DNA of 64,000 bases from Bathymodiolus brooksi. Its lineage: Eukaryota > Mollusca > Bivalvia > Mytilida > Modiolidae. The stretch covers positions 78,826,829-78,890,828 of the forward strand of contig OY804588.1 in the NCBI GenBank assembly GCA_963680875.1, written 5' to 3'. Shown here piece after piece: positions 1-64,000 of the stretch; position 1 is the first letter of the stretch; every line of letters starts with the position of its first letter. The notes under the pieces were generated by a model. The model did no database searches, was not told the origin of the DNA, and saw only the letters and a program-made list of their open reading frames with translations. Position numbers and translations under genes: made by a program.

Positions 1-1780
1 TTCTAGGATACGAACATACATCGTGTAGCTACTAGAAGACATAATTAACTACTGGATTGACGTAAGTAGCTACTAATAGACGTACATAACTACTAGAAGA
101 CGTAACTAACTACTAATAGACGTACATAACTACTAGAAGACGTAACTAACTACTAGAAGACGTACATAACTACTAGAAGACATAATTAACTACTGGATGA
201 CGTAAATAGCTACTAATAGACGTACATAACTACTAGAAGACGTAACTAACTACTAGAAGACGTACATAACTACTAGAAGACGTACATAACTACTAGAAGA
301 CGTTCATAACTACTAGAAGACGTACATAACTACTACAAGACGTTCATAACTACTAGAAGACGTACATAATTACTAGAAGACGTTCATAACTACTAGAAGA
401 CGTACATAGCTACTAGAAGACGTACATAACTACTAGAAGACGTTCAAAACTACTAGAAGACGTACATAACTACTACAAGACGTTCATAACTACTAGAAGA
501 CGTACATAACTACTAGAAGACGTTCATAACTACTAGAAAATATGCATAACTACAAGAAAAGTAAATAACTAATAGAAGACGTACCTAGCTACTAGAATAT
601 GTAAATAACTACTAGAAGACGTAAATAACTACTAGAAGATGTAAATAAATACTATAAGACGTAAATAACTACTAGAGGACATACATAGGTGCAAGAAGAC
701 GTACATAACTACTAGAGAACGTAAGTAACTACTAGAAGATATAAATAACTACTAGAAGACGTACATAACTACTATAACACGTGAATAACACTAGAAGACG
801 TACATAACTACTAGAAGAGTACATAACTACTAGAAGACGTAAATAACTAATAGAAGACGTACATAACTACTAGAAGACGTAATTAACTACTAGAAGACGT
901 AAATAACTACTAGAAGACGTAAATAACTACTAAAAGACGTACATAACTACTAGAAGACGTAACTAACTACTAAAAGACGTAAATAACTACTAGAAGACGT
1001 GCATAACTACTAGAAGACGTGAATAACCACCAGAAGACGTACATAACTACAAGAAAACGTTCATAACTACTAGGAAGACATACACAACTACAAGAAGATG
1101 TAAATAACTACTAGAAGACGTACATAACTACCAGAAGATGTAAATAAATACTATAAGACGTAAATAACTACTAGAGGACGTAAATAAATACTAAAAGACG
1201 TACATAACTACTAGAAGACATACATATCTACAAGAAGACGTAAATAACTACTAGAGGACGTAAATAACTACTAGAAGATATAAATAACTACTAGAAGACA
1301 TGCATAACTACTAGAAGACGTGAATAACTACTAGAAGACGTAATCAACTACTAGAAGAGTACATAACTACTAGAAGACGTAAATAACTAGTAGAAGACGT
1401 ACATAACTACTAGCTGATGTAAATAGCTACTAGCTGACGTACATAGCAACTAGCTGACGTAAATAGCTACTAAAAGACATAAATATCTACCATAAGACGT
1501 AAATAACTACTAGAAAACGTAAATAACTACTAGAAGACATAAATAACTACTAGAAGACGTGAATAACCACTAGAAGACGTAAATAACTACTAGAAGATGC
1601 AAATAACTACTAGAAGACGTGAATAATTACTAGAAGATGTAAATAACTACTAGAAGATGTAAATAAATACTAGAAGACGTAAATAGCTACTAGAAGATAT
1701 AAATAAATACTAGAAGACGTAAATAACTACTAGATGGTGTAATTAACTACTAGAGGACGTCATTAACTACTAGAAGATAT
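1..1780. repeat. 20-bp tandem satellite
   Basis: About 89 head-to-tail units of 20 bp, consensus cgtacataactactagaaga, entering from the left window edge and ending near 1780. Between about 300 and 540 the variants cgtacataac and cgttcataac alternate, giving a 40-bp higher-order unit. Beyond 560 units diverge (cgtaaataac dominates) and 1-bp indels appear. No coding or RNA signal is seen. The true left end lies outside the window. Confidence 0.97.
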
Positions 1781-1792
1781 ATTTATAATTTT

Positions 1793-1820
1793 TGTATATA
1801 TATATATATATATATATATA
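1793..1820. repeat. (TA)n microsatellite at PLE border
   Basis: A run of TA dinucleotides that directly abuts the left end of the inverted Penelope-like arm. A second (TA)n lies about 85 bp beyond the right end, at 6774-6796, so AT-rich simple sequence borders or nearly borders both sides. Confidence 0.9.
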
Positions 1821-3394
1821 AACGTCTAAAATGGTTTGTAAAACAACACCAAGTACACAAAACAAAGTGATAAAGAATTAAACACTTCGTAGAATGACAA
1901 AATTTTCGTCCCACCGAGGGACTTTATCAATGTCTAATTAAATAAAATCTCGAAACAATATGGCGACTTTTCAAATTTCAAAAAAGTTTTTGACGGTCCA
2001 TGTACGGCACAAAAGAACCAGAAGATGCACATATGAAACTACATGCATAAAAGAATGGAAATCCTACATATAAATTAATAAAAGTACAATAACAATAATA
2101 TAAATATACAATAGGGCTACACATTTAAATAAATGTTAAATTAGAAATAAAAATAAATATAAAAATGAGACATTATTGGTAAATGTATCAAATAGCACTG
2201 TCAAAATATTGTTGAAAATGGTATGATACCCAAACTCATTCAAAAAAACGGCCCGCCACAGTGTGGAATATATACTTTGGGCCAATAGAGCAAACTGTAT
2301 GTCCTAATACGACTGGAGGAGATCAACACGAATAGGAGTCAAGAGAGGATATTACTTTTTCTCATTGATTCCATTCGGTGATAAGGTCTTAAGTTTTCTA
2401 ATCCAGAAGCTTTCCCTTTCCTGTCTGCTTTTATCATCCCACTTGGGGTTATGGTCAATTATGGTGACCTTCAGTTTGCCGAAAGAATCATGGTGGCCCG
2501 TCGATCTGAGATGTCTGCTGAGTGGAAGGTCAGGTTTGCAATTTGCATCGCTTCTGTGGCCATTCAAGCGTTTACTAAGTTGTTGTTTAGTTTCTCCGAT
2601 GTATTGAAGACTACAAATTGCACATTCCAGGAGGTAGATAATATTTTCTGTCTTGCAGTTGGCATTGCAGTATATGATGATTTTTTTCTCCTGTATGTGT
2701 GCTGCTGAATTTTTGTGTGCATTGGATGTTTTTGCACGTCATACATCGTCTCGAATCACATTTTTGACACTGACCATTGTAGGCAGATCGAGGGGAGATG
2801 TCAGCTCTCACCAAGATGTCTTTCAAACTTTTGGGTTTCCTGAAGGCCAAGACGGGTGGTTCTTTGAAGATTTTACACAGTTCTGGGTGTTTTTGTATGG
2901 TTGTCCAGTGCTCACGAACGATGCTGGATAAATTACTGAGCGCAGGATGGTATGTAATGACAAATGGCACTCTGTTGTTCGCGTTCTTTTCTTTATATTG
3001 GATGAGGTCTTTTCTGTCAATACCACTTGCTTTGTTAAAACAATGGTTAATGCTCGCATTGTTGTAACCCCTCTTTTTTAGATGACATTTCAGTTCCCCA
3101 AGCCGTTTTTTGGTGGTTTGTTCGTTGGAGCAGATGCGTTTGATTCGGAGAGCTTGGCTGTACGGAATACTTTTGGTGCAATGTTTAGGATGACAACTCT
3201 GTGGGGACAGGTACTGATGTTTATCTGTCGGTTTGTTGTATATGTCAGTTGACATAATACCATTTTCACAGGTGGTGTAAGTATCCAGAAAGGAGATGTT
3301 ATTTATAGATGTGTCATGGGTGAATTTTATAGTGGGGTGAACATTGTTGGCGTGGTCAAAGAAACGATTGAGGTTTTCTTCCGACTCGGTCCCA
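1821..3394 (-). pseudogene. 5'-truncated inverted PLE copy: RT C-terminus, Cys-rich linker, GIY-YIG endonuclease
   Basis: Read on the minus strand, coding sequence enters at 3394 just after the RT active-site region (first recognisable residues TESEENLNRFFDH) and continues through the RT thumb and the Cys-rich stretch CQKCDSRRCMTC. It then loses frame near 2690: an A-run has one extra base relative to the sister copy, so translation switches out of the endonuclease frame and terminates near 2611. The endonuclease frame itself is otherwise open to the TAA at 2352-2354. The lesion differs from that of the sister copy, which has a stop codon. The copy lacks both RT catalytic motifs and cannot be autonomous. 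3' UTR sequence occupies 1821-2351. Confidence 0.88.
1889..1938 (-). ncRNA. Hammerhead-like motif in inverted PLE arm
   Basis: Mirror copy of the motif at 6571-6617, with the same GTCCC/GGGAC stem and GAAA. It carries one change in the stem I side just after GTC (A for G). Same caveat about the degenerate first core element. Confidence 0.48.
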
Positions 3395-3423
3395 ATCCGA
3401 CCGATCTTACAGCTCTGCACATC

Positions 3424-6156
3424 ATGAGCTATGAATTTTATTTTAAAAAACTTAGAAAATTAACTCTTAAACAAATTAGTACAGAACATCACGTATCTAA
3501 TTTGCGGGCATATATTGCCAATAATATTATACCAAAAGGGCTACATATCAAGTTAACACCACAAAGCACTGGTTGGAAATCAAATAGATTTTTGGAACGA
3601 TGGGACTCTATACTCTTTGACTGTTCCACCCGTCTCCTTATTCTATTGTACCAGAACACTCTACACAATCTCGAGGTTCTGGATAAAACTATTACGAACA
3701 TCAAAACTGACCTAAACAAATCTTTGACGTTCTCGGATACCAACAATATTAACGAACGTCTGCAAGATATCCACAATATTCAAAGCCTAAAGTTGCGAGA
3801 GAAACAACGTAAGAAATTCTTTAGGGATGGTATCAACCCGAACAAAAATATACCATCAGAATTATCTGTCACTTCGGGGGAAACGACAAGGCGGAAGCGA
3901 AGATTTTCAAGACACAAAGAAATTAATAGAGACCAAAATGACACAGTCGTCAATTTGTCATCAAAAGATCTAAAACCTGCTGAAATTCGTATACTCTCTA
4001 AGGGACTTAATTTCTGCCCCACCCCCAACAAAATAAACGAGGAGCAACTATCAGCTGATCTCGACAAATTTGCTAGATCTCTTCGTATTAAAGAATATTT
4101 CTCAGCCAAAGAGAGAGACTGTCCTGTAGATGGGTCGTCCTATTCGGAAGATGATAATGAGATCCCCCTTCCTAGGTTTAAGAAAAAAAGTTCATGGATT
4201 CCAAAACCCAGCAAAAATACAACTTTAGAATCCTTTATTGATTTAGTCAAAAATGATGTCCAGACAGCAACCAGCACGAACATACCAACCCATAACAACC
4301 TCACTCCAGCAGAAAAAGGTGCGCTACAAGAATTAAAGGAAAGGGATGACATTGTCATAAAGTCAGCAGACAAGGGTAGCGCAATTGTTGTTATGGACAA
4401 AGTAGATTATTTAGAGGAGGCAAACAGACAACTGATGGATGAAAGATTTTACAAAAAACTGGACTCTGACCACACGGAAGAATTCAGCACTAAAATAACA
4501 CAGGAGCTAAAAATTATGAAAGAAAATAGTCATATCGACAAGTACACTTTCGATTATTTGAAACCAGACAAACCCAAAGTCGGACGCTTCTACCTATTAC
4601 CTAAAATTCATAAAGTCAACAACCCCGGGAGACCCATTGTTTCAGCAAATGGGCACCCCACTGAAAAAATATCCGAATTCGTCGATTTCCACCTTCGACC
4701 TCATGTAGAAGCGTTACCTTCACATTTGAAAGACAACACTGATTATCTTCAAAAAATGGAATCCATGAACCCCCTTCCTTCGGGGACCATTCTTGTTTCG
4801 ATGGACGTTACGTCATTATACACTAGCATCCCACATAATGACGGCATCGAAGCATGTCGAGAGGCCTGGGACCAAAGAGCCGTGACAGAACCACCAACGG
4901 AATGTCTTGTCCAGTTGCTCACATTGGTACTGAAGCATAACAATTTTACATTTAATGGAGAGCATTTTTTACAAATCAACGGAACAGCTATGGGAACAAA
5001 GATGGCACCTTCATACGCCAACATCTTCATGGGGAAACTTGAAAAACTTATCATACAATCTGCACCTCACAAGCCACTTTCCTGGTTTCGTTTCATAGAC
5101 GACGTTGACATGAAGTGGACCGAGTCGGAAGAAAACCTCAATCGTTTCTTTGACCATGCCAACAATGTTCACCCCACTATAAAATTCACCCATGACACAT
5201 CTATAAATAACATCTCCTTTCTGGATACTTACACCACCTGTGAAAATGGTATTATGTCAACTGACATATACAACAAACCGACAGATAAACATCAGTACCT
5301 GTCCCCACAGAGTTGTCATCCTAATCATTGCACCAAAAGTATTCCGTACAGCCAAGCTCTCCGAATCAAACGCATCTGCTCCAACGAACAAACCACCAAA
5401 AAACGGCTTGGGGAACTGAAATGTCATCTAAAAAAGAGGGGTTACAACAATGCGAGCATTAACCATTGTTTTAACAAAGCAAGTGGTATTGACAGAAAAG
5501 ACCTCATCCAATATAAAGAAAAGAACGCGAACAACAGAGTGCCATTTGTCATTACATACCATCCTGCGCTCAGTAATTTATCCAGCATCGTTCGTGAGCA
5601 CTGGACAACCATACAAAAACACCCAGAACTGTGTAAAATCTTCAAAGAACCACCCATCTTGGCCTTCAGGAAACCCAAAAGTTTGAAAGACATCTTGGTG
5701 AGAGCTGACATCTCCCCTCGATCTGCCTACAATGGTCAGTGTCAAAAATGTGATTCGAGACGATGTATGACGTGCAAAAACATCCAATGCACACAAAAAT
5801 TCAGCAGCACACATACATGAGAAAAATTCATCATATACTGCAATGCCAACTGCAAGACAGAAAATATTATCTACCTCCTGGAATGTGCAATTTGTAGTCT
5901 TCAATACATCGGAGAAACTAAACAACAACTTAGTAAACGCTTGAATGGCCACAGAAGCGATGCAAATTGCAAACCTGACCTTCCACTCAGCAGACATCTC
6001 AGATCGACGGGCCACCATGATTCTTTCGGCAAACTGAAGGTCACCATAATTGACCATAACCCCAAGTGGGATGATAAAAGCAGACAGGAAAGGGAAAGCT
6101 TCTGGATTAGAAAACTTAAGACCTTATCACCGAATGGAATCAATGAGAAAAAGTAA
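3424..6156 (+). pseudogene. Penelope-like RT + GIY-YIG endonuclease polyprotein, one in-frame stop
   Basis: A 910-codon frame from the ATG at 3424. An upstream ATG at 3316 lies in the inverted arm and is not native. The N-terminal third is basic and includes a PLE-like KGLNFCPTP segment. RT motifs follow: SADKGSAIVV, FYLLPKIHK, SMDVTSLYTSIP with Asp at residue 461, AMGTKMAPSYAN, and FRFIDDVD with Asp 559 and 560. After these come the RT thumb, the Cys-rich CQKCDSRRCMTCKNIQC region and, from about residue 815, a GIY-YIG-type nuclease (IYLLEC...LQYIGET, then NGHRS). A TGA at 5818-5820 cuts the protein between RT and endonuclease; the sister copy has a Gly codon (GGA) there, so this is a single-base nonsense change. 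In the family, RT copies the RNA at a nick made by the GIY-YIG domain. Otherwise intact. Confidence 0.92.
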
Positions 6157-6570
6157 TATCCTCTCTTGACTCCTATTCGTGTTGATCTCCTCCAGTCGTA
6201 TTAGGACATACAGTTTGCTCTATTGGCCCAAAGTATATATTCCACACTGTGGCGGGCCGTTTTTTTGAATGAGTTTGGGTATCATACCGTTTTCAACAAT
6301 ATTTTGACAGTGCTATTTGATACATTTACCAATAATGTCTCATTTTTATATTTATTTTTATTTCTAATTTAACATTTATTTAAATGTGTAGCCCTATTGT
6401 ATATTTATATTATTGTTATTGTACTTTTATTAATTTATATGTAGGATTTCCATTCTTTTATGCATGTAGTTTCATATGTGCATCTTCTGGTTCTTTTGTG
6501 CCGTACATGGACCGACAAAAACTTTTTTGAAATTTGAAAAGTCGCCATATTGTTTCGAGATTTTATTTAA

Positions 6571-6617
6571 TTAGACATTGATAAAGTCCCTCGGTGGGAC
6601 GAAAATTTTGTCGTTCT
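6571..6617 (+). ncRNA. Hammerhead-like motif in PLE right arm
   Basis: In the 3' UTR: TTGATAA, then a perfect 5-bp stem GTCCC/GGGAC with a TCGGT loop, then GAAA, ATTTT and GTC. TAGA upstream pairs with TCTA downstream as a short stem I. The order (CUGAUGA-like, stem II, GAAA, GUC) is that of a hammerhead ribozyme, and hammerheads are known in Penelope-like elements. The first core element departs from CUGAUGA at two positions, so activity is doubtful. Confidence 0.5.
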
Positions 6618-6793
6618 ACGAAGTGTTTAATTCTTTATCACTTTGTTTTGTGTACTTGGTGTTGTTTTACAAACAATTTTAGGCGTTTATAATTGTTTTA
6701 CTTGTATAGTATCGTTATACCGTAACGATCCAACACCCCGTAAGATTGATCGTTGACTGGTTTTTCAGACGTTGTATATATATATATATATAT

Positions 6794-6957
6794 ATACGTC
6801 TGCAAATTAAACCAAACAGTGTTAGAATTAGATTTTAGAGCTGTCAAATTGTTGTTCTTCCCTCGACGGGATTTGAACCCACACCATTGATACACTGCAG
6901 CACCATTCGCTTAGCCTTACGTCCAGCGCCCTAGACCACTCGACCACATCCACTCCC
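6794..6957 (-). mobile_element. tRNA-derived SINE
   Basis: On the minus strand from about 6957 there is a tRNA-like head with an A-box-like TGGTCGAGTGGTCTAG and a B-box-like GGTTCAAATCC (about 6868-6882). A body of about 65 bp follows, ending in a (TA)n run. The presumed acceptor arms do not pair, so this is a SINE head rather than a functional tRNA gene. A truncated sibling lies at 7258-7347. Confidence 0.65.
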
Positions 6958-7257
6958 TACAAAAGGAGCTTCAATAATCGTAGTGTTACCTTTTCTCGTA
7001 AGGCAAATCTAGGGATAGACGTAAGACATGTGTATAAGCGTGTGTAGATGGTACATATATACTTAATATTATAATTTGACAGCAATCTAACTCAGCAATT
7101 TTTAATATATTGCATAGGATAATGAAGAATTCATTATACCGTCACAGGAAATAAAGTATATTATACAAACGTCTAGAAGCAAGTGACAACCATACAATAT
7201 ATCTGTCCCACTGGATCTCAAAGTTACTAAGGATACTAGGTTAATACTAAATATTAT

Positions 7258-7430
7258 ATACGTCTGAAAATTAAACCAAACAGTGTTAGAATTAGATTTT
7301 AGAGCTGTCAAATTTTTGTTCTTCCCTCGACGGGATTTGAACCCACGATATATATATATATATATATATCAATGGTGTGGGTTCAAATATATATATATAT
7401 ATATATATATGTTTATATATATATTGATGT
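7258..7430 (-). mobile_element. Truncated SINE copy with inverted B-box fragment and (TA)n
   Basis: 7258-7347 repeats the body and B box of the SINE at 6794-6957. It is cut within the tRNA-like part by (TA)n at 7350-7369. About 20 bp of the B-box region (aatggtgtgggttcaaat) then appears in the opposite orientation, followed by a second (TA)n. This looks like a small inversion between TA microsatellites. Confidence 0.6.
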
Positions 7431-8407
7431 TTATGCATTTCAAATTATTTTTGTCTAGATTTTCCTTTTCATTGATATTTTATTAATTTTCAAAATTAAG
7501 TTTTATATTTTAGATAATAGTAAGACAATACTGATGTTTGGCTGATGGTGATGATGGTGATGTATTGTAAAAATAAACTTTATTGTGATGATAATTATAT
7601 GATATATATGTACATGTATATATACATGTATATATATATACGGTAATAAATGGTAACTGCGACGTCCAACATCTACATCTACATCTAACAAAATGTACTA
7701 CGTATGGTTGAATTTTTTAAAACAATTTACACAAAAAGGTATAACAAAAGAAGATTTTGTTTATTAATTTATACATTGAGAATTATTTTATTCAGAAAAT
7801 TACACAAGTTAAATACATACATTCTTTATGTTCGTTTTAACTTTGTGAATTAGAACATAATTATATAAATACAAAGACAGCAATTCTGATTGCATACAGC
7901 TATAATTAGACAAACGTTTTGGAATGCAAATTGTTAAAGTGCAATAAAATTCGGCCATTTAATGAAAAAAATCATATCAAATCAAACTTAACAAAATTTG
8001 CAAATTTATCAAAGTTATCAATAAATCTGTATGCGCCCCGGACTAAATCATGTTGTACGATGTTGTATTTATTAGACGACCTATGATTGGATAAAATCAT
8101 TCCTAAAAATAACGATAGATACAGAGCCATATATGGAAATCTGGTGATTAAGATTAATAGTCTTTACTGGCGAGTGGAAAATTCCACTCCTAAAAATATA
8201 GATGCAGACGATAGATAACTGCACAGTTACGAAGCGATGCAGACGGAAAATTACAGAAGGTCAGTGGGCGGTGCTTAATTTTGTCTAGTGACCATTACGT
8301 CTTTAGCCTTAGAACTTCCAAGAAAGTCCGTAAAACATAGTTCGTGGAAAAAAACTTAGTTACTGTTTCAAGTTATAGATCAGCAACATCGTACAAAAAC
8401 GTTCTAA
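7431..8407. other. Gene-free AT-rich stretch
   Basis: Contains a CAC/CAT-type trinucleotide-rich patch near 7535-7565 (tgatggtga units) and TA-rich runs at 7595-7645. About 7855-7915 resembles 15880-15925 (tacagttataattagaca), a short dispersed repeat. No supported gene. Confidence 0.5.
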
Positions 8408-8528
8408 GATCCCGTGACCGACTATGATTATTTAGACGGTAAGTAAATAGTTGAATGTTTCGCGCTTAAGCGCTCACCCTTCAACAATTTACTGACCGTC
8501 TAAATAATCATAGTTGGTCACTAGGGAG
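8408..8528. repeat. Foldback palindrome (about 120 bp)
   Basis: Arms 8414-8455 and 8480-8521 are near-perfect reverse complements (gtgaccgactatgattattt ... against ...aataatcatagttggtcac). The centre includes gcgcttaagcgc. It is one of several MITE-like hairpins of similar size in the window. Confidence 0.85.
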
Positions 8529-8756
8529 CTTAGAACTTATAATATCATTTAATTTCTACAGACATTTATTATCCCAATTAACATTACTAATATATACAAA
8601 TAATGTATATGCTATTGATATTTTTATCATATACTAAATAATGTTTCTTATTTGTCCTTTCTTTCTTCTTGCTGTTTTCATTGTGTATGATTTTCATTAT
8701 TTATTATTTATGTATCTCTATACCTTTGTAACTGCATGGTTTATGAGTATAAAGAT

Positions 8757-9045
8757 ATACATAACAATTGAACGATCTTATGTCAACATTCCTTCCACGA
8801 ATTAATAACATTTATTTTTAGTGGGGGAAAAAACGGAACAGGATGTTATTGTTTGTTTTGTGAGGATAAACTGCGTGTCACGCAAACATTGACGTAAATG
8901 ATAATAAAAAATTTGTTTTGGTTTTAACATAACAATATATTTCAAATTTGTTTTTGTATCATTTCTTTTGTTGACTAGTATTATATAACAATTGAACATT
9001 CTTGTCAACATTCCTTCCACGAAATAATAACATTTTTATTAAACA
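8757..9045. repeat. Two copies of a short dispersed repeat
   Basis: The motif ataacaattgaac...tcaacattccttccacga...taataacat occurs at 8757-8820 and again at 8985-9035; a third copy is at 15928-15990. About 60 bp each. Function unknown. Confidence 0.7.
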
Positions 9046-9942
9046 ACCTTATTCAGAAAAAAACTGCTGAGATCTGCTAATCTGGGTCACGGGTCACTGT
9101 AATCGGGCGGCTCTATCGAGAAACAGATACGGTGTTGAAAAAACTGTTGATACTCATAAAATATTGATACATGCTATGAAATTGTATGTTTGTCTTCAAG
9201 AAATATGATAGACAAAACCATGTGTGAAGTTTTATGACGAAATATCTCCGATTTCTATGTAAATTTACGAGTTGAAGTGGGGAAATTTTAAGTTAGATTT
9301 CTAATAATCTTCTACTCTGAAATCACAGGTATATTTACTTTAACGATGTATTTTTATCTTGGACAAGAATAATGAGCGTTCTGATTGGATGACCGATTTA
9401 AAACACACTGACTCTGCATGGTAAAGTGATGCATGTAAAAGAAATCTGTTATATTTATTCATTTGTTTGATTCTGGAATATTGTTGATCATTGATTTAAA
9501 TAAGAAAAAAGGAAAAAAGGGGGGGGGGTGAATTTTATTTGTGAATTTTACAGTTTAAATAAATGTTATGTTTCGACAGTTTAAAGAGAAAAATAAAAAA
9601 TTGTTGTGACTAAAGCTTAAATCAGCGTTAAAAATTGAACAAATATCAGTGGTTTTGTAAATGAAATTTATTTTAAATAGAAAATCTGAATTTATTATTT
9701 ATTAATCTATTATTAATGATACAATTTTATATCCCTTGGGAGGGGGAGGGGGGCTATGATGAAAATTTGAAATAAAAACACAGGACCGGATTTTAAGCAA
9801 AACAGGATTAGTTTTTTATTAAAAAAAATCCAGGACCGTGTGTCCAGGATTTTTTTTTTTAAAGTTAATAATATGAAATATTGACATCCACACTTGCCTT
9901 TTGGACAGCACATTTCTGTGTCCACACTTGTTATTTAGTAAA
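9046..9942. other. Gene-free stretch
   Basis: AT-rich sequence with poly-A, poly-T and poly-G runs, including g8 near 9521 and a G-rich patch at 9735-9755. No feature supported. Confidence 0.4.
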
Positions 9943-10160
9943 AAAAACTCGGTCGATGTTAGTAGCATTAAACTAAAATGTTATTATATAGAAGTTTACA
10001 ATATATAATTCGATGCATGAGATAGATTTAAACAGAAATCATTCTTAAATGTGGAAAAAATATAAAACCCTAACTTTATATGAAATTTATCCAGTAACAC
10101 GATAATCGAGTTATTAATATACTTGATGTGAGAGTCCAATCTATTCATTTAAGTTTCTAT
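9943..10160. repeat. Dispersed repeat, copy A
   Basis: Shares blocks with 16003-16265: actcggt(c/t)ga, then taaactaaaatgttatta, agaagtttacaat and, near the end, acacgat...ttatt with gtgagagtccaat. About 220 bp. No coding signal. Confidence 0.65.
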
Positions 10161-12660
10161 TTCGAGCGGCCACGAAATATATCAATATGGTTAACGTGTT
10201 TCCTGCCTCCAGCAATTGACACCAGCACCAGACACAGAGCCAATGTACAAATAACAATACTAATTGTCTACAACAAACGACACCGACGTCGCTTACATGA
10301 AATATTTACAACAAATTAACCAAATAAAATCAAATCACTTTCCTTATGTTACAAAGAATTAGGGTACAATTTATTGAGAATAAAACGTAACCTCACTTAC
10401 ACAACCCGCTCCAATCTCGGTAGCGATAAAATATAATGGCGACTACGTACAATCGGAATCAAAATTTACATGGACATCTGCCAAGGCGGACTTATAACCA
10501 CTTACTTAAAACAATTTATATTATAAGAAATATAAGACTTCAGAATTTCCAAAGAGGTGGCAACCCGCACCTTTCACAACCCGCCACCCGCCGCTGCAAA
10601 AGCAACCTGCACCCAAAGCAACCCGCACCTTGAAATAACCGACAACCAGAACAACTACATCACGTAACTGTACTAAGATCTTTTAAAGTAAACTTTTATA
10701 TGTTTCGCACCTCCCCCTTGTCTTATAATCTGACATTTTTCAATATGTATTTCTTCGATTTAGAACTGCGTACTTAACTTGTCTGCTGTGCAATTACCTT
10801 TTAAACTAGCCGCGTCTAATACTTATCTGTAAGTTAGATGGCGCTTCGGTCGCTTTGCAAAAATTGACCAATTAGCAACCAATAAACAGATGGGGAATTC
10901 CTCTTTGACATTCCAAAAAATGTAAACAGACGACCTGATTTGAAAACAATCACGATGCGGATTTAATCTTCTCATAGTAACTGCAACTCATTAAAATACA
11001 TATATGCATCAACAAGTCCAGACACTCCTCTCTGAAATATGATAAGTTATTAAACCTTACAGTAGGTATGATGAACTGAAATTGTCTGATGATATTAAAA
11101 CTATTTACAAGCATTACATTTACTATGATTGTAAAATGTTTTTAAATTGGTTAAAATTGGCAATTTTTCTAATATCATCAGGTAGGTAATTCCATAAAAC
11201 AGCAGCTGTATATTTAAAATTAATAGGGTAATATCGCTTCATTTTAAAAACCGTTCCAATATCTTTACAATAAAAAAATATATATCATATTATCGCTATT
11301 TTGTTTATTTTCCCTTTGATGTTTAAAACCGATATATTTCATATCACGTAAAATGAGATCATTCCAATTATCGCTAATCGCTAAGCGTTGTCAAGGACGC
11401 ACGTAGTATTATCTTGTTTTCTAATATGACGTTATAATGACGTCACATTACCAAATTCTTGATAATTAAGTTATTAACGATATAAAATATTAATTTTGTT
11501 TTAAAAAAATGTCAGTATCTCAACAACAAATATTTAATTATGAATAGAAAATAGCGATAAATTAATTAAAGATGTATTTGAAAACTCGAGGATGTTTCTC
11601 AGTCATCTCTCATCGACTGAGAAAAGTCCTCTCGTTTTAAAAAAAACATCGTTAATCACTTATTCCGGATTTTTAAATGTACAGCTGTGTCCGAATCTGT
11701 TATTATTCATGCACCGTCGTCTGCAAAATATGGAACATACTTTGAGTCAAAGTGTTGATAGCGAACACAGTCAATTTGATCATGAAAAGGACACCTCTAC
11801 TGTCATCCAAAATATGAGGTTTTATGTTCGGTCATAATTTCCTTTCGTCTTTGAGTGCATGCGTAATGTCTTTTTATAATTTTGGAACTGTTCCGACAGT
11901 GTGATTTTTATTTTTTTTCTCACTTTAATATTACTCCAATGTAAGACATCATTGTAAGTAGAACCTCGATATTATTTGATCATTTCACCTGTGCCTATGT
12001 GCATTGTTTCTCGGTTGGCTGATTGAGATAGTTCACAATGTGATAGCAGTGAAATGTAAATAAATGCACAAAAAAAAAGAAGAAGAAAAAAATTCGTGAA
12101 TTAAAAATCTTCGTGACAAAGTAGTTGACATATGTATACTCTTAGTTCTGTTAAGTGAAAGTCAATAACCTTGAATGCATTTCTTTTCGCTTGATATGGG
12201 AGTACCTGAGAAAAACCATAGTTATTTAAAACTATAGGGTCGGTAACCTGTTTGTACAGTGTGAATAACAGCTACGGGGAGATTTTTCACGAAAAAAGTT
12301 TTTGCGGTATTCAGTGTGGGATGTTTTAATTGATATATAAGTGATATAAAGAATCGTCAAAATAATTCTGATATTGAAGTTGCTCACAATAACTACGTCA
12401 AAAATACTACAGTTTGTTGGCTGCATATTGTATTTTAAAGTTAGGATGATATGCTATATTTATATGAAGTGAATCATAATGTTTATATAATAAAAGTTGT
12501 TTCGCAAGAATAAATAAGAAGTTACTACGTACAACCAAACCTAAGTTATGTGTTGTATCTTAAGCCCAATGAATGTAGAAAGGAAATATTTTAAATTCGT
12601 ACAAGCTGGCAAGGGAGAATTTAGCTATCGTTTAAACACTAGATAGTACAAAACGTCATC
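10161..12660. other. Gene-free stretch with a low-complexity patch
   Basis: 10556-10640 is a C/A-rich patch of imperfect caacccgcacc units. Short open frames near 10128-10633 and 11592-11837 show no recognisable motif and are not called. The rest is AT-rich unique-looking sequence. Confidence 0.4.
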
Positions 12661-12794
12661 GAGAGACATAATAGTGAAAGAATATTTAACTTTGAATCGC
12701 AATCTAATTGCCAATACAATATCTCGTCATCTCTCCGCAAATGACAGAATATTATTAAACAAAGTGTTGTTATCTTCGAGGGAAAAATCCGGTT

Positions 12795-12935
12795 TTAGTG
12801 GGGTTGATGTTGTTCGATGTTTACTTTTCTGTGTAATGTTTTCTAGATCGTTGTTTATCCTTTTGTCCATTTCCTTAGGGCCACTGTACATATTGTCTGT
12901 CCTTCAATTTACGCCTTTTGATGTTGTAAAAAAAA
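12795..12935 (+). repeat. 3'-tail fragment of EN-less PLE-like family
   Basis: Matches the sequence after the RT stop at 56560-56680: tagatcgttgttt(g/a)tccttttgt, then a variant of attgtctgtccttc and a ctt-rich end. It adjoins, in opposite orientation, a decayed RT fragment of the same family at 13000-13450. Confidence 0.65.
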
Positions 12936-12999
12936 CAACACTGGAAAATATAAATTCCATAAGCGGTAGAGGTTGGTATACCGGTATTAAGATCAAGTC

Positions 13000-13450
13000 A
13001 AATGTGGTAAATTTAGATAGTCAAGACTAAAGTCGTTTCTTTTGTCATAGAGTGTGATAGACAGTAGACCATCAGTGATAAATTTTAGATAAATATCAAG
13101 AAACAAGGCAGAGAAAGCTATTTCTGTCGTTTCTTTTATCACAATGTCTTTGTGGGTATATTAATGGAATCCACTTAAAAAATTTGGATTATTAATTGAC
13201 AGAAGATTATCGATATACATGAAAGTAAGAATAATGGATTTAGCTCATGTAATTATGCTGTCTTTTATATGTTTTAGTATGAACTCTGCCTTATAGGACT
13301 AATGGACAATATTAATAAAGAGAGGAGCACAGGTTGCTCCAAAGCCTGTGGGAATGCCCATGTGACCTCCGAACTTGACAAATATATTATTGATAATGAA
13401 CATCAACAAACTGATGACTTCATTATCTGCATAGCTCGTTTTGTCTTAGT
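13000..13450 (-). pseudogene. Decayed EN-less Penelope-like RT fragment
   Basis: Minus-strand translation across several frames gives FVKFGGHMGIPTGFGATCAP, then TFMYIDNLLSINN, then FLDIYLKF...LYDKRNDFS. Each block matches the RT at 55139-56485 in order (FGG...GIPMGTNCAPL, FRYIDDVLSLNN, YLDLHIE...LYDKRDDFN). A segment equivalent to RVFQQT is missing, the second catalytic Asp is Asn, and several stops and frameshifts are present. Clearly dead. Confidence 0.75.
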
Positions 13451-13910
13451 TGTGCTTTGAAAAATATGTTCCGCGACCTTGTGTACTATCTAATGTTTAA
13501 ATGACAGTTATTATACTTATGACAACTTCTGTGTCACGAGAATTAAATATATTATACACAAAGTTCAACATTTTTTGCAACAACACTGATCACCCAGTTA
13601 CAGGTGAGGATTGCCATTTTACTCGGATGTGAAAACACTTATCTGGCTTGTCACATGCACTTCAATAAAAAGTGGAGTGGGCTAAGCTAACTTTATGGCG
13701 AAAAGCATCCCGTCTTAGTAAAATGACGCAGTTATGCAATTGCTTTCCATATGCCAACCCTCCCAGATAACCGGGGAGAATAAAGTTATATCAAAGAACT
13801 CTATAAACTTGAATACTATGCATATTATATTTAATCTTCGTGAGAAAACAATTGTACTAACACACTCTTGTATATAATACGTTAATCTAACATTTTCACT
13901 ATAGGGTTTG

Positions 13911-14130
13911 GCTTGGTTTATAGTGTTCAACGCCACAGTTATATCTTGGCAGTGAGTTTTATTGGTGGAGAAAACCGGAGTACCTGAAGAAAACCATCGA
14001 TCTGTCGCAAACCACCCGCCTGAGTGAGATTCGAACTCCCACCTTTAGTGGTCATATGCACTGATTGCATAGGTAGTTGTAAATCCAGCTACCATACGAT
14101 CACGGCCACGACGACCCCCTTCACTATAGG
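13911..14130 (-). mobile_element. tRNA-derived SINE with GGTTTTCTCC-type core
   Basis: On the minus strand there is a tRNA-like head (A-box-like CGTGGCCGTGATCGTATGG; B-box-like GAGTTCGAATCTC near 14030). Then comes a core with GGTTTTCTTCAGGTACTCCG and TTTTCTCCACCAATAAAAC, and a tail ending GTGGCGTTGAACACTATA. Partial relatives are at 35755-35945, 36425-36505 and 39795-40075. The core resembles that of SINEs widespread in bivalves; the exact family was not determined. Confidence 0.7.
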
Positions 14131-14624
14131 GAAACGGATTGTAATAGCGCTATATGTCATTAAAATTATTACTTTTAAGAATAATAAATTAACATTCTGA
14201 AACTAAAAATAGTTCTACATGTCGCAGATAGTGCTACGCCAAGCAACACAATTTATTCAAACATGTCATTCATCAATTGTTGTCACTGACCGAATATTAA
14301 TCTGTTGTTCTACGCGTCTATATTTTATTTGGGGGGATTTTGTATTGAAGTGCAATTTTAGATGCTACAGTTCTTTGCATTATTATACCTCAGTATATAC
14401 TTTCTTAAACCTTTTTTAAAGAAATAATTATGCTATTGTTTCACATTTTTAACACTGAGACTATTGACCGGTCCATAGTTTTCAAGACTATTGACTGCCG
14501 CTGAACTATTTACTGGCAATTTAAACAACTTTCGCGGAATTTTTAATTGGACGTTGCTTATTGGATAAACTACGGTAATTGCTATGCGTGATCCTCTGGC
14601 GTTATCGTCGCTATCGAGAAACTC

Positions 14625-14832
14625 GGATTTTTTTTTTTAAATTTCAATTTTTTTTAAAAAAAATCAAAATTTATGAAATTTTGGAAATTTTCAAAAAATT
14701 TCAAAAATTTCAGTTTTCACAAAATTTCATAAAATTTCAAAATTTCAAAAAAAAAATTCAAAATTATAAAATAAAAAAAAAAAAATTTTAGAGTTCAAAA
14801 TTTTAAAATTTCAAGAAATTTTAAAATTTTCA
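14625..14832. repeat. AAATTT-rich low-complexity region
   Basis: Runs of a/t with recurring aaattt and ttcaaaatttt blocks, each close to self-complementary. A 70-residue open frame here is only a composition artefact. Confidence 0.85.
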
Positions 14833-15033
14833 CCATGTACATTTATGTTGAAGTCTACTTTCTCAAAAGAATCAGACTCTTATGAATGACTGTGGAAATA
14901 GCATAACAATGTCCATGAGACAATATTCAGATTTATAATGCAAAATACTGGCAAAATATGCGTGATTTTATTGGTCTTTATCATTTTGAGGTGATCATTC
15001 AACTATGAATCTAATGTTTTTCGGTATAATAAA

Positions 15034-15174
15034 ATACTTATAGACTGTGTATTCGGGAATAGCAAGTTTGTTGTCCCCTCGACCCTGACTATTGACCTCG
15101 GCTTGGCCTCGGTCAATAGTCAGTGTCTCAGGGATAACAAACTTGCTATTCCCTCATACCCAGTCAATAAGTAT
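15034..15174. repeat. Foldback palindrome (about 141 bp)
   Basis: Left arm atacttatagactg...ggaatagcaagtttgttgtcc...ctgactattgacc pairs with right arm ggtcaatagtcag...ggataacaaacttgctattcc...cagtcaataagtat. The centre is ctcggcttggcctc. Confidence 0.87.
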
Positions 15175-15589
15175 ATAATATGACACGAACGTATACAATG
15201 CTACTTTGAACTATTCCCCAGTAACCTTTTGTAGATATTAACGAAGATTTCCCGCATTATCTACTGCTGACGTCATGAAAGAAGAATTTGCAAAAATCCA
15301 TCTTGTATCAAATGTATGTGTAATCCAAGGCTTTGTAAATGATGGGTTGTATCGAATGATTAAATTCATGTATTTCTATAGAATACATACTTATTGTTAG
15401 ATGTCCAAAAGTCCAAAGACGTATGCAATATGTAAATGCAATATGCAAGTCACCTGAAACAGAACCCGAAGTTCACATCTGATAATAAAACATGAGACTT
15501 CTGATAGGCAAATAATTATTTGAAATCACATTTTACATTTATCAGTTTGGTTACTATAAGACAAGTTTGAAGATACAAAAGTGATAATC

Positions 15590-15700
15590 ATAAACCGTAA
15601 ATATAATAAGGACAGACAATGGTCAAAATGAACGCTGGTGCTCCGGAAAGGTAGCAGTTCATGCTCCACTAGTGACACTCTTCGTGTTACAGTTAAACGA
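15590..15700 (-). repeat. 3'-tail fragment of EN-less PLE-like family (antisense)
   Basis: Reads as the reverse complement of the tail after 56485: gaagata...taatcataaaccgtaaat, then gacagacaatggtcaaaa, then gctccggaaaggtagcagtt and tccactagtgacac. Confidence 0.65.
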
Positions 15701-15879
15701 CACGAACATCAACTGATATGGAAATCGTGTTGGATACAATAGAAATAAATACATTAACAAAGTAACTCCCGAGAAAACAAATGATAGCATAGATGAACGG
15801 GACATTGTTTTTACGCGGAAAACTTGGCATAGCATGTTTTCCTTTTTTCTGGTTAAGACGAAGAAAGTTTAAAATAAAC

Positions 15880-16270
15880 ACTGTGTCAAAGACCACAATT
15901 CTTATTGTATACAGTTATAATTAGACATGTATAACAATTGAACGCTTGTATGTCAACATTCCTTCCACGAACTAATAACATTTATTTTTAGTAGAAAGAG
16001 AAACTCGGTTGAGGTTAGTAGAGTTAAACTAAAATGTTATTAAATAGAAGTTTACAATCCCTACTGACCTAATATGCGATGTATCATATAGATTTAAATG
16101 TATAGGATTCTTGAATATTAACAAAACAACAATTTAATTGTTTGAAAACGTTGTGTAACCGGAGTTGCAAACTTTAACAACGCATTTTAATGATTTCTTT
16201 TGTACAGTGACACGATAGTTATACTATTATACTGTATGTGAAAATCCAATTTATTCACTTGATTGAGTTC
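15880..16270. repeat. Composite of two dispersed repeats
   Basis: 15880-15990 combines the pieces seen at 7860-7915 and 8757-8820. 16003-16265 is copy B of the repeat at 9943-10160. The pieces occur in a different arrangement from the first locus, so the segments were shuffled. Confidence 0.6.
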
Positions 16271-16419
16271 TAACTCAATTATTCACTGTATTTCTGTATT
16301 TCTTTTAACATAATGCAAGTTTGTGACAACAAATTAACAATGATAATAACATGGCATGTAATATAAAATGAATGATTACATTGCCCAGATTTATAAGAAA
16401 TAGCCAAGGGTCGAATTTA

Positions 16420-16565
16420 ATTAGAAACGTTTGAAGATATCAAAGGGTTAATCAGAAGCCGTAAATCGAAGAAGAACAGACAACTAAGGCCAAAAGAAAA
16501 CATGCTCCGGAGGGGTAAACAGTTTGTGCTCCACTGGTGACACCCATCGTGACACAGGTATTATA
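16420..16565 (-). repeat. 3'-tail fragment of EN-less PLE-like family (antisense)
   Basis: Antisense copy: gaagatatcaaagggttaat, cagaagccgtaaatcgaaga, gctccggaggggtaaacagt, then tccactggtgacacccatcg. Same family as 15590-15700 and 51420-51640. Confidence 0.7.
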
Positions 16566-16904
16566 TTACAGTTAACCAAGTTATGTGTGATATTCTGCTT
16601 TGTTTTACTTATATGTAAAATTTTCTGTATAATGCATTATACCTAAGCTGTAATATCTTAAGTGTTTAAACGTCCTCCTCTAAATCCCCTCAGCAACAGT
16701 TCTTCAGTCTGTTGCCCGATTGTGGTCTGTTGCTGCTTCATTATGATAACACCTTTCATTCGTCAGTTGCGTCATGTGATCTATGTGCTGTGGTAAGCAG
16801 TTGTTGTCATCTAACACAATCAATAACTGTGTATTAACACATGGCAAAGTAATATAATTTGCATACTGTTACCATTATCTAGTGCAGCGTGGCAGAGTCG
16901 AGTC

Positions 16905-17060
16905 TGTCACTGAGGTCACCTCTTTTAAGCTGTCACCTGTATTAAAATGTGTCCTTTTTGCCATATCATAATTGAACCCTTTTAAAATGACATTGGTCTT
17001 CGAAGATCATTTTGTCTTTGTCACAGAGGTGACATCTTAATACAGGTTTGACTACGTATA
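16905..17060. repeat. Dispersed repeat with gtcacctgtatt / aatacagg ends
   Basis: Begins ggtcacctc...taagc(a/t)gtcacctgtatt and ends gtgacatcttaatacaggtttgact, so the termini are partly inverted. A second copy lies at 34935-35095. About 150 bp, MITE-like. No TSD was established. Confidence 0.65.
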
Positions 17061-17689
17061 CACCATTCATCAGTTTGTAGATTCTATTGCTTAAGTTACT
17101 CATTGCTGAAGATCCTATCATATCCAACTTTACTGGTGTCTAACACGATTTCCATTTCAAGTGCTATTCGTGTTTGTCAACAATACCCCGACAGGCCTCA
17201 TTTGTAGAATAGGCCATTGTTTGGCCTTTGGTTCTGGTCTTTGGCCATTGTATTATCTGCCATCTTTAATTTATCTCTTTAGTATCTTCAACCGTTCTCA
17301 CAAGTCATAATAAATAAGTTCGATAACTCTGCATTTAGCTATGATCTAATTTTGGATAATCAGACTGGTAATACTTGGCACTGACAAAACATATAAAATG
17401 AAGGCAGTAAAATAATCTCCTCTGAACTATCGATCAAGAAAAAAATTAAAATATAGTAGAGAGGTAGCATTTGCATCGTACTTGATAAATCCCAATTTTG
17501 GCTGTTGTCAGTTGCAAATTAATTTAATCAACAGCAAATTATAATGTAGTTGTTTTATATCCCTGGTTTGTGATTGGACAATGCTGTAATTTTCATGTTA
17601 TCAATTCCACGGTTGAAAATCATGAGATATTTTAGACGATTGCCGCTTACGTCATCTTGACAACAATGTAGCAATACACATGATTACAT

Positions 17690-18062
17690 TTGAATGGAGA
17701 TAACTGAATGTATTTGAATATTTCACGGTATCAATTGTCGATTTAATGGTGTAATTTTCACCAATTCCAAGGTTGAAATAGCATGAAATATTTATTGTTA
17801 TTTTAACTGATTACGGCTTATGTCATTTTGTCAATAATACGGAAATATGCTTATATGATGTATGTATGACTAACCTACACATGCTTACTTTAGAATGGAA
17901 ATAACTGTATTGTATTTGAAATTTCATGGCATCAATTGTCGATACAATGGTCGCATATATCCGTTTACTGGCTCCGCTAGCGCGTCGCCAGTAAACTCAA
18001 TTTGCGACCATCAAATCTCCAATTGATGCCGTGAAATTTTCAAATACAATACAGTTATCTCC
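17690..18062. repeat. Foldback palindrome (17897-18062) with a nearby half copy
   Basis: The 17897-18062 arms are reverse complements: ggaaataactgtattgtatt ... gtttactggc against gccagtaaac ... aatacaatacagttatctcc. The centre contains tccgctagcgcgtc. 17690-17775 repeats part of one arm in direct orientation (ggagataactgaatgtattt, then tatcaattgtcgat), likely a one-armed relative. Confidence 0.85.
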
Positions 18063-18403
18063 TAAATAATTAGATTCCGAACGCCTGTCAATTAGATTCA
18101 CATTAATATTTCGCATGCGCAATAGTAACTTCCACCCAACCTGAAAACAGAAAAACAATCGCAAAGACAAATACGCTTATAGCCTTAAATGGTTCAAAAC
18201 ATACAAATTAAAAGGGTAAACACATTCTTTTAAGTCAAAGGCAATTATCCGTCCAGGGCCTTGACAATGCGTTCTACCAAGTGCAAAATGTATTGCTTGC
18301 ATGCTTCACTGATCATATTCAACATATTTTTTTCTAGCTTCTGAATTGTCGATCGAGTGAGCGCATTCTCTTTATTGACAGATAATATTCAGCAGGAGTT
18401 GAA

Positions 18404-19110
18404 ATGGACAGATCTTATTTTGTAAAAAAATACTCTGATTCTACCAAAAAGTTCTCTGAAACTGATATCATCAACATGCTCGAGTTGTTGATTGAAAGCA
18501 TATTTGTTAGCTTTGTTGGACGTGTTTTTCAACAGACATTTGGCATATCTATGTGTACAAAATATGCCCCTCTTCTTGCCGACGTGTTCCGTTATTCGTA
18601 TGAGGTAGACTTCATACAGGGGCTTCTCAATAAAGACGAAAAGAAGCTAGCCCGATCCATTTTTTCACGTTCCGTTATATAGACCATGATGTCCTTTCAC
18701 TTAATAATACTAGGCTTGGTGAATTCGTTGATCGCGTCTTTCCCATTGAGTTTAAAATAAAGGATATCACAGATACAGATAGGACTGCTTCATACCTTGA
18801 TCTACCTCTGGAAATTGGCAGTGAGGGGCAGTTAAGAACGAAACTTTGCGACAAAAGAGATGATTTCAATTTTCCCAGTGTGCACTTTCCATTTACATGT
18901 GTAGGTACATTCCAGCAGCACCTGTATATGGAGTATATATTTCTCAGGTGATACGAGATTCCAGAGATTGTGGTTCCTATCAGGATATCCTTGATAGAAG
19001 GTTGCTACTAACAAGGAAGCAACTGAACCAAATTTCACTGTCGCCAGCATGACTTATTGACCGCTATGGAATATCTGTGTCACAAATGACCACGGATATG
19101 TTCTTCTTGT
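18404..19110 (+). pseudogene. EN-less Penelope-like RT fragment, dead
   Basis: Corresponds to the C-terminal half of the RT at 55139-56485. SYFVKKYSDSTKKFSETDI is followed by a degraded GIPMGTNCAPLLA block (SMCTKYAPLLADVF). A 1-base loss near 18660 shifts frame just before the catalytic motif, and a 3-bp insertion splits YIDD into YIDHD. Then come DVLSLNN, YLDLPLEI, KLCDKRDDFNF, PAAPVYGVYIS and RYGISVSQMTTDMF. Stops and frameshifts are scattered. The 5' part is absent. Confidence 0.85.
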
Positions 19111-19400
19111 CGTAAGCACTTCCTGGCCCTTTCCTCATTCATGACTTATCACCGGATTTGTATCTAAATTAACACGACGGGTGTCACTAGTTGCGCAGGA
19201 ACTGCTTACCCTTCCGAAGCACCTGTTTTCACCCCTGGTGGGGTTGGTGTTACTCGATCTTTAGTTTTATGTGTATGATTTGTAGATCGTTGTTTGTCCT
19301 TTTGTCTTTTTTATTTTGACCATTGTGTTGTCTGTCCTTCTTCGATTTACGGATTCTGATTACCCCTTTGGTATCTTCAAACTCTTCCTATTGAAGTGCC
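19111..19400 (+). repeat. 3' tail of the EN-less PLE-like copy
   Basis: Directly follows the RT frame: cacttcctggccctttcctc, gacttatcaccgg, acgggtgtcac, gcaggaactgcttacccttc, then tactcgatctttag, tgtagatcgttgtttgtcct, and tttggtatcttcaaactctt. The order matches 56486-56700. Confidence 0.75.
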
Positions 19401-19987
19401 TGTACCAAGACAGGAAAATGAGCAGTCATGTATTTGTGTGTTAAGTGCATCGATGTTTCCCTGATCTACGATTTGTCTATTGGATTTAAGAATAGTTTCG
19501 GCAGTGTGGTAGTTCTTCTTGCTTTTCATGTTATTGACACAACTCAAACGATTCCATTCCCCCATCTAACCTCGTTTGTATGGCAATAGTTGGCATTAGA
19601 AGTACTCTTTGATATTTTCAAGATGGGTTCATGTGTAATACGTAAGGTTTTTTTTAATAAAATACAGGATTTACAATTTATAAATATGCAAATATGATTG
19701 ATTGATTAACAATATGTAAGTGTTTGTCATAAAACTGGTTGGAACAATGATGTACATATTGTAATCATTTTTGTAAAAAAAAAATGATAATCTGAATCAG
19801 TTTTTCTTAAATGTGAAACTAACTAAAATGCACTGTTTTTCTGTTTATTACATACACAAACACGCGGACAACGTCTACATTTTGTTAAAGGGCTTGTCAC
19901 GTTACGATAGCAACAAACACAACCTAAACTACATGACAATAAAATGATAGCACATTACAAAATGTTTTATTTTTAGTCGGGCATGTG

Positions 19988-21510
19988 AGGAACTAATGGA
20001 CAAATCTTTTAATAAATGACCAAAATATTTGTTCGTATATATCAAATATTAATATATATCTAGAAAACAAATATTAATTTAAAAACGTAATTTTACGATT
20101 TTTTTCTATATATTTATAGAATAGATTGATAGAGAAAATTGCACAGCTGCCCCAGAAGCATAGACGTCTATAAAATCATTATTGTCCAAGACTTATTTAT
20201 AAATGAGTAATTCCCAAATATCTTTCTTTTACTTTGAGAAATTTAAATATGAAACAAATCAATACAATAATTACTTTCTTTATTGTTTTTTTTCCATTGT
20301 TTAGTGATTCGTGGGACATAACTTTAGTTAAATTTTAAATTTCTAAACATCATTGTCATTGCTTCCCTCTCTGCATCTGTCGTCGTTGTCCGTTATCTTC
20401 ATTAAACCAATTGCATCCAAACTTGGTAGGAATGTTAATTGGATGGTCCTCTACATACTTTTTTGATCGGAAATTCACAATTAAAAAAGATGCACCAAGG
20501 CGCAAAAATATGTTTTCTCCTTTTGTATATTGAATTTGTATTTTAAAGCCGATTTTGATGATTATTTTTCCATGTTCCTTATCAAATACATGTATGAACG
20601 CGTGAAAATGTGACTTCTGGTTTTCTATTGTATTGTTATCATGATTACTTAAAGGTGGTCGATGTTGGCAACATATCTTCTCCAGCAAAATAGCACACTT
20701 GAAGTAGAAGTGCTCTGTAAGCTTCATGAATGGTAGTTTCATTTTTAATCATTTTTTTTATTTACCAAGCAACGTCAATATTCTATAATTCAACTCAAAA
20801 TCCTTGCATATTTTTTCTTTGAAAATGGTACAGAATTTGTACATATGTGACATATTTATGACGGAAACTCTTGATACTTACCTCCTGTCAAAATAAGGCT
20901 ACCTCAATTTTAACGGACGCATCGTTTATTTTTCTTAAGATGAACCATGACTTCCAGTTTATAATTCAACTATCCTGTTACTTCGTGTATATAATTGTGT
21001 TTGTGTCCTGTTGTTTCTTTTTCACATAATATTATTAATTACCCTCCCATTTGTAGCCACTTTCCGGTAGCGTCTGCATACGAAGTTTTTATTTATCTCA
21101 ATTAATACGACATTTCGGGATGAGTACATTATACCTGGATTAGCTGGATAAAAAATTGCTACTGGTGGGTAAGCTGCTTACACCGGGGTAAATAACAGTT
21201 GGATTGAATTAATTTCAGAGGTTTGACTGTTCTCACATTGAATTGGTTGATCCCTTCGCAGTGCCTCACCCAAAGATGACTCTGGGTCTGTTTGTCCTGT
21301 CGTTATCTCCTTCCGTTCTTTTTACGTCGTTTACGACTTCTACAGTAATTTGATAATCGTTGAGTAACTCGGTGCGGTGCCATATGTGGAGCAGGAACAA
21401 CGTACACTTCCGGAGTACCCGGTGTTAATCCTGATTTTTAACAAGTACAATCATTATCTACCATTGTGGTAGTTAACGCATTATTTTCAACAACCGGTAC
21501 GATTCAATAT
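19988..21510 (+). repeat. Direct duplication, copy 1 (about 1.5 kb)
   Basis: From ggaactaatggacaaatctt to accggtacgattcaa this segment matches 21938-23542 at high identity, at an offset of about 2 kb. It includes a 128-codon minus-strand frame (20356-20742) with no recognised domain that is broken in the other copy, so it is not called as a gene. The right end includes an EN-less PLE tail-like block (gtgccatatgtggagcagga). Confidence 0.85.
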
Positions 21511-21937
21511 GTAAAAGGTACTATAATATGTCTGACTTCTATAAATCACCAGCAAAAAAATAAAAAAAATCGTTTTTTTATCAACAATTTTTTTTCAAGA
21601 TGTGTGTAAATAATGATATATACGAACAATTAATTTCAAAATAGTTGGTTAATTAATATTTAAAAAAAAGTTGCTCATTAGGTGTCTATGTTAATTTAAT
21701 TTTGATAAGTATATATAAAAAAATAATGTAAGAGCCACCTCATCAACTTGAAAGCAAATATACATGTGACTTTGGACATTTTTATATTAAAGAAATGACC
21801 ATCACCTAATACTACCTGCAAAGTCAGATGGTACAACACAATAGACGTTCAAAGCGAAAAAAAATATGGGATAGCTCTTCCACTATTTGTACTCATTCCA
21901 TGCATATTTTTACACTTTAGAAAATAGAATTAACATA

Positions 21938-23542
21938 GGGAACTAATGGACAAATCTTTTAATAAATTACCAAAAAATTTGTTCGTATATATCAAATATC
22001 AAAATATATCTAGAAAGAAAATATTGATTTAAAAATGTAATTTAAGATTTGTTTCTATATATTTATAGAAGTCGAACAGAGTATAGTAGAACAAAAAACA
22101 TAGACCAGTTTACAACTGGGGACTTAAACTTTCGATTAATAGGGAAACGACTTAAACTTCAGATTGAGAGAGAAACTTGTACAGCTGCCCCAGAAGAATA
22201 GAGGTCTATACAATCATTATTGTCCAAGACTTATTTATAAATGAGTAATTCCCAAATATCTTTCTTTTACTTTGAGAAATTTAAATATGAAACAAATCAA
22301 TTCAAAAATTACTTTCTTTATTGTTTTTTTTTCATCGTTTAGTGATTCATGGGACATAACTCTAGTTAAATCTTAAATTTCTAAACATCATTGTCATTAC
22401 TTCCCTCTCTGCATCTGTCGTCGTTGTCCGTTATCTTCATTAAACCAATTGCATCCAAACTTGGTAGGAATGTTAATTGGATAGTCCTCTACATACTTTT
22501 TCGATCGGAAATTCACAATTAAAAAAGGTGCACCAAGGCGCAAAAATGTGTTTTCTCCATTTGTATATTGAATATGTAGTTATACGTCGATTTTGATGAT
22601 TATTCCTTCATGTTCCTTATCAAATACATGTGAAAATGTGACCTCTGATTTTTAATTGTATTGTTATCATGATTACTTGAAGGTGGTTGATGTTGACAAC
22701 AGATCTTCTCCAGCAAAATTGTACACTTGAAGTAGAATTGCCCTGTAAGCATCATAAATGGTAGTTTTATTTTTAATGATTTTTTTTATTTACCAAGCAA
22801 CGTCAATATTCTATAATTCAACTCAAAATCCTTGCATATTTTTTCTTTGAAAATGGTACAGAATTTGTACATATGTGACATATTTATGACGGAAACTCTT
22901 GATACTTACCTCCTGTCAATATAAGCTACCTCAATTTTAACGGACGCATCGTTTATTTTTCTTAAGATGAACCATGACTTCCAGTTTATAATTCAACTAT
23001 CCTGTTACTTCGTGTATCTAATTGTGTTTGTGTCCTTTTGTTTCTTTTTAACATAATATTATTAATTACCCTCCCATTTGCAGCCACATTCCAGTAGCGT
23101 CTGCATACAAAGTTTTAATATCGTAATTAATACGACATTTCGTGATGAGTGCATCATACCTAAATTTTCTATCTTAAAGATTGCTACTGGTGGGTAAACT
23201 GCTTACACCTGGGGCTAATAACAGTTGAATTGAATTAATATCAGAAGTTTTCTGATTCTACCCTTGAATTTGTTGATTGCTACGCAGTGTCTCACCCAAA
23301 GATGCCTCTGGGTCGGTTTGCACTATCGCAATCTCCTTCCGTTCTTTTCACATCGTTTACGACATTTACTTGACTTTGATAATCCTTGAGTAACACGGAA
23401 GGTGCCATATGTGGAGCAGGAAGTACAACCCTTCCGGGAGCACCCGGTGTTAATTGTGATTTTTCACAAGTACATTGTACAATTATTATCTACCATTGTG
23501 GTAGTTAACGGGCTTTTTCTACATAACCGGTATGATTCAAAC
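21938..23542 (+). repeat. Direct duplication, copy 2 (about 1.6 kb)
   Basis: Same segment as 19988-21510, with roughly 85-90 bp extra at about 22070-22165. The extra sequence includes a duplicated gacttaaact / aaacttcaga pair. A shorter, older relative of the left part is at 24485-24720. The two copies are separated by about 430 bp of non-duplicated sequence. Confidence 0.85.
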
Positions 23543-25150
23543 TTCGACAAACATCGCGGACACTGGACAGTGATGCATAAATAATTAGCTTCCGTCGCTT
23601 TTTAGTAAACCGCCTTTTTATTACATAATTATTTATTATTAACTAATATCATTGAGACTAGGCTTCTTAAGACATCTTCTGCTCTGTATCGCCAGCCTAA
23701 TCTCGTTACAAACTCTATCAAAGGCATTCTGGAAAATTTTAATCTGACCCCGGTACATTCCAATGCATATTTTGGCATATAAGCTTTGATATATAGACAT
23801 ATTTTATAGTTCAAATCTGCAAAAACAATAATAATTTCTTACCATTTTAAGTACATTTTGTAGATAAAGATGCATTTCTCAAGATATCGAATCGAACGGA
23901 AGGAATTTAATCAACATAATTAAGAATTTCTCAACAAGAAATAACTGTAATAAAATCATTGTGAGTTAGCTAGGGGTTTCAAAAAGAGGAGGCAGTGGTA
24001 TGTGGACCGCCGATTGAAGGTCTCCCTCCCGCGGCCGACAATTGTGACTTAACGGCCCAAAATCACGCCTTTTTTTTTATCGATTTCTATATTATTGAGA
24101 CCCTTTATACCAGTTACTATCGTATATAACGTCCACGTCGTCGCAGCTTCTATAGTAAGTTAAACATAACACAACTGATTGATTTTTAAAATAATATTTT
24201 ACGAATAATTTCAAATGACAGTACATGTACATAATAGATTAAAATGTGGGGGCGATATTGACGGGGGCGATTTTGCAGTGGGGCGATTTGACCAGGTATC
24301 CATTATTCTTAATCTGAAGTTGGCTTTCGGTCCTTCTTATCCCACTCCCTCTTTTCTCTCTCTATCTTCTTTAAGCACCAGAAAATCAGACGAGGCAGCC
24401 TCGTCTGCCTCAATGGTAGTTACGGTCCAGGTTAGAACCTTCTTTTCTCTATAATTTCAAGAAATAAAAACGGAAAATTGTACTTGTAAAAACATAGGTC
24501 AGTTTACCAATGGGGACATCCTCGTTTGCCATGGTTGAGATGCTTAGTCTTTGAATATGTAGTTGATTTGTTAACTATATACAACAAGGCAGCCCCAGCA
24601 GTAGGTCTATGTAATGTAATGCGTCTGATATCTATAAATACAAGAGGAAATTCCAATTTTTCTACTTTCACTTTGAATAATTTAAATATGAAAAAATTCA
24701 ATGAAGTAGTGCTTTAATTTACTAATTTTTTATTGGTTAGAAAAAAGTATGAATATTGATTTAAAGGACTGATTACGTTCAGAAGCTATTAATACTTAAA
24801 ACAAACTGACATATGAGAAGCAAAACAACATTTATATAGAAAAGTGTGTTCATTCATGGGACACAAATCTACCCAAGTACATTAGATCTGTTTACAACAA
24901 AACGCATTTATATGAGACAGAGCTTAGACAACACAGAGTTCAATAAACACAGGTGATTATGACAGGTCGGATTCCGTTGTCTCACTAACGACACCTGTCG
25001 TGTACTGTTGGGGATGACATATCCCTTGTTATGCTGGAATATCTATAATTGTTCAGTTTGATACTTCTTGAAGTTTCTTTTCATGTAGTTTAGTGTTAAT
25101 ACATGGTGAAGCTGGACAAGGTAAGCCAAAGATGAAAAATTGGGTCTTCC
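23543..25150. other. Gene-free stretch with minor repeats
   Basis: 24247-24292 has three imperfect copies of a ggggcgat(a/t)ttgac unit. 24485-24720 is a decayed relative of the duplication at 20-23 kb. 24950-25010 carries a cacgacaggtgtc-like piece of the EN-less PLE tail. No gene supported. Confidence 0.45.
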
Positions 25151-25870
25151 GTCAACGAAAAGAAGCTAATTTCACGTTCCGCTATATAGATAAATCACAT
25201 ACATAAACTGCTTGATAAAGAAATTATATATTTTAACAATACATTTGGCAGCTCTACATATACCTGGCAACACTTAAAAAAGAGGAAATCGTGGAAAATT
25301 ATAGGTCTGTTCCTTTGGAATATCAACCGGATCTTCCGTCACTCTCCTGTATATCAAAATTACACATATGTCCTCTTACAAACAGATTTATTGTTGGGAC
25401 TGCCAAATGCTCCAAGAAACATCTATCCAAATTATTAGCATATTTGCTATCAGTGGTTAAAACCTGGCCTCAGAGTTACTGTGACACCATGTGTGGTGTA
25501 ATTCAGATGTGAATACTGATAAATTTTAAAGATATGTTCGAGTACATACAATCAAGGTTCCTCTCCTCATGCAGTAGCAATAACACATTTGACTTCTCCA
25601 TCTTTTTCATAATTATACCCCATTCAAAACTAAAGAAAATTGATTTGTGTCATTTAAAAGAATAGATACAAATTTCTTGTTTTAGGAAGGGACAAATCTC
25701 ATTTTGGTGGAAGTGTTTCTCAATAGACGGTCCGCATTCCTATGAGTACAAGCTGTTCCCCTCTTCTCGCCGACTTGTTCTTTTATTTCTATAAATTTCA
25801 CTTATTGTAGGCTCAGAAAAGGGGACAAAGGTTAGCCCGATTCTTTAATTTCATGTTCCATTATATAGAT
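25150..25870 (+). pseudogene. Rearranged EN-less Penelope-like RT fragment
   Basis: 25153-25192 encodes the piece NEKK...NFTFRYID, normally downstream. From 25240 the upstream part follows: TLKKEEIVENYRSVP, LPSLSCISKLHICPLTNRFIVGTAKC, LSKLLAYLLSVVKTWPQSYCD, then YIQSRFLSSCSS. Further on, after frameshifts, come PLLADLFFYF and RFFNFMFHYIDE, where the homology ends at about 25870 against a foldback repeat. The order is scrambled and several stops are present. Confidence 0.75.
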
Positions 25871-25947
25871 GAAAACGCTCGATGGAATGTAAACAAAACA
25901 ATTAGGTGTTTAGTGAGAAATAAAATCAAACACCGGAAAAAGTACGA

Positions 25948-26015
25948 GATAAGGAGATCCCCGACACCCTTGGGTAAGATTTCAATCTTACCCTCGGGTG
26001 TCGGAGATTTCCCTA
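25948..26015. repeat. Foldback hairpin (gacaccc(t/c)tgggtaagat type)
   Basis: Left arm gataaggagatccccgacac ... gggtaagatt pairs with aatcttaccc ... ggtgtcggagatttccctat. It has nearly no loop. Same family as 28382-28505 and 29850-29932 (shared flank gagtcaaacacc or equivalent, and shared core cttacc(c)tcgggtgtc). Confidence 0.85.
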
Positions 26016-26044
26016 TATTGCACTCCCCCTGTGTTAAATTATAT

Positions 26045-27640
26045 ATATCTTACCCCAGCTCCTGGGTAAGACAAGCTACACGCCCTTATTACCGCAAAAT
26101 TGTTTTCCATTATTGAATTAAACTGTCGATTTATAGATATGCATCCGTGTCTTGGCAGTATTTTAAATGTATTTCACAATAAAATACAATGTATTTTATA
26201 AATATATTATATTATGCTACTACAACAGCGATAAATACCTGTAGAAATGTTATTTGGATAATATGAAGCAGCCGGCCGCGATACTGGTATTACCAGTATT
26301 GTAATATTTACAATACTAGTATTACCAGTATTATAATATTCACAATACTGGAAATACCAGTATTGCAAATATTACAATACTGGTAATACCAGTATTGTAA
26401 CACTGTACAATACTAGAAATACCAGTATTGTAATGTTACAATACTGGTAATACCAGTATCGTACATATACAATACTGGATGTACCAGAATCGTGCATTTA
26501 CAATACTGGAATACCAGAATCGTTGATCTATGCACAATACCGGAAGCTCCAGTATTCTTCATCCAACAATACTGGTAATACTAGTATTGTAAAACACATG
26601 ATACTGGAAGCTCCAGTATTCTTCATCCAACAATACTGGTAATACTAGTATTGTAAAGCACACAATACTGGAAACTCTAGTATTCTTCATCCAGCAATAC
26701 TGGTAATACTAGTATTGTAAAGCACACAATACTGGAAGCTCCAGTATTCTTCATCCAGCAATACTGGTAATACTAGTATTGTAAAACACACAATACTGGA
26801 AACTCTAGTATCTGGCAATTTGACACGAGTGGACAGAGCCTAATTCTAACTGTAAATCACAGCTCATTGTATTTACCGTTAGTATTAAGCTCCGTCCAGT
26901 CAGGTCAAATTACCTTACCAATATATATCAAACTCTAAGGGACCATACAAAATATTTTGACATTACAGGGCTTTTGCCTCTTATGTTACGTACAGCAGAA
27001 ATGACGTATGAGTATGAATTATATTCAATTCTTTTAGTATAATGTAGACATAAAAACTCGGGTTAACCAGAATTCTACCTAATCTTCCAATATCTGCAAT
27101 ACTGGTATAACCAGTATTTTCCAGTATCTGCAATACTGGTATTACCAGTATTTTCCAGAATCTTCCAGTATCTGTAATACTGGTATTACCAGTATTTTCC
27201 AGAATCTTCCAGTATCTGCAATACTGGTATTACCTGTATTTCCCAGAATCTTCCGGTATCTACAATACTCATATTTTGGCAATGACCAGTATTTTCTAGT
27301 ATTGCAGATACTGGAAAATTCTGGAAGATACTGGAATACTAGTATTTACCAGTATCTGTACCAGTATTGCAGATACTGGAAGATACTGGTAAAATACTGG
27401 TATTACCAGTATTGTGTACCAGTATTGTAGTATCAGTATCGCGGTCGGCTGCTTCATATTATCCTGTTATTTAATTGACTTTGGTCAAAGGGAGGTATTT
27501 TTTTTATTTACATTAGTTACTAACAAGGGAGAGCACTCTATATTTTCTCAAAGTAAGCAAATATTGACACGATATAGAAAGAGATGAGAAAAAGAGTCAA
27601 ACACCGTAAAAGGTGCAGGATTTTTTTTTTAACGTAGAAT
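26045..27640. repeat. Dispersed repeat copy A, split by an inserted element
   Basis: 26045-26255 and 27465-27640 together match 29298-29640: cttacccc(a/g)gctcc, gtaagacaagctacacgcc, ttggcagtattttaaatg, tacaacagcgataaatacct, then after the insert ttggtcaaagggaggta, gagcactcta and gtcaaacaccgtaaaaggtg. The insertion is described at 26256-27464. Confidence 0.88.
26256..27464. mobile_element. TIR element packed with ACTGGTA/TACCAGT palindromes, 8-bp TSD
   Basis: Terminal inverted repeats of about 31 bp begin GGATAATATGAAGCAGCC and differ at one position. The element is flanked by TGTTATTT at 26248-26255 and 27465-27472, an 8-bp target duplication. The sibling of the host repeat at 29470-29510 has a single gttattt and no insert, which supports insertion. 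The interior consists of two blocks (about 26280-26815 and 27090-27440) of short palindromic units such as caatactggtaataccagta. Between them lies a central region (26817-26925) that is itself an imperfect inverted repeat. No ORF is present, so the element is non-autonomous. An 8-bp TSD is typical of hAT elements, but the TIR start is not a classic hAT end, so the superfamily is uncertain. Confidence 0.85.
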
Positions 27641-28381
27641 CTAATATGAAACCGGCACGACCATGAATGCTCGCGCATCTGAAAATTATCTGGCAATTTC
27701 ACGCTCATCCAGTGCATCAAAAAGTGTCGAGATTGTTTGGGCCGAGATATATTGGGGACGACTTTTTTTTAGGGCCGAATCTAGTCTCATTCAATCGAGC
27801 TGTCGTTCCTTTATTCGAGTTATCGTTCCTTACGAAATCTCAAAAGTTAATTTCCGCGTAGAAACAAATATTCTTGTCAGTATGTCAGAAGAGATTTAAT
27901 AAATTGAAAAATATCAATATAAGTAAAACAACCTAACAAAATGACTTTTATTACACACGGGTTCCGGGTTTCAGTGGTATCTGACGTACGAAAGAGGGTA
28001 CGAGACTTCAGGATCACCTTTGCGCTTTATGTTAAGAAGATCTTCATTTGTTGAGTGCGTTAGTGTGTTACCCGGAAACCGGTGTTTACAAAACGTAGAA
28101 TTTTTTTTTCTTCGACAATATGTTCAGCCATGTTTGTTAAAAAATCCTAAGTACACATTTTATACCATAAAGAGCTCGCTTAAGCCCGCATATCACAAGA
28201 TGATAACTTTATTATTTTGAACCCTTTTAAAGTAGTAAAATTAAAAATCTTGTCTTATTTTAATACGTGGCATTTTGGTCCTCTGATGCGGTTCGCAAAT
28301 TAATGCGCCAAACTGCACAGAAAGTAAACAAACATTGACAGGGTAGAAAGGGGTGAGAAAAAGAGTCAAACACCATGAAAA

Positions 28382-28505
28382 GTGCAAGATAGTAAAATCT
28401 GTAACACCCTCGGTTAAGATTTAAATCGTATCAGACTCGGACAAGCCTCGTCCGATACGATTTAAATTGTACCCTTGGGTGTCACATATTTTACTATCTT
28501 GCACC
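28382..28505. repeat. Foldback hairpin
   Basis: Arms gtgcaagatagtaaaatctg ... atttaaatcgtatc and gatacgatttaaat ... ttttactatcttgcac pair, with a centre containing ctcggacaagcctcgtccga, itself partly palindromic. Flanks gagtcaaacaccat and cctggtgttagaccct are also partly inverted. Confidence 0.88.
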
Positions 28506-28576
28506 TCTCCTGGTGTTAGACCCTACATTTCTCACCCCTTGGATAAAGTAGTCCGTTAATTGAGGTGAACAAGATT

Positions 28577-28747
28577 AATAGGTTATAACACGAATCTCTA
28601 TTGAAGATCTTGGATTTCTTTCACAAGTGTGAGAAATTCCGTCTTTTCACGAGTGGAGAGTAGCGGAACGAGTGAAAAGACGTAGAATTTATCACACGAG
28701 TGGAAGAAATCCCAGATCTTCAATAGAGACGAGTGTAATAACCTATT
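28577..28747. repeat. Long foldback palindrome (171 bp)
   Basis: Almost the entire segment is self-complementary. aataggttataacacga, ctctattgaagatcttggat and gtcttttcac on the left pair with gtgaaaagac, atcccagatcttcaatagag and tgtaataacctatt on the right. Open frames within it are by-products of the palindrome. Confidence 0.9.
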
Positions 28748-29297
28748 TCTTCCGTTTTTAACAATGTTTACATTTCGGCCCCGAAACTTGATCACCACGT
28801 GCTAGGAGAGAAGGACGCTTATGTAAAGTTTGTGAGTGCATCGACCCGTGTACACATGCATGAACTCCTGAAAAGAACCGTTTAATCATTATAATTCTTC
28901 AATGCAATACTGAAACATAAACATGTATTCTTGCATATCCCTGCTCTAAAAATCACACAAATTAAAATTTGGCGAAATGTTGTTGACGTCCTTGGTACAT
29001 TAACACCATGACGTCATATGAAGACTTACAGTTTAAAACGTAAAGATCAGACGTCATTTGGTTTCGTGTACGCTTCAGTTTTGATAAAATATAACTAAAA
29101 TATGTTTGCAAGGTAGGCGTTTTAATTATTTTTGTGTATTGTTGTAAATATGGCTTTCAATCTGACACTATCGTAGTTTCCCGTTGAATATACCCGACCG
29201 ATTTGATTGGCTGACAATGCCATGTAAGACAAGGTCACGCGCAGCTGTCTTTATGGCTTGTCTTACATAGAAAACGCATCAAAGCGGAATAATTTTT

Positions 29298-29660
29298 TAT
29301 CTTACCCCGGCTCCAGGGTAAGACAAGCTACACGCCGTTTTTCCCGCAAAATTGTTTTCCATTGTTGAATTAAATTGTCGATTTATAGTGTCTTGGCAGT
29401 ATTTTAAATGTATTTCACAATAAAATACAATGTATTTTATAAAGATATTATAAATGCTACTACAACAGCGATAAATACCTGTAAAAAAGTTATTTGACGT
29501 TGGTCAAAGGGAGGTAATTTGTTTTTATTTACGTTAGTTACCTAACAAGGTAGAGCACTCTACATTTTCTCAACGTTAACAAATATTGACACGGGAGAAA
29601 GAGATGAGAAAAATAGGCAAACATCGTAAAAGGTGCAAAATTTTGTTATTGTAGAATCTA
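29298..29660. repeat. Dispersed repeat copy B (uninterrupted)
   Basis: Sibling of 26045-27640 without the inserted TIR element; gives the pre-insertion state (gtaaaaaagttatttgacgt at 29481-29500). A related short inverted pair, atgtaagacaag / cttgtcttacat, lies just upstream at 29224-29270. Confidence 0.85.
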
Positions 29661-29849
29661 TCTCAAGTTTGTTAACTTTATTATTTTGAACCTCTTTAAA
29701 GTTGTAAAATGAAAATCTTGTTTTATTTTATTACGTGGCATTTTGGTCCTGTGATATGGTTCGCAAATTAATGCGCCAAACTACACAAAAGGTAAACAAA
29801 CACTAACACGGTAGAAAAGGTTGAGAAAAAGAGTCAAACACGGTAAAAG

Positions 29850-29932
29850 ATGCAAGATAGTAAAATCTGTGACACCCTCGGATAAGATTTAAATCTTACC
29901 CTCGGGTGTCACAGATTTTACTATCTTACACC
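29850..29932. repeat. Near-perfect loopless foldback hairpin (83 bp)
   Basis: Arms aagatagtaaaatctgtgac ... and ...gtcacagattttactatctt meet at aaatctt/aagattt with essentially no spacer. Clearest member of the family also seen at 25948 and 28382. Confidence 0.9.
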
Positions 29933-30529
29933 TCTCCTGGTGTTAGACCCTATATATCTAACGTTAACATAATGACGGCACTGAATTATATAGCTTGGAC
30001 AGTGCAAACATTGAAGGTTTAACTAGTACAGCGTGGGGTGGTATTACCTGTTAGAAGTATATATTTAGTTGACGAGTATATATATATATAAAAGTATAGT
30101 CTTTAAGTCGTAAGAAAAGCGTTTTATTATGGACATACAATGTACTAAGAAATACAACGGACGTTTACAAGCCATATCGGCATGTACCTTGGTGTAGCCT
30201 ATACATGTTCATGAAAGGTGTACACGATGTTTGGTTGCTCACACTGCAATACCATGAATACTGATGAACTTCATTTCAACATTTTAAAGTACCTTTATTT
30301 CGGGACATACTACCCCCAGGTGAACAAAATAGAATGATAAAGACACCGTCTCCACATTTGAATGAATATATCTAGGTCTATCTATATTTAGGCAATCTTC
30401 AAATCTAAATCCCACTCATTAAAATTATTTGGTACAAAATTATACAGATAATATATCCATTCTTCATGTAGTGTTATTAACTGTTAAAGATTCGACAACA
30501 AGCGTATTAATCATAGCATCTATTGTGGG

Positions 30530-30775
30530 GTCGATTAAGAGCAAAATATTATGACAAAAGAGATGATTTTAATTTTCATATTGTGAACATTCCATTTATA
30601 TGTAACAACAGTCCAGCGGCACCTGCATATGGAGCATATATATCTCTGTTATACATGTTCCAGATATTGTGGTTTCTATCATGATTTTCTTGATAGAGGG
30701 TTGTTGCTAATAAGGAAGCTAGCAGGTTGCTAGTGGCTACGTTGACGTCATCACAATCCGGTCCTTTCTTCAATC
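30530..30775 (+). pseudogene. C-terminal fragment of EN-less Penelope-like RT
   Basis: Encodes YDKRDDFNFHIVNIPFICNN, then SPAAPAYGAYISLL, then a frameshifted remnant of the CGSYQDFLDRGLLL region. Stops follow. 5'-truncated; the tail fragment 30776-31000 follows directly. Confidence 0.75.
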
Positions 30776-31000
30776 ATGACTTATCACCGGGTTTGTAACT
30801 AGATTAACACGACGGGTGCCACTTGTGGAACAGCAACTGCTGATTCTTCAGGATCACCTGAGTTATTCCTGGTTTGTAGTAGGGTTCGTGTAGCTCGATC
30901 TGTAGTTTTCTGTGTTGTGTTTGTCCTTTTGGTCATTGTATTATCTGTCCTTCGATGTACGGCTTCTTGGTATTCAACCTTTTCTTATCTGTAGTTGTCT
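30776..31000 (+). repeat. 3' tail of EN-less PLE-like copy
   Basis: gacttatcaccgggtttgta, acgacgggtgccac, gcaactgctgattcttcagg, gtagctcgatctgtag, tttgtccttttggtcattgt, then atctgtccttcgatgtacgg. Same order as 56486-56700. Confidence 0.7.
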
Positions 31001-31681
31001 ACATTTTCGCTGTTTAGAGATTAAGCCGATATAACCTTAAAAAAGGAAACTTTAAACTGTGATGGTCATCAATTCCACCAATATCAACAAAATGAATAAT
31101 CACCTCTCATCTTAACTGAACGCAAAATGACACCGATATATGACATTGAAAATTCTGGTAAAAAATATGGCGGGATGAAACATAAATTAATGGGGTCCCA
31201 ATCCTCCCATCTTGATAACTGGATCTCTAACGGCAATACATATAAAACAAATGATAAAGAAAAACTGCACAGATTCGCTCCCACTCACAAAAACACATAC
31301 GATCACAAAAATGAATGACAACATAAGCATGAACCGTACAATAGCAGGGCCAATGAATGCTGGTAGTTAACTAACTATACCGTCTCGCATATGAACATAT
31401 GAAATAACCTATTTTTCTGTTAGTCTGTCTGTTTGTCCGTATTAAGTCAGGGTCAAACTACACATGCCAAACTTACGTTAGGAAATTCATAACAAACAAC
31501 ATGCATTACATTTTATATACTTAAATGGTAATTTAGAAACTGACCTAATCACGAACACTTTTGAATCACTAGATAGACCATGATTTATCAGTGAGGTGAG
31601 CCGTGTCGGACATGTGCATCTTACTACAGATCTACAGACCATATATATAAACCTATTAATTCGGGTGATTGTAAAACAAGA

Positions 31682-31765
31682 AACAAAACAGAAACGAAAC
31701 GAAACGAAACGAAACAAGATAAAACAGAAACGAAACGAGATACAACAGAAACGAAACGAAGCTAA
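31682..31765. repeat. (GAAAC)n-rich low-complexity tract
   Basis: Runs of gaaac/aaacg units with interspersed agataaaaca and agatacaaca. Open frames across it are composition artefacts. Confidence 0.85.
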
Positions 31766-32920
31766 AAAAAAATCATCAATAAATAATAAAACGAAACAAA
31801 CATTAACGAAACGATGTGTTTTAACATTAGATAACAATTCACAAAATGCCAGTGGCGGATTGAAATACCTTTACAATTTACCAGTAGATTTGGCTATGGA
31901 AGAAAAAAATAATCAGGATTTCATATATAAAAGCTCACCACTTTCCTGCTTCTTGTGTGCTATGTAAATTTCTGAGATTCATAGAAAAGAAGAAATATAT
32001 TTGATTGATACCAATTCCGCTCCTCAGGAAGCGACGGTCAACAAAGTCGACCCATGGTCTTCAATATGGTAGAAACCTACACCATGAAGCGATCTCCGAG
32101 TAGCCCATGAAACATCAAAGTCTACACCATTCGATATCTATTTGTGAAGTTAAATTAAAGATTCTAATGTAATCACACGAACTACAGGATAGATTACCAG
32201 TTTAAAGAAATAAACTTTGTGGACCTTGGTTTTTTGTTGTGTTGTGCGTGTTTCCCCCCATTTTTTCAGTTACTTTGTATGACGGTTCACCAGTATGACA
32301 AGTGGCTGTGAAAAACAGTTCACGATCTGTGTTGGTTTGATCTATACGGACAAAACAATCAATTAATAGTAAACTTCATCTTATGCCAAGGAAATCTGAA
32401 TTTTTCTCTGTGAAAAATTCCTGGAGCCTTGATACAATTTGTCGTGCGAAACTGAAGTTATGCTATGGAAACCAGAGATGTGAATACACATCTCTGTGGA
32501 AACCAAATTATTTTCTTAAACCTGTTGGGTTTTTTGAATTGATAGTTCGATCTTAAAATCAGTAGGCTTCTTGTTCCATTATAAAACATCAGTGTAAGTT
32601 TCATCAAAATGTGAGAAAATAAGATTTCCTAAAGGATTTGTTTATATATTTTTTTAAGTTATTAGGAAATCAGAAAACAACACCCCCTAAAACAACAACA
32701 AAAAACCTAGCAAAAAATTGCGGAGCCCACAGCATAGCACAGGATTGTGCTGAAATCGACTTTGACCTCAAAATGATAGTCCTATCATTGTGTTTGTAAG
32801 ACACTTTTGCAGCCAGCTATCAGAAAGGATGGATGGACAGAAAGGATATAGGTAATCTATAATTTCGTATACCCATACAATTTTAGAACTAATACCAGAA
32901 ATTACAAATTTTGACCAATT
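31766..32920. other. Gene-free stretch
   Basis: Unique-looking AT-rich sequence; no motif or repeat recognised beyond short homopolymers. Confidence 0.35.
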
Positions 32921-32924
32921 TTGT

Positions 32925-33960
32925 ATATAGTTGAGTAGCTTCAAAAATAAAGCAAAAACTCATTTAAAGTCTAAATTTATCGAATTGTGGAGAGACCAAA
33001 TGCTTCAACAAACAAATGGAATACTTAGAACTTATATTACATTCAAATCTAACTTTGGCAGAGAATTATATCTGTCTGTTCTAAACAATTTTGAGCAGAG
33101 GAGATGCCTTACATAGCTACGTATTTCCTGTCATCAATTGAAAATTGAGACTGGTAGATACCAGGGTACTCTCGTACAAGATAGAAAATGTCAGCGTTGC
33201 TCCTCTGGGGAAGTGGAAGACGAATATCATTTTCTATTTCACTGTAATAAGCTTGAAAATGACCGAAATCTCTTACTTAAGGAGATAGCTAAAGCTGTCC
33301 TAATTTCAAACGTTTAAATTCAAAGGATAAACTTGTTTGGTTAATGAATACAGAGGAAAAATCAGTCCTCACTGCTATAGCAACATTTAATCTAAAGAAC
33401 ATGAAATAGCATGGCTGTCTTTTTTGCTCTGGAAACGAGGAGGTCTGCATATAACAGTACCTTGAGCATCGTCCCTTGGTGTCCTTAGCTCAAATGAGAC
33501 CTCTACAGTTACTATTAATATGTTTGAATATGATTCTCTTTTTTTATTTTATATCTTTAAGCAAAATAATTAATGATAACACATAATAATTTTAATTATT
33601 TTATTACATACATATTGTTTTCCTGCATTGGACACGAGGAGGTGTTGTTTCAATTTCAACAAACCTTAGCACCGTCCTTTGGTGCCCATTGCAGCAAAAC
33701 AATATTCTATTAAACATTGCTTCCATTACCCAGAGTAGCAACACAGCTGCACATACCTTATTGGTCAATATTAATTGACAATTCATTTTATTGTTCAACA
33801 AATCATTTTATTGTTTAGTCCTTGATATGTACTGAATTTGCTGTCATATGCTGTTTTATATATGTTAAACAATCATGACTGTTAAATGTAAATTCCCCTT
33901 TGGGGACCTGATCTGGAAAATAAAATTATTCTATTCTATTCTATTCTATTCTATTCTATA
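32925..33960 (+). pseudogene. 5'-truncated LINE relic with ATTCT tail
   Basis: Encodes the end of a non-LTR retrotransposon ORF2: KSKFIELWRDQM, then LVLNNFEQRR-like sequence, an in-frame TAG at 33114-33116, then LRISCHQLKIETGRYQG and the Cys/His motif CQRCSSGEVEDEYHFLFHC. The LRIS.H.L.IE.GRY pattern and CxxC...HF..HC motif are typical of the C-terminal region of LINE ORF2. A 3' UTR of about 600 bp ends in aaataaaattattctattct and a (TTCTA)n tail at 33928-33959. The RT and endonuclease are missing. Confidence 0.82.
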
Positions 33961-35640
33961 AGGATATAGGATAGTATATGCTTCCTGTGTAAATAAGTCC
34001 ATCAACATACTCTGATTAAATAACAAATTCTTTATATATATTTCAAGGTGAAAATGTAGAATGTAGAATGTTACTTAAAGACGTTTGATATTGATTAGTA
34101 GCAGTTATCCAGCAGTACAGCTTATGTAATTCATATTTCATAACTCGAACGTTATTCTAGGGCTTCAATGCTTGTGCCCAGTGTATAAGTTTTATGGACA
34201 AAGATCAGCTGCTGACGCAAAAGCTTCTCAAAACAAGGCTATGTTGCTCTGGGTTTGAAGTCATCGCTACAAACATTCTACTGATTACCGTTAACAGCTT
34301 CATATCAGTCAGAACAATATTAAAGTTTTTGCAAAAGTTATATAATACCGGTAGTTTGTACTTTTTGAAACAATCTGTAGCATTGATATAGGGTCCACGC
34401 CGGTCAGAGAGTCATCTTTTTACTTGTTGAAATAATTCAATATATGATGTTGTATGTTTATAATGTATGCATGCTAAATTGTTCTTGGCTTTGCTTGACC
34501 CTGAAGGGTGTAATTTGCAATAAAGTATATTATAATATGTAATCAATATGTATCTCTGTCCTTAGTGAAAAACATCGAGAACAGTCCCAAGATCCAATCG
34601 GAAAACCGTAGAACCAGAGGCAATATCAATACCCTCAAAACACATATACATGACCACTGACTTTCTTGGATTTGTACTGGCGCTTCAACACAAAGTGGCG
34701 GGGTTAAACTGGATATATAGACCTAAAGCCCTCTTCTTAGTGAAATGATGGCATCATGTAAGTGTCTTCCACACGTGAATGCAATAATCATTAGAACCAG
34801 TTTTTAGAAAGATTGTAATTTCACGTGTTTTATGACTTCATTTAACAGACATTCTATTTTCATATCTGATCTCAAATGTTTACACTTTTCACCTGTGACT
34901 TCTACATAAATACAGAAAAACCTGCTCATGTGGTCACCTCTATTAAGCAGTCACCTGTATTGAATGGTCGCCTTTGTCTTGTCCTGTCATAGAAGATTTC
35001 ATATGAATTGAACCTCTTTTACGAGCTCATCAGTCTTATAAGGTCACGTTTTCTGTCCTAAAGGTGACCTCTTAATACAGACTTGACTGTATATAGGTAT
35101 ATAATTGTACTTACTTACCTGTGTTTATTTGCTGGTTTTTGAATTAATTCAAGAAGCTTATTTATTTTATTCTGTATTTTATTGTGATCTGTTCAATATT
35201 AAATCGTCCTCAATTTGTTGACGCAAATATTCAAATGCTGTTTATTTTCTTTAATTATATTTAGCCATTATTTCTATAAAATATACCATCGAAAGCTTAT
35301 AACATTTTATTTATTTTTTCCTCACGTGGAATTTTTATGTAAATAAACATTTATAGATGTATACAAATTCCCAATGTGTGTGTCTATTTCTCGTGGGGAC
35401 TTCCTATATTCTCTGTACTATGGATGAACCTTCAGAACGGACGTCAATGTTGATATGAGAATATAAGGTCACTTCTTTCCGACGAAATATAACAGGTTCT
35501 ATATATTTTGTTAATGCCAATACAAAATGTATATGAATACCTCAATTTTTTTTTTCATTGACAGAAGGCTTCTATGCCCAACTGAAATTATCTTGATGTT
35601 TATAAAAATATGTTAATATATCTGTATTTCGTTAAAATAT
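33961..35640. other. Gene-free stretch with dispersed repeats
   Basis: 34390-34555 resembles a retroelement 3' end (ttgaccctgaagggtgtaat, ttgcaataaagtatat). 34655-34800 shares blocks with 13625-13765 and 57425-57535 (aaagtggcggggttaa, cttcttagt(g/a)aaatgat, then a gtaagtg or gcaattg block before a ttcca block). 34935-35095 is the second copy of the gtcacctgtatt repeat at 16905-17060. Confidence 0.5.
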
Positions 35641-35679
35641 ACCATCAAAACCAGATTTTTGTCTTTTCAATCTGTTCGC

Positions 35680-35731
35680 TTTAAGCGTACCTGATGAAAG
35701 TTATTCCAGAAACGCGTCGTGCGCACTAAAT
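35680..35731 (+). ncRNA. Hammerhead-like motif (type I geometry)
   Basis: ttaagcgtac | CTGATGA | aagttattcca | GAAA | CGCG | TC | gtgcgcact. Stem I pairs gcgtac with gtgcgc (6 bp including a G-T wobble), extended by ttta/taaa. Stem III would be the minimal A-U, C-G pair with a 2-nt loop, and the predicted cleavage site is after C35718. Stem II is weak (one or two pairs), so the match is structural rather than proof of activity. An inverted relative lies at 35985-36040. Confidence 0.5.
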
Positions 35732-35754
35732 TAGATATCTACGTTGTTTTTACA

Positions 35755-35945
35755 TCATTTATGTGGGTTTGTCTATGGTGTTTAACGCCACTTTCAACAA
35801 TATTTTAGCTATATCGTGGCGGTCAGTATTATTGGTGGAGGAGACCGGAGAACTCGGGGTGGGGGGGGGGACACCGACTTCGAAATTCACTGACAAACAT
35901 TATCACATAATGTTGTATCGAGTGCACCTCGCCATGAAACGGCAA
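35755..35945 (-). mobile_element. Partial SINE (GTGGCGTTAAACACC tail)
   Basis: On the minus strand: core with ctccggtctcctccaccaat, then accgccacgatatagctaaa and the tail ggcgttaaacaccatag. It lies between two inverted hammerhead-like motifs. The tRNA-like head is degenerate. A (G)9 run lies at about 35862-35870. Confidence 0.6.
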
Positions 35946-35984
35946 TATTAATTAAAACTAATATCAAGTCAGTGCCGATCGATA

Positions 35985-36040
35985 ACTAATTTAGTGCGTA
36001 CGACACGTTTCTGCAATAACCTAAATCAGGCAGGCTTGGA
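35985..36040 (-). ncRNA. Hammerhead-like motif, inverted copy
   Basis: Minus strand: gcctgc | CTGATTT | aggttattgca | GAAA | CGTG | TC | gtacgcactaaattag. Compared with 35680-35731, stem I positions change together (T-G becomes T-A, A-T becomes G-T), keeping most pairs. The CTGATGA box is damaged. The 3' flank cactaaattag is shared. Confidence 0.45.
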
Positions 36041-36424
36041 ATGCCAGATACCTTTACAAAAAACACCAAAGTCTTTAGGAGCAAGGTCCTGAACAGATTA
36101 TCAAAACTTGTCTATTCTTGAAGAAGTCAATTCTTCTTTTTAATAATACTTACATTATTAAAACAACCCAATTAAAATTAGATCTTTAATGAATTAATTA
36201 GATTGATTATTCAAGAAAAATGTGAAAACGAATATGTTTTATGTAGGAAACATAGGAAATATAGCAAGGAAAGACAAACAAATATGTGCACCACAACATA
36301 TATGGTAGATTAACCCCGTCACCTTCTGTTGAAGTGCTTGTGCCAAGCCAGGAAAGTGAGCGGGTATGTATTCGTGTTAGAGTTATATATTTTGTCACTT
36401 TCTACGAAATTGATATTTGATTGT

Positions 36425-36505
36425 TGATTTGGTCCGCCATTGGTGGTGGTTATGGTGTTTAGCGCCACTTTCAACAATATTTCAGTTATATTGTAGAGGT
36501 TGTTC
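36425..36505 (-). mobile_element. SINE tail fragment
   Basis: gttatggtgtttagcgccac, then tttcaacaatatttcag and ttatattgta: the 3' end of the SINE family seen at 35755 and 39795. The preceding 36333-36370 has gaagtgcttgtgccaagcca, a motif shared with 19391, 41605, 42266 and 51265. Confidence 0.55.
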
Positions 36506-36892
36506 CGACAGTGTGGCATATTTTGTTGTGTTGTCCTTTTTATGAACAAAGCCTAAATAAGTGTTCAGTAAGTTGTTTGAGTGTTTTATTTATGTGTACT
36601 TTGTGTAACATTACAATCAGTATGGCTTCTATACAAGGTAGTACATTTCAATAAAGTTGAAACACATGTCAGTTCAAATCTTACTGGAAGCTAATCTATG
36701 AATTTTTTTAATGTGTTTGATCATATTGACTGTATTAACTAACTTCAACTAAGCAACTTGGGCACAAGTCCCTAGCTTAAAGAAAGTTCTGAAGGACTGC
36801 TCCATTTTCAGTGTGATTTTTATATGACGAGACATTTTGTTTTGGTGGTACATGCATTATATTTTAGGTCTGTCGTCATCAGTCTGTAGACA

Positions 36893-37115
36893 AAATGGTT
36901 TCCTATCTCATCGGTGGTGTAATGGTTAACATGCTTTGCCTTGAATGTGTTAGATCCACGGGATACAAAGCACCAGTCTGGTCAGACCAAAGACTATACA
37001 ATTGGTATTTGATGCTTTTCTGCTAATCACGCAGCATTAAGGAGGAAGAACAAAGACTGACCGGCTAGGCATCAGAATATTCATTAATGTTCCCGAGTGT
37101 AGCGACATGTTTTCC
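36893..37115 (+). mobile_element. tRNA-derived SINE
   Basis: tRNA-like head with an A-box-like ggtggtgtaatggttaacat. The body has atttgatgcttttctgctaa, cacgcagcattaaggaggaa, gaacaaagactgaccggcta and atcagaatatt. These blocks match my recollection of a bivalve SINE body. The B box is degenerate. Confidence 0.55.
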
Positions 37116-38040
37116 CGCAGACTGTTGTTTTCTTTATTAGACACCAACAATTGTATTAGTGAAAAGGGGGGGGGGCTTGGGGATTTGTTTTATCATATGT
37201 CAGTAGAGAATCAAAATTTTACACATGTCAGGTAGATCAAAAATATTTTCCATACATACATGAGGTAAAAGATACATGCATAAGAGACCTTAAATAATAA
37301 TTGTATGTATAAGGTTACCGGTAAGCAAGAAATGTTTTACATTTTTTTTGCATATAGGATATATTGGGCATGCTTGTTTAGAAAAACTAACAAAATAGGT
37401 AGGAAAGGCACTAAATTTTAGGTACTGGTCGAGGACCAATTATCGCCAACTTGCACGTTATTCGCGAACGCACGCGAATTTTCTGGCCATTTTTTTGCAG
37501 ACGACAATAATAGATGGTGACAAAACAGACATAAAATTCCTACATTTGTATTTTGACTAATTCAAAAGAAATCAGGTAAAACCCCATTAGAAACCATACC
37601 TCTTTATATAAAGTAAAGTCAAGTAAATGGAGGGGAGATGCCAGTCGCTATTATTTACAGAAAAATATAGTAGATTGGTGTTCTAAAGATCGCAAAATAC
37701 TGGTGACACCTTCATTTTTTGTGGTAAGGCCATTTCTTTTTACTTCACTGCTGATTTATATATATTTTCCCGCATCTAAACACAGGGACACGGGTAACTC
37801 CGAGTCCCTGTGATCTAAGATGACGATAATTGGTACTCTACCCTCGCGATTCGTATTAAAATGGATGCTTAAATTAATTGCACTTCCTTTAAGCTAAGAG
37901 GAATACAATATTGTCCAAAGCAACTTGCCATATATGATATATGCCTTTTGTCATCAATTATTATAATATTTTCAGGCGCCATTGGTTTTGACAAGACAGG
38001 TTAATCACGAGTCTACCAAAGTTCCCGTCCCCTAAGTCCG
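37116..38040. other. Gene-free stretch
   Basis: Contains g10 near 37167 and unique-looking sequence. cacagggacacgggtaactc ... gagtccctgtg at 37783-37812 is a short imperfect palindrome. Confidence 0.35.
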
Positions 38041-38045
38041 ACGGG

Positions 38046-38118
38046 TACAAATTTCCGAGTAGTGGTGATGTGCATGGACATACATTTTTATGCATATCAC
38101 CACTACTCGGAAATTTGT
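38046..38118. repeat. Foldback hairpin (73 bp)
   Basis: acaaatttccgagtagtggt ... pairs with ...accactactcggaaatttgt, with a central loop around atggacatacattttta. Confidence 0.9.
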
Positions 38119-38344
38119 ATTTTAAGCAAGCGGTATTCCCGCATTAACTTTTATTTTAATTCCCCCTTTTAAACCTATCAAAATAATAATTGATAAAAAC
38201 AAGGCAAAAACAAAACAAAGATATTTATATTTGATTCTTTTTGTTTTTTATTAATTAAATAATGTTCTAAGAAAAGAAATAGTAAATCAGTCTGACAAAT
38301 AAGAGAGTGACGTTCTTTTTATTCCCTCGCTCGACGATCCTCAT

Positions 38345-38900
38345 GTCCGTTCTTCCGTTCGTCCGTCCGTCCGTCCGTCACACTTGTGGTTTCCGGATAA
38401 TAATTAAAGTACCACTTAATCAAATATTATCAAACTCTAACACAATACTGTAGATCATTTAATACAGGTTAAGTTCGATTACGGTGTATTTCACATTTAC
38501 CGTTCTTGTGCTATGGCCCTTTTTCTCTTATTAAATACGATTTTTTTCGGTTTCCGGAAGATTGTTAAAGTATGGCTCAACCAAGTTCTTTTAAAAACTT
38601 TAACAATGCTGTGGACCATTAAATACAGGTTAAGTTCGATTACGGTGTATTTCACATTTACTGTTCCTGAGTTATGGCCTTTTTTCTTTTAGAAAAATAG
38701 GGACTTTCTATGTTTCCGGATGATATTTAAGGTACGACTTAACCAAATCTGTTCAAATTTAACACAATGCGATGTGCCGTAAAATTCAGATTAATTTCGA
38801 TTATGGTGAAATTGACATTTACCGTTCGTGAATTATGGCCCTTTTTTTCTTAGAAGATAGGGAATTTAATAAAGGTTTATGGATGAAAATAAAAGTAACG
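38345..38900. repeat. (TCCG)n then about 3.3 copies of a roughly 145-bp tandem repeat
   Basis: A short ccgtccgtccgtccgt microsatellite precedes units that each contain a ttccgga start, an attaaagtac-type block, accaaatct or equivalent, aacacaat, then ttcgattacggtgtatttca, catttaccgttc and tatggcc followed by a T-rich run. Units begin near 38391, 38547 and 38716. Confidence 0.8.
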
Positions 38901-39336
38901 ACCAACTAAAAGAAAAATATTTGGAATGCGGGGGTAACTGTGATCACCAGATCAAATTTCTCTAGTTTGTTTTGTATTGGTTTATTGTCTAAATTTGTCT
39001 TATTTCTAACAAATATTTGTATTAAATATTAACACCACGAAACAACACTGAACTTCAAAACTTTTTTGGAAAGAAATAAAACTGTTAATAAATAACTCAT
39101 AAATATAACGACACCAAATATATCAATATGCGAGCAACATGACAAATTGATATAATTATATGTTGGAATATAATACCACTAAATTTAAAACTTAAACGGG
39201 CGAGTGGGTACATACAAATATTTAGCTACCTCTATTATTATGTATCAATTTAGTGATTATTATTGTTTTATTTAGTTCAAGTCGTGTTTGAGAGTACAAT
39301 AATCAACTACAGTTACCTCCCTTATCACATATGTAG

Positions 39337-39522
39337 GTATTCATTGATGTTGGTTTTGTGTTTAACGAAGTATTCATTGATGTTAGTTTTGTATTTACCG
39401 AAGTATTCATTGATGTTAGTTTTGTATTTACCGAAGTATTCATTGATGTTAGTTTTGTATTTAACGAAGTATTCATTGATGTTAGTTTTGTATTTAACGA
39501 AGTATTCATTGATGTTGTTAAA
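39337..39522. repeat. 33-bp minisatellite, 5.5 copies
   Basis: Units start at 39337, 39370, 39403, 39436, 39469 and 39502 (partial) with gtattcattgatgttagttt. Because 33 is a multiple of three, repeats stay open in several frames on both strands; the resulting repetitive peptides are not evidence of a gene. Confidence 0.92.
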
Positions 39523-39794
39523 TCTAAAAGGGTAAAGTTCAAATATGGGAGAACAAAAGTAAACAACGTTCTACAAAATATAACATTAAAAACAAAATAT
39601 CGAGCAACTCGAATCAAACTAAAACAGAAAAATGGCGAGAACAAGTTAATTTTCCATGTGATGATGAGGAGATCCGCGTTGTATTAGACCAACATGTTAA
39701 GTTGGATGTTTACAGCGCTAGATCACTGGATATGGATGTACTTAGCGGAGAAGTAACACATACCCCTTTTATAGTCTTTGAATTTGATTTAATT

Positions 39795-40075
39795 TGAGTT
39801 TTTTGGTATTTTAGCGCCAATTTCAACAATATTTCAGCTATATCATGGCGACCAGTTTTAGTGGTGAAGGAATCTGGAGTACCCGGAGAGAACCACTGAC
39901 AATGGACAAGCAACTGGTAAACATTATCGCTTGTGGCTGAGAGTCGAGTGCACCTTTTTTGTTATTTACAAAGCTGGGCACGAGCCCACGGCGTATTGGT
40001 GATAGGCTTGTATGAGTTGTTAGATCCAAAGACCTAAATCATTAAGCAACCCAGGCCCCTTATAGACTAGATTGA
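39795..40075 (-). mobile_element. tRNA-derived SINE, longest copy
   Basis: On the minus strand from about 40075: tRNA-like head with B-box-like gggctcgtgcccagc (near 39980), then gtgcactcgactctcagcca, a core with ctctccgggtactccagatt and tcaccactaaaactgg, and a tail with atatagctgaaatattgttg and ggcgctaaa. Same family as 13911-14130 and 35755-35945. Confidence 0.62.
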
Positions 40076-40329
40076 CACAGTGGCACCGCAAACCCACGAT
40101 CTACCACACTCAAATCAAACACGATAACAATTACACTACCGATGACATTCAGTCCAACATTATTTCAGTGGACATTAATTTGGAAATATTTCTGTAATAT
40201 TGGTAGCGCATTAATCGTATATTTCAGTCATATTAGTTTATCAATAGTCTTATTTATCTGTGTAACATTTGGATTACGTCAGTCACGATTTTCGGTTACA
40301 TTTTAAACAAATATTTTGTTTCTGGTACA

Positions 40330-40540
40330 TTTGTAGCTTCATATTTTAGAAACATATATGTAATTAGTGATTTACTTGGTAACATTCTGGTAATAATTGT
40401 AATTAAAAATGTGTCTGCAAACGTGTTGTTCTCATTTGTAATTAAGGATTTGCTTGTATACAGTTTAGTGTTATTTGTAACTAAGGATGTGTTTGTATAT
40501 ATTTTAGTGTTATTTGTTATTAAAGGAAGACGCCATGGTC
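40330..40540. repeat. Diverged tandem repeat of about 54 bp
   Basis: Units with a tttgtaa(t/c)taaggat core, then g(t/c)ttgtata and ttagtgtta. About four copies; the last two are the most similar. Confidence 0.7.
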
Positions 40541-40549
40541 TTAACAAGT

Positions 40550-41580
40550 TAGCTTGAAAATTTAAATGACGTTAAATAAAAGACATTTGTGTTAATGGAT
40601 GCTACAAATAGTATACCGTAAGGTAGAATTTGGTCATTGAAGTTGCATGTAGCACCCAATAATGGGGATCATCATTTTTCAGAACTCTTCAATGTGATGA
40701 GACAAAAGACACAGGACGAAGATAAAAAGCATATAAAAATAAAAAAATAAAAAAATACGATAGAAAGTCATGAGGTAAAACAAATAACCCACCATACAAC
40801 ACAGAAGCTAAAATGATGAACACTATAGGTACCACCAAAAGACCGTACGTGAAACCAGATTTTTAGGATGGGTAAGCAGGGCGGATGCAAAAACAAACAA
40901 CAAACAACCAAAAACAAATTCAAAAGCAATACGGGCCACACAAAAAAAACAGTGTCCGAACCATTGTACTTTGGAATTTCCCTGACAATAACTACGTTTG
41001 TCCTAAATGGAATTTCCCTGCACAAGATATACAGGCTATTTTATTTATTCCGTCTCAATTGTTTATACACCGAGAAGACATTTAATATGAGAGATCAATG
41101 AGCATTGTATATTATTGATGTATGTTTGGGACATTGTAGTTGTATGTGTGTGAAGCAAATATCTAGATCTTACAAACAAATGTTAGAGAACATCGAAAGT
41201 GCTATCAAAAATGGAAAATCCAGAGAAACTGGCAACATACATAGGGTACACACGACAAAGACAAACAACTATAGACAAGTTAAAACAAGTAGCATAAATA
41301 AGACATGAGACATAATGAAAACAACTAGGGGTACAGACGAACTATTATATACTCTAACGCTAATAATATACAGTACTTGTTGTCATTGGTTACTTTTCAC
41401 GGACGTCATAACCAATGATTACAAGGGTACTACTTAGAATGGGCCGCCATGTTGAATTCCTCAAATCCAAAAAAATAAATAATTATTGTAATAATATTAA
41501 ATACAAAACACAGTTAACCTAAGAAAACAGTTCAAATAGAGTACAAATAGAGTACAACTAGCCCTAAAACGTCCAATATT
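40550..41580. other. Gene-free stretch
   Basis: AT-rich, with A-rich patches at 40735-40760 and 40890-40950. Short frames here lack recognisable motifs. Confidence 0.35.
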
Positions 41581-42375
41581 TACGCTATGATCTAATGGTG
41601 TTGAAGTGCATGTACCACACCAGGAAAGTGAGAGTTTATTTGTAATAGGGGTAACTATTTTTGCCTCTATCTTCGATTATTTTATGGGATTTCGAAAATG
41701 TGTCAAGTGATTTATTAGTTGTATACCATGTTATACCTGCAAACTGTTTTATACCATGTTTATTCTATGATCTGATGGCGCTGGTACGACGTTGAAGTGT
41801 TTTATACCATGTTTATTCTATGATCTGATGGTGCTGATACGACGTTGAAGTGTTTTATACCATGTTTATTCTATGATCTGATGGTGCTGATACGATGTTG
41901 AAGTGTTTTATACCATGTTTATTCTATGATCTGATGGCGCTGATGCGACGTTGAAGTGTTTTATACCATGTTTATTCTATGATCTGATGGTGCTGATACG
42001 ACGTTGAAGTGTTTTATACCATGTTTATTCTATGATCTGATGGCGCTGATGCGACGTTGAAGTGTTTTATACCATGTTTATTCTATGATCTGATGGCGCT
42101 GATACGACGTTGAAGTGTTTTATACCATGTTTATTCTATGATCTGATGGCGCTGATGCGACGTTGAAGTGTTTTATACCATGTTTATTCTATGATCTGAT
42201 GGCGCTGATGCGACGTTGAAGTGTTTTATACCATGTTTATTCTATGATCTGATGGCGCTGATGCGACGTTGAAGTGCATGTACCACACCAGGAAAGTGAG
42301 AGTTCATATGTAGTAGTGATAGCGATTTTTCCTTCTATCTTCGATTATTCTATGGGATTTCGGAAATGTTCCGAA
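41581..42375. repeat. 53-bp minisatellite with duplicated flanks
   Basis: About ten 53-bp units (41755-42270) of gttttataccatgtttattc tatgatctgatgg cgctgat(a/g)c gacgttgaagt. The sequence gttgaagtgcatgtaccaca ccaggaaagtgagag and the next roughly 70 bp (tctatcttcgattatt, tatgggatttcg) occur on both sides, at 41600-41700 and 42266-42365. The array therefore arose inside, or together with, a duplication of its own host sequence. Confidence 0.9.
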
Positions 42376-43170
42376 AGTGTGGTATTTTTGTTTTTCATTT
42401 TACAGTTGTATTTTTATTACGATTTCTGATTATCTCTTTAGTACATCTACATCTTCAATCTTTTAATCGATGGTCCATGACTATATCTTATATGTAAGTA
42501 TGTGGAGAATCATTGCTAGTATGTTGGTATAAGTTGTGTCTGATCCAATTGTTTTATACCTTAACATTGAACTAAGTTCTATCTAATCTATAAACAGATT
42601 GTTGACATTTCAGATTGATATTGTAGGTCCTGTAATATCAGTCAGACTACAGCAAATGTACAGACCAATGTTGGGAATAATGGTACATTTAACACAGACA
42701 TGCAGACAGTAACCACAAACATTAACGTCTATGACCGTAACCATGGTAATAAAAGTACAATATTCATAAAAAAGCATGAAATGAGTATATACATATGATA
42801 TATTTTACATAAGAATATGTTGTAATTGTTATCGTGGGTTGAATCCCCTGTCGAGTCAGTACAAAGCCATACAAATAGTCTAAGTTGTCTCACCGTTCAA
42901 TTGTAATAGCAAAGACGACTAAGCTCTAAGTCAGGATGATGCGTCAGAATGGAGTCATATTTAATAGAGGATTGTTACTCCGATGAGCTGGAAAGAGTAA
43001 AATTACTCATCATAGTATTGATATCACATAAATCATCATTATCATCTCGTCAGAGGTTTGTGTGTTTTCAACATGATGTAGGTGATAAATTGCTCACTTG
43101 ACGTTGAATTAGCAATCACTCGCTTCAAGTAAAAAAAGATAAAGCAATACCACTTAGATAATGTAGATTA
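42376..43170. other. Gene-free stretch
   Basis: Unique-looking sequence with no recognised motif. Starts with a ctctttagtacatctacatcttcaa piece like the EN-less PLE tail end. Confidence 0.35.
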
Positions 43171-43174
43171 GTAC

Positions 43175-43330
43175 ACAGTGTACATACCATTCCGGAACAC
43201 TTGAGTTTGTAGCGAGTTCGTGGTGCTCAATCATTAGTATAATGTGTATTTGTCGACTGTTATTTGTTGTGTTCTTTTCTTTCGTCCATCGTATTATTTG
43301 ATCTTCTTCAATTTGATAACCCGTGTGATA
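43175..43330 (+). repeat. 3'-tail fragment of EN-less PLE-like family
   Basis: cattccggaacacttgag, gagttcgtggtgctcaatca, gtgtatttgtcgactgttat, ttttctttcgtccatcgtat, cttcttcaatttgataac, then gtgataccttcaaa. The last block seeds the following minisatellite. Confidence 0.6.
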
Positions 43331-43945
43331 CCTTCAAAATGTTTTATACCATGTGATACCTTCAAACTGTTTATACCATGGGATACCTTCAAACTATTCT
43401 ATATCATGTGATACCATCAAACTGTTTTGTACAGTGTAGTATCTTCAAAATGTTGTATACCATGTGATACATTCATACCATGTGATACCTTCAAACTGTT
43501 CTATACCATGCGATGCCTTCATACTGTTTATACCATTTGATACCTTCAAACTATTCTATATCATGTGATACTTTCAACTTGTTTATATCCTGTGATACCT
43601 TCAAACTGTTCTATAGCATGTGATACCTTCAAACTGTTTTATATCACGTGGTCCCTTTAAACTGTTCTATATCATGTGATACCTTCAACTTGTTTATATC
43701 CTTTGATACCTTCAAACTGTTTTATACTATGTGATACCTTCAAACTGTTTTATATCATTTGATACCCTCAAACTGCTTATACCATGTGATACTTTCAAAC
43801 TGTTTGAAACCATGTGATTCCTTCAAACTGTTTTATATCATTTGATACCCTCAAACTGCTTATACCATGTGATACTTTCAAACTGTTTGAAACCATGTGA
43901 TACCTTCAAACTGTGTTATGCCATGTGATACATTCAAACTGCGCA
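43322..43945. repeat. 28-30-bp minisatellite derived from an element tail
   Basis: About 22 imperfect units of cat(g/t)tgataccttcaaactg tttat. Length varies by 1-2 bp per unit. The first unit is continuous with the EN-less PLE tail (gataccttcaaaatgtttta), so the array appears to have expanded from the element's last bases. Confidence 0.85.
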
Positions 43946-44314
43946 TGTCCGAGAGGTAGAAGTGGTGTTTTTCCAAGAGCGAATTTTTTTTTTGAAATAA
44001 TGTGAAAAAAACACTTTTTTCCGAGGTACATAGTATGGCAACACATGGTTATGATATTGTGCTTCGATAGCTCTAGTGAAATATGTGACAATTGTGACAA
44101 TTGTGTGTAAAGAACAATTTTAATTTTGATTATATATACCTGGAGTTGGACATTGTTAAAAGGAACCCGGTGAACACTACTCACGAAATCAAAACAAAAT
44201 CAGGTATTGATAGGTAATATGTCCGCCATTAATTCTGTTTACATCTTGAATACACATTGATTTGTTTGGTGTGGACATTTTAGTTACATTGAAAGTAAAT
44301 TGACAATATATCAG

Positions 44315-45166
44315 ATGTCCAATAATCAATCGACCCCGATACAAAAACGACATATTCGCACTAGCAACCCTACCCCTCCTGAACGAGTAGACATAAAAAA
44401 GGCAAGATCCGAACCTTTCGATTCTCTGTCTGACTCTGAAACCAATTCCTCAAATAATAACGAGATGGCTGACGCGATTGAACTTGTACAACCTCTCTTA
44501 TCACAAAAGATGTCCATAACTGAAGAGGATATTATAAAAATATCCAAAGCAGTTAAGGCTGAAATACTTGCTGATATCAACAAACTCATACATGCAAGAA
44601 CAGAACCATTAGTCCAGAAAATTTAAAAACTGGAAATTGAAAATAAACAATTACAAAAAGACCTTGACGCACTGGAACAGTATGGACGCCGTAGTTTAAT
44701 TAGAATTTCTGGTTTATCCGAGCGTGCGACAGGAGATGAAACAACTACTGCTGTTCGTAAAATAATGTCTGAAATCGACCCAGACCACAAACCAGAAGAC
44801 GTCATCAGATCGCATTGGGTTGGTAAAAGTAGCGGTCCCCAGGTATCGCACAGAAAGCCCAGACAAATAATTGTCCGTCTGTCCGACCCATCAGTTAAAA
44901 TCAGACTAATGAAGTGTCGGAAAAACTTGAAGTCGTCAAGAGACCTTAAGTTTGTCTTCATCAATGAAGATCTAACTCACACTAGAAACAAAATATTTTT
45001 CTTAGCAAGACAACTTCAAAAGAACAAATCCGTAGAACAAGTGTGGACAACAAATGGCAACATTCGCCTGAAAGATAGCCACGGCCGAATATATGAAACG
45101 AACACAATAGATCGATTTCTACAGGTTGCAGTTCAACTAGATCCATCATATACCCTACCCGAATAA
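44315..45166 (+). pseudogene. LINE ORF1 protein, one in-frame stop
   Basis: A 283-codon frame from ATG 44315 (MSNNQSTPIQKRH). It has a Pro/Ser-rich N-terminus, then an acidic-basic helical stretch. After a TAA at 44624-44626 comes a coiled-coil-like KLEIENKQLQKDLDALEQYG and the segment RRSLIRISGLSE, the usual start of the RRM-like nucleic-acid-binding fold of LINE ORF1 proteins. It continues through QIIVRLSDPSVKIRLMKCRK and VFINEDLT, typical of the same fold. The frame is continuous across the stop, so a single substitution (for example from CAA, AAA or GAA) explains it. In the family this protein coats the element RNA. Confidence 0.78.
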
Positions 45167-47212
45167 TCTAGCTAACTGTTCATTAAATAAAATGACTTGT
45201 TGAATTGTTGACTGTTTATTTTCTAAATCTCTATATATATCAACAATGTAGTATGACCATACTTCAGTTGTTTTCTACTGTACTAATTATTACGTGTATC
45301 TTACATGTTAAACATAATTATTATATAGATATATAATATCGTGTATATGCATGATATGGTTACTCAGTTCGTTTACACTGTGTCGCGTAAACTTCTGTTT
45401 TACTCAGTTATTTGTATAATTTTTTTTTTTTTTATACACATGTACTCCAATTCCTGCGTTGTACTAAATTGGTTGACCTTTTCTCAGTAACCCTATTTCT
45501 TATCATCGTAAACGATGTGTAATATCGTACATGAAAGACACAAATGAATATTCTTTTACTACAGATATTCCGATTGAGCTGTTCAATTATTCCAAATATG
45601 GTCGTAATTGTGTAGTATTTAAATTAACGTACAATAATACTATAGTTTACAAGTATGAGTACCAACTCAACTTTAGTTCATTCATGAAAATCCTCCAATA
45701 AAAGTAGCTCACTTCTGTTTTGTAATTGGCTAACATTGTTATTGTGTGACCAACCTTGACCTTTTCAGTGCTGCGCTCGATTAGTTATGTTTGTTTACAA
45801 AAATACACCCCCCCCCCTTTCCCCAGCCGAGAGGTATACCATTTCTAAATACGTTTACACGTGAGTGTATACATGTACATAAGTATGGATATCCTCAAAT
45901 TGGTTTGTCGGCATATTGTAAATCGCTTAAATTATGTGGTCATTTTAATTATCCAGTTAAATCAGCTCAACCGCATCTTTGGATCTTGAATTGTTGACCT
46001 ATTAACTATAATTAGACGTTCTCACAGGTACATATATTTCATGTTTATTTATAACCCCAGCCTTTTCTAAATATCAAATTAATCTAAATATGTTAAATGA
46101 GTGTACATACATGCATAAGTACATTGTACATGTACATGTATGGCTATTCCTCAAAATTGTTCAGCTCAATTCATTGATAATGTCTTATGTCCACCAACTG
46201 GGAATTTGGAGTAGTGATTATTGATTGACCAGTTATTCCCGTCGTCGTAAGCTCAATGTAACATATAGTAATCTCAGATGTTTTTTTTTATATTTTTTTT
46301 ATTTAATAAGTCGTAAAGACAATGCAAGATAATAGTATTTTAATTTATGTACATTATAGTTAATGAATATAGTTCTACTGCAGTTGCATCAAAGATATTA
46401 AACCTGCACGTAAATGCCGCTTTAGCGTGCAATATTTCTATTGTGTACAAGCAGGCCGATTTACAAATGTAGCCCAATGATGAGAATCTCTCAATCGAAA
46501 CAGCTCAATTTACATTACTGGTTTGTAATTGGTTAACAGTGTAACCTCATTTTCTTCAGGGTGATCTACCTTAACCTTATCAATAAGTCTGCGCTCGATT
46601 AGTTCTATTTTGCTTATAAAAAATATATCTTGATACATGTACATGTATTTCTTATATTCTATTTCACATATTCTATGTTTTGTTTATGCTTGTTTGATTT
46701 TGTTTTTGTATATATGTTTTCGTTTCCATGCGTCGAGCGCAGACCTTACCACAAAAACCCCCCAAAAAATGTATCTTGATACATGTATTTCACATATTCT
46801 ATGTTGTGTATTATTTGTTTGATTTTGTTTTTGTAAATGTGTTTTGTTATAATTATGCACATACCTGATATTGTAAATTATTTCTTGCAACATGCTATAT
46901 TAATAATCCGAGCACCATAATCACACGTCCTAAAATATCTTAGGGAACATATTCGAACTTCGTAAATTCCGCATACATACTACAGTACCTCGTATCCTAC
47001 TTTCCATAATCACGTTAATATCCATAATATTGATCACTTACTTTTACTTCTTTTCTACGCACACCCTTTTTAATTTGTTTTGCACTATTCTCACAAATCC
47101 TTCAATGGTGAATCTGACATTGGTGACCTACTTATTGATTGAACTCCTAACCGATACTGCTCTCTCTCACGTTTTATTCGTGCTACATGTACCAACTGGT
47201 ATAACATGATTC
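45167..47212 (+). other. LINE inter-ORF region with duplicated blocks
   Basis: No gene. Blocks near 45700-45790 (ttttgtaattggctaac, ttgaccttttcagtg, ctgcgctcgattagtt) recur near 46515-46600, about 810 bp downstream. A second pair at 46625-46705 and 46765-46845 shares tatcttgatacatgta, cacatattctatgtt and tttgattttgtttttgta, separated by about 140 bp. Poly-T at 45420-45433 and poly-C at 45806-45817. It could be a repeated promoter region of the element. Confidence 0.5.
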
Positions 47213-50200
47213 ATGGGTACTGACGCGTTACAACACAGAGAGAGCATCGGTCGGTTCTATTGTTTAGCACGTACTGTTAAAAATAGTAAACGGCTAACAT
47301 TATTAGAATTTATAGGTATATATTTGTTTGTCATTCATGGTATTGTCGCGGTGCCTATTACAGTTTTTATTTTTTCGTTTCAATATAAATATCGCGTTAA
47401 CCTTTCAGGTAGTACCGTTCAAACTAGCGAACAATTAGTTAAATCAAAATCGCTGGAATATGTGAATAATTATGCCTTCTTGTGCATTGTGACGTGTATT
47501 TTGTTTATAATATCAGGAATAGAAATGAATCCTGGTCCCTCTGATTCAGACTTATCAAGTAGCTTCGGTAGTATCAGTTCAACTTCAACGACTGTAAGTA
47601 ATTTTATACATTATTCCGTTTCTTTTCTTCATTTGAATATTCAAAGTATTACACCAAAATTAGACCTAATAGCCGCAGAATACTCTTGTCATGAGATACT
47701 CTCATTTACGGAAAGCTGGTTGCGCCCTCATGTAAGTGACGATACGCTTAAAATTCCTGGATACAAATTTCCACCATTTCGACGAGACAGAGTAGGCAAA
47801 ATGGGCGGCGGAGTGGTGGTTTTTGTAAAAGACCATATCAACTGTAAGCATAGACCTGATCTACAAATAGAGAATCTTGAATGTATATGGCTTGAGATAA
47901 AAATCAAGAACAAAAAATACTTATATGGAACATTTTATATTCCTCCCAATAGCAATCTGCAAACTTGGGATGAACTAGACCAATCAATTGATCTGGCATT
48001 AAACAATACCCATGACATCATCATTACTGGTGATTTTAATATAAACCAATTAAGTGACAATCATAGGAACAAAATTAGTTCATTACTGACCCAATACAGC
48101 TTTCAACAGTTAATTACGGAACCCACTTACATGACTGAGCATAGCTCATCTTTATTAGATTTGGTTATGGTAAATAATCCCACGAGTGTTTTGTATACAG
48201 AAGTCGGCCCCCCCTTGTTGAACCAAGTAAGATATCATTTACCTATTACTGGTGTCCTAAATCACCCGACTATAGTCAATGCTTCATTTAAGAGGAAAAT
48301 ATTCCTTTACGACAAAGGGGACTATGAATCTTACAGAAATATCCTTTCTGTTGTTGACTGGGATGGAATCTTTAGAAACGACGACATTGATATCATAACT
48401 AATACTATTACAAACACAATTTTAGATGCAGCGAATAAAACTATTCCAAATAGATACATAACGGTAAAGAAAGATAATCCACCTTGGATCACTACAAAAA
48501 TAAAAAAGTACATACGCCGTAAAAATCGAATTCACAAAAAAGCAAAGAAAACCAATACTATCGGTCAATGTGAAAAATTTCGGAAAATTCGTAATAAATG
48601 TAATAAACTTATATTAAATGCAAAACAATCATATTTTGATAAAATTTCTGAAAAAATAAACACGGAGACAAACGGAAGTAAAAATTGGTGGAAATTAGTC
48701 AAAAGTCTTCTTCACAGTGATTCAGGTGGTGATCGATCTATACCGCCACTTCAAGTTGAAAATGACATGATACAAGACGATAACAAAAAAGCTGAATTGT
48801 TTAATGACTATTTTTGCAAACAAGCTGACCTTAATGATTCTGAAACCTCTGTGCCTGATATTACCGATATATTGATCAATGGTCTTGAACAAATTACTGT
48901 TACAGAAAACGAAATGGAAGATATATTGAAGATACTTGATACATCTAAAGCTATAGGGCCTGATCTGTTAAACCCTAGGCTCCTTAAAGAAGCAGCATCT
49001 ATACTTAAATATCCCTTATGTACACTGTTTAATTTATCATTAACACTTTCTACCTTTCCATCAGAATGGAAATATGCTAATGTGACCCCCGTTTTTAAAA
49101 AAGATTGTCCCAGTAACTTGAAAAACTACAGACCAATTTCCCTCATTAGTATACTTGCTAAGGTAATAAAGCGATTAGTCTATAAACATATTTATAACTA
49201 TTTGATTGACAATAACTTAATTACTTCCCATCAATCTGGTTTTACTCCTGGAGATTCTGCCGTTAATCAACTCCTGTACATCACAAATGAATTTGGTAGA
49301 GCGTTGGACGAAGGTAAGGAAGTTAGAGTTGTTTTTTGCGATATAAGTAAAGCATTTGACCGAGTTTGGCATAAGGGATTACTTCGTAAGCTTGAATCAA
49401 TAGGGATTAGAGGGTCATTATTATCATGGGTGAAAAACTACTTGTCTGAAAGAAAACAACGTGTCGTAATTAATAATTCAACTTCTAGTTGGCGTGACAT
49501 AAATGCTGGTGTACCCCAGGGGTCGATTCTAGGGCCTCTTTTGTTCATTGTTTTCATAAATGACATACTGACCGATATTAATTCGACTATAAAATTATTT
49601 CCCGATGACACTAGTCTGTACTTAATTGTAGACGATCCACAAGAAACAGCACAAACACTCAATGATGACCTAGTGAAATTACATGCATGGTCTACAAAAT
49701 GGCTGGTAAATTTTAATCCACAGAAAACTGAAACCATGACTATCTCTCGAAAATTAAATAAACCCAATCAACCTAACCTTATTATGAATAATATTATCAT
49801 TAGTACTGTTACTGAACATAAGCACATTGGACTACAACTTTCTGACGATGGTAATTGGAATAAACATATTGACATGATAACTAAAAAAGCATTCTCACGT
49901 GTTAACATTTTAAGGAAATTCAAATTTATACTGGATCGGAAAACTCTAGAAACAATTTATATTACTTTTATAAGACCATTACTAGAATATGCGGATGTTG
50001 TTTGGGATACCAAGACTCAAATACTAATTAACAAACTAGAAAATGTTCAGGTTGAGGCTGCTAGAATCGTGACTGGGGGTACCAGACTTGTATCCTTAAG
50101 TAATCTATATATTGAAACCGGGTGGGAAAAATTGAAAGATAGAAGGGAAAGGCATAGAACGATTCAATTTTATAAGATGTCAAATAATCTAACTCCTCAA

Positions 50201-50755
50201 TATCTTAGTAACTTAATTCCGCAAAATTTCGGCATGATCCATGACCACAATACTCGTCATACCTCACGTATTCCTCCAGTACGCACTCGAACATCGCTCT
50301 ACGCAAGCTATTTCATACCCTCCAGTGTACAACTATGGAACAAACAGCCAGAAAATATTAAATCAAGCAGATCTGTTCAGATAATTAAATCAAACCTTCA
50401 ACCCCAAAACAATACTAAACCCATTTATTATTATATTGGTACTCGACTGGGACAAATTTTACACGCTAGGTTGCGTATGCAATGCAGCTCTCTCAATCAT
50501 CACTTATTTCGTAAAAACATTGTAAATTCCCCATTTTGTCAATGTGGGGCAAAAGAAGCTACGGCCCATTTTCTGCTACATTGTCCCCGTCACAATGCAA
50601 CAAGACTGAGATATATTCACACCATTAATTTACCAATTAACTTAAATACGGATTTATTATTGTTTGGCTCTACAGACTTAACGAATACTCTAAATACAGA
50701 TATATTCTTAAACGTGCAGAAGTTCATCATAAGTAGTAAACGATTCACCTCCTAA
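47213..50755 (+). CDS. LINE ORF2: 2A-like motif, EEP endonuclease, reverse transcriptase
   Basis: An 1180-residue open frame from ATG 47213. The N-terminus has hydrophobic segments (about 29-55 and 87-100) and a 2A-like GIEMNPGP at 102-109, differing from the DxExNPGP consensus at its first residue. An endonuclease/exonuclease/phosphatase domain spans about 138-350: LNIQS (Asn 142), TESWL, GDFNIN (Asp 274) and LLDLVM. RT follows: NYRPISLI, QSGFTPGDS, FCDISKAFD (Asp 710), AGVPQGSILGP, and LFPDDTSLY with Asp 798 and 799 but Pro 797 where LINEs have Ala (FADD). A C-terminal Cys/His motif CQCG...HFLLHC lies at about 1109-1124. It carries out target-primed reverse transcription in the family. It is uninterrupted, but the A-to-P change at the active site may be inactivating. 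Confidence 0.9.
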   Translation: MGTDALQHRESIGRFYCLARTVKNSKRLTLLEFIGIYLFVIHGIVAVPITVFIFSFQYKYRVNLSGSTVQTSEQLVKSKSLEYVNNYAFLCIVTCILFIISGIEMNPGPSDSDLSSSFGSISSTSTTVSNFIHYSVSFLHLNIQSITPKLDLIAAEYSCHEILSFTESWLRPHVSDDTLKIPGYKFPPFRRDRVGKMGGGVVVFVKDHINCKHRPDLQIENLECIWLEIKIKNKKYLYGTFYIPPNSNLQTWDELDQSIDLALNNTHDIIITGDFNINQLSDNHRNKISSLLTQYSFQQLITEPTYMTEHSSSLLDLVMVNNPTSVLYTEVGPPLLNQVRYHLPITGVLNHPTIVNASFKRKIFLYDKGDYESYRNILSVVDWDGIFRNDDIDIITNTITNTILDAANKTIPNRYITVKKDNPPWITTKIKKYIRRKNRIHKKAKKTNTIGQCEKFRKIRNKCNKLILNAKQSYFDKISEKINTETNGSKNWWKLVKSLLHSDSGGDRSIPPLQVENDMIQDDNKKAELFNDYFCKQADLNDSETSVPDITDILINGLEQITVTENEMEDILKILDTSKAIGPDLLNPRLLKEAASILKYPLCTLFNLSLTLSTFPSEWKYANVTPVFKKDCPSNLKNYRPISLISILAKVIKRLVYKHIYNYLIDNNLITSHQSGFTPGDSAVNQLLYITNEFGRALDEGKEVRVVFCDISKAFDRVWHKGLLRKLESIGIRGSLLSWVKNYLSERKQRVVINNSTSSWRDINAGVPQGSILGPLLFIVFINDILTDINSTIKLFPDDTSLYLIVDDPQETAQTLNDDLVKLHAWSTKWLVNFNPQKTETMTISRKLNKPNQPNLIMNNIIISTVTEHKHIGLQLSDDGNWNKHIDMITKKAFSRVNILRKFKFILDRKTLETIYITFIRPLLEYADVVWDTKTQILINKLENVQVEAARIVTGGTRLVSLSNLYIETGWEKLKDRRERHRTIQFYKMSNNLTPQYLSNLIPQNFGMIHDHNTRHTSRIPPVRTRTSLYASYFIPSSVQLWNKQPENIKSSRSVQIIKSNLQPQNNTKPIYYYIGTRLGQILHARLRMQCSSLNHHLFRKNIVNSPFCQCGAKEATAHFLLHCPRHNATRLRYIHTINLPINLNTDLLLFGSTDLTNTLNTDIFLNVQKFIISSKRFTS

Positions 50756-50778
50756 CCATATTCACACAACTTAAACAT

Positions 50779-50802
50779 TAAAAAAAAAAAAAAAAAAAAA
50801 AA
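50779..50802. repeat. A-run after LINE ORF2
   Basis: A run of about 24 A beginning 24 bp after the ORF2 stop. It may be part of the 3' UTR or the poly-A tail of the element; 280 bp of AT-rich sequence follows before recognisable other repeats. Confidence 0.8.
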
Positions 50803-51419
50803 GCACTTGCACTTTTACACTTCATTTGTTTGTTTCTTTTTATTTATTTATTTTTTTCTTACTAAAGCACACCAAATAACATTGACAACGACTGATTAAC
50901 ACTTGATAATTCTCAATACACTTCTACCTTTCGATACTAATTAAACCTTGAACACCAGATAACAACAGGGATACGGATTAATATAAGTTTAACCACTTGT
51001 TTCCGAATCCTATTGATTAATTTAAATGTATATATAATTTATATGTGTATTATCATAATGTGTAATATTGAATTAATTAATAAAATATGTTTATACTAAA
51101 TATATCACTGACTTTGGTACTGCTTTGACAACTATTTTACCTATTTTGTTCCAGTATTGTTATACATACTGTTATAGTGACAGCCGGAACCTTTGAACCG
51201 TAATGAAAGGGGGAGGTTTGGTGCTTTAAATTCTGATTCAACCCACCATTTCTTTAGAAATGCCTGTACCAAGTCAGGGTCATTACGGTTTTCACAGTTT
51301 TCCGGTTGTTGACTGATTTTGTTTGTTAATATAATTATGAGTTTTGACTTTCCCTTTGTAAGATTGTTCGGAGTTCGGTAATTTTGTTATTACCCTTATA
51401 TAGAGTTACCAAATCTGTA

Positions 51420-51640
51420 AACCGAGGTTAATCAGAAACTATATTAAGAAGAGCTTGAAGATATCAAAGGGGTAATCAGAATCCATAAATCGAAGAAGGG
51501 CAGACAACGCAATGCCAATGGCCATACGAAAAAGGACAAAAGGACAAACAAAAATCTACAAAACATACACATAAAACTAAAGATCGAGTAACACGAGCTC
51601 CACAAAAATCCGGGAGTGAACCCAGGTGCTCCGGAAGGGT
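51420..51640 (-). repeat. 3'-tail fragment of EN-less PLE-like family (antisense)
   Basis: gcttgaagatatcaaagggg taatcagaatccataaatcg, gggcagacaacgc, aaaaggacaaaaggacaaac, aaagatcgagtaacacga, then aggtgctccggaagggt. The best-preserved antisense tail. 51250-51290 upstream holds a gcctgtaccaagtcaggg motif. Confidence 0.75.
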
Positions 51641-51894
51641 TTTATTGCGACAATGGGAATAAATATGTTACAATGCAAATTGGAATCCAGTAGGAATCCT
51701 CCTAGTACAAATTGGAATTCTGATTTATACTAACAAGACGAAGACAAGCAAAACATAGAGCTCAACACAATATGTGCTACACATTACTAGACACAAAGAA
51801 GCCCAAATAATTCATGAGACTACCTACAAACAACTCTAGATCATTGTCCTTTGTTTTGGCCGATCCTTTCCTTATTAAAGAGGTATTACCGAAT

Positions 51895-52230
51895 TTGAAT
51901 TAAGAGAAACACTACGGGTGCCACTATTGGAGCAGCGTTGCTTATTCTTCCTCAACACATGAGGTATTTAGTTGAGTTCGTGTTACTCAATCTATTTCTT
52001 GCGTAGTGTTCTATGAACCATTTGTTTTGTTTTTGTGTTTATTTGGTTTTTCTTCTGTCCATTGTATTGTCTGGCTCTCGTATGGCTTTTATTATTCAAT
52101 CGCTCTTTTTTTCTGTGTAGCGTTTTGTGGATAATTATTTGTCATATGTCCCTTTTACGTTTGACGATTGCTTTGTCTGACCTTCTTCTATTTAGAACCT
52201 CTGATTTGCCCTTTTATATCTTCAGGCTAT
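51895..52230 (+). repeat. 3'-tail fragment of EN-less PLE-like family (sense)
   Basis: acactacgggtgccac, ggagcagcgttgcttattct, cctcaacacatgag, gttcgtgttactcaatct, then tgtccattgtattgtctggc. A second, partial repetition of its end follows at 52115-52230. Confidence 0.65.
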
Positions 52231-52280
52231 TTACGCGGTGATGTAGTCTTACCTATCCAAAAATTTAAATCCTGTCCGAT

Positions 52281-53276
52281 AAGGAAAGATCCATTTTTAC
52301 TGTACTGAAGTTTTTACCTATCGTATAGCTTAAAGGCATATTGTCTACCAAAATCGTAATTTTTTCATACCCAAAATTATTGTCGTTTTCCGTACTGACC
52401 TTCATAAAATGAAGATTAACACCGAGTTATGCTGCAAAAGATACGATTTTCTAAAAAAAAGGACCCAAAACTATCGTTATCGGAATTATTGTCCAGGAGA
52501 ACAAGAATTCAAATCTATTCATATGACCTTCTATGTGAACCCGTCTTGAGCATGCGCACTGCTTAGAAACAATAAACAGCATGTGGTTCTTGGGCAAAAG
52601 AGAGTGTCAACGCGTGGAAGAAAGCGGACTTTGACGGATTCAGAGAGAAAGATGAATAGAAGTGAAGTATCTTCCAAATGGAACAAATGCAGGATATATG
52701 TAGGGGATCAGTTGGACCGTTGGAACGAGCTCAAGGAAGTGCTACGCGTCCAAACTCGCGCTGAAGTGGCAAAAATTGTGCTTGATAGGTAAGCCGAGCA
52801 TGTTTTTTCTTCTTTTCTCAATCGTTTTTTATATTTTATGAATTTATGGTGATGCCTATGATCATTTTCGGTAGATATTATTCAATATATGTAATCTTGC
52901 ACCTGGCAACAGCAAATTATTGTCAATGAATAGCATAAAACGGCCGTATTTGCGAGGTAAACAAACACGAATTTTAACATCCATGCTGCAGCATCCGGGC
53001 TACTGGCATAAAAATAGATAAAAATAGATTTGGCCTCGCTCAGGTCAGTGCATAATTAATTAGCTTCTAGTAACGATGGTCAGCTTTTTTAATCGAAAAA
53101 ACAACGTTTCGTAGCGTATTCGCCAATAATTCGGTGTTTAATCTTCATTTTATGAAGGTCAGTACGGAAAACGACAATAATTTTGGGTATGAAAAAATTA
53201 CGATTTTAGGAGACAATATGCCTTTAAGCTATACGATAGGTAAAAACTTCAGTACAGTAAAAATGGATCTTTCCTT
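52281..53276. mobile_element. Inverted-repeat element with about 145-bp arms
   Basis: 52281-52425 and 53131-53276 are reverse complements at high identity (aaggaaagatccatttttac ... gaagattaacacc against ggtgtttaatcttc ... gtaaaaatggatctttcctt). The whole is about 1 kb. Long terminal arms around a short interior suggest a non-autonomous DNA transposon or foldback element. TSD was not resolved. An exon-like ORF lies inside. Confidence 0.82.
52592..52791 (+). other. Exon-like ORF inside the inverted-repeat element
   Basis: Encodes a basic stretch (RGRKRTLTDSERKMNRSEVS) followed by KWNKCRIYVGDQLDRWNELK and EVLRVQTRAEVAKIVLDR. It ends at AG followed by GTAAGC, a good splice donor at 52792. The W-x(4)-RIYVG...RW-x-LKE...EVAK-LLD-like pattern resembles first-exon segments I associate with transposon-derived genes in invertebrates, but I cannot name a family. 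No ATG starts the frame within it before 52651. Could be a captured exon or the remnant of the element's own gene. Confidence 0.4.
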
Positions 53277-53459
53277 TAAATCGTAATAGCCATTGTAATT
53301 TAAACCGGACTGTAGTCCTTATTTATCGTATGATTTAAATACTGTTTTGAAATAATAATTTTAATTTATCTTACGATTGTTTCGAAAAAGCGGATATATT
53401 TAATAGACATTTTTGTTTATTTCTGAAATAAAGACCTACCCCCTTTTGAAGTTCTCTCG

Positions 53460-54631
53460 CATATAGTAGTGAGTGAGCAAAATATTTTGGATATGATTTC
53501 CACTTTAGATGCTAATAAAGCTGTTTGACCGGATATCATAAGTAACAAGATTCTTATTGCAGTAAAAGTTCAAATTTTAAAAACATTATGCATGTTGTTT
53601 GATAAATCTCTCCATCAAAATATTTTCCCAACCGATTGGAAATTAGCCAATGTCATTCCTTTATTCAAAGCAGGAGATACATCATTCCCTTCTAATAATA
53701 GATCAGTATCATTGCTTTCCTGTGTTAGTAAACTAAAAACAAAAGTTTTTAGACATATCTTTAACCATGTAAAGGAAAATAAATTATTGTGTAAATTTCA
53801 GTCAGATTTTTTACCAAGTTGTTCTACTACCCATCAACTTGTAGAATTATATCATAGAATTTTACTAGCTTTAGACAGTAAGCAATTTACAAGTGTAACG
53901 TATGCCGATATAAATAAAGCTTTCGACACTGTGTGGATAAAAGGGGTTTTACTCAAACTGGAAAAATATGGTATAGGGGACAATTTGCTTATCTGGTTGA
54001 ATAGTTACTTATCAAATCGCACACAAAGAGTTGTGATAAAAGATGCACTATCAAACATTGGTCAGCTTAAAGCAGGGGTGCCTCAAGCGTCTGTTTTAGG
54101 TCCCTTATTCTTTTTGGTATTCATCAATGACATTGCAGATGGTATGACTGGTCTAGGTAGATTATTTGCAGATGATACATCGATTGGGCATATTGCAAAT
54201 GACAAAGATTCTTTACAAGAAATGATAAATTTAGACTTAACTTACCTACATGATTGGTCAAAACGTTGGTTGGTGAAAAATCCGCACACCATTCATGTGG
54301 TAATAGATATCTTAGTGTATTACACACGAGGATAAGAAACAAATGTAGTTCATTGAAAGAAGATTTGCATAGTACTAATTTAATTTCAAATCCAAACTGT
54401 ATATGTGGATACCAAAGCGAAAATGCGGAACATTATTTGCTATTTTGTAATCGTTATATTGTATATAGAAATAAAATGTTATCGTCATTGGCAATACTGA
54501 ATATAAACGGGGTAGAAATAAATGTTGATACTTTGTTATTTGGAAATTATTTTCTATCAGATGAAACATATTGTGAAATATTTTTAATTATTCAAAGATA
54601 TATTAAAGATACTGGTCGTTTTTCAGTATAA
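53460..54631 (+). pseudogene. LINE ORF2 remnant with internal deletion
   Basis: From about 53480: ILDMISTLDANKAV, then TGA where the conserved Gly of GPD is expected, then PDIISNKIL. A long open part follows with DWKLANVIPLFKAGD, LPSCSTTHQLVELYHR, YADINKAFDTVW, GVPQASVLGPLFFLVFINDI and an intact FADDTS. After HDWSKRWLVK at about 54280 the sequence jumps directly to the C-terminal end in another frame: LHTRIRNKCSSLKEDL, CICGYQSENAEHYLLFC, LLFGNYFLSDE, RYIKDTGRFSV. The missing middle corresponds to roughly the segment between RT and the Cys/His motif. The C-terminus resembles that of the ORF2 at 47213-50755, so the two are related. Confidence 0.85.
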
Positions 54632-54825
54632 TTGTAACAAAACAAACAGGTGAAATCCGTGACAGGTATACCATTTTGACAAAGCATGTTAACGTGGTAT
54701 TCCGATGATCATAATTGAAAATAAAACCTCTGGATGATCTTGGAAGACTATTGATCTTACAAAATAAATAGAAATACAGTGTATATATACTTACCATGAC
54801 TATTTTCCGCAACTAAATCCCAATA

Positions 54826-55112
54826 ACCTAAATACTGTTATAGTAAAGTAAGAACTATTTACACCGTACTGTAGTTCTTACTTATCGTATAGCCTAAATA
54901 CTGTTATATTCAAGTTAGAACTATTTACACCGTACTGTAGTTCGTTCTTATCGTGCAACCTAAATACTGTCGTGGTAGAGCAAGAATTATTTACACCGTA
55001 CTGTAGTTCTTACTTATTATGTAACCTAAATAATGTTTTAGTAAAGTAAGAACTATTTACACCGTACTATAGTTCTTTCTTATCGTTCAACCTAAGTACT
55101 GTCTTGCTGAAC
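54826..55112. repeat. 66-bp minisatellite, left block
   Basis: About four units of taacctaaatactgttatag taaagtaagaactatttaca ccgtactgtagttcttactt atcgtg. The same array resumes at 56690 after an EN-less PLE-like copy. Confidence 0.9.
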
Positions 55113-55138
55113 ACCTGTCTTTCCTTCATGACAAATAA

Positions 55139-56485
55139 GTTATTGTCTCCGCCGACAAGGCCCCTAATAATATTGTTTTTGTGTGTAAATCACATTACAA
55201 TGACTGGTTGTTAAAGGAATTAGGTATTGATAATTCACTTGGCAACCCTACATATACCCCGACGACACTTACGAAAGAGGAAATCCTGGACAATCATAGG
55301 TTTGTTTTATGTTCCTTTGGAATTTCAACCAAAGATGAAGAACTAGATCTACCATCAGTCTACTGGATTCCTAAATTACACAAGTGTCCTTTCAAACAGC
55401 GCTATATTGCTGGGTCTGCCAAATGCACCACCAAACCTCTTTCTAAATTATTAATATGTATTCTACCGGCTGTCAAAACCAGGCTTCAGAGTTACTGTGA
55501 CCCTAGCTACTCGAGAGGTGGTGTGAATCAGATGTGGATTCTGAAGAACTCGAAAGATCTGTTAGAGTACATACAATCCAGGTCCCTCTCCTCCTGCAAT
55601 AGCATTAAAACATTTGACTTCTCTACCCTTTACACGACTATTCCTCACTCTAAGCTGAAGGACAAATTAAAGGAGTTGGTACAATTGTATTTCATAAAAA
55701 TGAATGGCCAACGTCGATACAAATAGCTTGTGCTAGGAAGAGACATATCTTATTTTGTAAAACACCACTCTGATTCTACCAAAAAGTTCTCTGAAACTGA
55801 TATCTTCAACATGCTCGAGTTTTTGATTGACAACATATTTGCTATGTTTGGTGGACGTGTATTTCAACAGACAGTCGGCATACCTATGGGTACAAACTGT
55901 GCTCCTCTTCTCGCCAACTTGTTCCTTTATTCGTATGAGGCAGACTTCATACAGGGGCTTCTCAAGAAAAACGAAAAGAAGCTAGCCCGATCCTTTAATT
56001 TCACGTTCCGCTATATAGATGATGTCCTTTCACTAAATAATTCTAGGTTTGTTGATTTTGTTGATCGCATCTATCCCATTGAGCTTGAAATAAAGGATAA
56101 CACAGATACAGATAGGTCTGCTTCATACCTTGACCTACACATCGAAATCGACAGTGGGGATCGGTTAAGAACGAAACTTTACGACAAAAGAGATGATTTC
56201 AATTTTCCCATTGTGAACTTTCCATTTATATGTAGCAACAATCCAGCAGCACCTGCATATGGAGTATATATCTCTCAAATGGTAAGATATTCCAGACCTT
56301 GTGGTTCCTATCAGGATTTCCTTGGTAGAGGGTTGCTGCTAAAAAGCAAGCTACTGAACCAAGGGTTCCTTTTGGTAAAGTTGAAGTCATCAATTCTAAA
56401 ATATTACGGTCGCCATCATGACTTGGTTGACCGTTATGGAATATCTGTGTCACAAATGACCACGGATATGCTCCACTTATCGTAA
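55139..56485 (+). pseudogene. EN-less Penelope-like RT, 5'-truncated, one stop
   Basis: The best copy of the family. The frame opens in mid-protein at VIVSADKAPNNIVFVCKSHY after a TAA at 55136. It continues with YWIPKLHKCPFKQRYIAGSA, SYSRGGVNQMWILKN and FDFSTLYTTIPH (catalytic Asp in motif A). A TAG at 55724-55726 then sits just after GQRRYK, probably a former Tyr codon. The same frame resumes with LVLGRDISYFV, GIPMGTNCAPLLANLF, the intact FRYIDDVLSLNN, YLDLHIEI, LYDKRDDFNFPIVNFPFICS and RYGISVSQMTTDML. The RT blocks (ADK, WIPKLHK, DFSTLYTTIP, YIDD) are Penelope-like, but no GIY-YIG follows the RT. Copies at 13.0, 18.4, 25.2 and 30.5 kb belong to the same family. Confidence 0.85.
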
Positions 56486-56689
56486 GCACTTTCCGGTCCT
56501 TTTCTCACTCACGACTTATTACCGGGTGGAGCAGGAACTGCATACCCTCCCGGAGCACCTGAGTTCACCCCAGTTTTTAGTAGGTTTCGTGTTACTCAAT
56601 CCTTAGTCTTATGTGTATGTTTTGTAGATCGTTGTTTGTCCTTTTGTTCTTCTTCGATATACGAATTCTGATTGCCCCTTGGTATCTTC
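56486..56689 (+). repeat. Reference 3' tail of the EN-less PLE-like family
   Basis: ccggtccttttctcactcac, gacttattaccgggtgg, agcaggaactgcataccctc, ccggagcacctgagttcacc, gttactcaatccttagtctt, ttgtagatcgttgtttgtcc, cgatatacgaattctgattg, ccccttggtatcttcaaact. Used to recognise fragments elsewhere in the window. Confidence 0.8.
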
Positions 56690-57275
56690 AAACTCTTCTT
56701 GGTAAAGTAACAACTATTTACACCGTACTGCAGTTCTTACTAATCGTGTAACCTAAATATTGTCTTGGCAAAGTAACAACTATTTACGTCGTACTGTAGT
56801 TCTTACTTATCGTGCAACCTAAATATTGTCTTGGTAAAGTAAGAACTGTTTACACCGTCCTGAAGTTCTTACTTATCGTGCAACATGAATATTGTTTGAG
56901 TAAAGTAAGAACTATTTACACCGTCCTGAAGTTCTTACTTATCGTGCAACATGAATATTGTTTCAGTAAAGTAAGAACTATTTACACCGTACTGTAGTTC
57001 TTACTTACCGTGTAGCCTAAATATTGTCTTAGTAAAGTAGCAACTATTTACACCGTACTTTAGTTCTTACTTATCGTGTAACCTAAATATTGTTTTAGTA
57101 AAGTAAGAACTATTTACATCGTACTATAGTTCTTAGTTATCGTCTAACCTAGATACTGTTTGAATAAAGTAAGAGCTATTTACACCGTACTGTAGTTCGT
57201 ACTTATCGTGTAACCTAAATATTGTTTTAGTAAAGTAAGAACCATTTTCTCTGTACTGTAGCTGTGCTTGTTAAA
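56690..57275. repeat. 66-bp minisatellite, right block
   Basis: About nine units of the array seen at 54826-55112. The most similar neighbours are those near 56880-57000 (gtcctgaagttcttacttat). A single degenerate unit also occurs near 53300-53360. Confidence 0.92.
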
Positions 57276-57419
57276 TCTTGGAAATATTTTGCTTAGTTGA
57301 AATGCATTGATGTTTTAAATATTTATATTAAAACTGAAAAAAAAATCCGCAATGTCGGAATAGTTCTAAAATCAAAGCGAGAAATCATAGGAACAGATAC
57401 AAAATGGACACATGTAAAA

Positions 57420-57535
57420 CATATATAGATGTCCACTTACTGTACTGGCTTGGTACCAACATGTCAATAAAAAGTGACGGGGTCCTCAACCGCCCTTCTT
57501 AGTAAAATGATTCAGTAATGTAAGTGGTTTCCATT
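57420..57535. repeat. Dispersed repeat
   Basis: gtactggcttggtaccaaca, aataaaaagtgacggggt, cttcttagtaaaatgattca, gtaatgtaagtggtttccat. Shares these blocks with 13625-13765 and 34655-34800. About 120 bp, origin unknown. Confidence 0.65.
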
Positions 57536-57590
57536 TAAAATATAGAATAACAGTACCAGCTATGTTATTTTACTTTTATTTATGTCTAAT

Positions 57591-58050
57591 GTTGGATAGT
57601 CTCATGTCCATTTACCTCCATGACATTTCTTACTACAAGCTGTTCCTTTAATATAGGTCTAAATGTAATGTTGGATAGTCTCTCGTGTTGATTAACAGCC
57701 ATATCCTTACTTACTACAAGCTATATCTTCACTTTAATGTGTGTTTTAGTGTAATGTTGGATAGTCTCTTATGTTCATTTACATCTATATCTTTTCTTAC
57801 TACAAGCTGTTCCCTTAATATAGGTCTAAGTGTAATGTTGGATAGTGTGTTATGTTCATTTACATCCGTATCTTTTCTTACTACAAGCTGTTCTTTTAAT
57901 TTATGTCAAAGTGAAATGTTGGATAGTCTCTTATGTTCATTTACACCCATAATAATTCCTTCTACAAGCTGTTGCTTTACTCTATGTTTAATTGTAATGT
58001 TGGATAGTCTCTCATGTTCATTTACATTGATATCCTATCTCACTAAATGA
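57591..58050. repeat. 81-bp minisatellite, about 5.5 copies
   Basis: Unit starts (gttggatagtctc) at 57591, 57670, 57756, 57837, 57918 and 57999, each followed by atgttcatttac and tactacaagctgtt. The 121-residue open frame is a product of the 81-bp period. Confidence 0.92.
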
Positions 58051-59030
58051 GTAAAAATGCCAGCCCCCATATACAACTGGTTGATGTAATTTTAATAAAT
58101 AAATAAACAACACCATTCTTCGTTATCTGGTGAATAATTTGTTAGTATCCAATACACAATCATTTGTTGTTGTTTTGTTTTTGCGATCTATGAGAAGGAG
58201 AATGTTACGAACGGTTCATTCCTCCATCAGAAAAAAACAACAATCACAGCACATCATAATTGTGCAATCTATGAGACAATAGTGTTACAAACGACGTATT
58301 TCCCTTCATTTTGCGCAATCACCATCGATATATTGTTTCTGCAATATTTCAGAAAATGTGAGAATCACGCGCGATCACAAAGATGGATGAGATCAAGGAG
58401 ACTATTATATTCCGCATGTATCATTGTCCTTCATTATACACAACCGCCATCAATTTTATGTTTGTAATCTATTAGAAAAATGAATATCAGGGACAGTTCA
58501 TTCCTCTGTCAGAAAATGCCAACGCAGCTTATGATAATTTTGAAAACTAAAAAAAAACTGTAGTGACGCACGGGTATTCCTCCTTAAATATCAATCATCG
58601 CAATTGGTGATAAAAATAGGGTTCTCTCCCTTTTGTCTTCCACACACTTTCTTTATATAAAGTAAGTCGACAGCGTTTACGAGCTGAGAAATCTTCCTAA
58701 TATTAATTGTTGTTATGAGAATGATATAATTAACAAAAGTAACAAAGACTAATGTACTTAAAATATCTACAACGAAAAAAAAAACAAAAACAAAAACAAC
58801 AGAACAATAAACAACTGAAAATGAAACAAAGATTTACGTATGATAAGATTCTCACTATTAATTGTTTAAAAGTGACCTTGAGACTTCCAAGATTTGACCA
58901 CATCCATTGTATTTTCTATGCGTTTGAACATTTTGTACATATTGCTTTCCGTGTATTTCCATGTGAAGAATTTAGACTAATCTATGATAGTCACTAAGCC
59001 GGAATTATACTATTTCCTGAATAGAAACGT
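58051..59030. other. Gene-free stretch with a loose repeat
   Basis: (c/t)aatctat(g/t)aga blocks near 58187, 58265 and 58467, each followed by a gttca(t/c)tcct-like block and cagaaaa, suggest a decayed tandem repeat. A-rich patch at 58780-58800. No gene supported. Confidence 0.45.
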
Positions 59031-59037
59031 GAAATAT

Positions 59038-59095
59038 CAAGTTTAATACGAATGACGCATTTCATACTAAAATTCATCAGGTACACTCAGGCGCA
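59038..59095 (-). ncRNA. Degenerate hammerhead-like motif downstream of the cGLR stop
   Basis: Minus strand: gagtgtac | CTGATGA | attttagtat | GAAA | TGCG | TC | attcgtattaaac. The core order matches the motifs at 35680 and 35985, and the CTGATGA and GAAA boxes are intact. Stem III would be A-U plus a U-G wobble; stem I is poor. It lies about 85 nt beyond the stop, so it would be in the 3' UTR if transcribed. More likely a decayed repeat than an active ribozyme. Confidence 0.38.
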
Positions 59096-59178
59096 TTTCT
59101 GTAATTTGATAATCTGATAGAGTTAACTAACACACAGTGTTTGTCTTCTGCATTATAAACAGTCTTCGTGAAGCACAG

Positions 59179-61212
59179 TTAACGTGTGTCAAGTTCGATA
59201 GCCTGATGATATGCATGGGCAGCTGATTCATAATTTCTAATAAGTGCATAAGATACTCCAAGACAGTTGTACGAATTAGCTCTATGTCTATTATTCAATA
59301 TGAAATAATCTTCTGATATTGTTATTTGAAGATCTGCTAGTACGCTTAAACACCGGGTTACATTGTTCAGGTGATAATAGCAGAGAAAGCGTATGAAATG
59401 TGAATATACTACAGGTGGTAGAGAATGACCACCATTGCCAACTTTTAATTCTAACTCTTCAGGAATCAATGTAGATTCTTGTGCAAATTCAACACATCTA
59501 ACAAGTAATAGTTTTAATACACGTGTTATACTCATACTTTGTATCGTTCTAGTTTTGATTAATGCACATTGTTCGTTAGATAAGTTCTTTTGATAGAAGA
59601 ATTTTTCTGTTGTACACTTTGATACTGCATATGATACAATATTAAGAGCCGTATTGTAATGTTTCATCCGGTAGTAAAACGAGGCCAACATTAACCAACC
59701 TGACACAGAATCGTGATGTATGTTGTACAGTAGGTAACTAAGACACGTCCGGTATTGATTGAACTGGGTTTTGTTTTTATTACGACCACCAACAGATATT
59801 TGTTGTGCTGTACTATTATATTTCCTAGACATTACAAAATGCAAATATGATTGTAATCTTGGTGACTGACAAATGCTAGTAAGAGATATTTTGTTGTCCC
59901 CTGCTTGAATTGGTAAATGAACTGCATTTGTATGTAATATACCTTTGATATATTGCGCTCTTTCATCGCTCGCGGAAAGTGTGTTGTTACTCATCACTCG
60001 ATATTTTGATAGTTGCTTAGACATAAGTATACAACGCCATCCGTAACTGTACAATATCTTTAAACGTTCTAATAAGACTTGTCGTTCATGTTCTTCTATT
60101 TTATTCTCAAACATATTAATTTCCGGAATGAAGTAATGAGGACACATTGAATATTCAACACAATAAAGCAGTCTTTCAAAACATCTCATGAAACTATATG
60201 TCAGATTTTCAGGTCGCCATATTGATAACGGTAATTCTTCTGATACCCAGAATATAATATTTTTTATATAATATGAACAAAGAAGACCTTTACAGTCATC
60301 GTCGCTATCAATAACGTCTTTTAATAAAATTTTCATGAGAGCATAACAAATCAACTGTACGTGAGTGAAAGAGCATATCAATAGTTTTTCTCCTACAGAG
60401 AAAGAAAAACGCCATTCAATATCTTCGTTTTTAGATCCTTTACATCCGATTGGAACAAAGAGTATTCCGTGATCTATTATCTTAGACTTTAACTCACTAC
60501 TCGGCCAGGAGGTGTTAGGTCTTGTTACCCATTTGTGAGCAGGTGATATCCATTGTCTTGAATGAAAACACAATGCATGATCAAATTGATCATCTTTGTC
60601 AGACACACACGGACCGTGAACATGATGTAATGCAGCAGGTTGTTGTTGTGATGTTGAAATCAACCGTGTCTTCAAGAGCTCATTAGACAAATACATATAA
60701 TTGACTAATTGTTTACAACAGGGTAAAATAACAGCGTGGTTACATTGAACAAGTCGAAGATGAGTAAAACCAAGTTTACAGTCGTCCATATCCATAACAA
60801 AAGACGTTTCTCTAGAATTAAGTCGTACCTTATTAATGTCCTCATACACATGTACATTAGAGAAAACATACATTAAGTCTACGTCACTCCCCTTCATCTC
60901 TAGTCCTTCACCAAAACTTCCACTTGTTATTTTAATATAGTTTTTATAGATTGACAGATTGTCTCCGATTGTATTAAACGTTCTCTTTGTCTTTACCGTT
61001 TCTTCACTACCAACAATATGACGACATACAAACTGATACAATGACAAAGATATATCTCGTGGTGTGATGTTGCCTACAATAAAAAGCGAAATAAAAGAAG
61101 GACATGTGATTATTGTATACTTGTTCTTGTCATATACATAACCAAAAATACTGGTCAATTGACGTTAAACAACATACTTAAAGAATATAGAAAAAAAAAT
61201 ACCTCGGAACAT
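59179..61212 (-). CDS. Mab-21/cGAS-like receptor (cGLR) with C-terminal TPR-like region, two exons
   Basis: Exon 1 (61212-61203) supplies ATG TTC CGA G. A 129-bp intron (GT at 61202, pyrimidine-rich TTTTTATTGTAG, AG at 61074) precedes exon 2 (61073-59179). Joining in phase 1 gives MFRGNITPRDIS and a 634-residue protein; an in-frame TGA lies five codons upstream of the ATG. Near the start the nucleotidyltransferase signature is GSFGEGLEMKGSDVDLMYVF, with GS at 55-56, Glu 59 and Asp 67/69. The Mab-21 helical half follows. The C-terminus (about 485-634) carries TPR-like helices, e.g. YRMKHYNTALNIV and CLGVSYALIRNYESAAHAYH. Active cGLRs sense nucleic acid and make cyclic dinucleotides for STING; catalysis and ligand here are inferred only. 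The third acidic residue was not assigned. The reading beyond 61074 toward 61158 is intronic. Confidence 0.85.
61074..61202 (-). other. Intron of the cGLR gene
   Basis: GTATTT donor after CGAG; acceptor TTTTTATTGTAG. Phase 1. The intron is open in the downstream frame, so a naive reading would start upstream of the true exon 2. Confidence rests on splice-site quality and on the joined reading frame. Confidence 0.75.
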
Positions 61213-61627
61213 GATGCAAAAATTTCAGTCACTCAGTTGTGGTTTGATCAATTGTTCATAAAATAAATATGTTTCATAGCTGTTAGATAGCCTATGTTTA
61301 TTTACAAAACCAATGTGACCTCTCGTTGTGACAGTAATACAGTCCACCAACAGAGGTATCATCACAGTGACAGTAACGGTATTACTGTGACAATTCGTTA
61401 GTGTGTCTAGCAAGGACTGGAACGGTGCTACTTGTAGAAATGCATGTATACAGAGGGCTGTTATATATATCTATTTAAATTCAAAGGTAAAATATTGACA
61501 ATAAATCAGAACATTTCAGATTGTTAGCGAATTATGTCAAATTTGGTTGACAACATACATACAGTCTGCTAAGCTACCATTACATAACAGCATATAAAAC
61601 ACAACTCAGCCATCATCTACAGACCTG

Positions 61628-63090
61628 ATTATATGACAAGACAATTACGCACTATATTTTTCCTACCTGATTATGTGACAAGACAATTACGAACTATATG
61701 TTTTCCTACCTGATTATATGACAAGACAATTACGAACTATATTTTTCCTACCTGATTATATGAACAGACAATTACGCACTATATTTTTCCTACCTGATTA
61801 TGTGACAAGACAATTACGAACTATATGTTTTCCTACCTGATTATATGACAAGACAATTACGAACTATATTTTTCCTACCTGATTATATGAACAGACAATT
61901 ACGCACTATATTTTTTCTACCCGATTATGTGACAAGACAATGACGAACTATATTTTTCCTACCTGATTATGTGACAAGACAATTTATGCACTATAGTTTT
62001 CTTACCTGATTATATGACAAGACAATTACGAACTATATGTTTTCCTACCTGATTATGTGAAAAGACAATTACGAACTATATGTTTTCCTACCTGATTATA
62101 TGACAAGACAATTACGCACTATATTTTTTCTACCCGATTATGTGACAAAACAATTCTGAACTATATTTTTCCTACCTGATTATGTGACAAGACAATTTAT
62201 TCACTATAGTTTTCTTACCTGATTATATGACAAGACAATGACGAACTATATTTTTCATACCTGATTATATGAACAGACAATTACGCACTATATTTTTCCT
62301 ACCTGATTATGTGACAAGACAATTACGAACTATATGTTTTCCTACCTGATTATATGACAAGACAATTACGAACTATATTTTTCCTACCTGATTATATGAA
62401 CAGACAATTACGCACTATATTTTTTCTACCCGATTATGTGACAAGACAATGACGAACTATATTTTTCCTACCTGATTATGTGACAAGACAATTTATGCAC
62501 TATAGTTTTCTTACCTGATTATATGACAAGACAATTACGAACTATATGTTTTCCTACCTGATTATGTGAAAAGACAATTACGAACTATATGTTTTCCTAC
62601 CTGATTATATGACAAGACAATTACGCACTATATTTTTTCTACCCGATTATGTGACAAAACAATTCTGAACTATATTTTTCCTACCTGATTATGTGACAAG
62701 ACAATTTATTCACTATAGTTTTCTTACCTGATTATATGACAAGACAATGACGAACTATATTTTTCATACCTGATTATATGAACAGACAATTACGCACTAT
62801 ATTTTTTTTACCCGATTATGTGACAAGACAATTCTGAACTATATTTTTCCTACCTGATTATGTGACAAGACAATTTATGCACTATAGTTTTCTTACCTGA
62901 TTATATGACAAGACAATTGCCAATTATATTTATCCTACCTGATTATGTGACAAGACATTTACGAACTATATTTTTCCTACCCGATTATGTGACAAGACAA
63001 TTGCCAACTTTATTTTTCCTACCCGATTATGTGACAAGACATCTACGCACTATATTTTTCCTACCTGATTATATGAACAGACAATTACGT
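61628..63090. repeat. 41-42-bp satellite with a 509-bp higher-order duplication
   Basis: About 35 units of ctgattatatgacaagacaa ttacgaactatatttttcct a. Variants (gaacagacaa; cccgattatgtg; tttatgcac; tatgttttcc) occur in the same order in 61761-62269 and 62270-62778; these two 509-bp blocks look identical. The following units start the same way and then diverge. Lies about 400 bp upstream of the cGLR start codon. Confidence 0.95.
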
Positions 63091-63100
63091 ACTATAAGAC

Positions 63101-64000
63101 AATAAGACGACAATGAAATCCAACTAAGCGTGATGGTCTAGTACAAAGTGGATATCGTTATCCTCTCTTCGAATGTACATTGCCCTCGCCATGATATGGC
63201 TGAACAATTCCTTATTTGGCATTAAGCAATAATCACTCTCTCACTCTTGTCAACAATGACTATTTCACTTGACCTTGACCTCATTTACAAGGTTGACTGA
63301 ATGTATTAAATGTACATCTATTTTTCATGATTAGGTAGGTTCCCCCATTGTGATGCTATTTAGGTTCCCCATATGTGGTACATTGATCATGTAGAATACA
63401 TATCAGCCAGGTATATGTTAGTGTACCTGTGTATAACAACGATTCTCTTCTTTAAAACTGAATACAGGACTTTTTATTTTCTCTTTTCAGATTACCTTCA
63501 CCAGCTTCAATAGACTTCATGAAGCAGTTCATAAGTCTATAAAGTGGATGATGACAAGCTATATGTTATTAAGATAAAAACCTAATACAGTCAAATAAAA
63601 CTAATGATTTATAACGCATTCTAATGTTGTCTTTTCTCCAAAGCCGTGATATCATAATTAGGAAGCTTAAGAAATTATCCACAACGCCACCCTAAGCAAT
63701 CATAAGTAAGGACCTGTGTATGACAATAGGACCTACAAAGGAAACTACAACTACCAGATGACTCTGAGATACAGACAAAATATTTAACTAAGACCAATTT
63801 CTGTGACAGTAAACAATTTTCCCCCGACAAACTGACATTAATTTTCCTTTTATGCCTAATGTATTGTTGTACTCTATCGTATTATGAAATGAACATAACA
63901 ATAAAATTAATAACTGGAAATTATAATCTCTGTGTGGATATTACCTGCCATAGTGTATGTTCAGATCACTATAACCAACAATAGGCAATAAGTATATTCC
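63101..64000. other. Gene-free right end
   Basis: Unique-looking AT-rich sequence. A ctcttttcag at 63480-63489 could be a splice acceptor, but no convincing exon follows. Nothing else is supported. Confidence 0.35.

Follow-up and report, generated by a model that had tools for sequence, protein, structure and literature searches.

What kind of element lies at 26256-27464 of the stretch of DNA analysed here (the window, 64,000 nucleotides from the bivalve Bathymodiolus brooksi), and do the short palindromes that fill most of its 1,209 bp serve any purpose? An earlier note, made from the sequence alone, took it for a non-autonomous DNA transposon, of the hAT or a similar group, whose body had grown by expansion of a palindromic minisatellite. 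The first part of that reading has held and the rest has had to be changed.

Structure of the element

The left terminal inverted repeat (TIR) of 31 bp (26256-26286, forward strand) is made up of the outer 25 bp and the start of the first palindrome half-site. It is repeated as the right TIR (27434-27464, reverse strand) with a single mismatch, at position 20, which agrees with the 31-bp TIRs first described; a looser inverted repeat at the element ends extends to 38 bp at 92% identity. Both termini read GGATAATATG and begin with GG (GGAT). The 8-bp flanking duplication that had been noticed, TGTTATTT, is exact, with a left copy at 26248-26255 and a right copy at 27465-27472 (both forward strand). 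An 18-bp end pattern (up to 3 mismatches) matches twice in the window where 0.02 matches are expected, and a 22-bp end (up to 2 mismatches) matches 730 + 758 times in the genome (1,488 ends) against 0 for a reversed-pattern control; a chance origin of the ends is therefore excluded.

The host of the insertion is a dispersed repeat, of which a sister copy at 29298-29660 (forward strand) is empty at about 29488-29495. When the flanks are joined with one copy of the target site duplication (TSD) they align to 29.30-29.63 kb at 86-89% identity with the insert absent, and the alignment shows a 4-bp gap exactly at the insertion site. The genome was also searched with the 207-base joined flanks as query; among the 40 of 2118 candidate copies that were scored there were 41 matches (91-97%), all 41 of which cross the insertion point (query bases 101-108) unbroken, and 37 begin at base 1-3 of the query and end at base 203-207. 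The insert-free second copy reported at 29.48 kb is thus supported by the alignment within the window and by the genome matches. The absence of an ORF inside the element was likewise confirmed: 10 frames of at least 40 codons overlap it, none is long, and the longest, of 57 codons, runs out of the element.

The interior contains, as had been described, two palindromic blocks around an inverted central region. The left array (26281-26811, forward strand) is composed of 17 palindromic units, ATACTGG-(4-5)-CCAGTAT, of 18-19 bp each, found with no more than one mismatch in either half and set at a step of 31-34 bp, and no period is without a unit. Adjoining it is a unique stretch (26812-27016, forward strand) that is common to the left interior of a 7.26-kb Merlin element described below, and whose first 101 bp (26812-26912) form one imperfect hairpin (DNA folding z -7.2). 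Then follow a 62-bp scrap (27017-27078, forward strand), which originates from the middle of the 7.26-kb element (positions 5463-5524) and has a deletion junction on each side, and the right end of that element with the right palindrome array (27073-27433, reverse strand), where the units are 44 bp in the inner part and irregular towards the end. In family A, to which the element belongs, the right end opens with a direct half-site and not with a palindrome. The arrays also have a higher-order periodicity of 64 bp, which indicates tandem duplication. The dense hairpin folding that had been predicted for the interior was found both for RNA and for DNA, the left block giving z -21.4 and -18.8 respectively against shuffles and a long nested structure as RNA; such folding is expected of any palindromic array and is not counted as functional evidence. 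No Rfam family was found in the window at gathering scores.

Elsewhere in the window are tandem arrays with a 20-bp unit (29-1777, about 88 copies) and a 42-bp unit (61623-63096, about 35 copies), an 855-codon frame with a reverse transcriptase domain (2352-5820) whose C-terminal part is repeated inverted at 2352-3459, a LINE-like stretch (44261-50755) in which a frame of 1,181 codons, with endonuclease and reverse transcriptase domains, accompanies two shorter ones, and a 660-codon frame (59179-61161) that encodes TPR repeats and a Mab-21 C-terminal domain. Reverse transcriptase fragments at 55139-56485, the second below the Pfam cut-off, lie between two arrays of one 66-bp repeat (54823-57261), a layout that we take to resemble the terminal repeats of a Penelope-type element.

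A complete Merlin relative

The GG ends and 8-bp TSDs of the window element were taken by us to point to the Merlin superfamily. The genome was searched for PF12762, the Merlin transposase domain (150 of 226 candidates scored), and 30 loci were fetched. On contig C19 lies a complete relative, L087, of 7,261 bp with the 8-bp TSD GATGCTTC on both sides, and it combines the ends of the window element and arrays at both ends with a PF12762 transposase; a transposase-bearing relative, which the earlier note had proposed to look for, therefore exists. Positions 1-761 of the window element match the left end of L087, positions 762-823 match its positions 5463-5524, and positions from about 818 to 1209 match its right end. 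From this three-segment match the window element is an internal-deletion derivative with two junctions. At three of the fetched loci (L051, L053 and L064) the element end, the left array and the adjoining unique stretch are followed by the transposase gene, encoded on the other strand; L054 holds a family-A gene but no array in the fetched stretch. The left array of L087, the one complete copy of the parent, has 23 units and that of the window copy 17, so that the arrays were inherited from the parent and the proposed palindromic growth of the body did not take place in this element.

Hallmarks given for Merlin elements are GG termini, TIRs of 24-462 bp, 8- or 9-bp TSDs and a DDE_Tnp_IS1595 domain (PMC8101967). 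The window element has a terminal 5'-GG and a 31-bp TIR, inside this range; exact TSDs flank 41 of the 56 elements considered in the next section (39 of 8 bp and 2 of 9 bp, 15 being without an exact one); and PF12762 matches L087, L081 and L082 at 74.6-78.3 bits (cut-off 27). It is near certain that the window element is an internal-deletion derivative of the Merlin superfamily, in the family here called A.

The family-A transposase frame is open over 310 codons in L081 and L082, and over only 271 codons, covering the catalytic domain, in L087. An unnamed public protein (P0001) is 97% identical to it over 310 amino acids. Among 42 relatives D152 and E255 are invariant and D217 is at least 90% conserved, which gives a DDE triad, and the open frames of family A contain the motifs IDES, SDQW and IE-YW. 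P0001 was modelled with AlphaFold2 on an alignment of 42 of 120 listed homologues, and the mean pLDDT is 94.5; in a fold search residues 140-297 of the model match DDE integrase cores, all of them general DDE cores, and a sequence search found no solved structural relative of the transposase. In the 42 relatives three N-terminal cysteines are invariant and a fourth shows conservation of 90% or more; together with a match to Zn_ribbon_recom, which lies below the cut-off of that family, this four-cysteine motif points to a putative zinc ribbon. Zn_Tnp_IS1595 gave no Pfam match in the family-A transposase at E values up to 0.1; according to PMC8101967 the Merlins known before that study are without it, although the study itself detected it in a few proteins.

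A further locus, L079, was considered as a more distant family-A transposase, but is really a family-B Merlin nested in a family-A relative and for this reason was not used as a link. The nested element (L079/L070, at G000:C3:50984600-50988800) has the TIR GGATCTCC... / GGATCTCCTGTACTTGGCGATC and the TSD AAATATTT, and lies inside a relative of the window element that has the family-A end.

Copy number and insertion sites

The assembly that contains the window comprises 2.0 Gb in 136 contigs. In a BLAST-type search of this genome 40 of 2975 candidate places were scored; all are near full length at 94-100% identity, the window copy included, and these 40 best copies are spread over 12 contigs of 86-162 Mb. 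A set chosen by similarity yielded 39 element pairs from 39 loci (L019 and L027 gave none and L028 gave three), of which 23 have an exact 8-bp TSD and 6 more have one with a single mismatch. Their median divergence from the consensus is 1.1% (1.4% for the window copy), which suggests that the set is young, although it is also the most similar set. Since these 39 had been picked by similarity, 17 further, unselected elements were taken, consisting of exact TIR pairs no more than 1.4 kb apart among 100 places listed, all on contigs C1 and C2; an eighteenth such pair, C2:40840144, had been taken before. Sixteen of the 17 have an exact 8-bp TSD and one (L096) a 9-bp TSD. Insertion favours a symmetric target, approximately TA-RAATATTY-TA, as judged from 36 distinct empty sites with 8-bp TSDs. 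With many copies having common TIRs and TSDs the element is borne out as a non-autonomous DNA transposon; neither of the results named in advance as contrary to this, an absence of other copies or TIRs confined to a larger duplication, was obtained.

When up to 3 mismatches are allowed, the first deletion junction is present 231 + 256 times in the genome (487); a 35-base piece of the core of the family-A transposase is present 10 + 10 times (20, in whole or partial genes). The control gave 0 in each case. The excess of junction copies over transposase cores indicates one dominant founder. The junction is present in 13 of the 17 unselected elements, and the other four (L088, L091, L095 and L100) have other internal structures. 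It thus seems that a handful of coding copies have supported one highly successful derivative along with some less successful ones: transposase from these copies would bind the derivative in trans, cut at its GG ends and insert it into AT-rich targets.

The palindrome half-site in other Merlin families

Other Merlin families in the genome have transposases that are 36-56% identical (alignments of at least 200 amino acids). In all 23 listed ends of types B, C and D the sequence ATACTNG is found exactly 25 bp inside the end; 22 of these ends are distinct, owing to the overlap of L070 and L079, L059 and L060 have the same sequence, and L048 is the only representative of family C. In family A the first half-site is at offset 25 in 107 of 118 ends, with duplicate loci removed, and 11 are without it. 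As a control, ATACTNG stands at this offset after GGAT in 1 of 299 cases in the window, and this single match must be the element itself. After GGAT the outer TIR of family A agrees with those of B, C and D at only 8, 9 and 10 of 21 positions, whereas B, C and D agree with each other at 16-18, so that change has been much greater in the outer sequence than in the half-site. An earlier description of the family-A outer TIR as unrelated to the others was replaced by strongly diverged, given the residual agreement at 8-10 of 21 positions. The common offset in B, C and D should be regarded as one observation and not three because their outer TIRs are similar, and common descent explains part of the offset shared with family A, which keeps a weak similarity to them. 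In family D the two halves of the palindrome correspond (ATACTCG/CGAGTAT), and in family C the halves are mismatched (ATACTTG with CGAGTAT).

An inverted-repeat scan for further Merlin ends gave only one convincing case, L067. The candidate end at L073 seems to be transposase sequence duplicated in inverted orientation; L062, L066 and L068 resemble family B, with no TIR found within 5 mismatches; and among the 30 PF12762 loci L049, L050 and L073 showed no B-, C- or D-type end and no close family-A end. The family-B end pattern itself occurs 276 + 276 times in the genome (control 0); of the 100 exact ends listed, many form pairs some 0.8-4.5 kb apart and several lie on the flanks of PF12762 matches, which together indicate a second large Merlin family.

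Within the left arrays the half-sites differ between units by 3-9% and the middles and spacers by 38-47% (0-7% and 31-42% in the outermost seven units). This comparison was made on left arrays only, with one 18-bp unit omitted, and the one mismatch per half allowed in finding units favours conserved halves; yet the units tile the left block with no period missing. The ATACTGG 7-mer, counted on either strand, is found 7 times in the rest of the window (62.3 kb without the element); each of the three array-bearing 3.4-kb family-A loci has it 30-34 times. Across the 39 insertions decay is 0.0091 in half-sites, 0.0122 in spacers and 0.0159, the highest, in the outer 25 bp; this nearly flat pattern is what is expected of decay after insertion and, being of little help, was not used as support.

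Possible role of the palindrome arrays

Given the fixed offset and the conservation of half-sites relative to spacers, the simplest reading is that family A has amplified a putative recognition palindrome. ATACTGG-n-CCAGTAT is probably a recognition site for a transposase dimer, its first half-site 25 bp inside the ends; the 17 left units and several right units would then be amplified sites that help the transposase to find and pair the ends, with array length changing through repeat expansion and contraction. The 13 junction-bearing elements have from 11 to 21 left units, which shows that array length is still changing and, since these are mobile copies, that no particular number of units is needed. 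We propose more tentatively that the transposase may be aimed mainly by the internal palindrome 25 bp from the end, which has outlasted the outer TIR, and that an inherited catching array, with about 17-23 copies on one side, could have let one derivative reach about 490 copies beside some 20 transposase cores. The account as a whole, of a Merlin deletion derivative mobilised in trans with arrays as amplified recognition sites, is in our judgement likely.

Alternatively, the arrays may be functionless, a palindromic minisatellite that expanded within a Merlin through slippage or unequal exchange and is carried as a passenger. The variation of 11-21 units among elements with one junction, the 64-bp periodicity and the almost equal decay of half-sites and spacers after insertion would all be expected, and internal tandem repeats are already known in Merlin families (PMC8101967). 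It would not, however, account for a half-site fixed 25 bp from the end despite strongly diverged outer TIRs, for half-sites conserved between units whose spacers have diverged, or for the arrays at both ends that are retained by the four unselected junction-free elements, which represent at least three structures. We therefore consider it rather unlikely that the arrays do nothing, although expansion by slippage and a function of the unit are compatible and can both be true.

A role at the level of RNA, in which read-through hairpins would feed small-RNA silencing or shield the element, is very improbable; the folding of the left block fits it, but any palindromic array folds, and this reading gives no reason for a constant spacing from the DNA end. 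That the element is a hAT or P MITE has next to no probability: the 8-bp TSD suits hAT but is common to several superfamilies, whereas the GGAT termini are not of the CAG type, two of the TSDs are of 9 bp, as Merlin allows, and L087 encodes PF12762 with no hAT or P domain in Pfam. Both memberships were dropped when PF12762 loci with identical ends turned up, and for family A the full-length L087 refutes them, so that the original assignment to hAT or a similar group does not stand. Spread of the copies by segmental duplication or as a satellite, which the groups sharing a TSD (L012/L017/L037 and L033/L040/L043) and the locus L028 might suggest, is equally improbable and is refuted for the bulk of copies by 36 different empty sites whose 8-bp TSDs are exact and by the spread of the best copies over 12 contigs. 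At L028 (G000:C13:28383000-28391000) an insertion has been duplicated locally: three copies with the same flanks are found inside 6 kb, and two of the three have reversed right-end pieces nearby.

Discussion

If the palindromes do act as amplified recognition sites, they would be the Merlin counterpart of the binding arrays of Galileo. The half-site at a fixed distance, with a sixth letter that differs between Merlin families, would be a candidate recognition code. Furthermore, the natural series of 11-21 units from one founder makes the effect of binding-site number on the success of a non-autonomous element testable. In the titles, abstract openings and passages of the open-licence papers listed we found neither conserved subterminal palindromes in Merlin nor the finding of ends by its transposase as a worked-out question.

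With other Merlins (relatives of IS1016/IS1595) the element shares GG termini, a TIR longer than 24 bp, 8- or 9-bp TSDs and, in the full-length copy, DDE_Tnp_IS1595; internal tandem repeats are also present in some Merlins (PMC8101967). It differs in the length of the full-length copy, 7.26 kb against an average of 1,635 bp for three curated mollusc Merlins (PMC10294476), in the long palindrome arrays at both ends of family A, and in a transposase with an N-terminal four-cysteine motif resembling a zinc ribbon. Internally repetitive ends are a likeness to Galileo and Foldback-like elements. Galileo, of the P superfamily, is a direct precedent, since its repetitive ends have several sites to which a THAP domain of the transposase binds (PMC3688188), and Foldback TIR repeats can seed satellites, as in Tetris (PMC4079207). 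The likeness to Galileo may extend to binding, by comparison from the half-site conservation and offset seen here. However, the superfamily and transposase are others, and the strict TIR is only 31 bp; the arrays at the two ends of the window element have a common unit but an unlike step, 32 bp on the left and 44 bp on the right, and are therefore not one long inverted repeat. En/Spm and Ac/Ds also carry subterminal repeat motifs outside a short TIR and have deletion derivatives that keep the ends, but these belong to superfamilies different from Merlin, with different motifs and TSDs. The superfamily is thus an ordinary one and the form unusual: the window element derives by deletion from a large Merlin, and its palindromes are amplified and locked in position.
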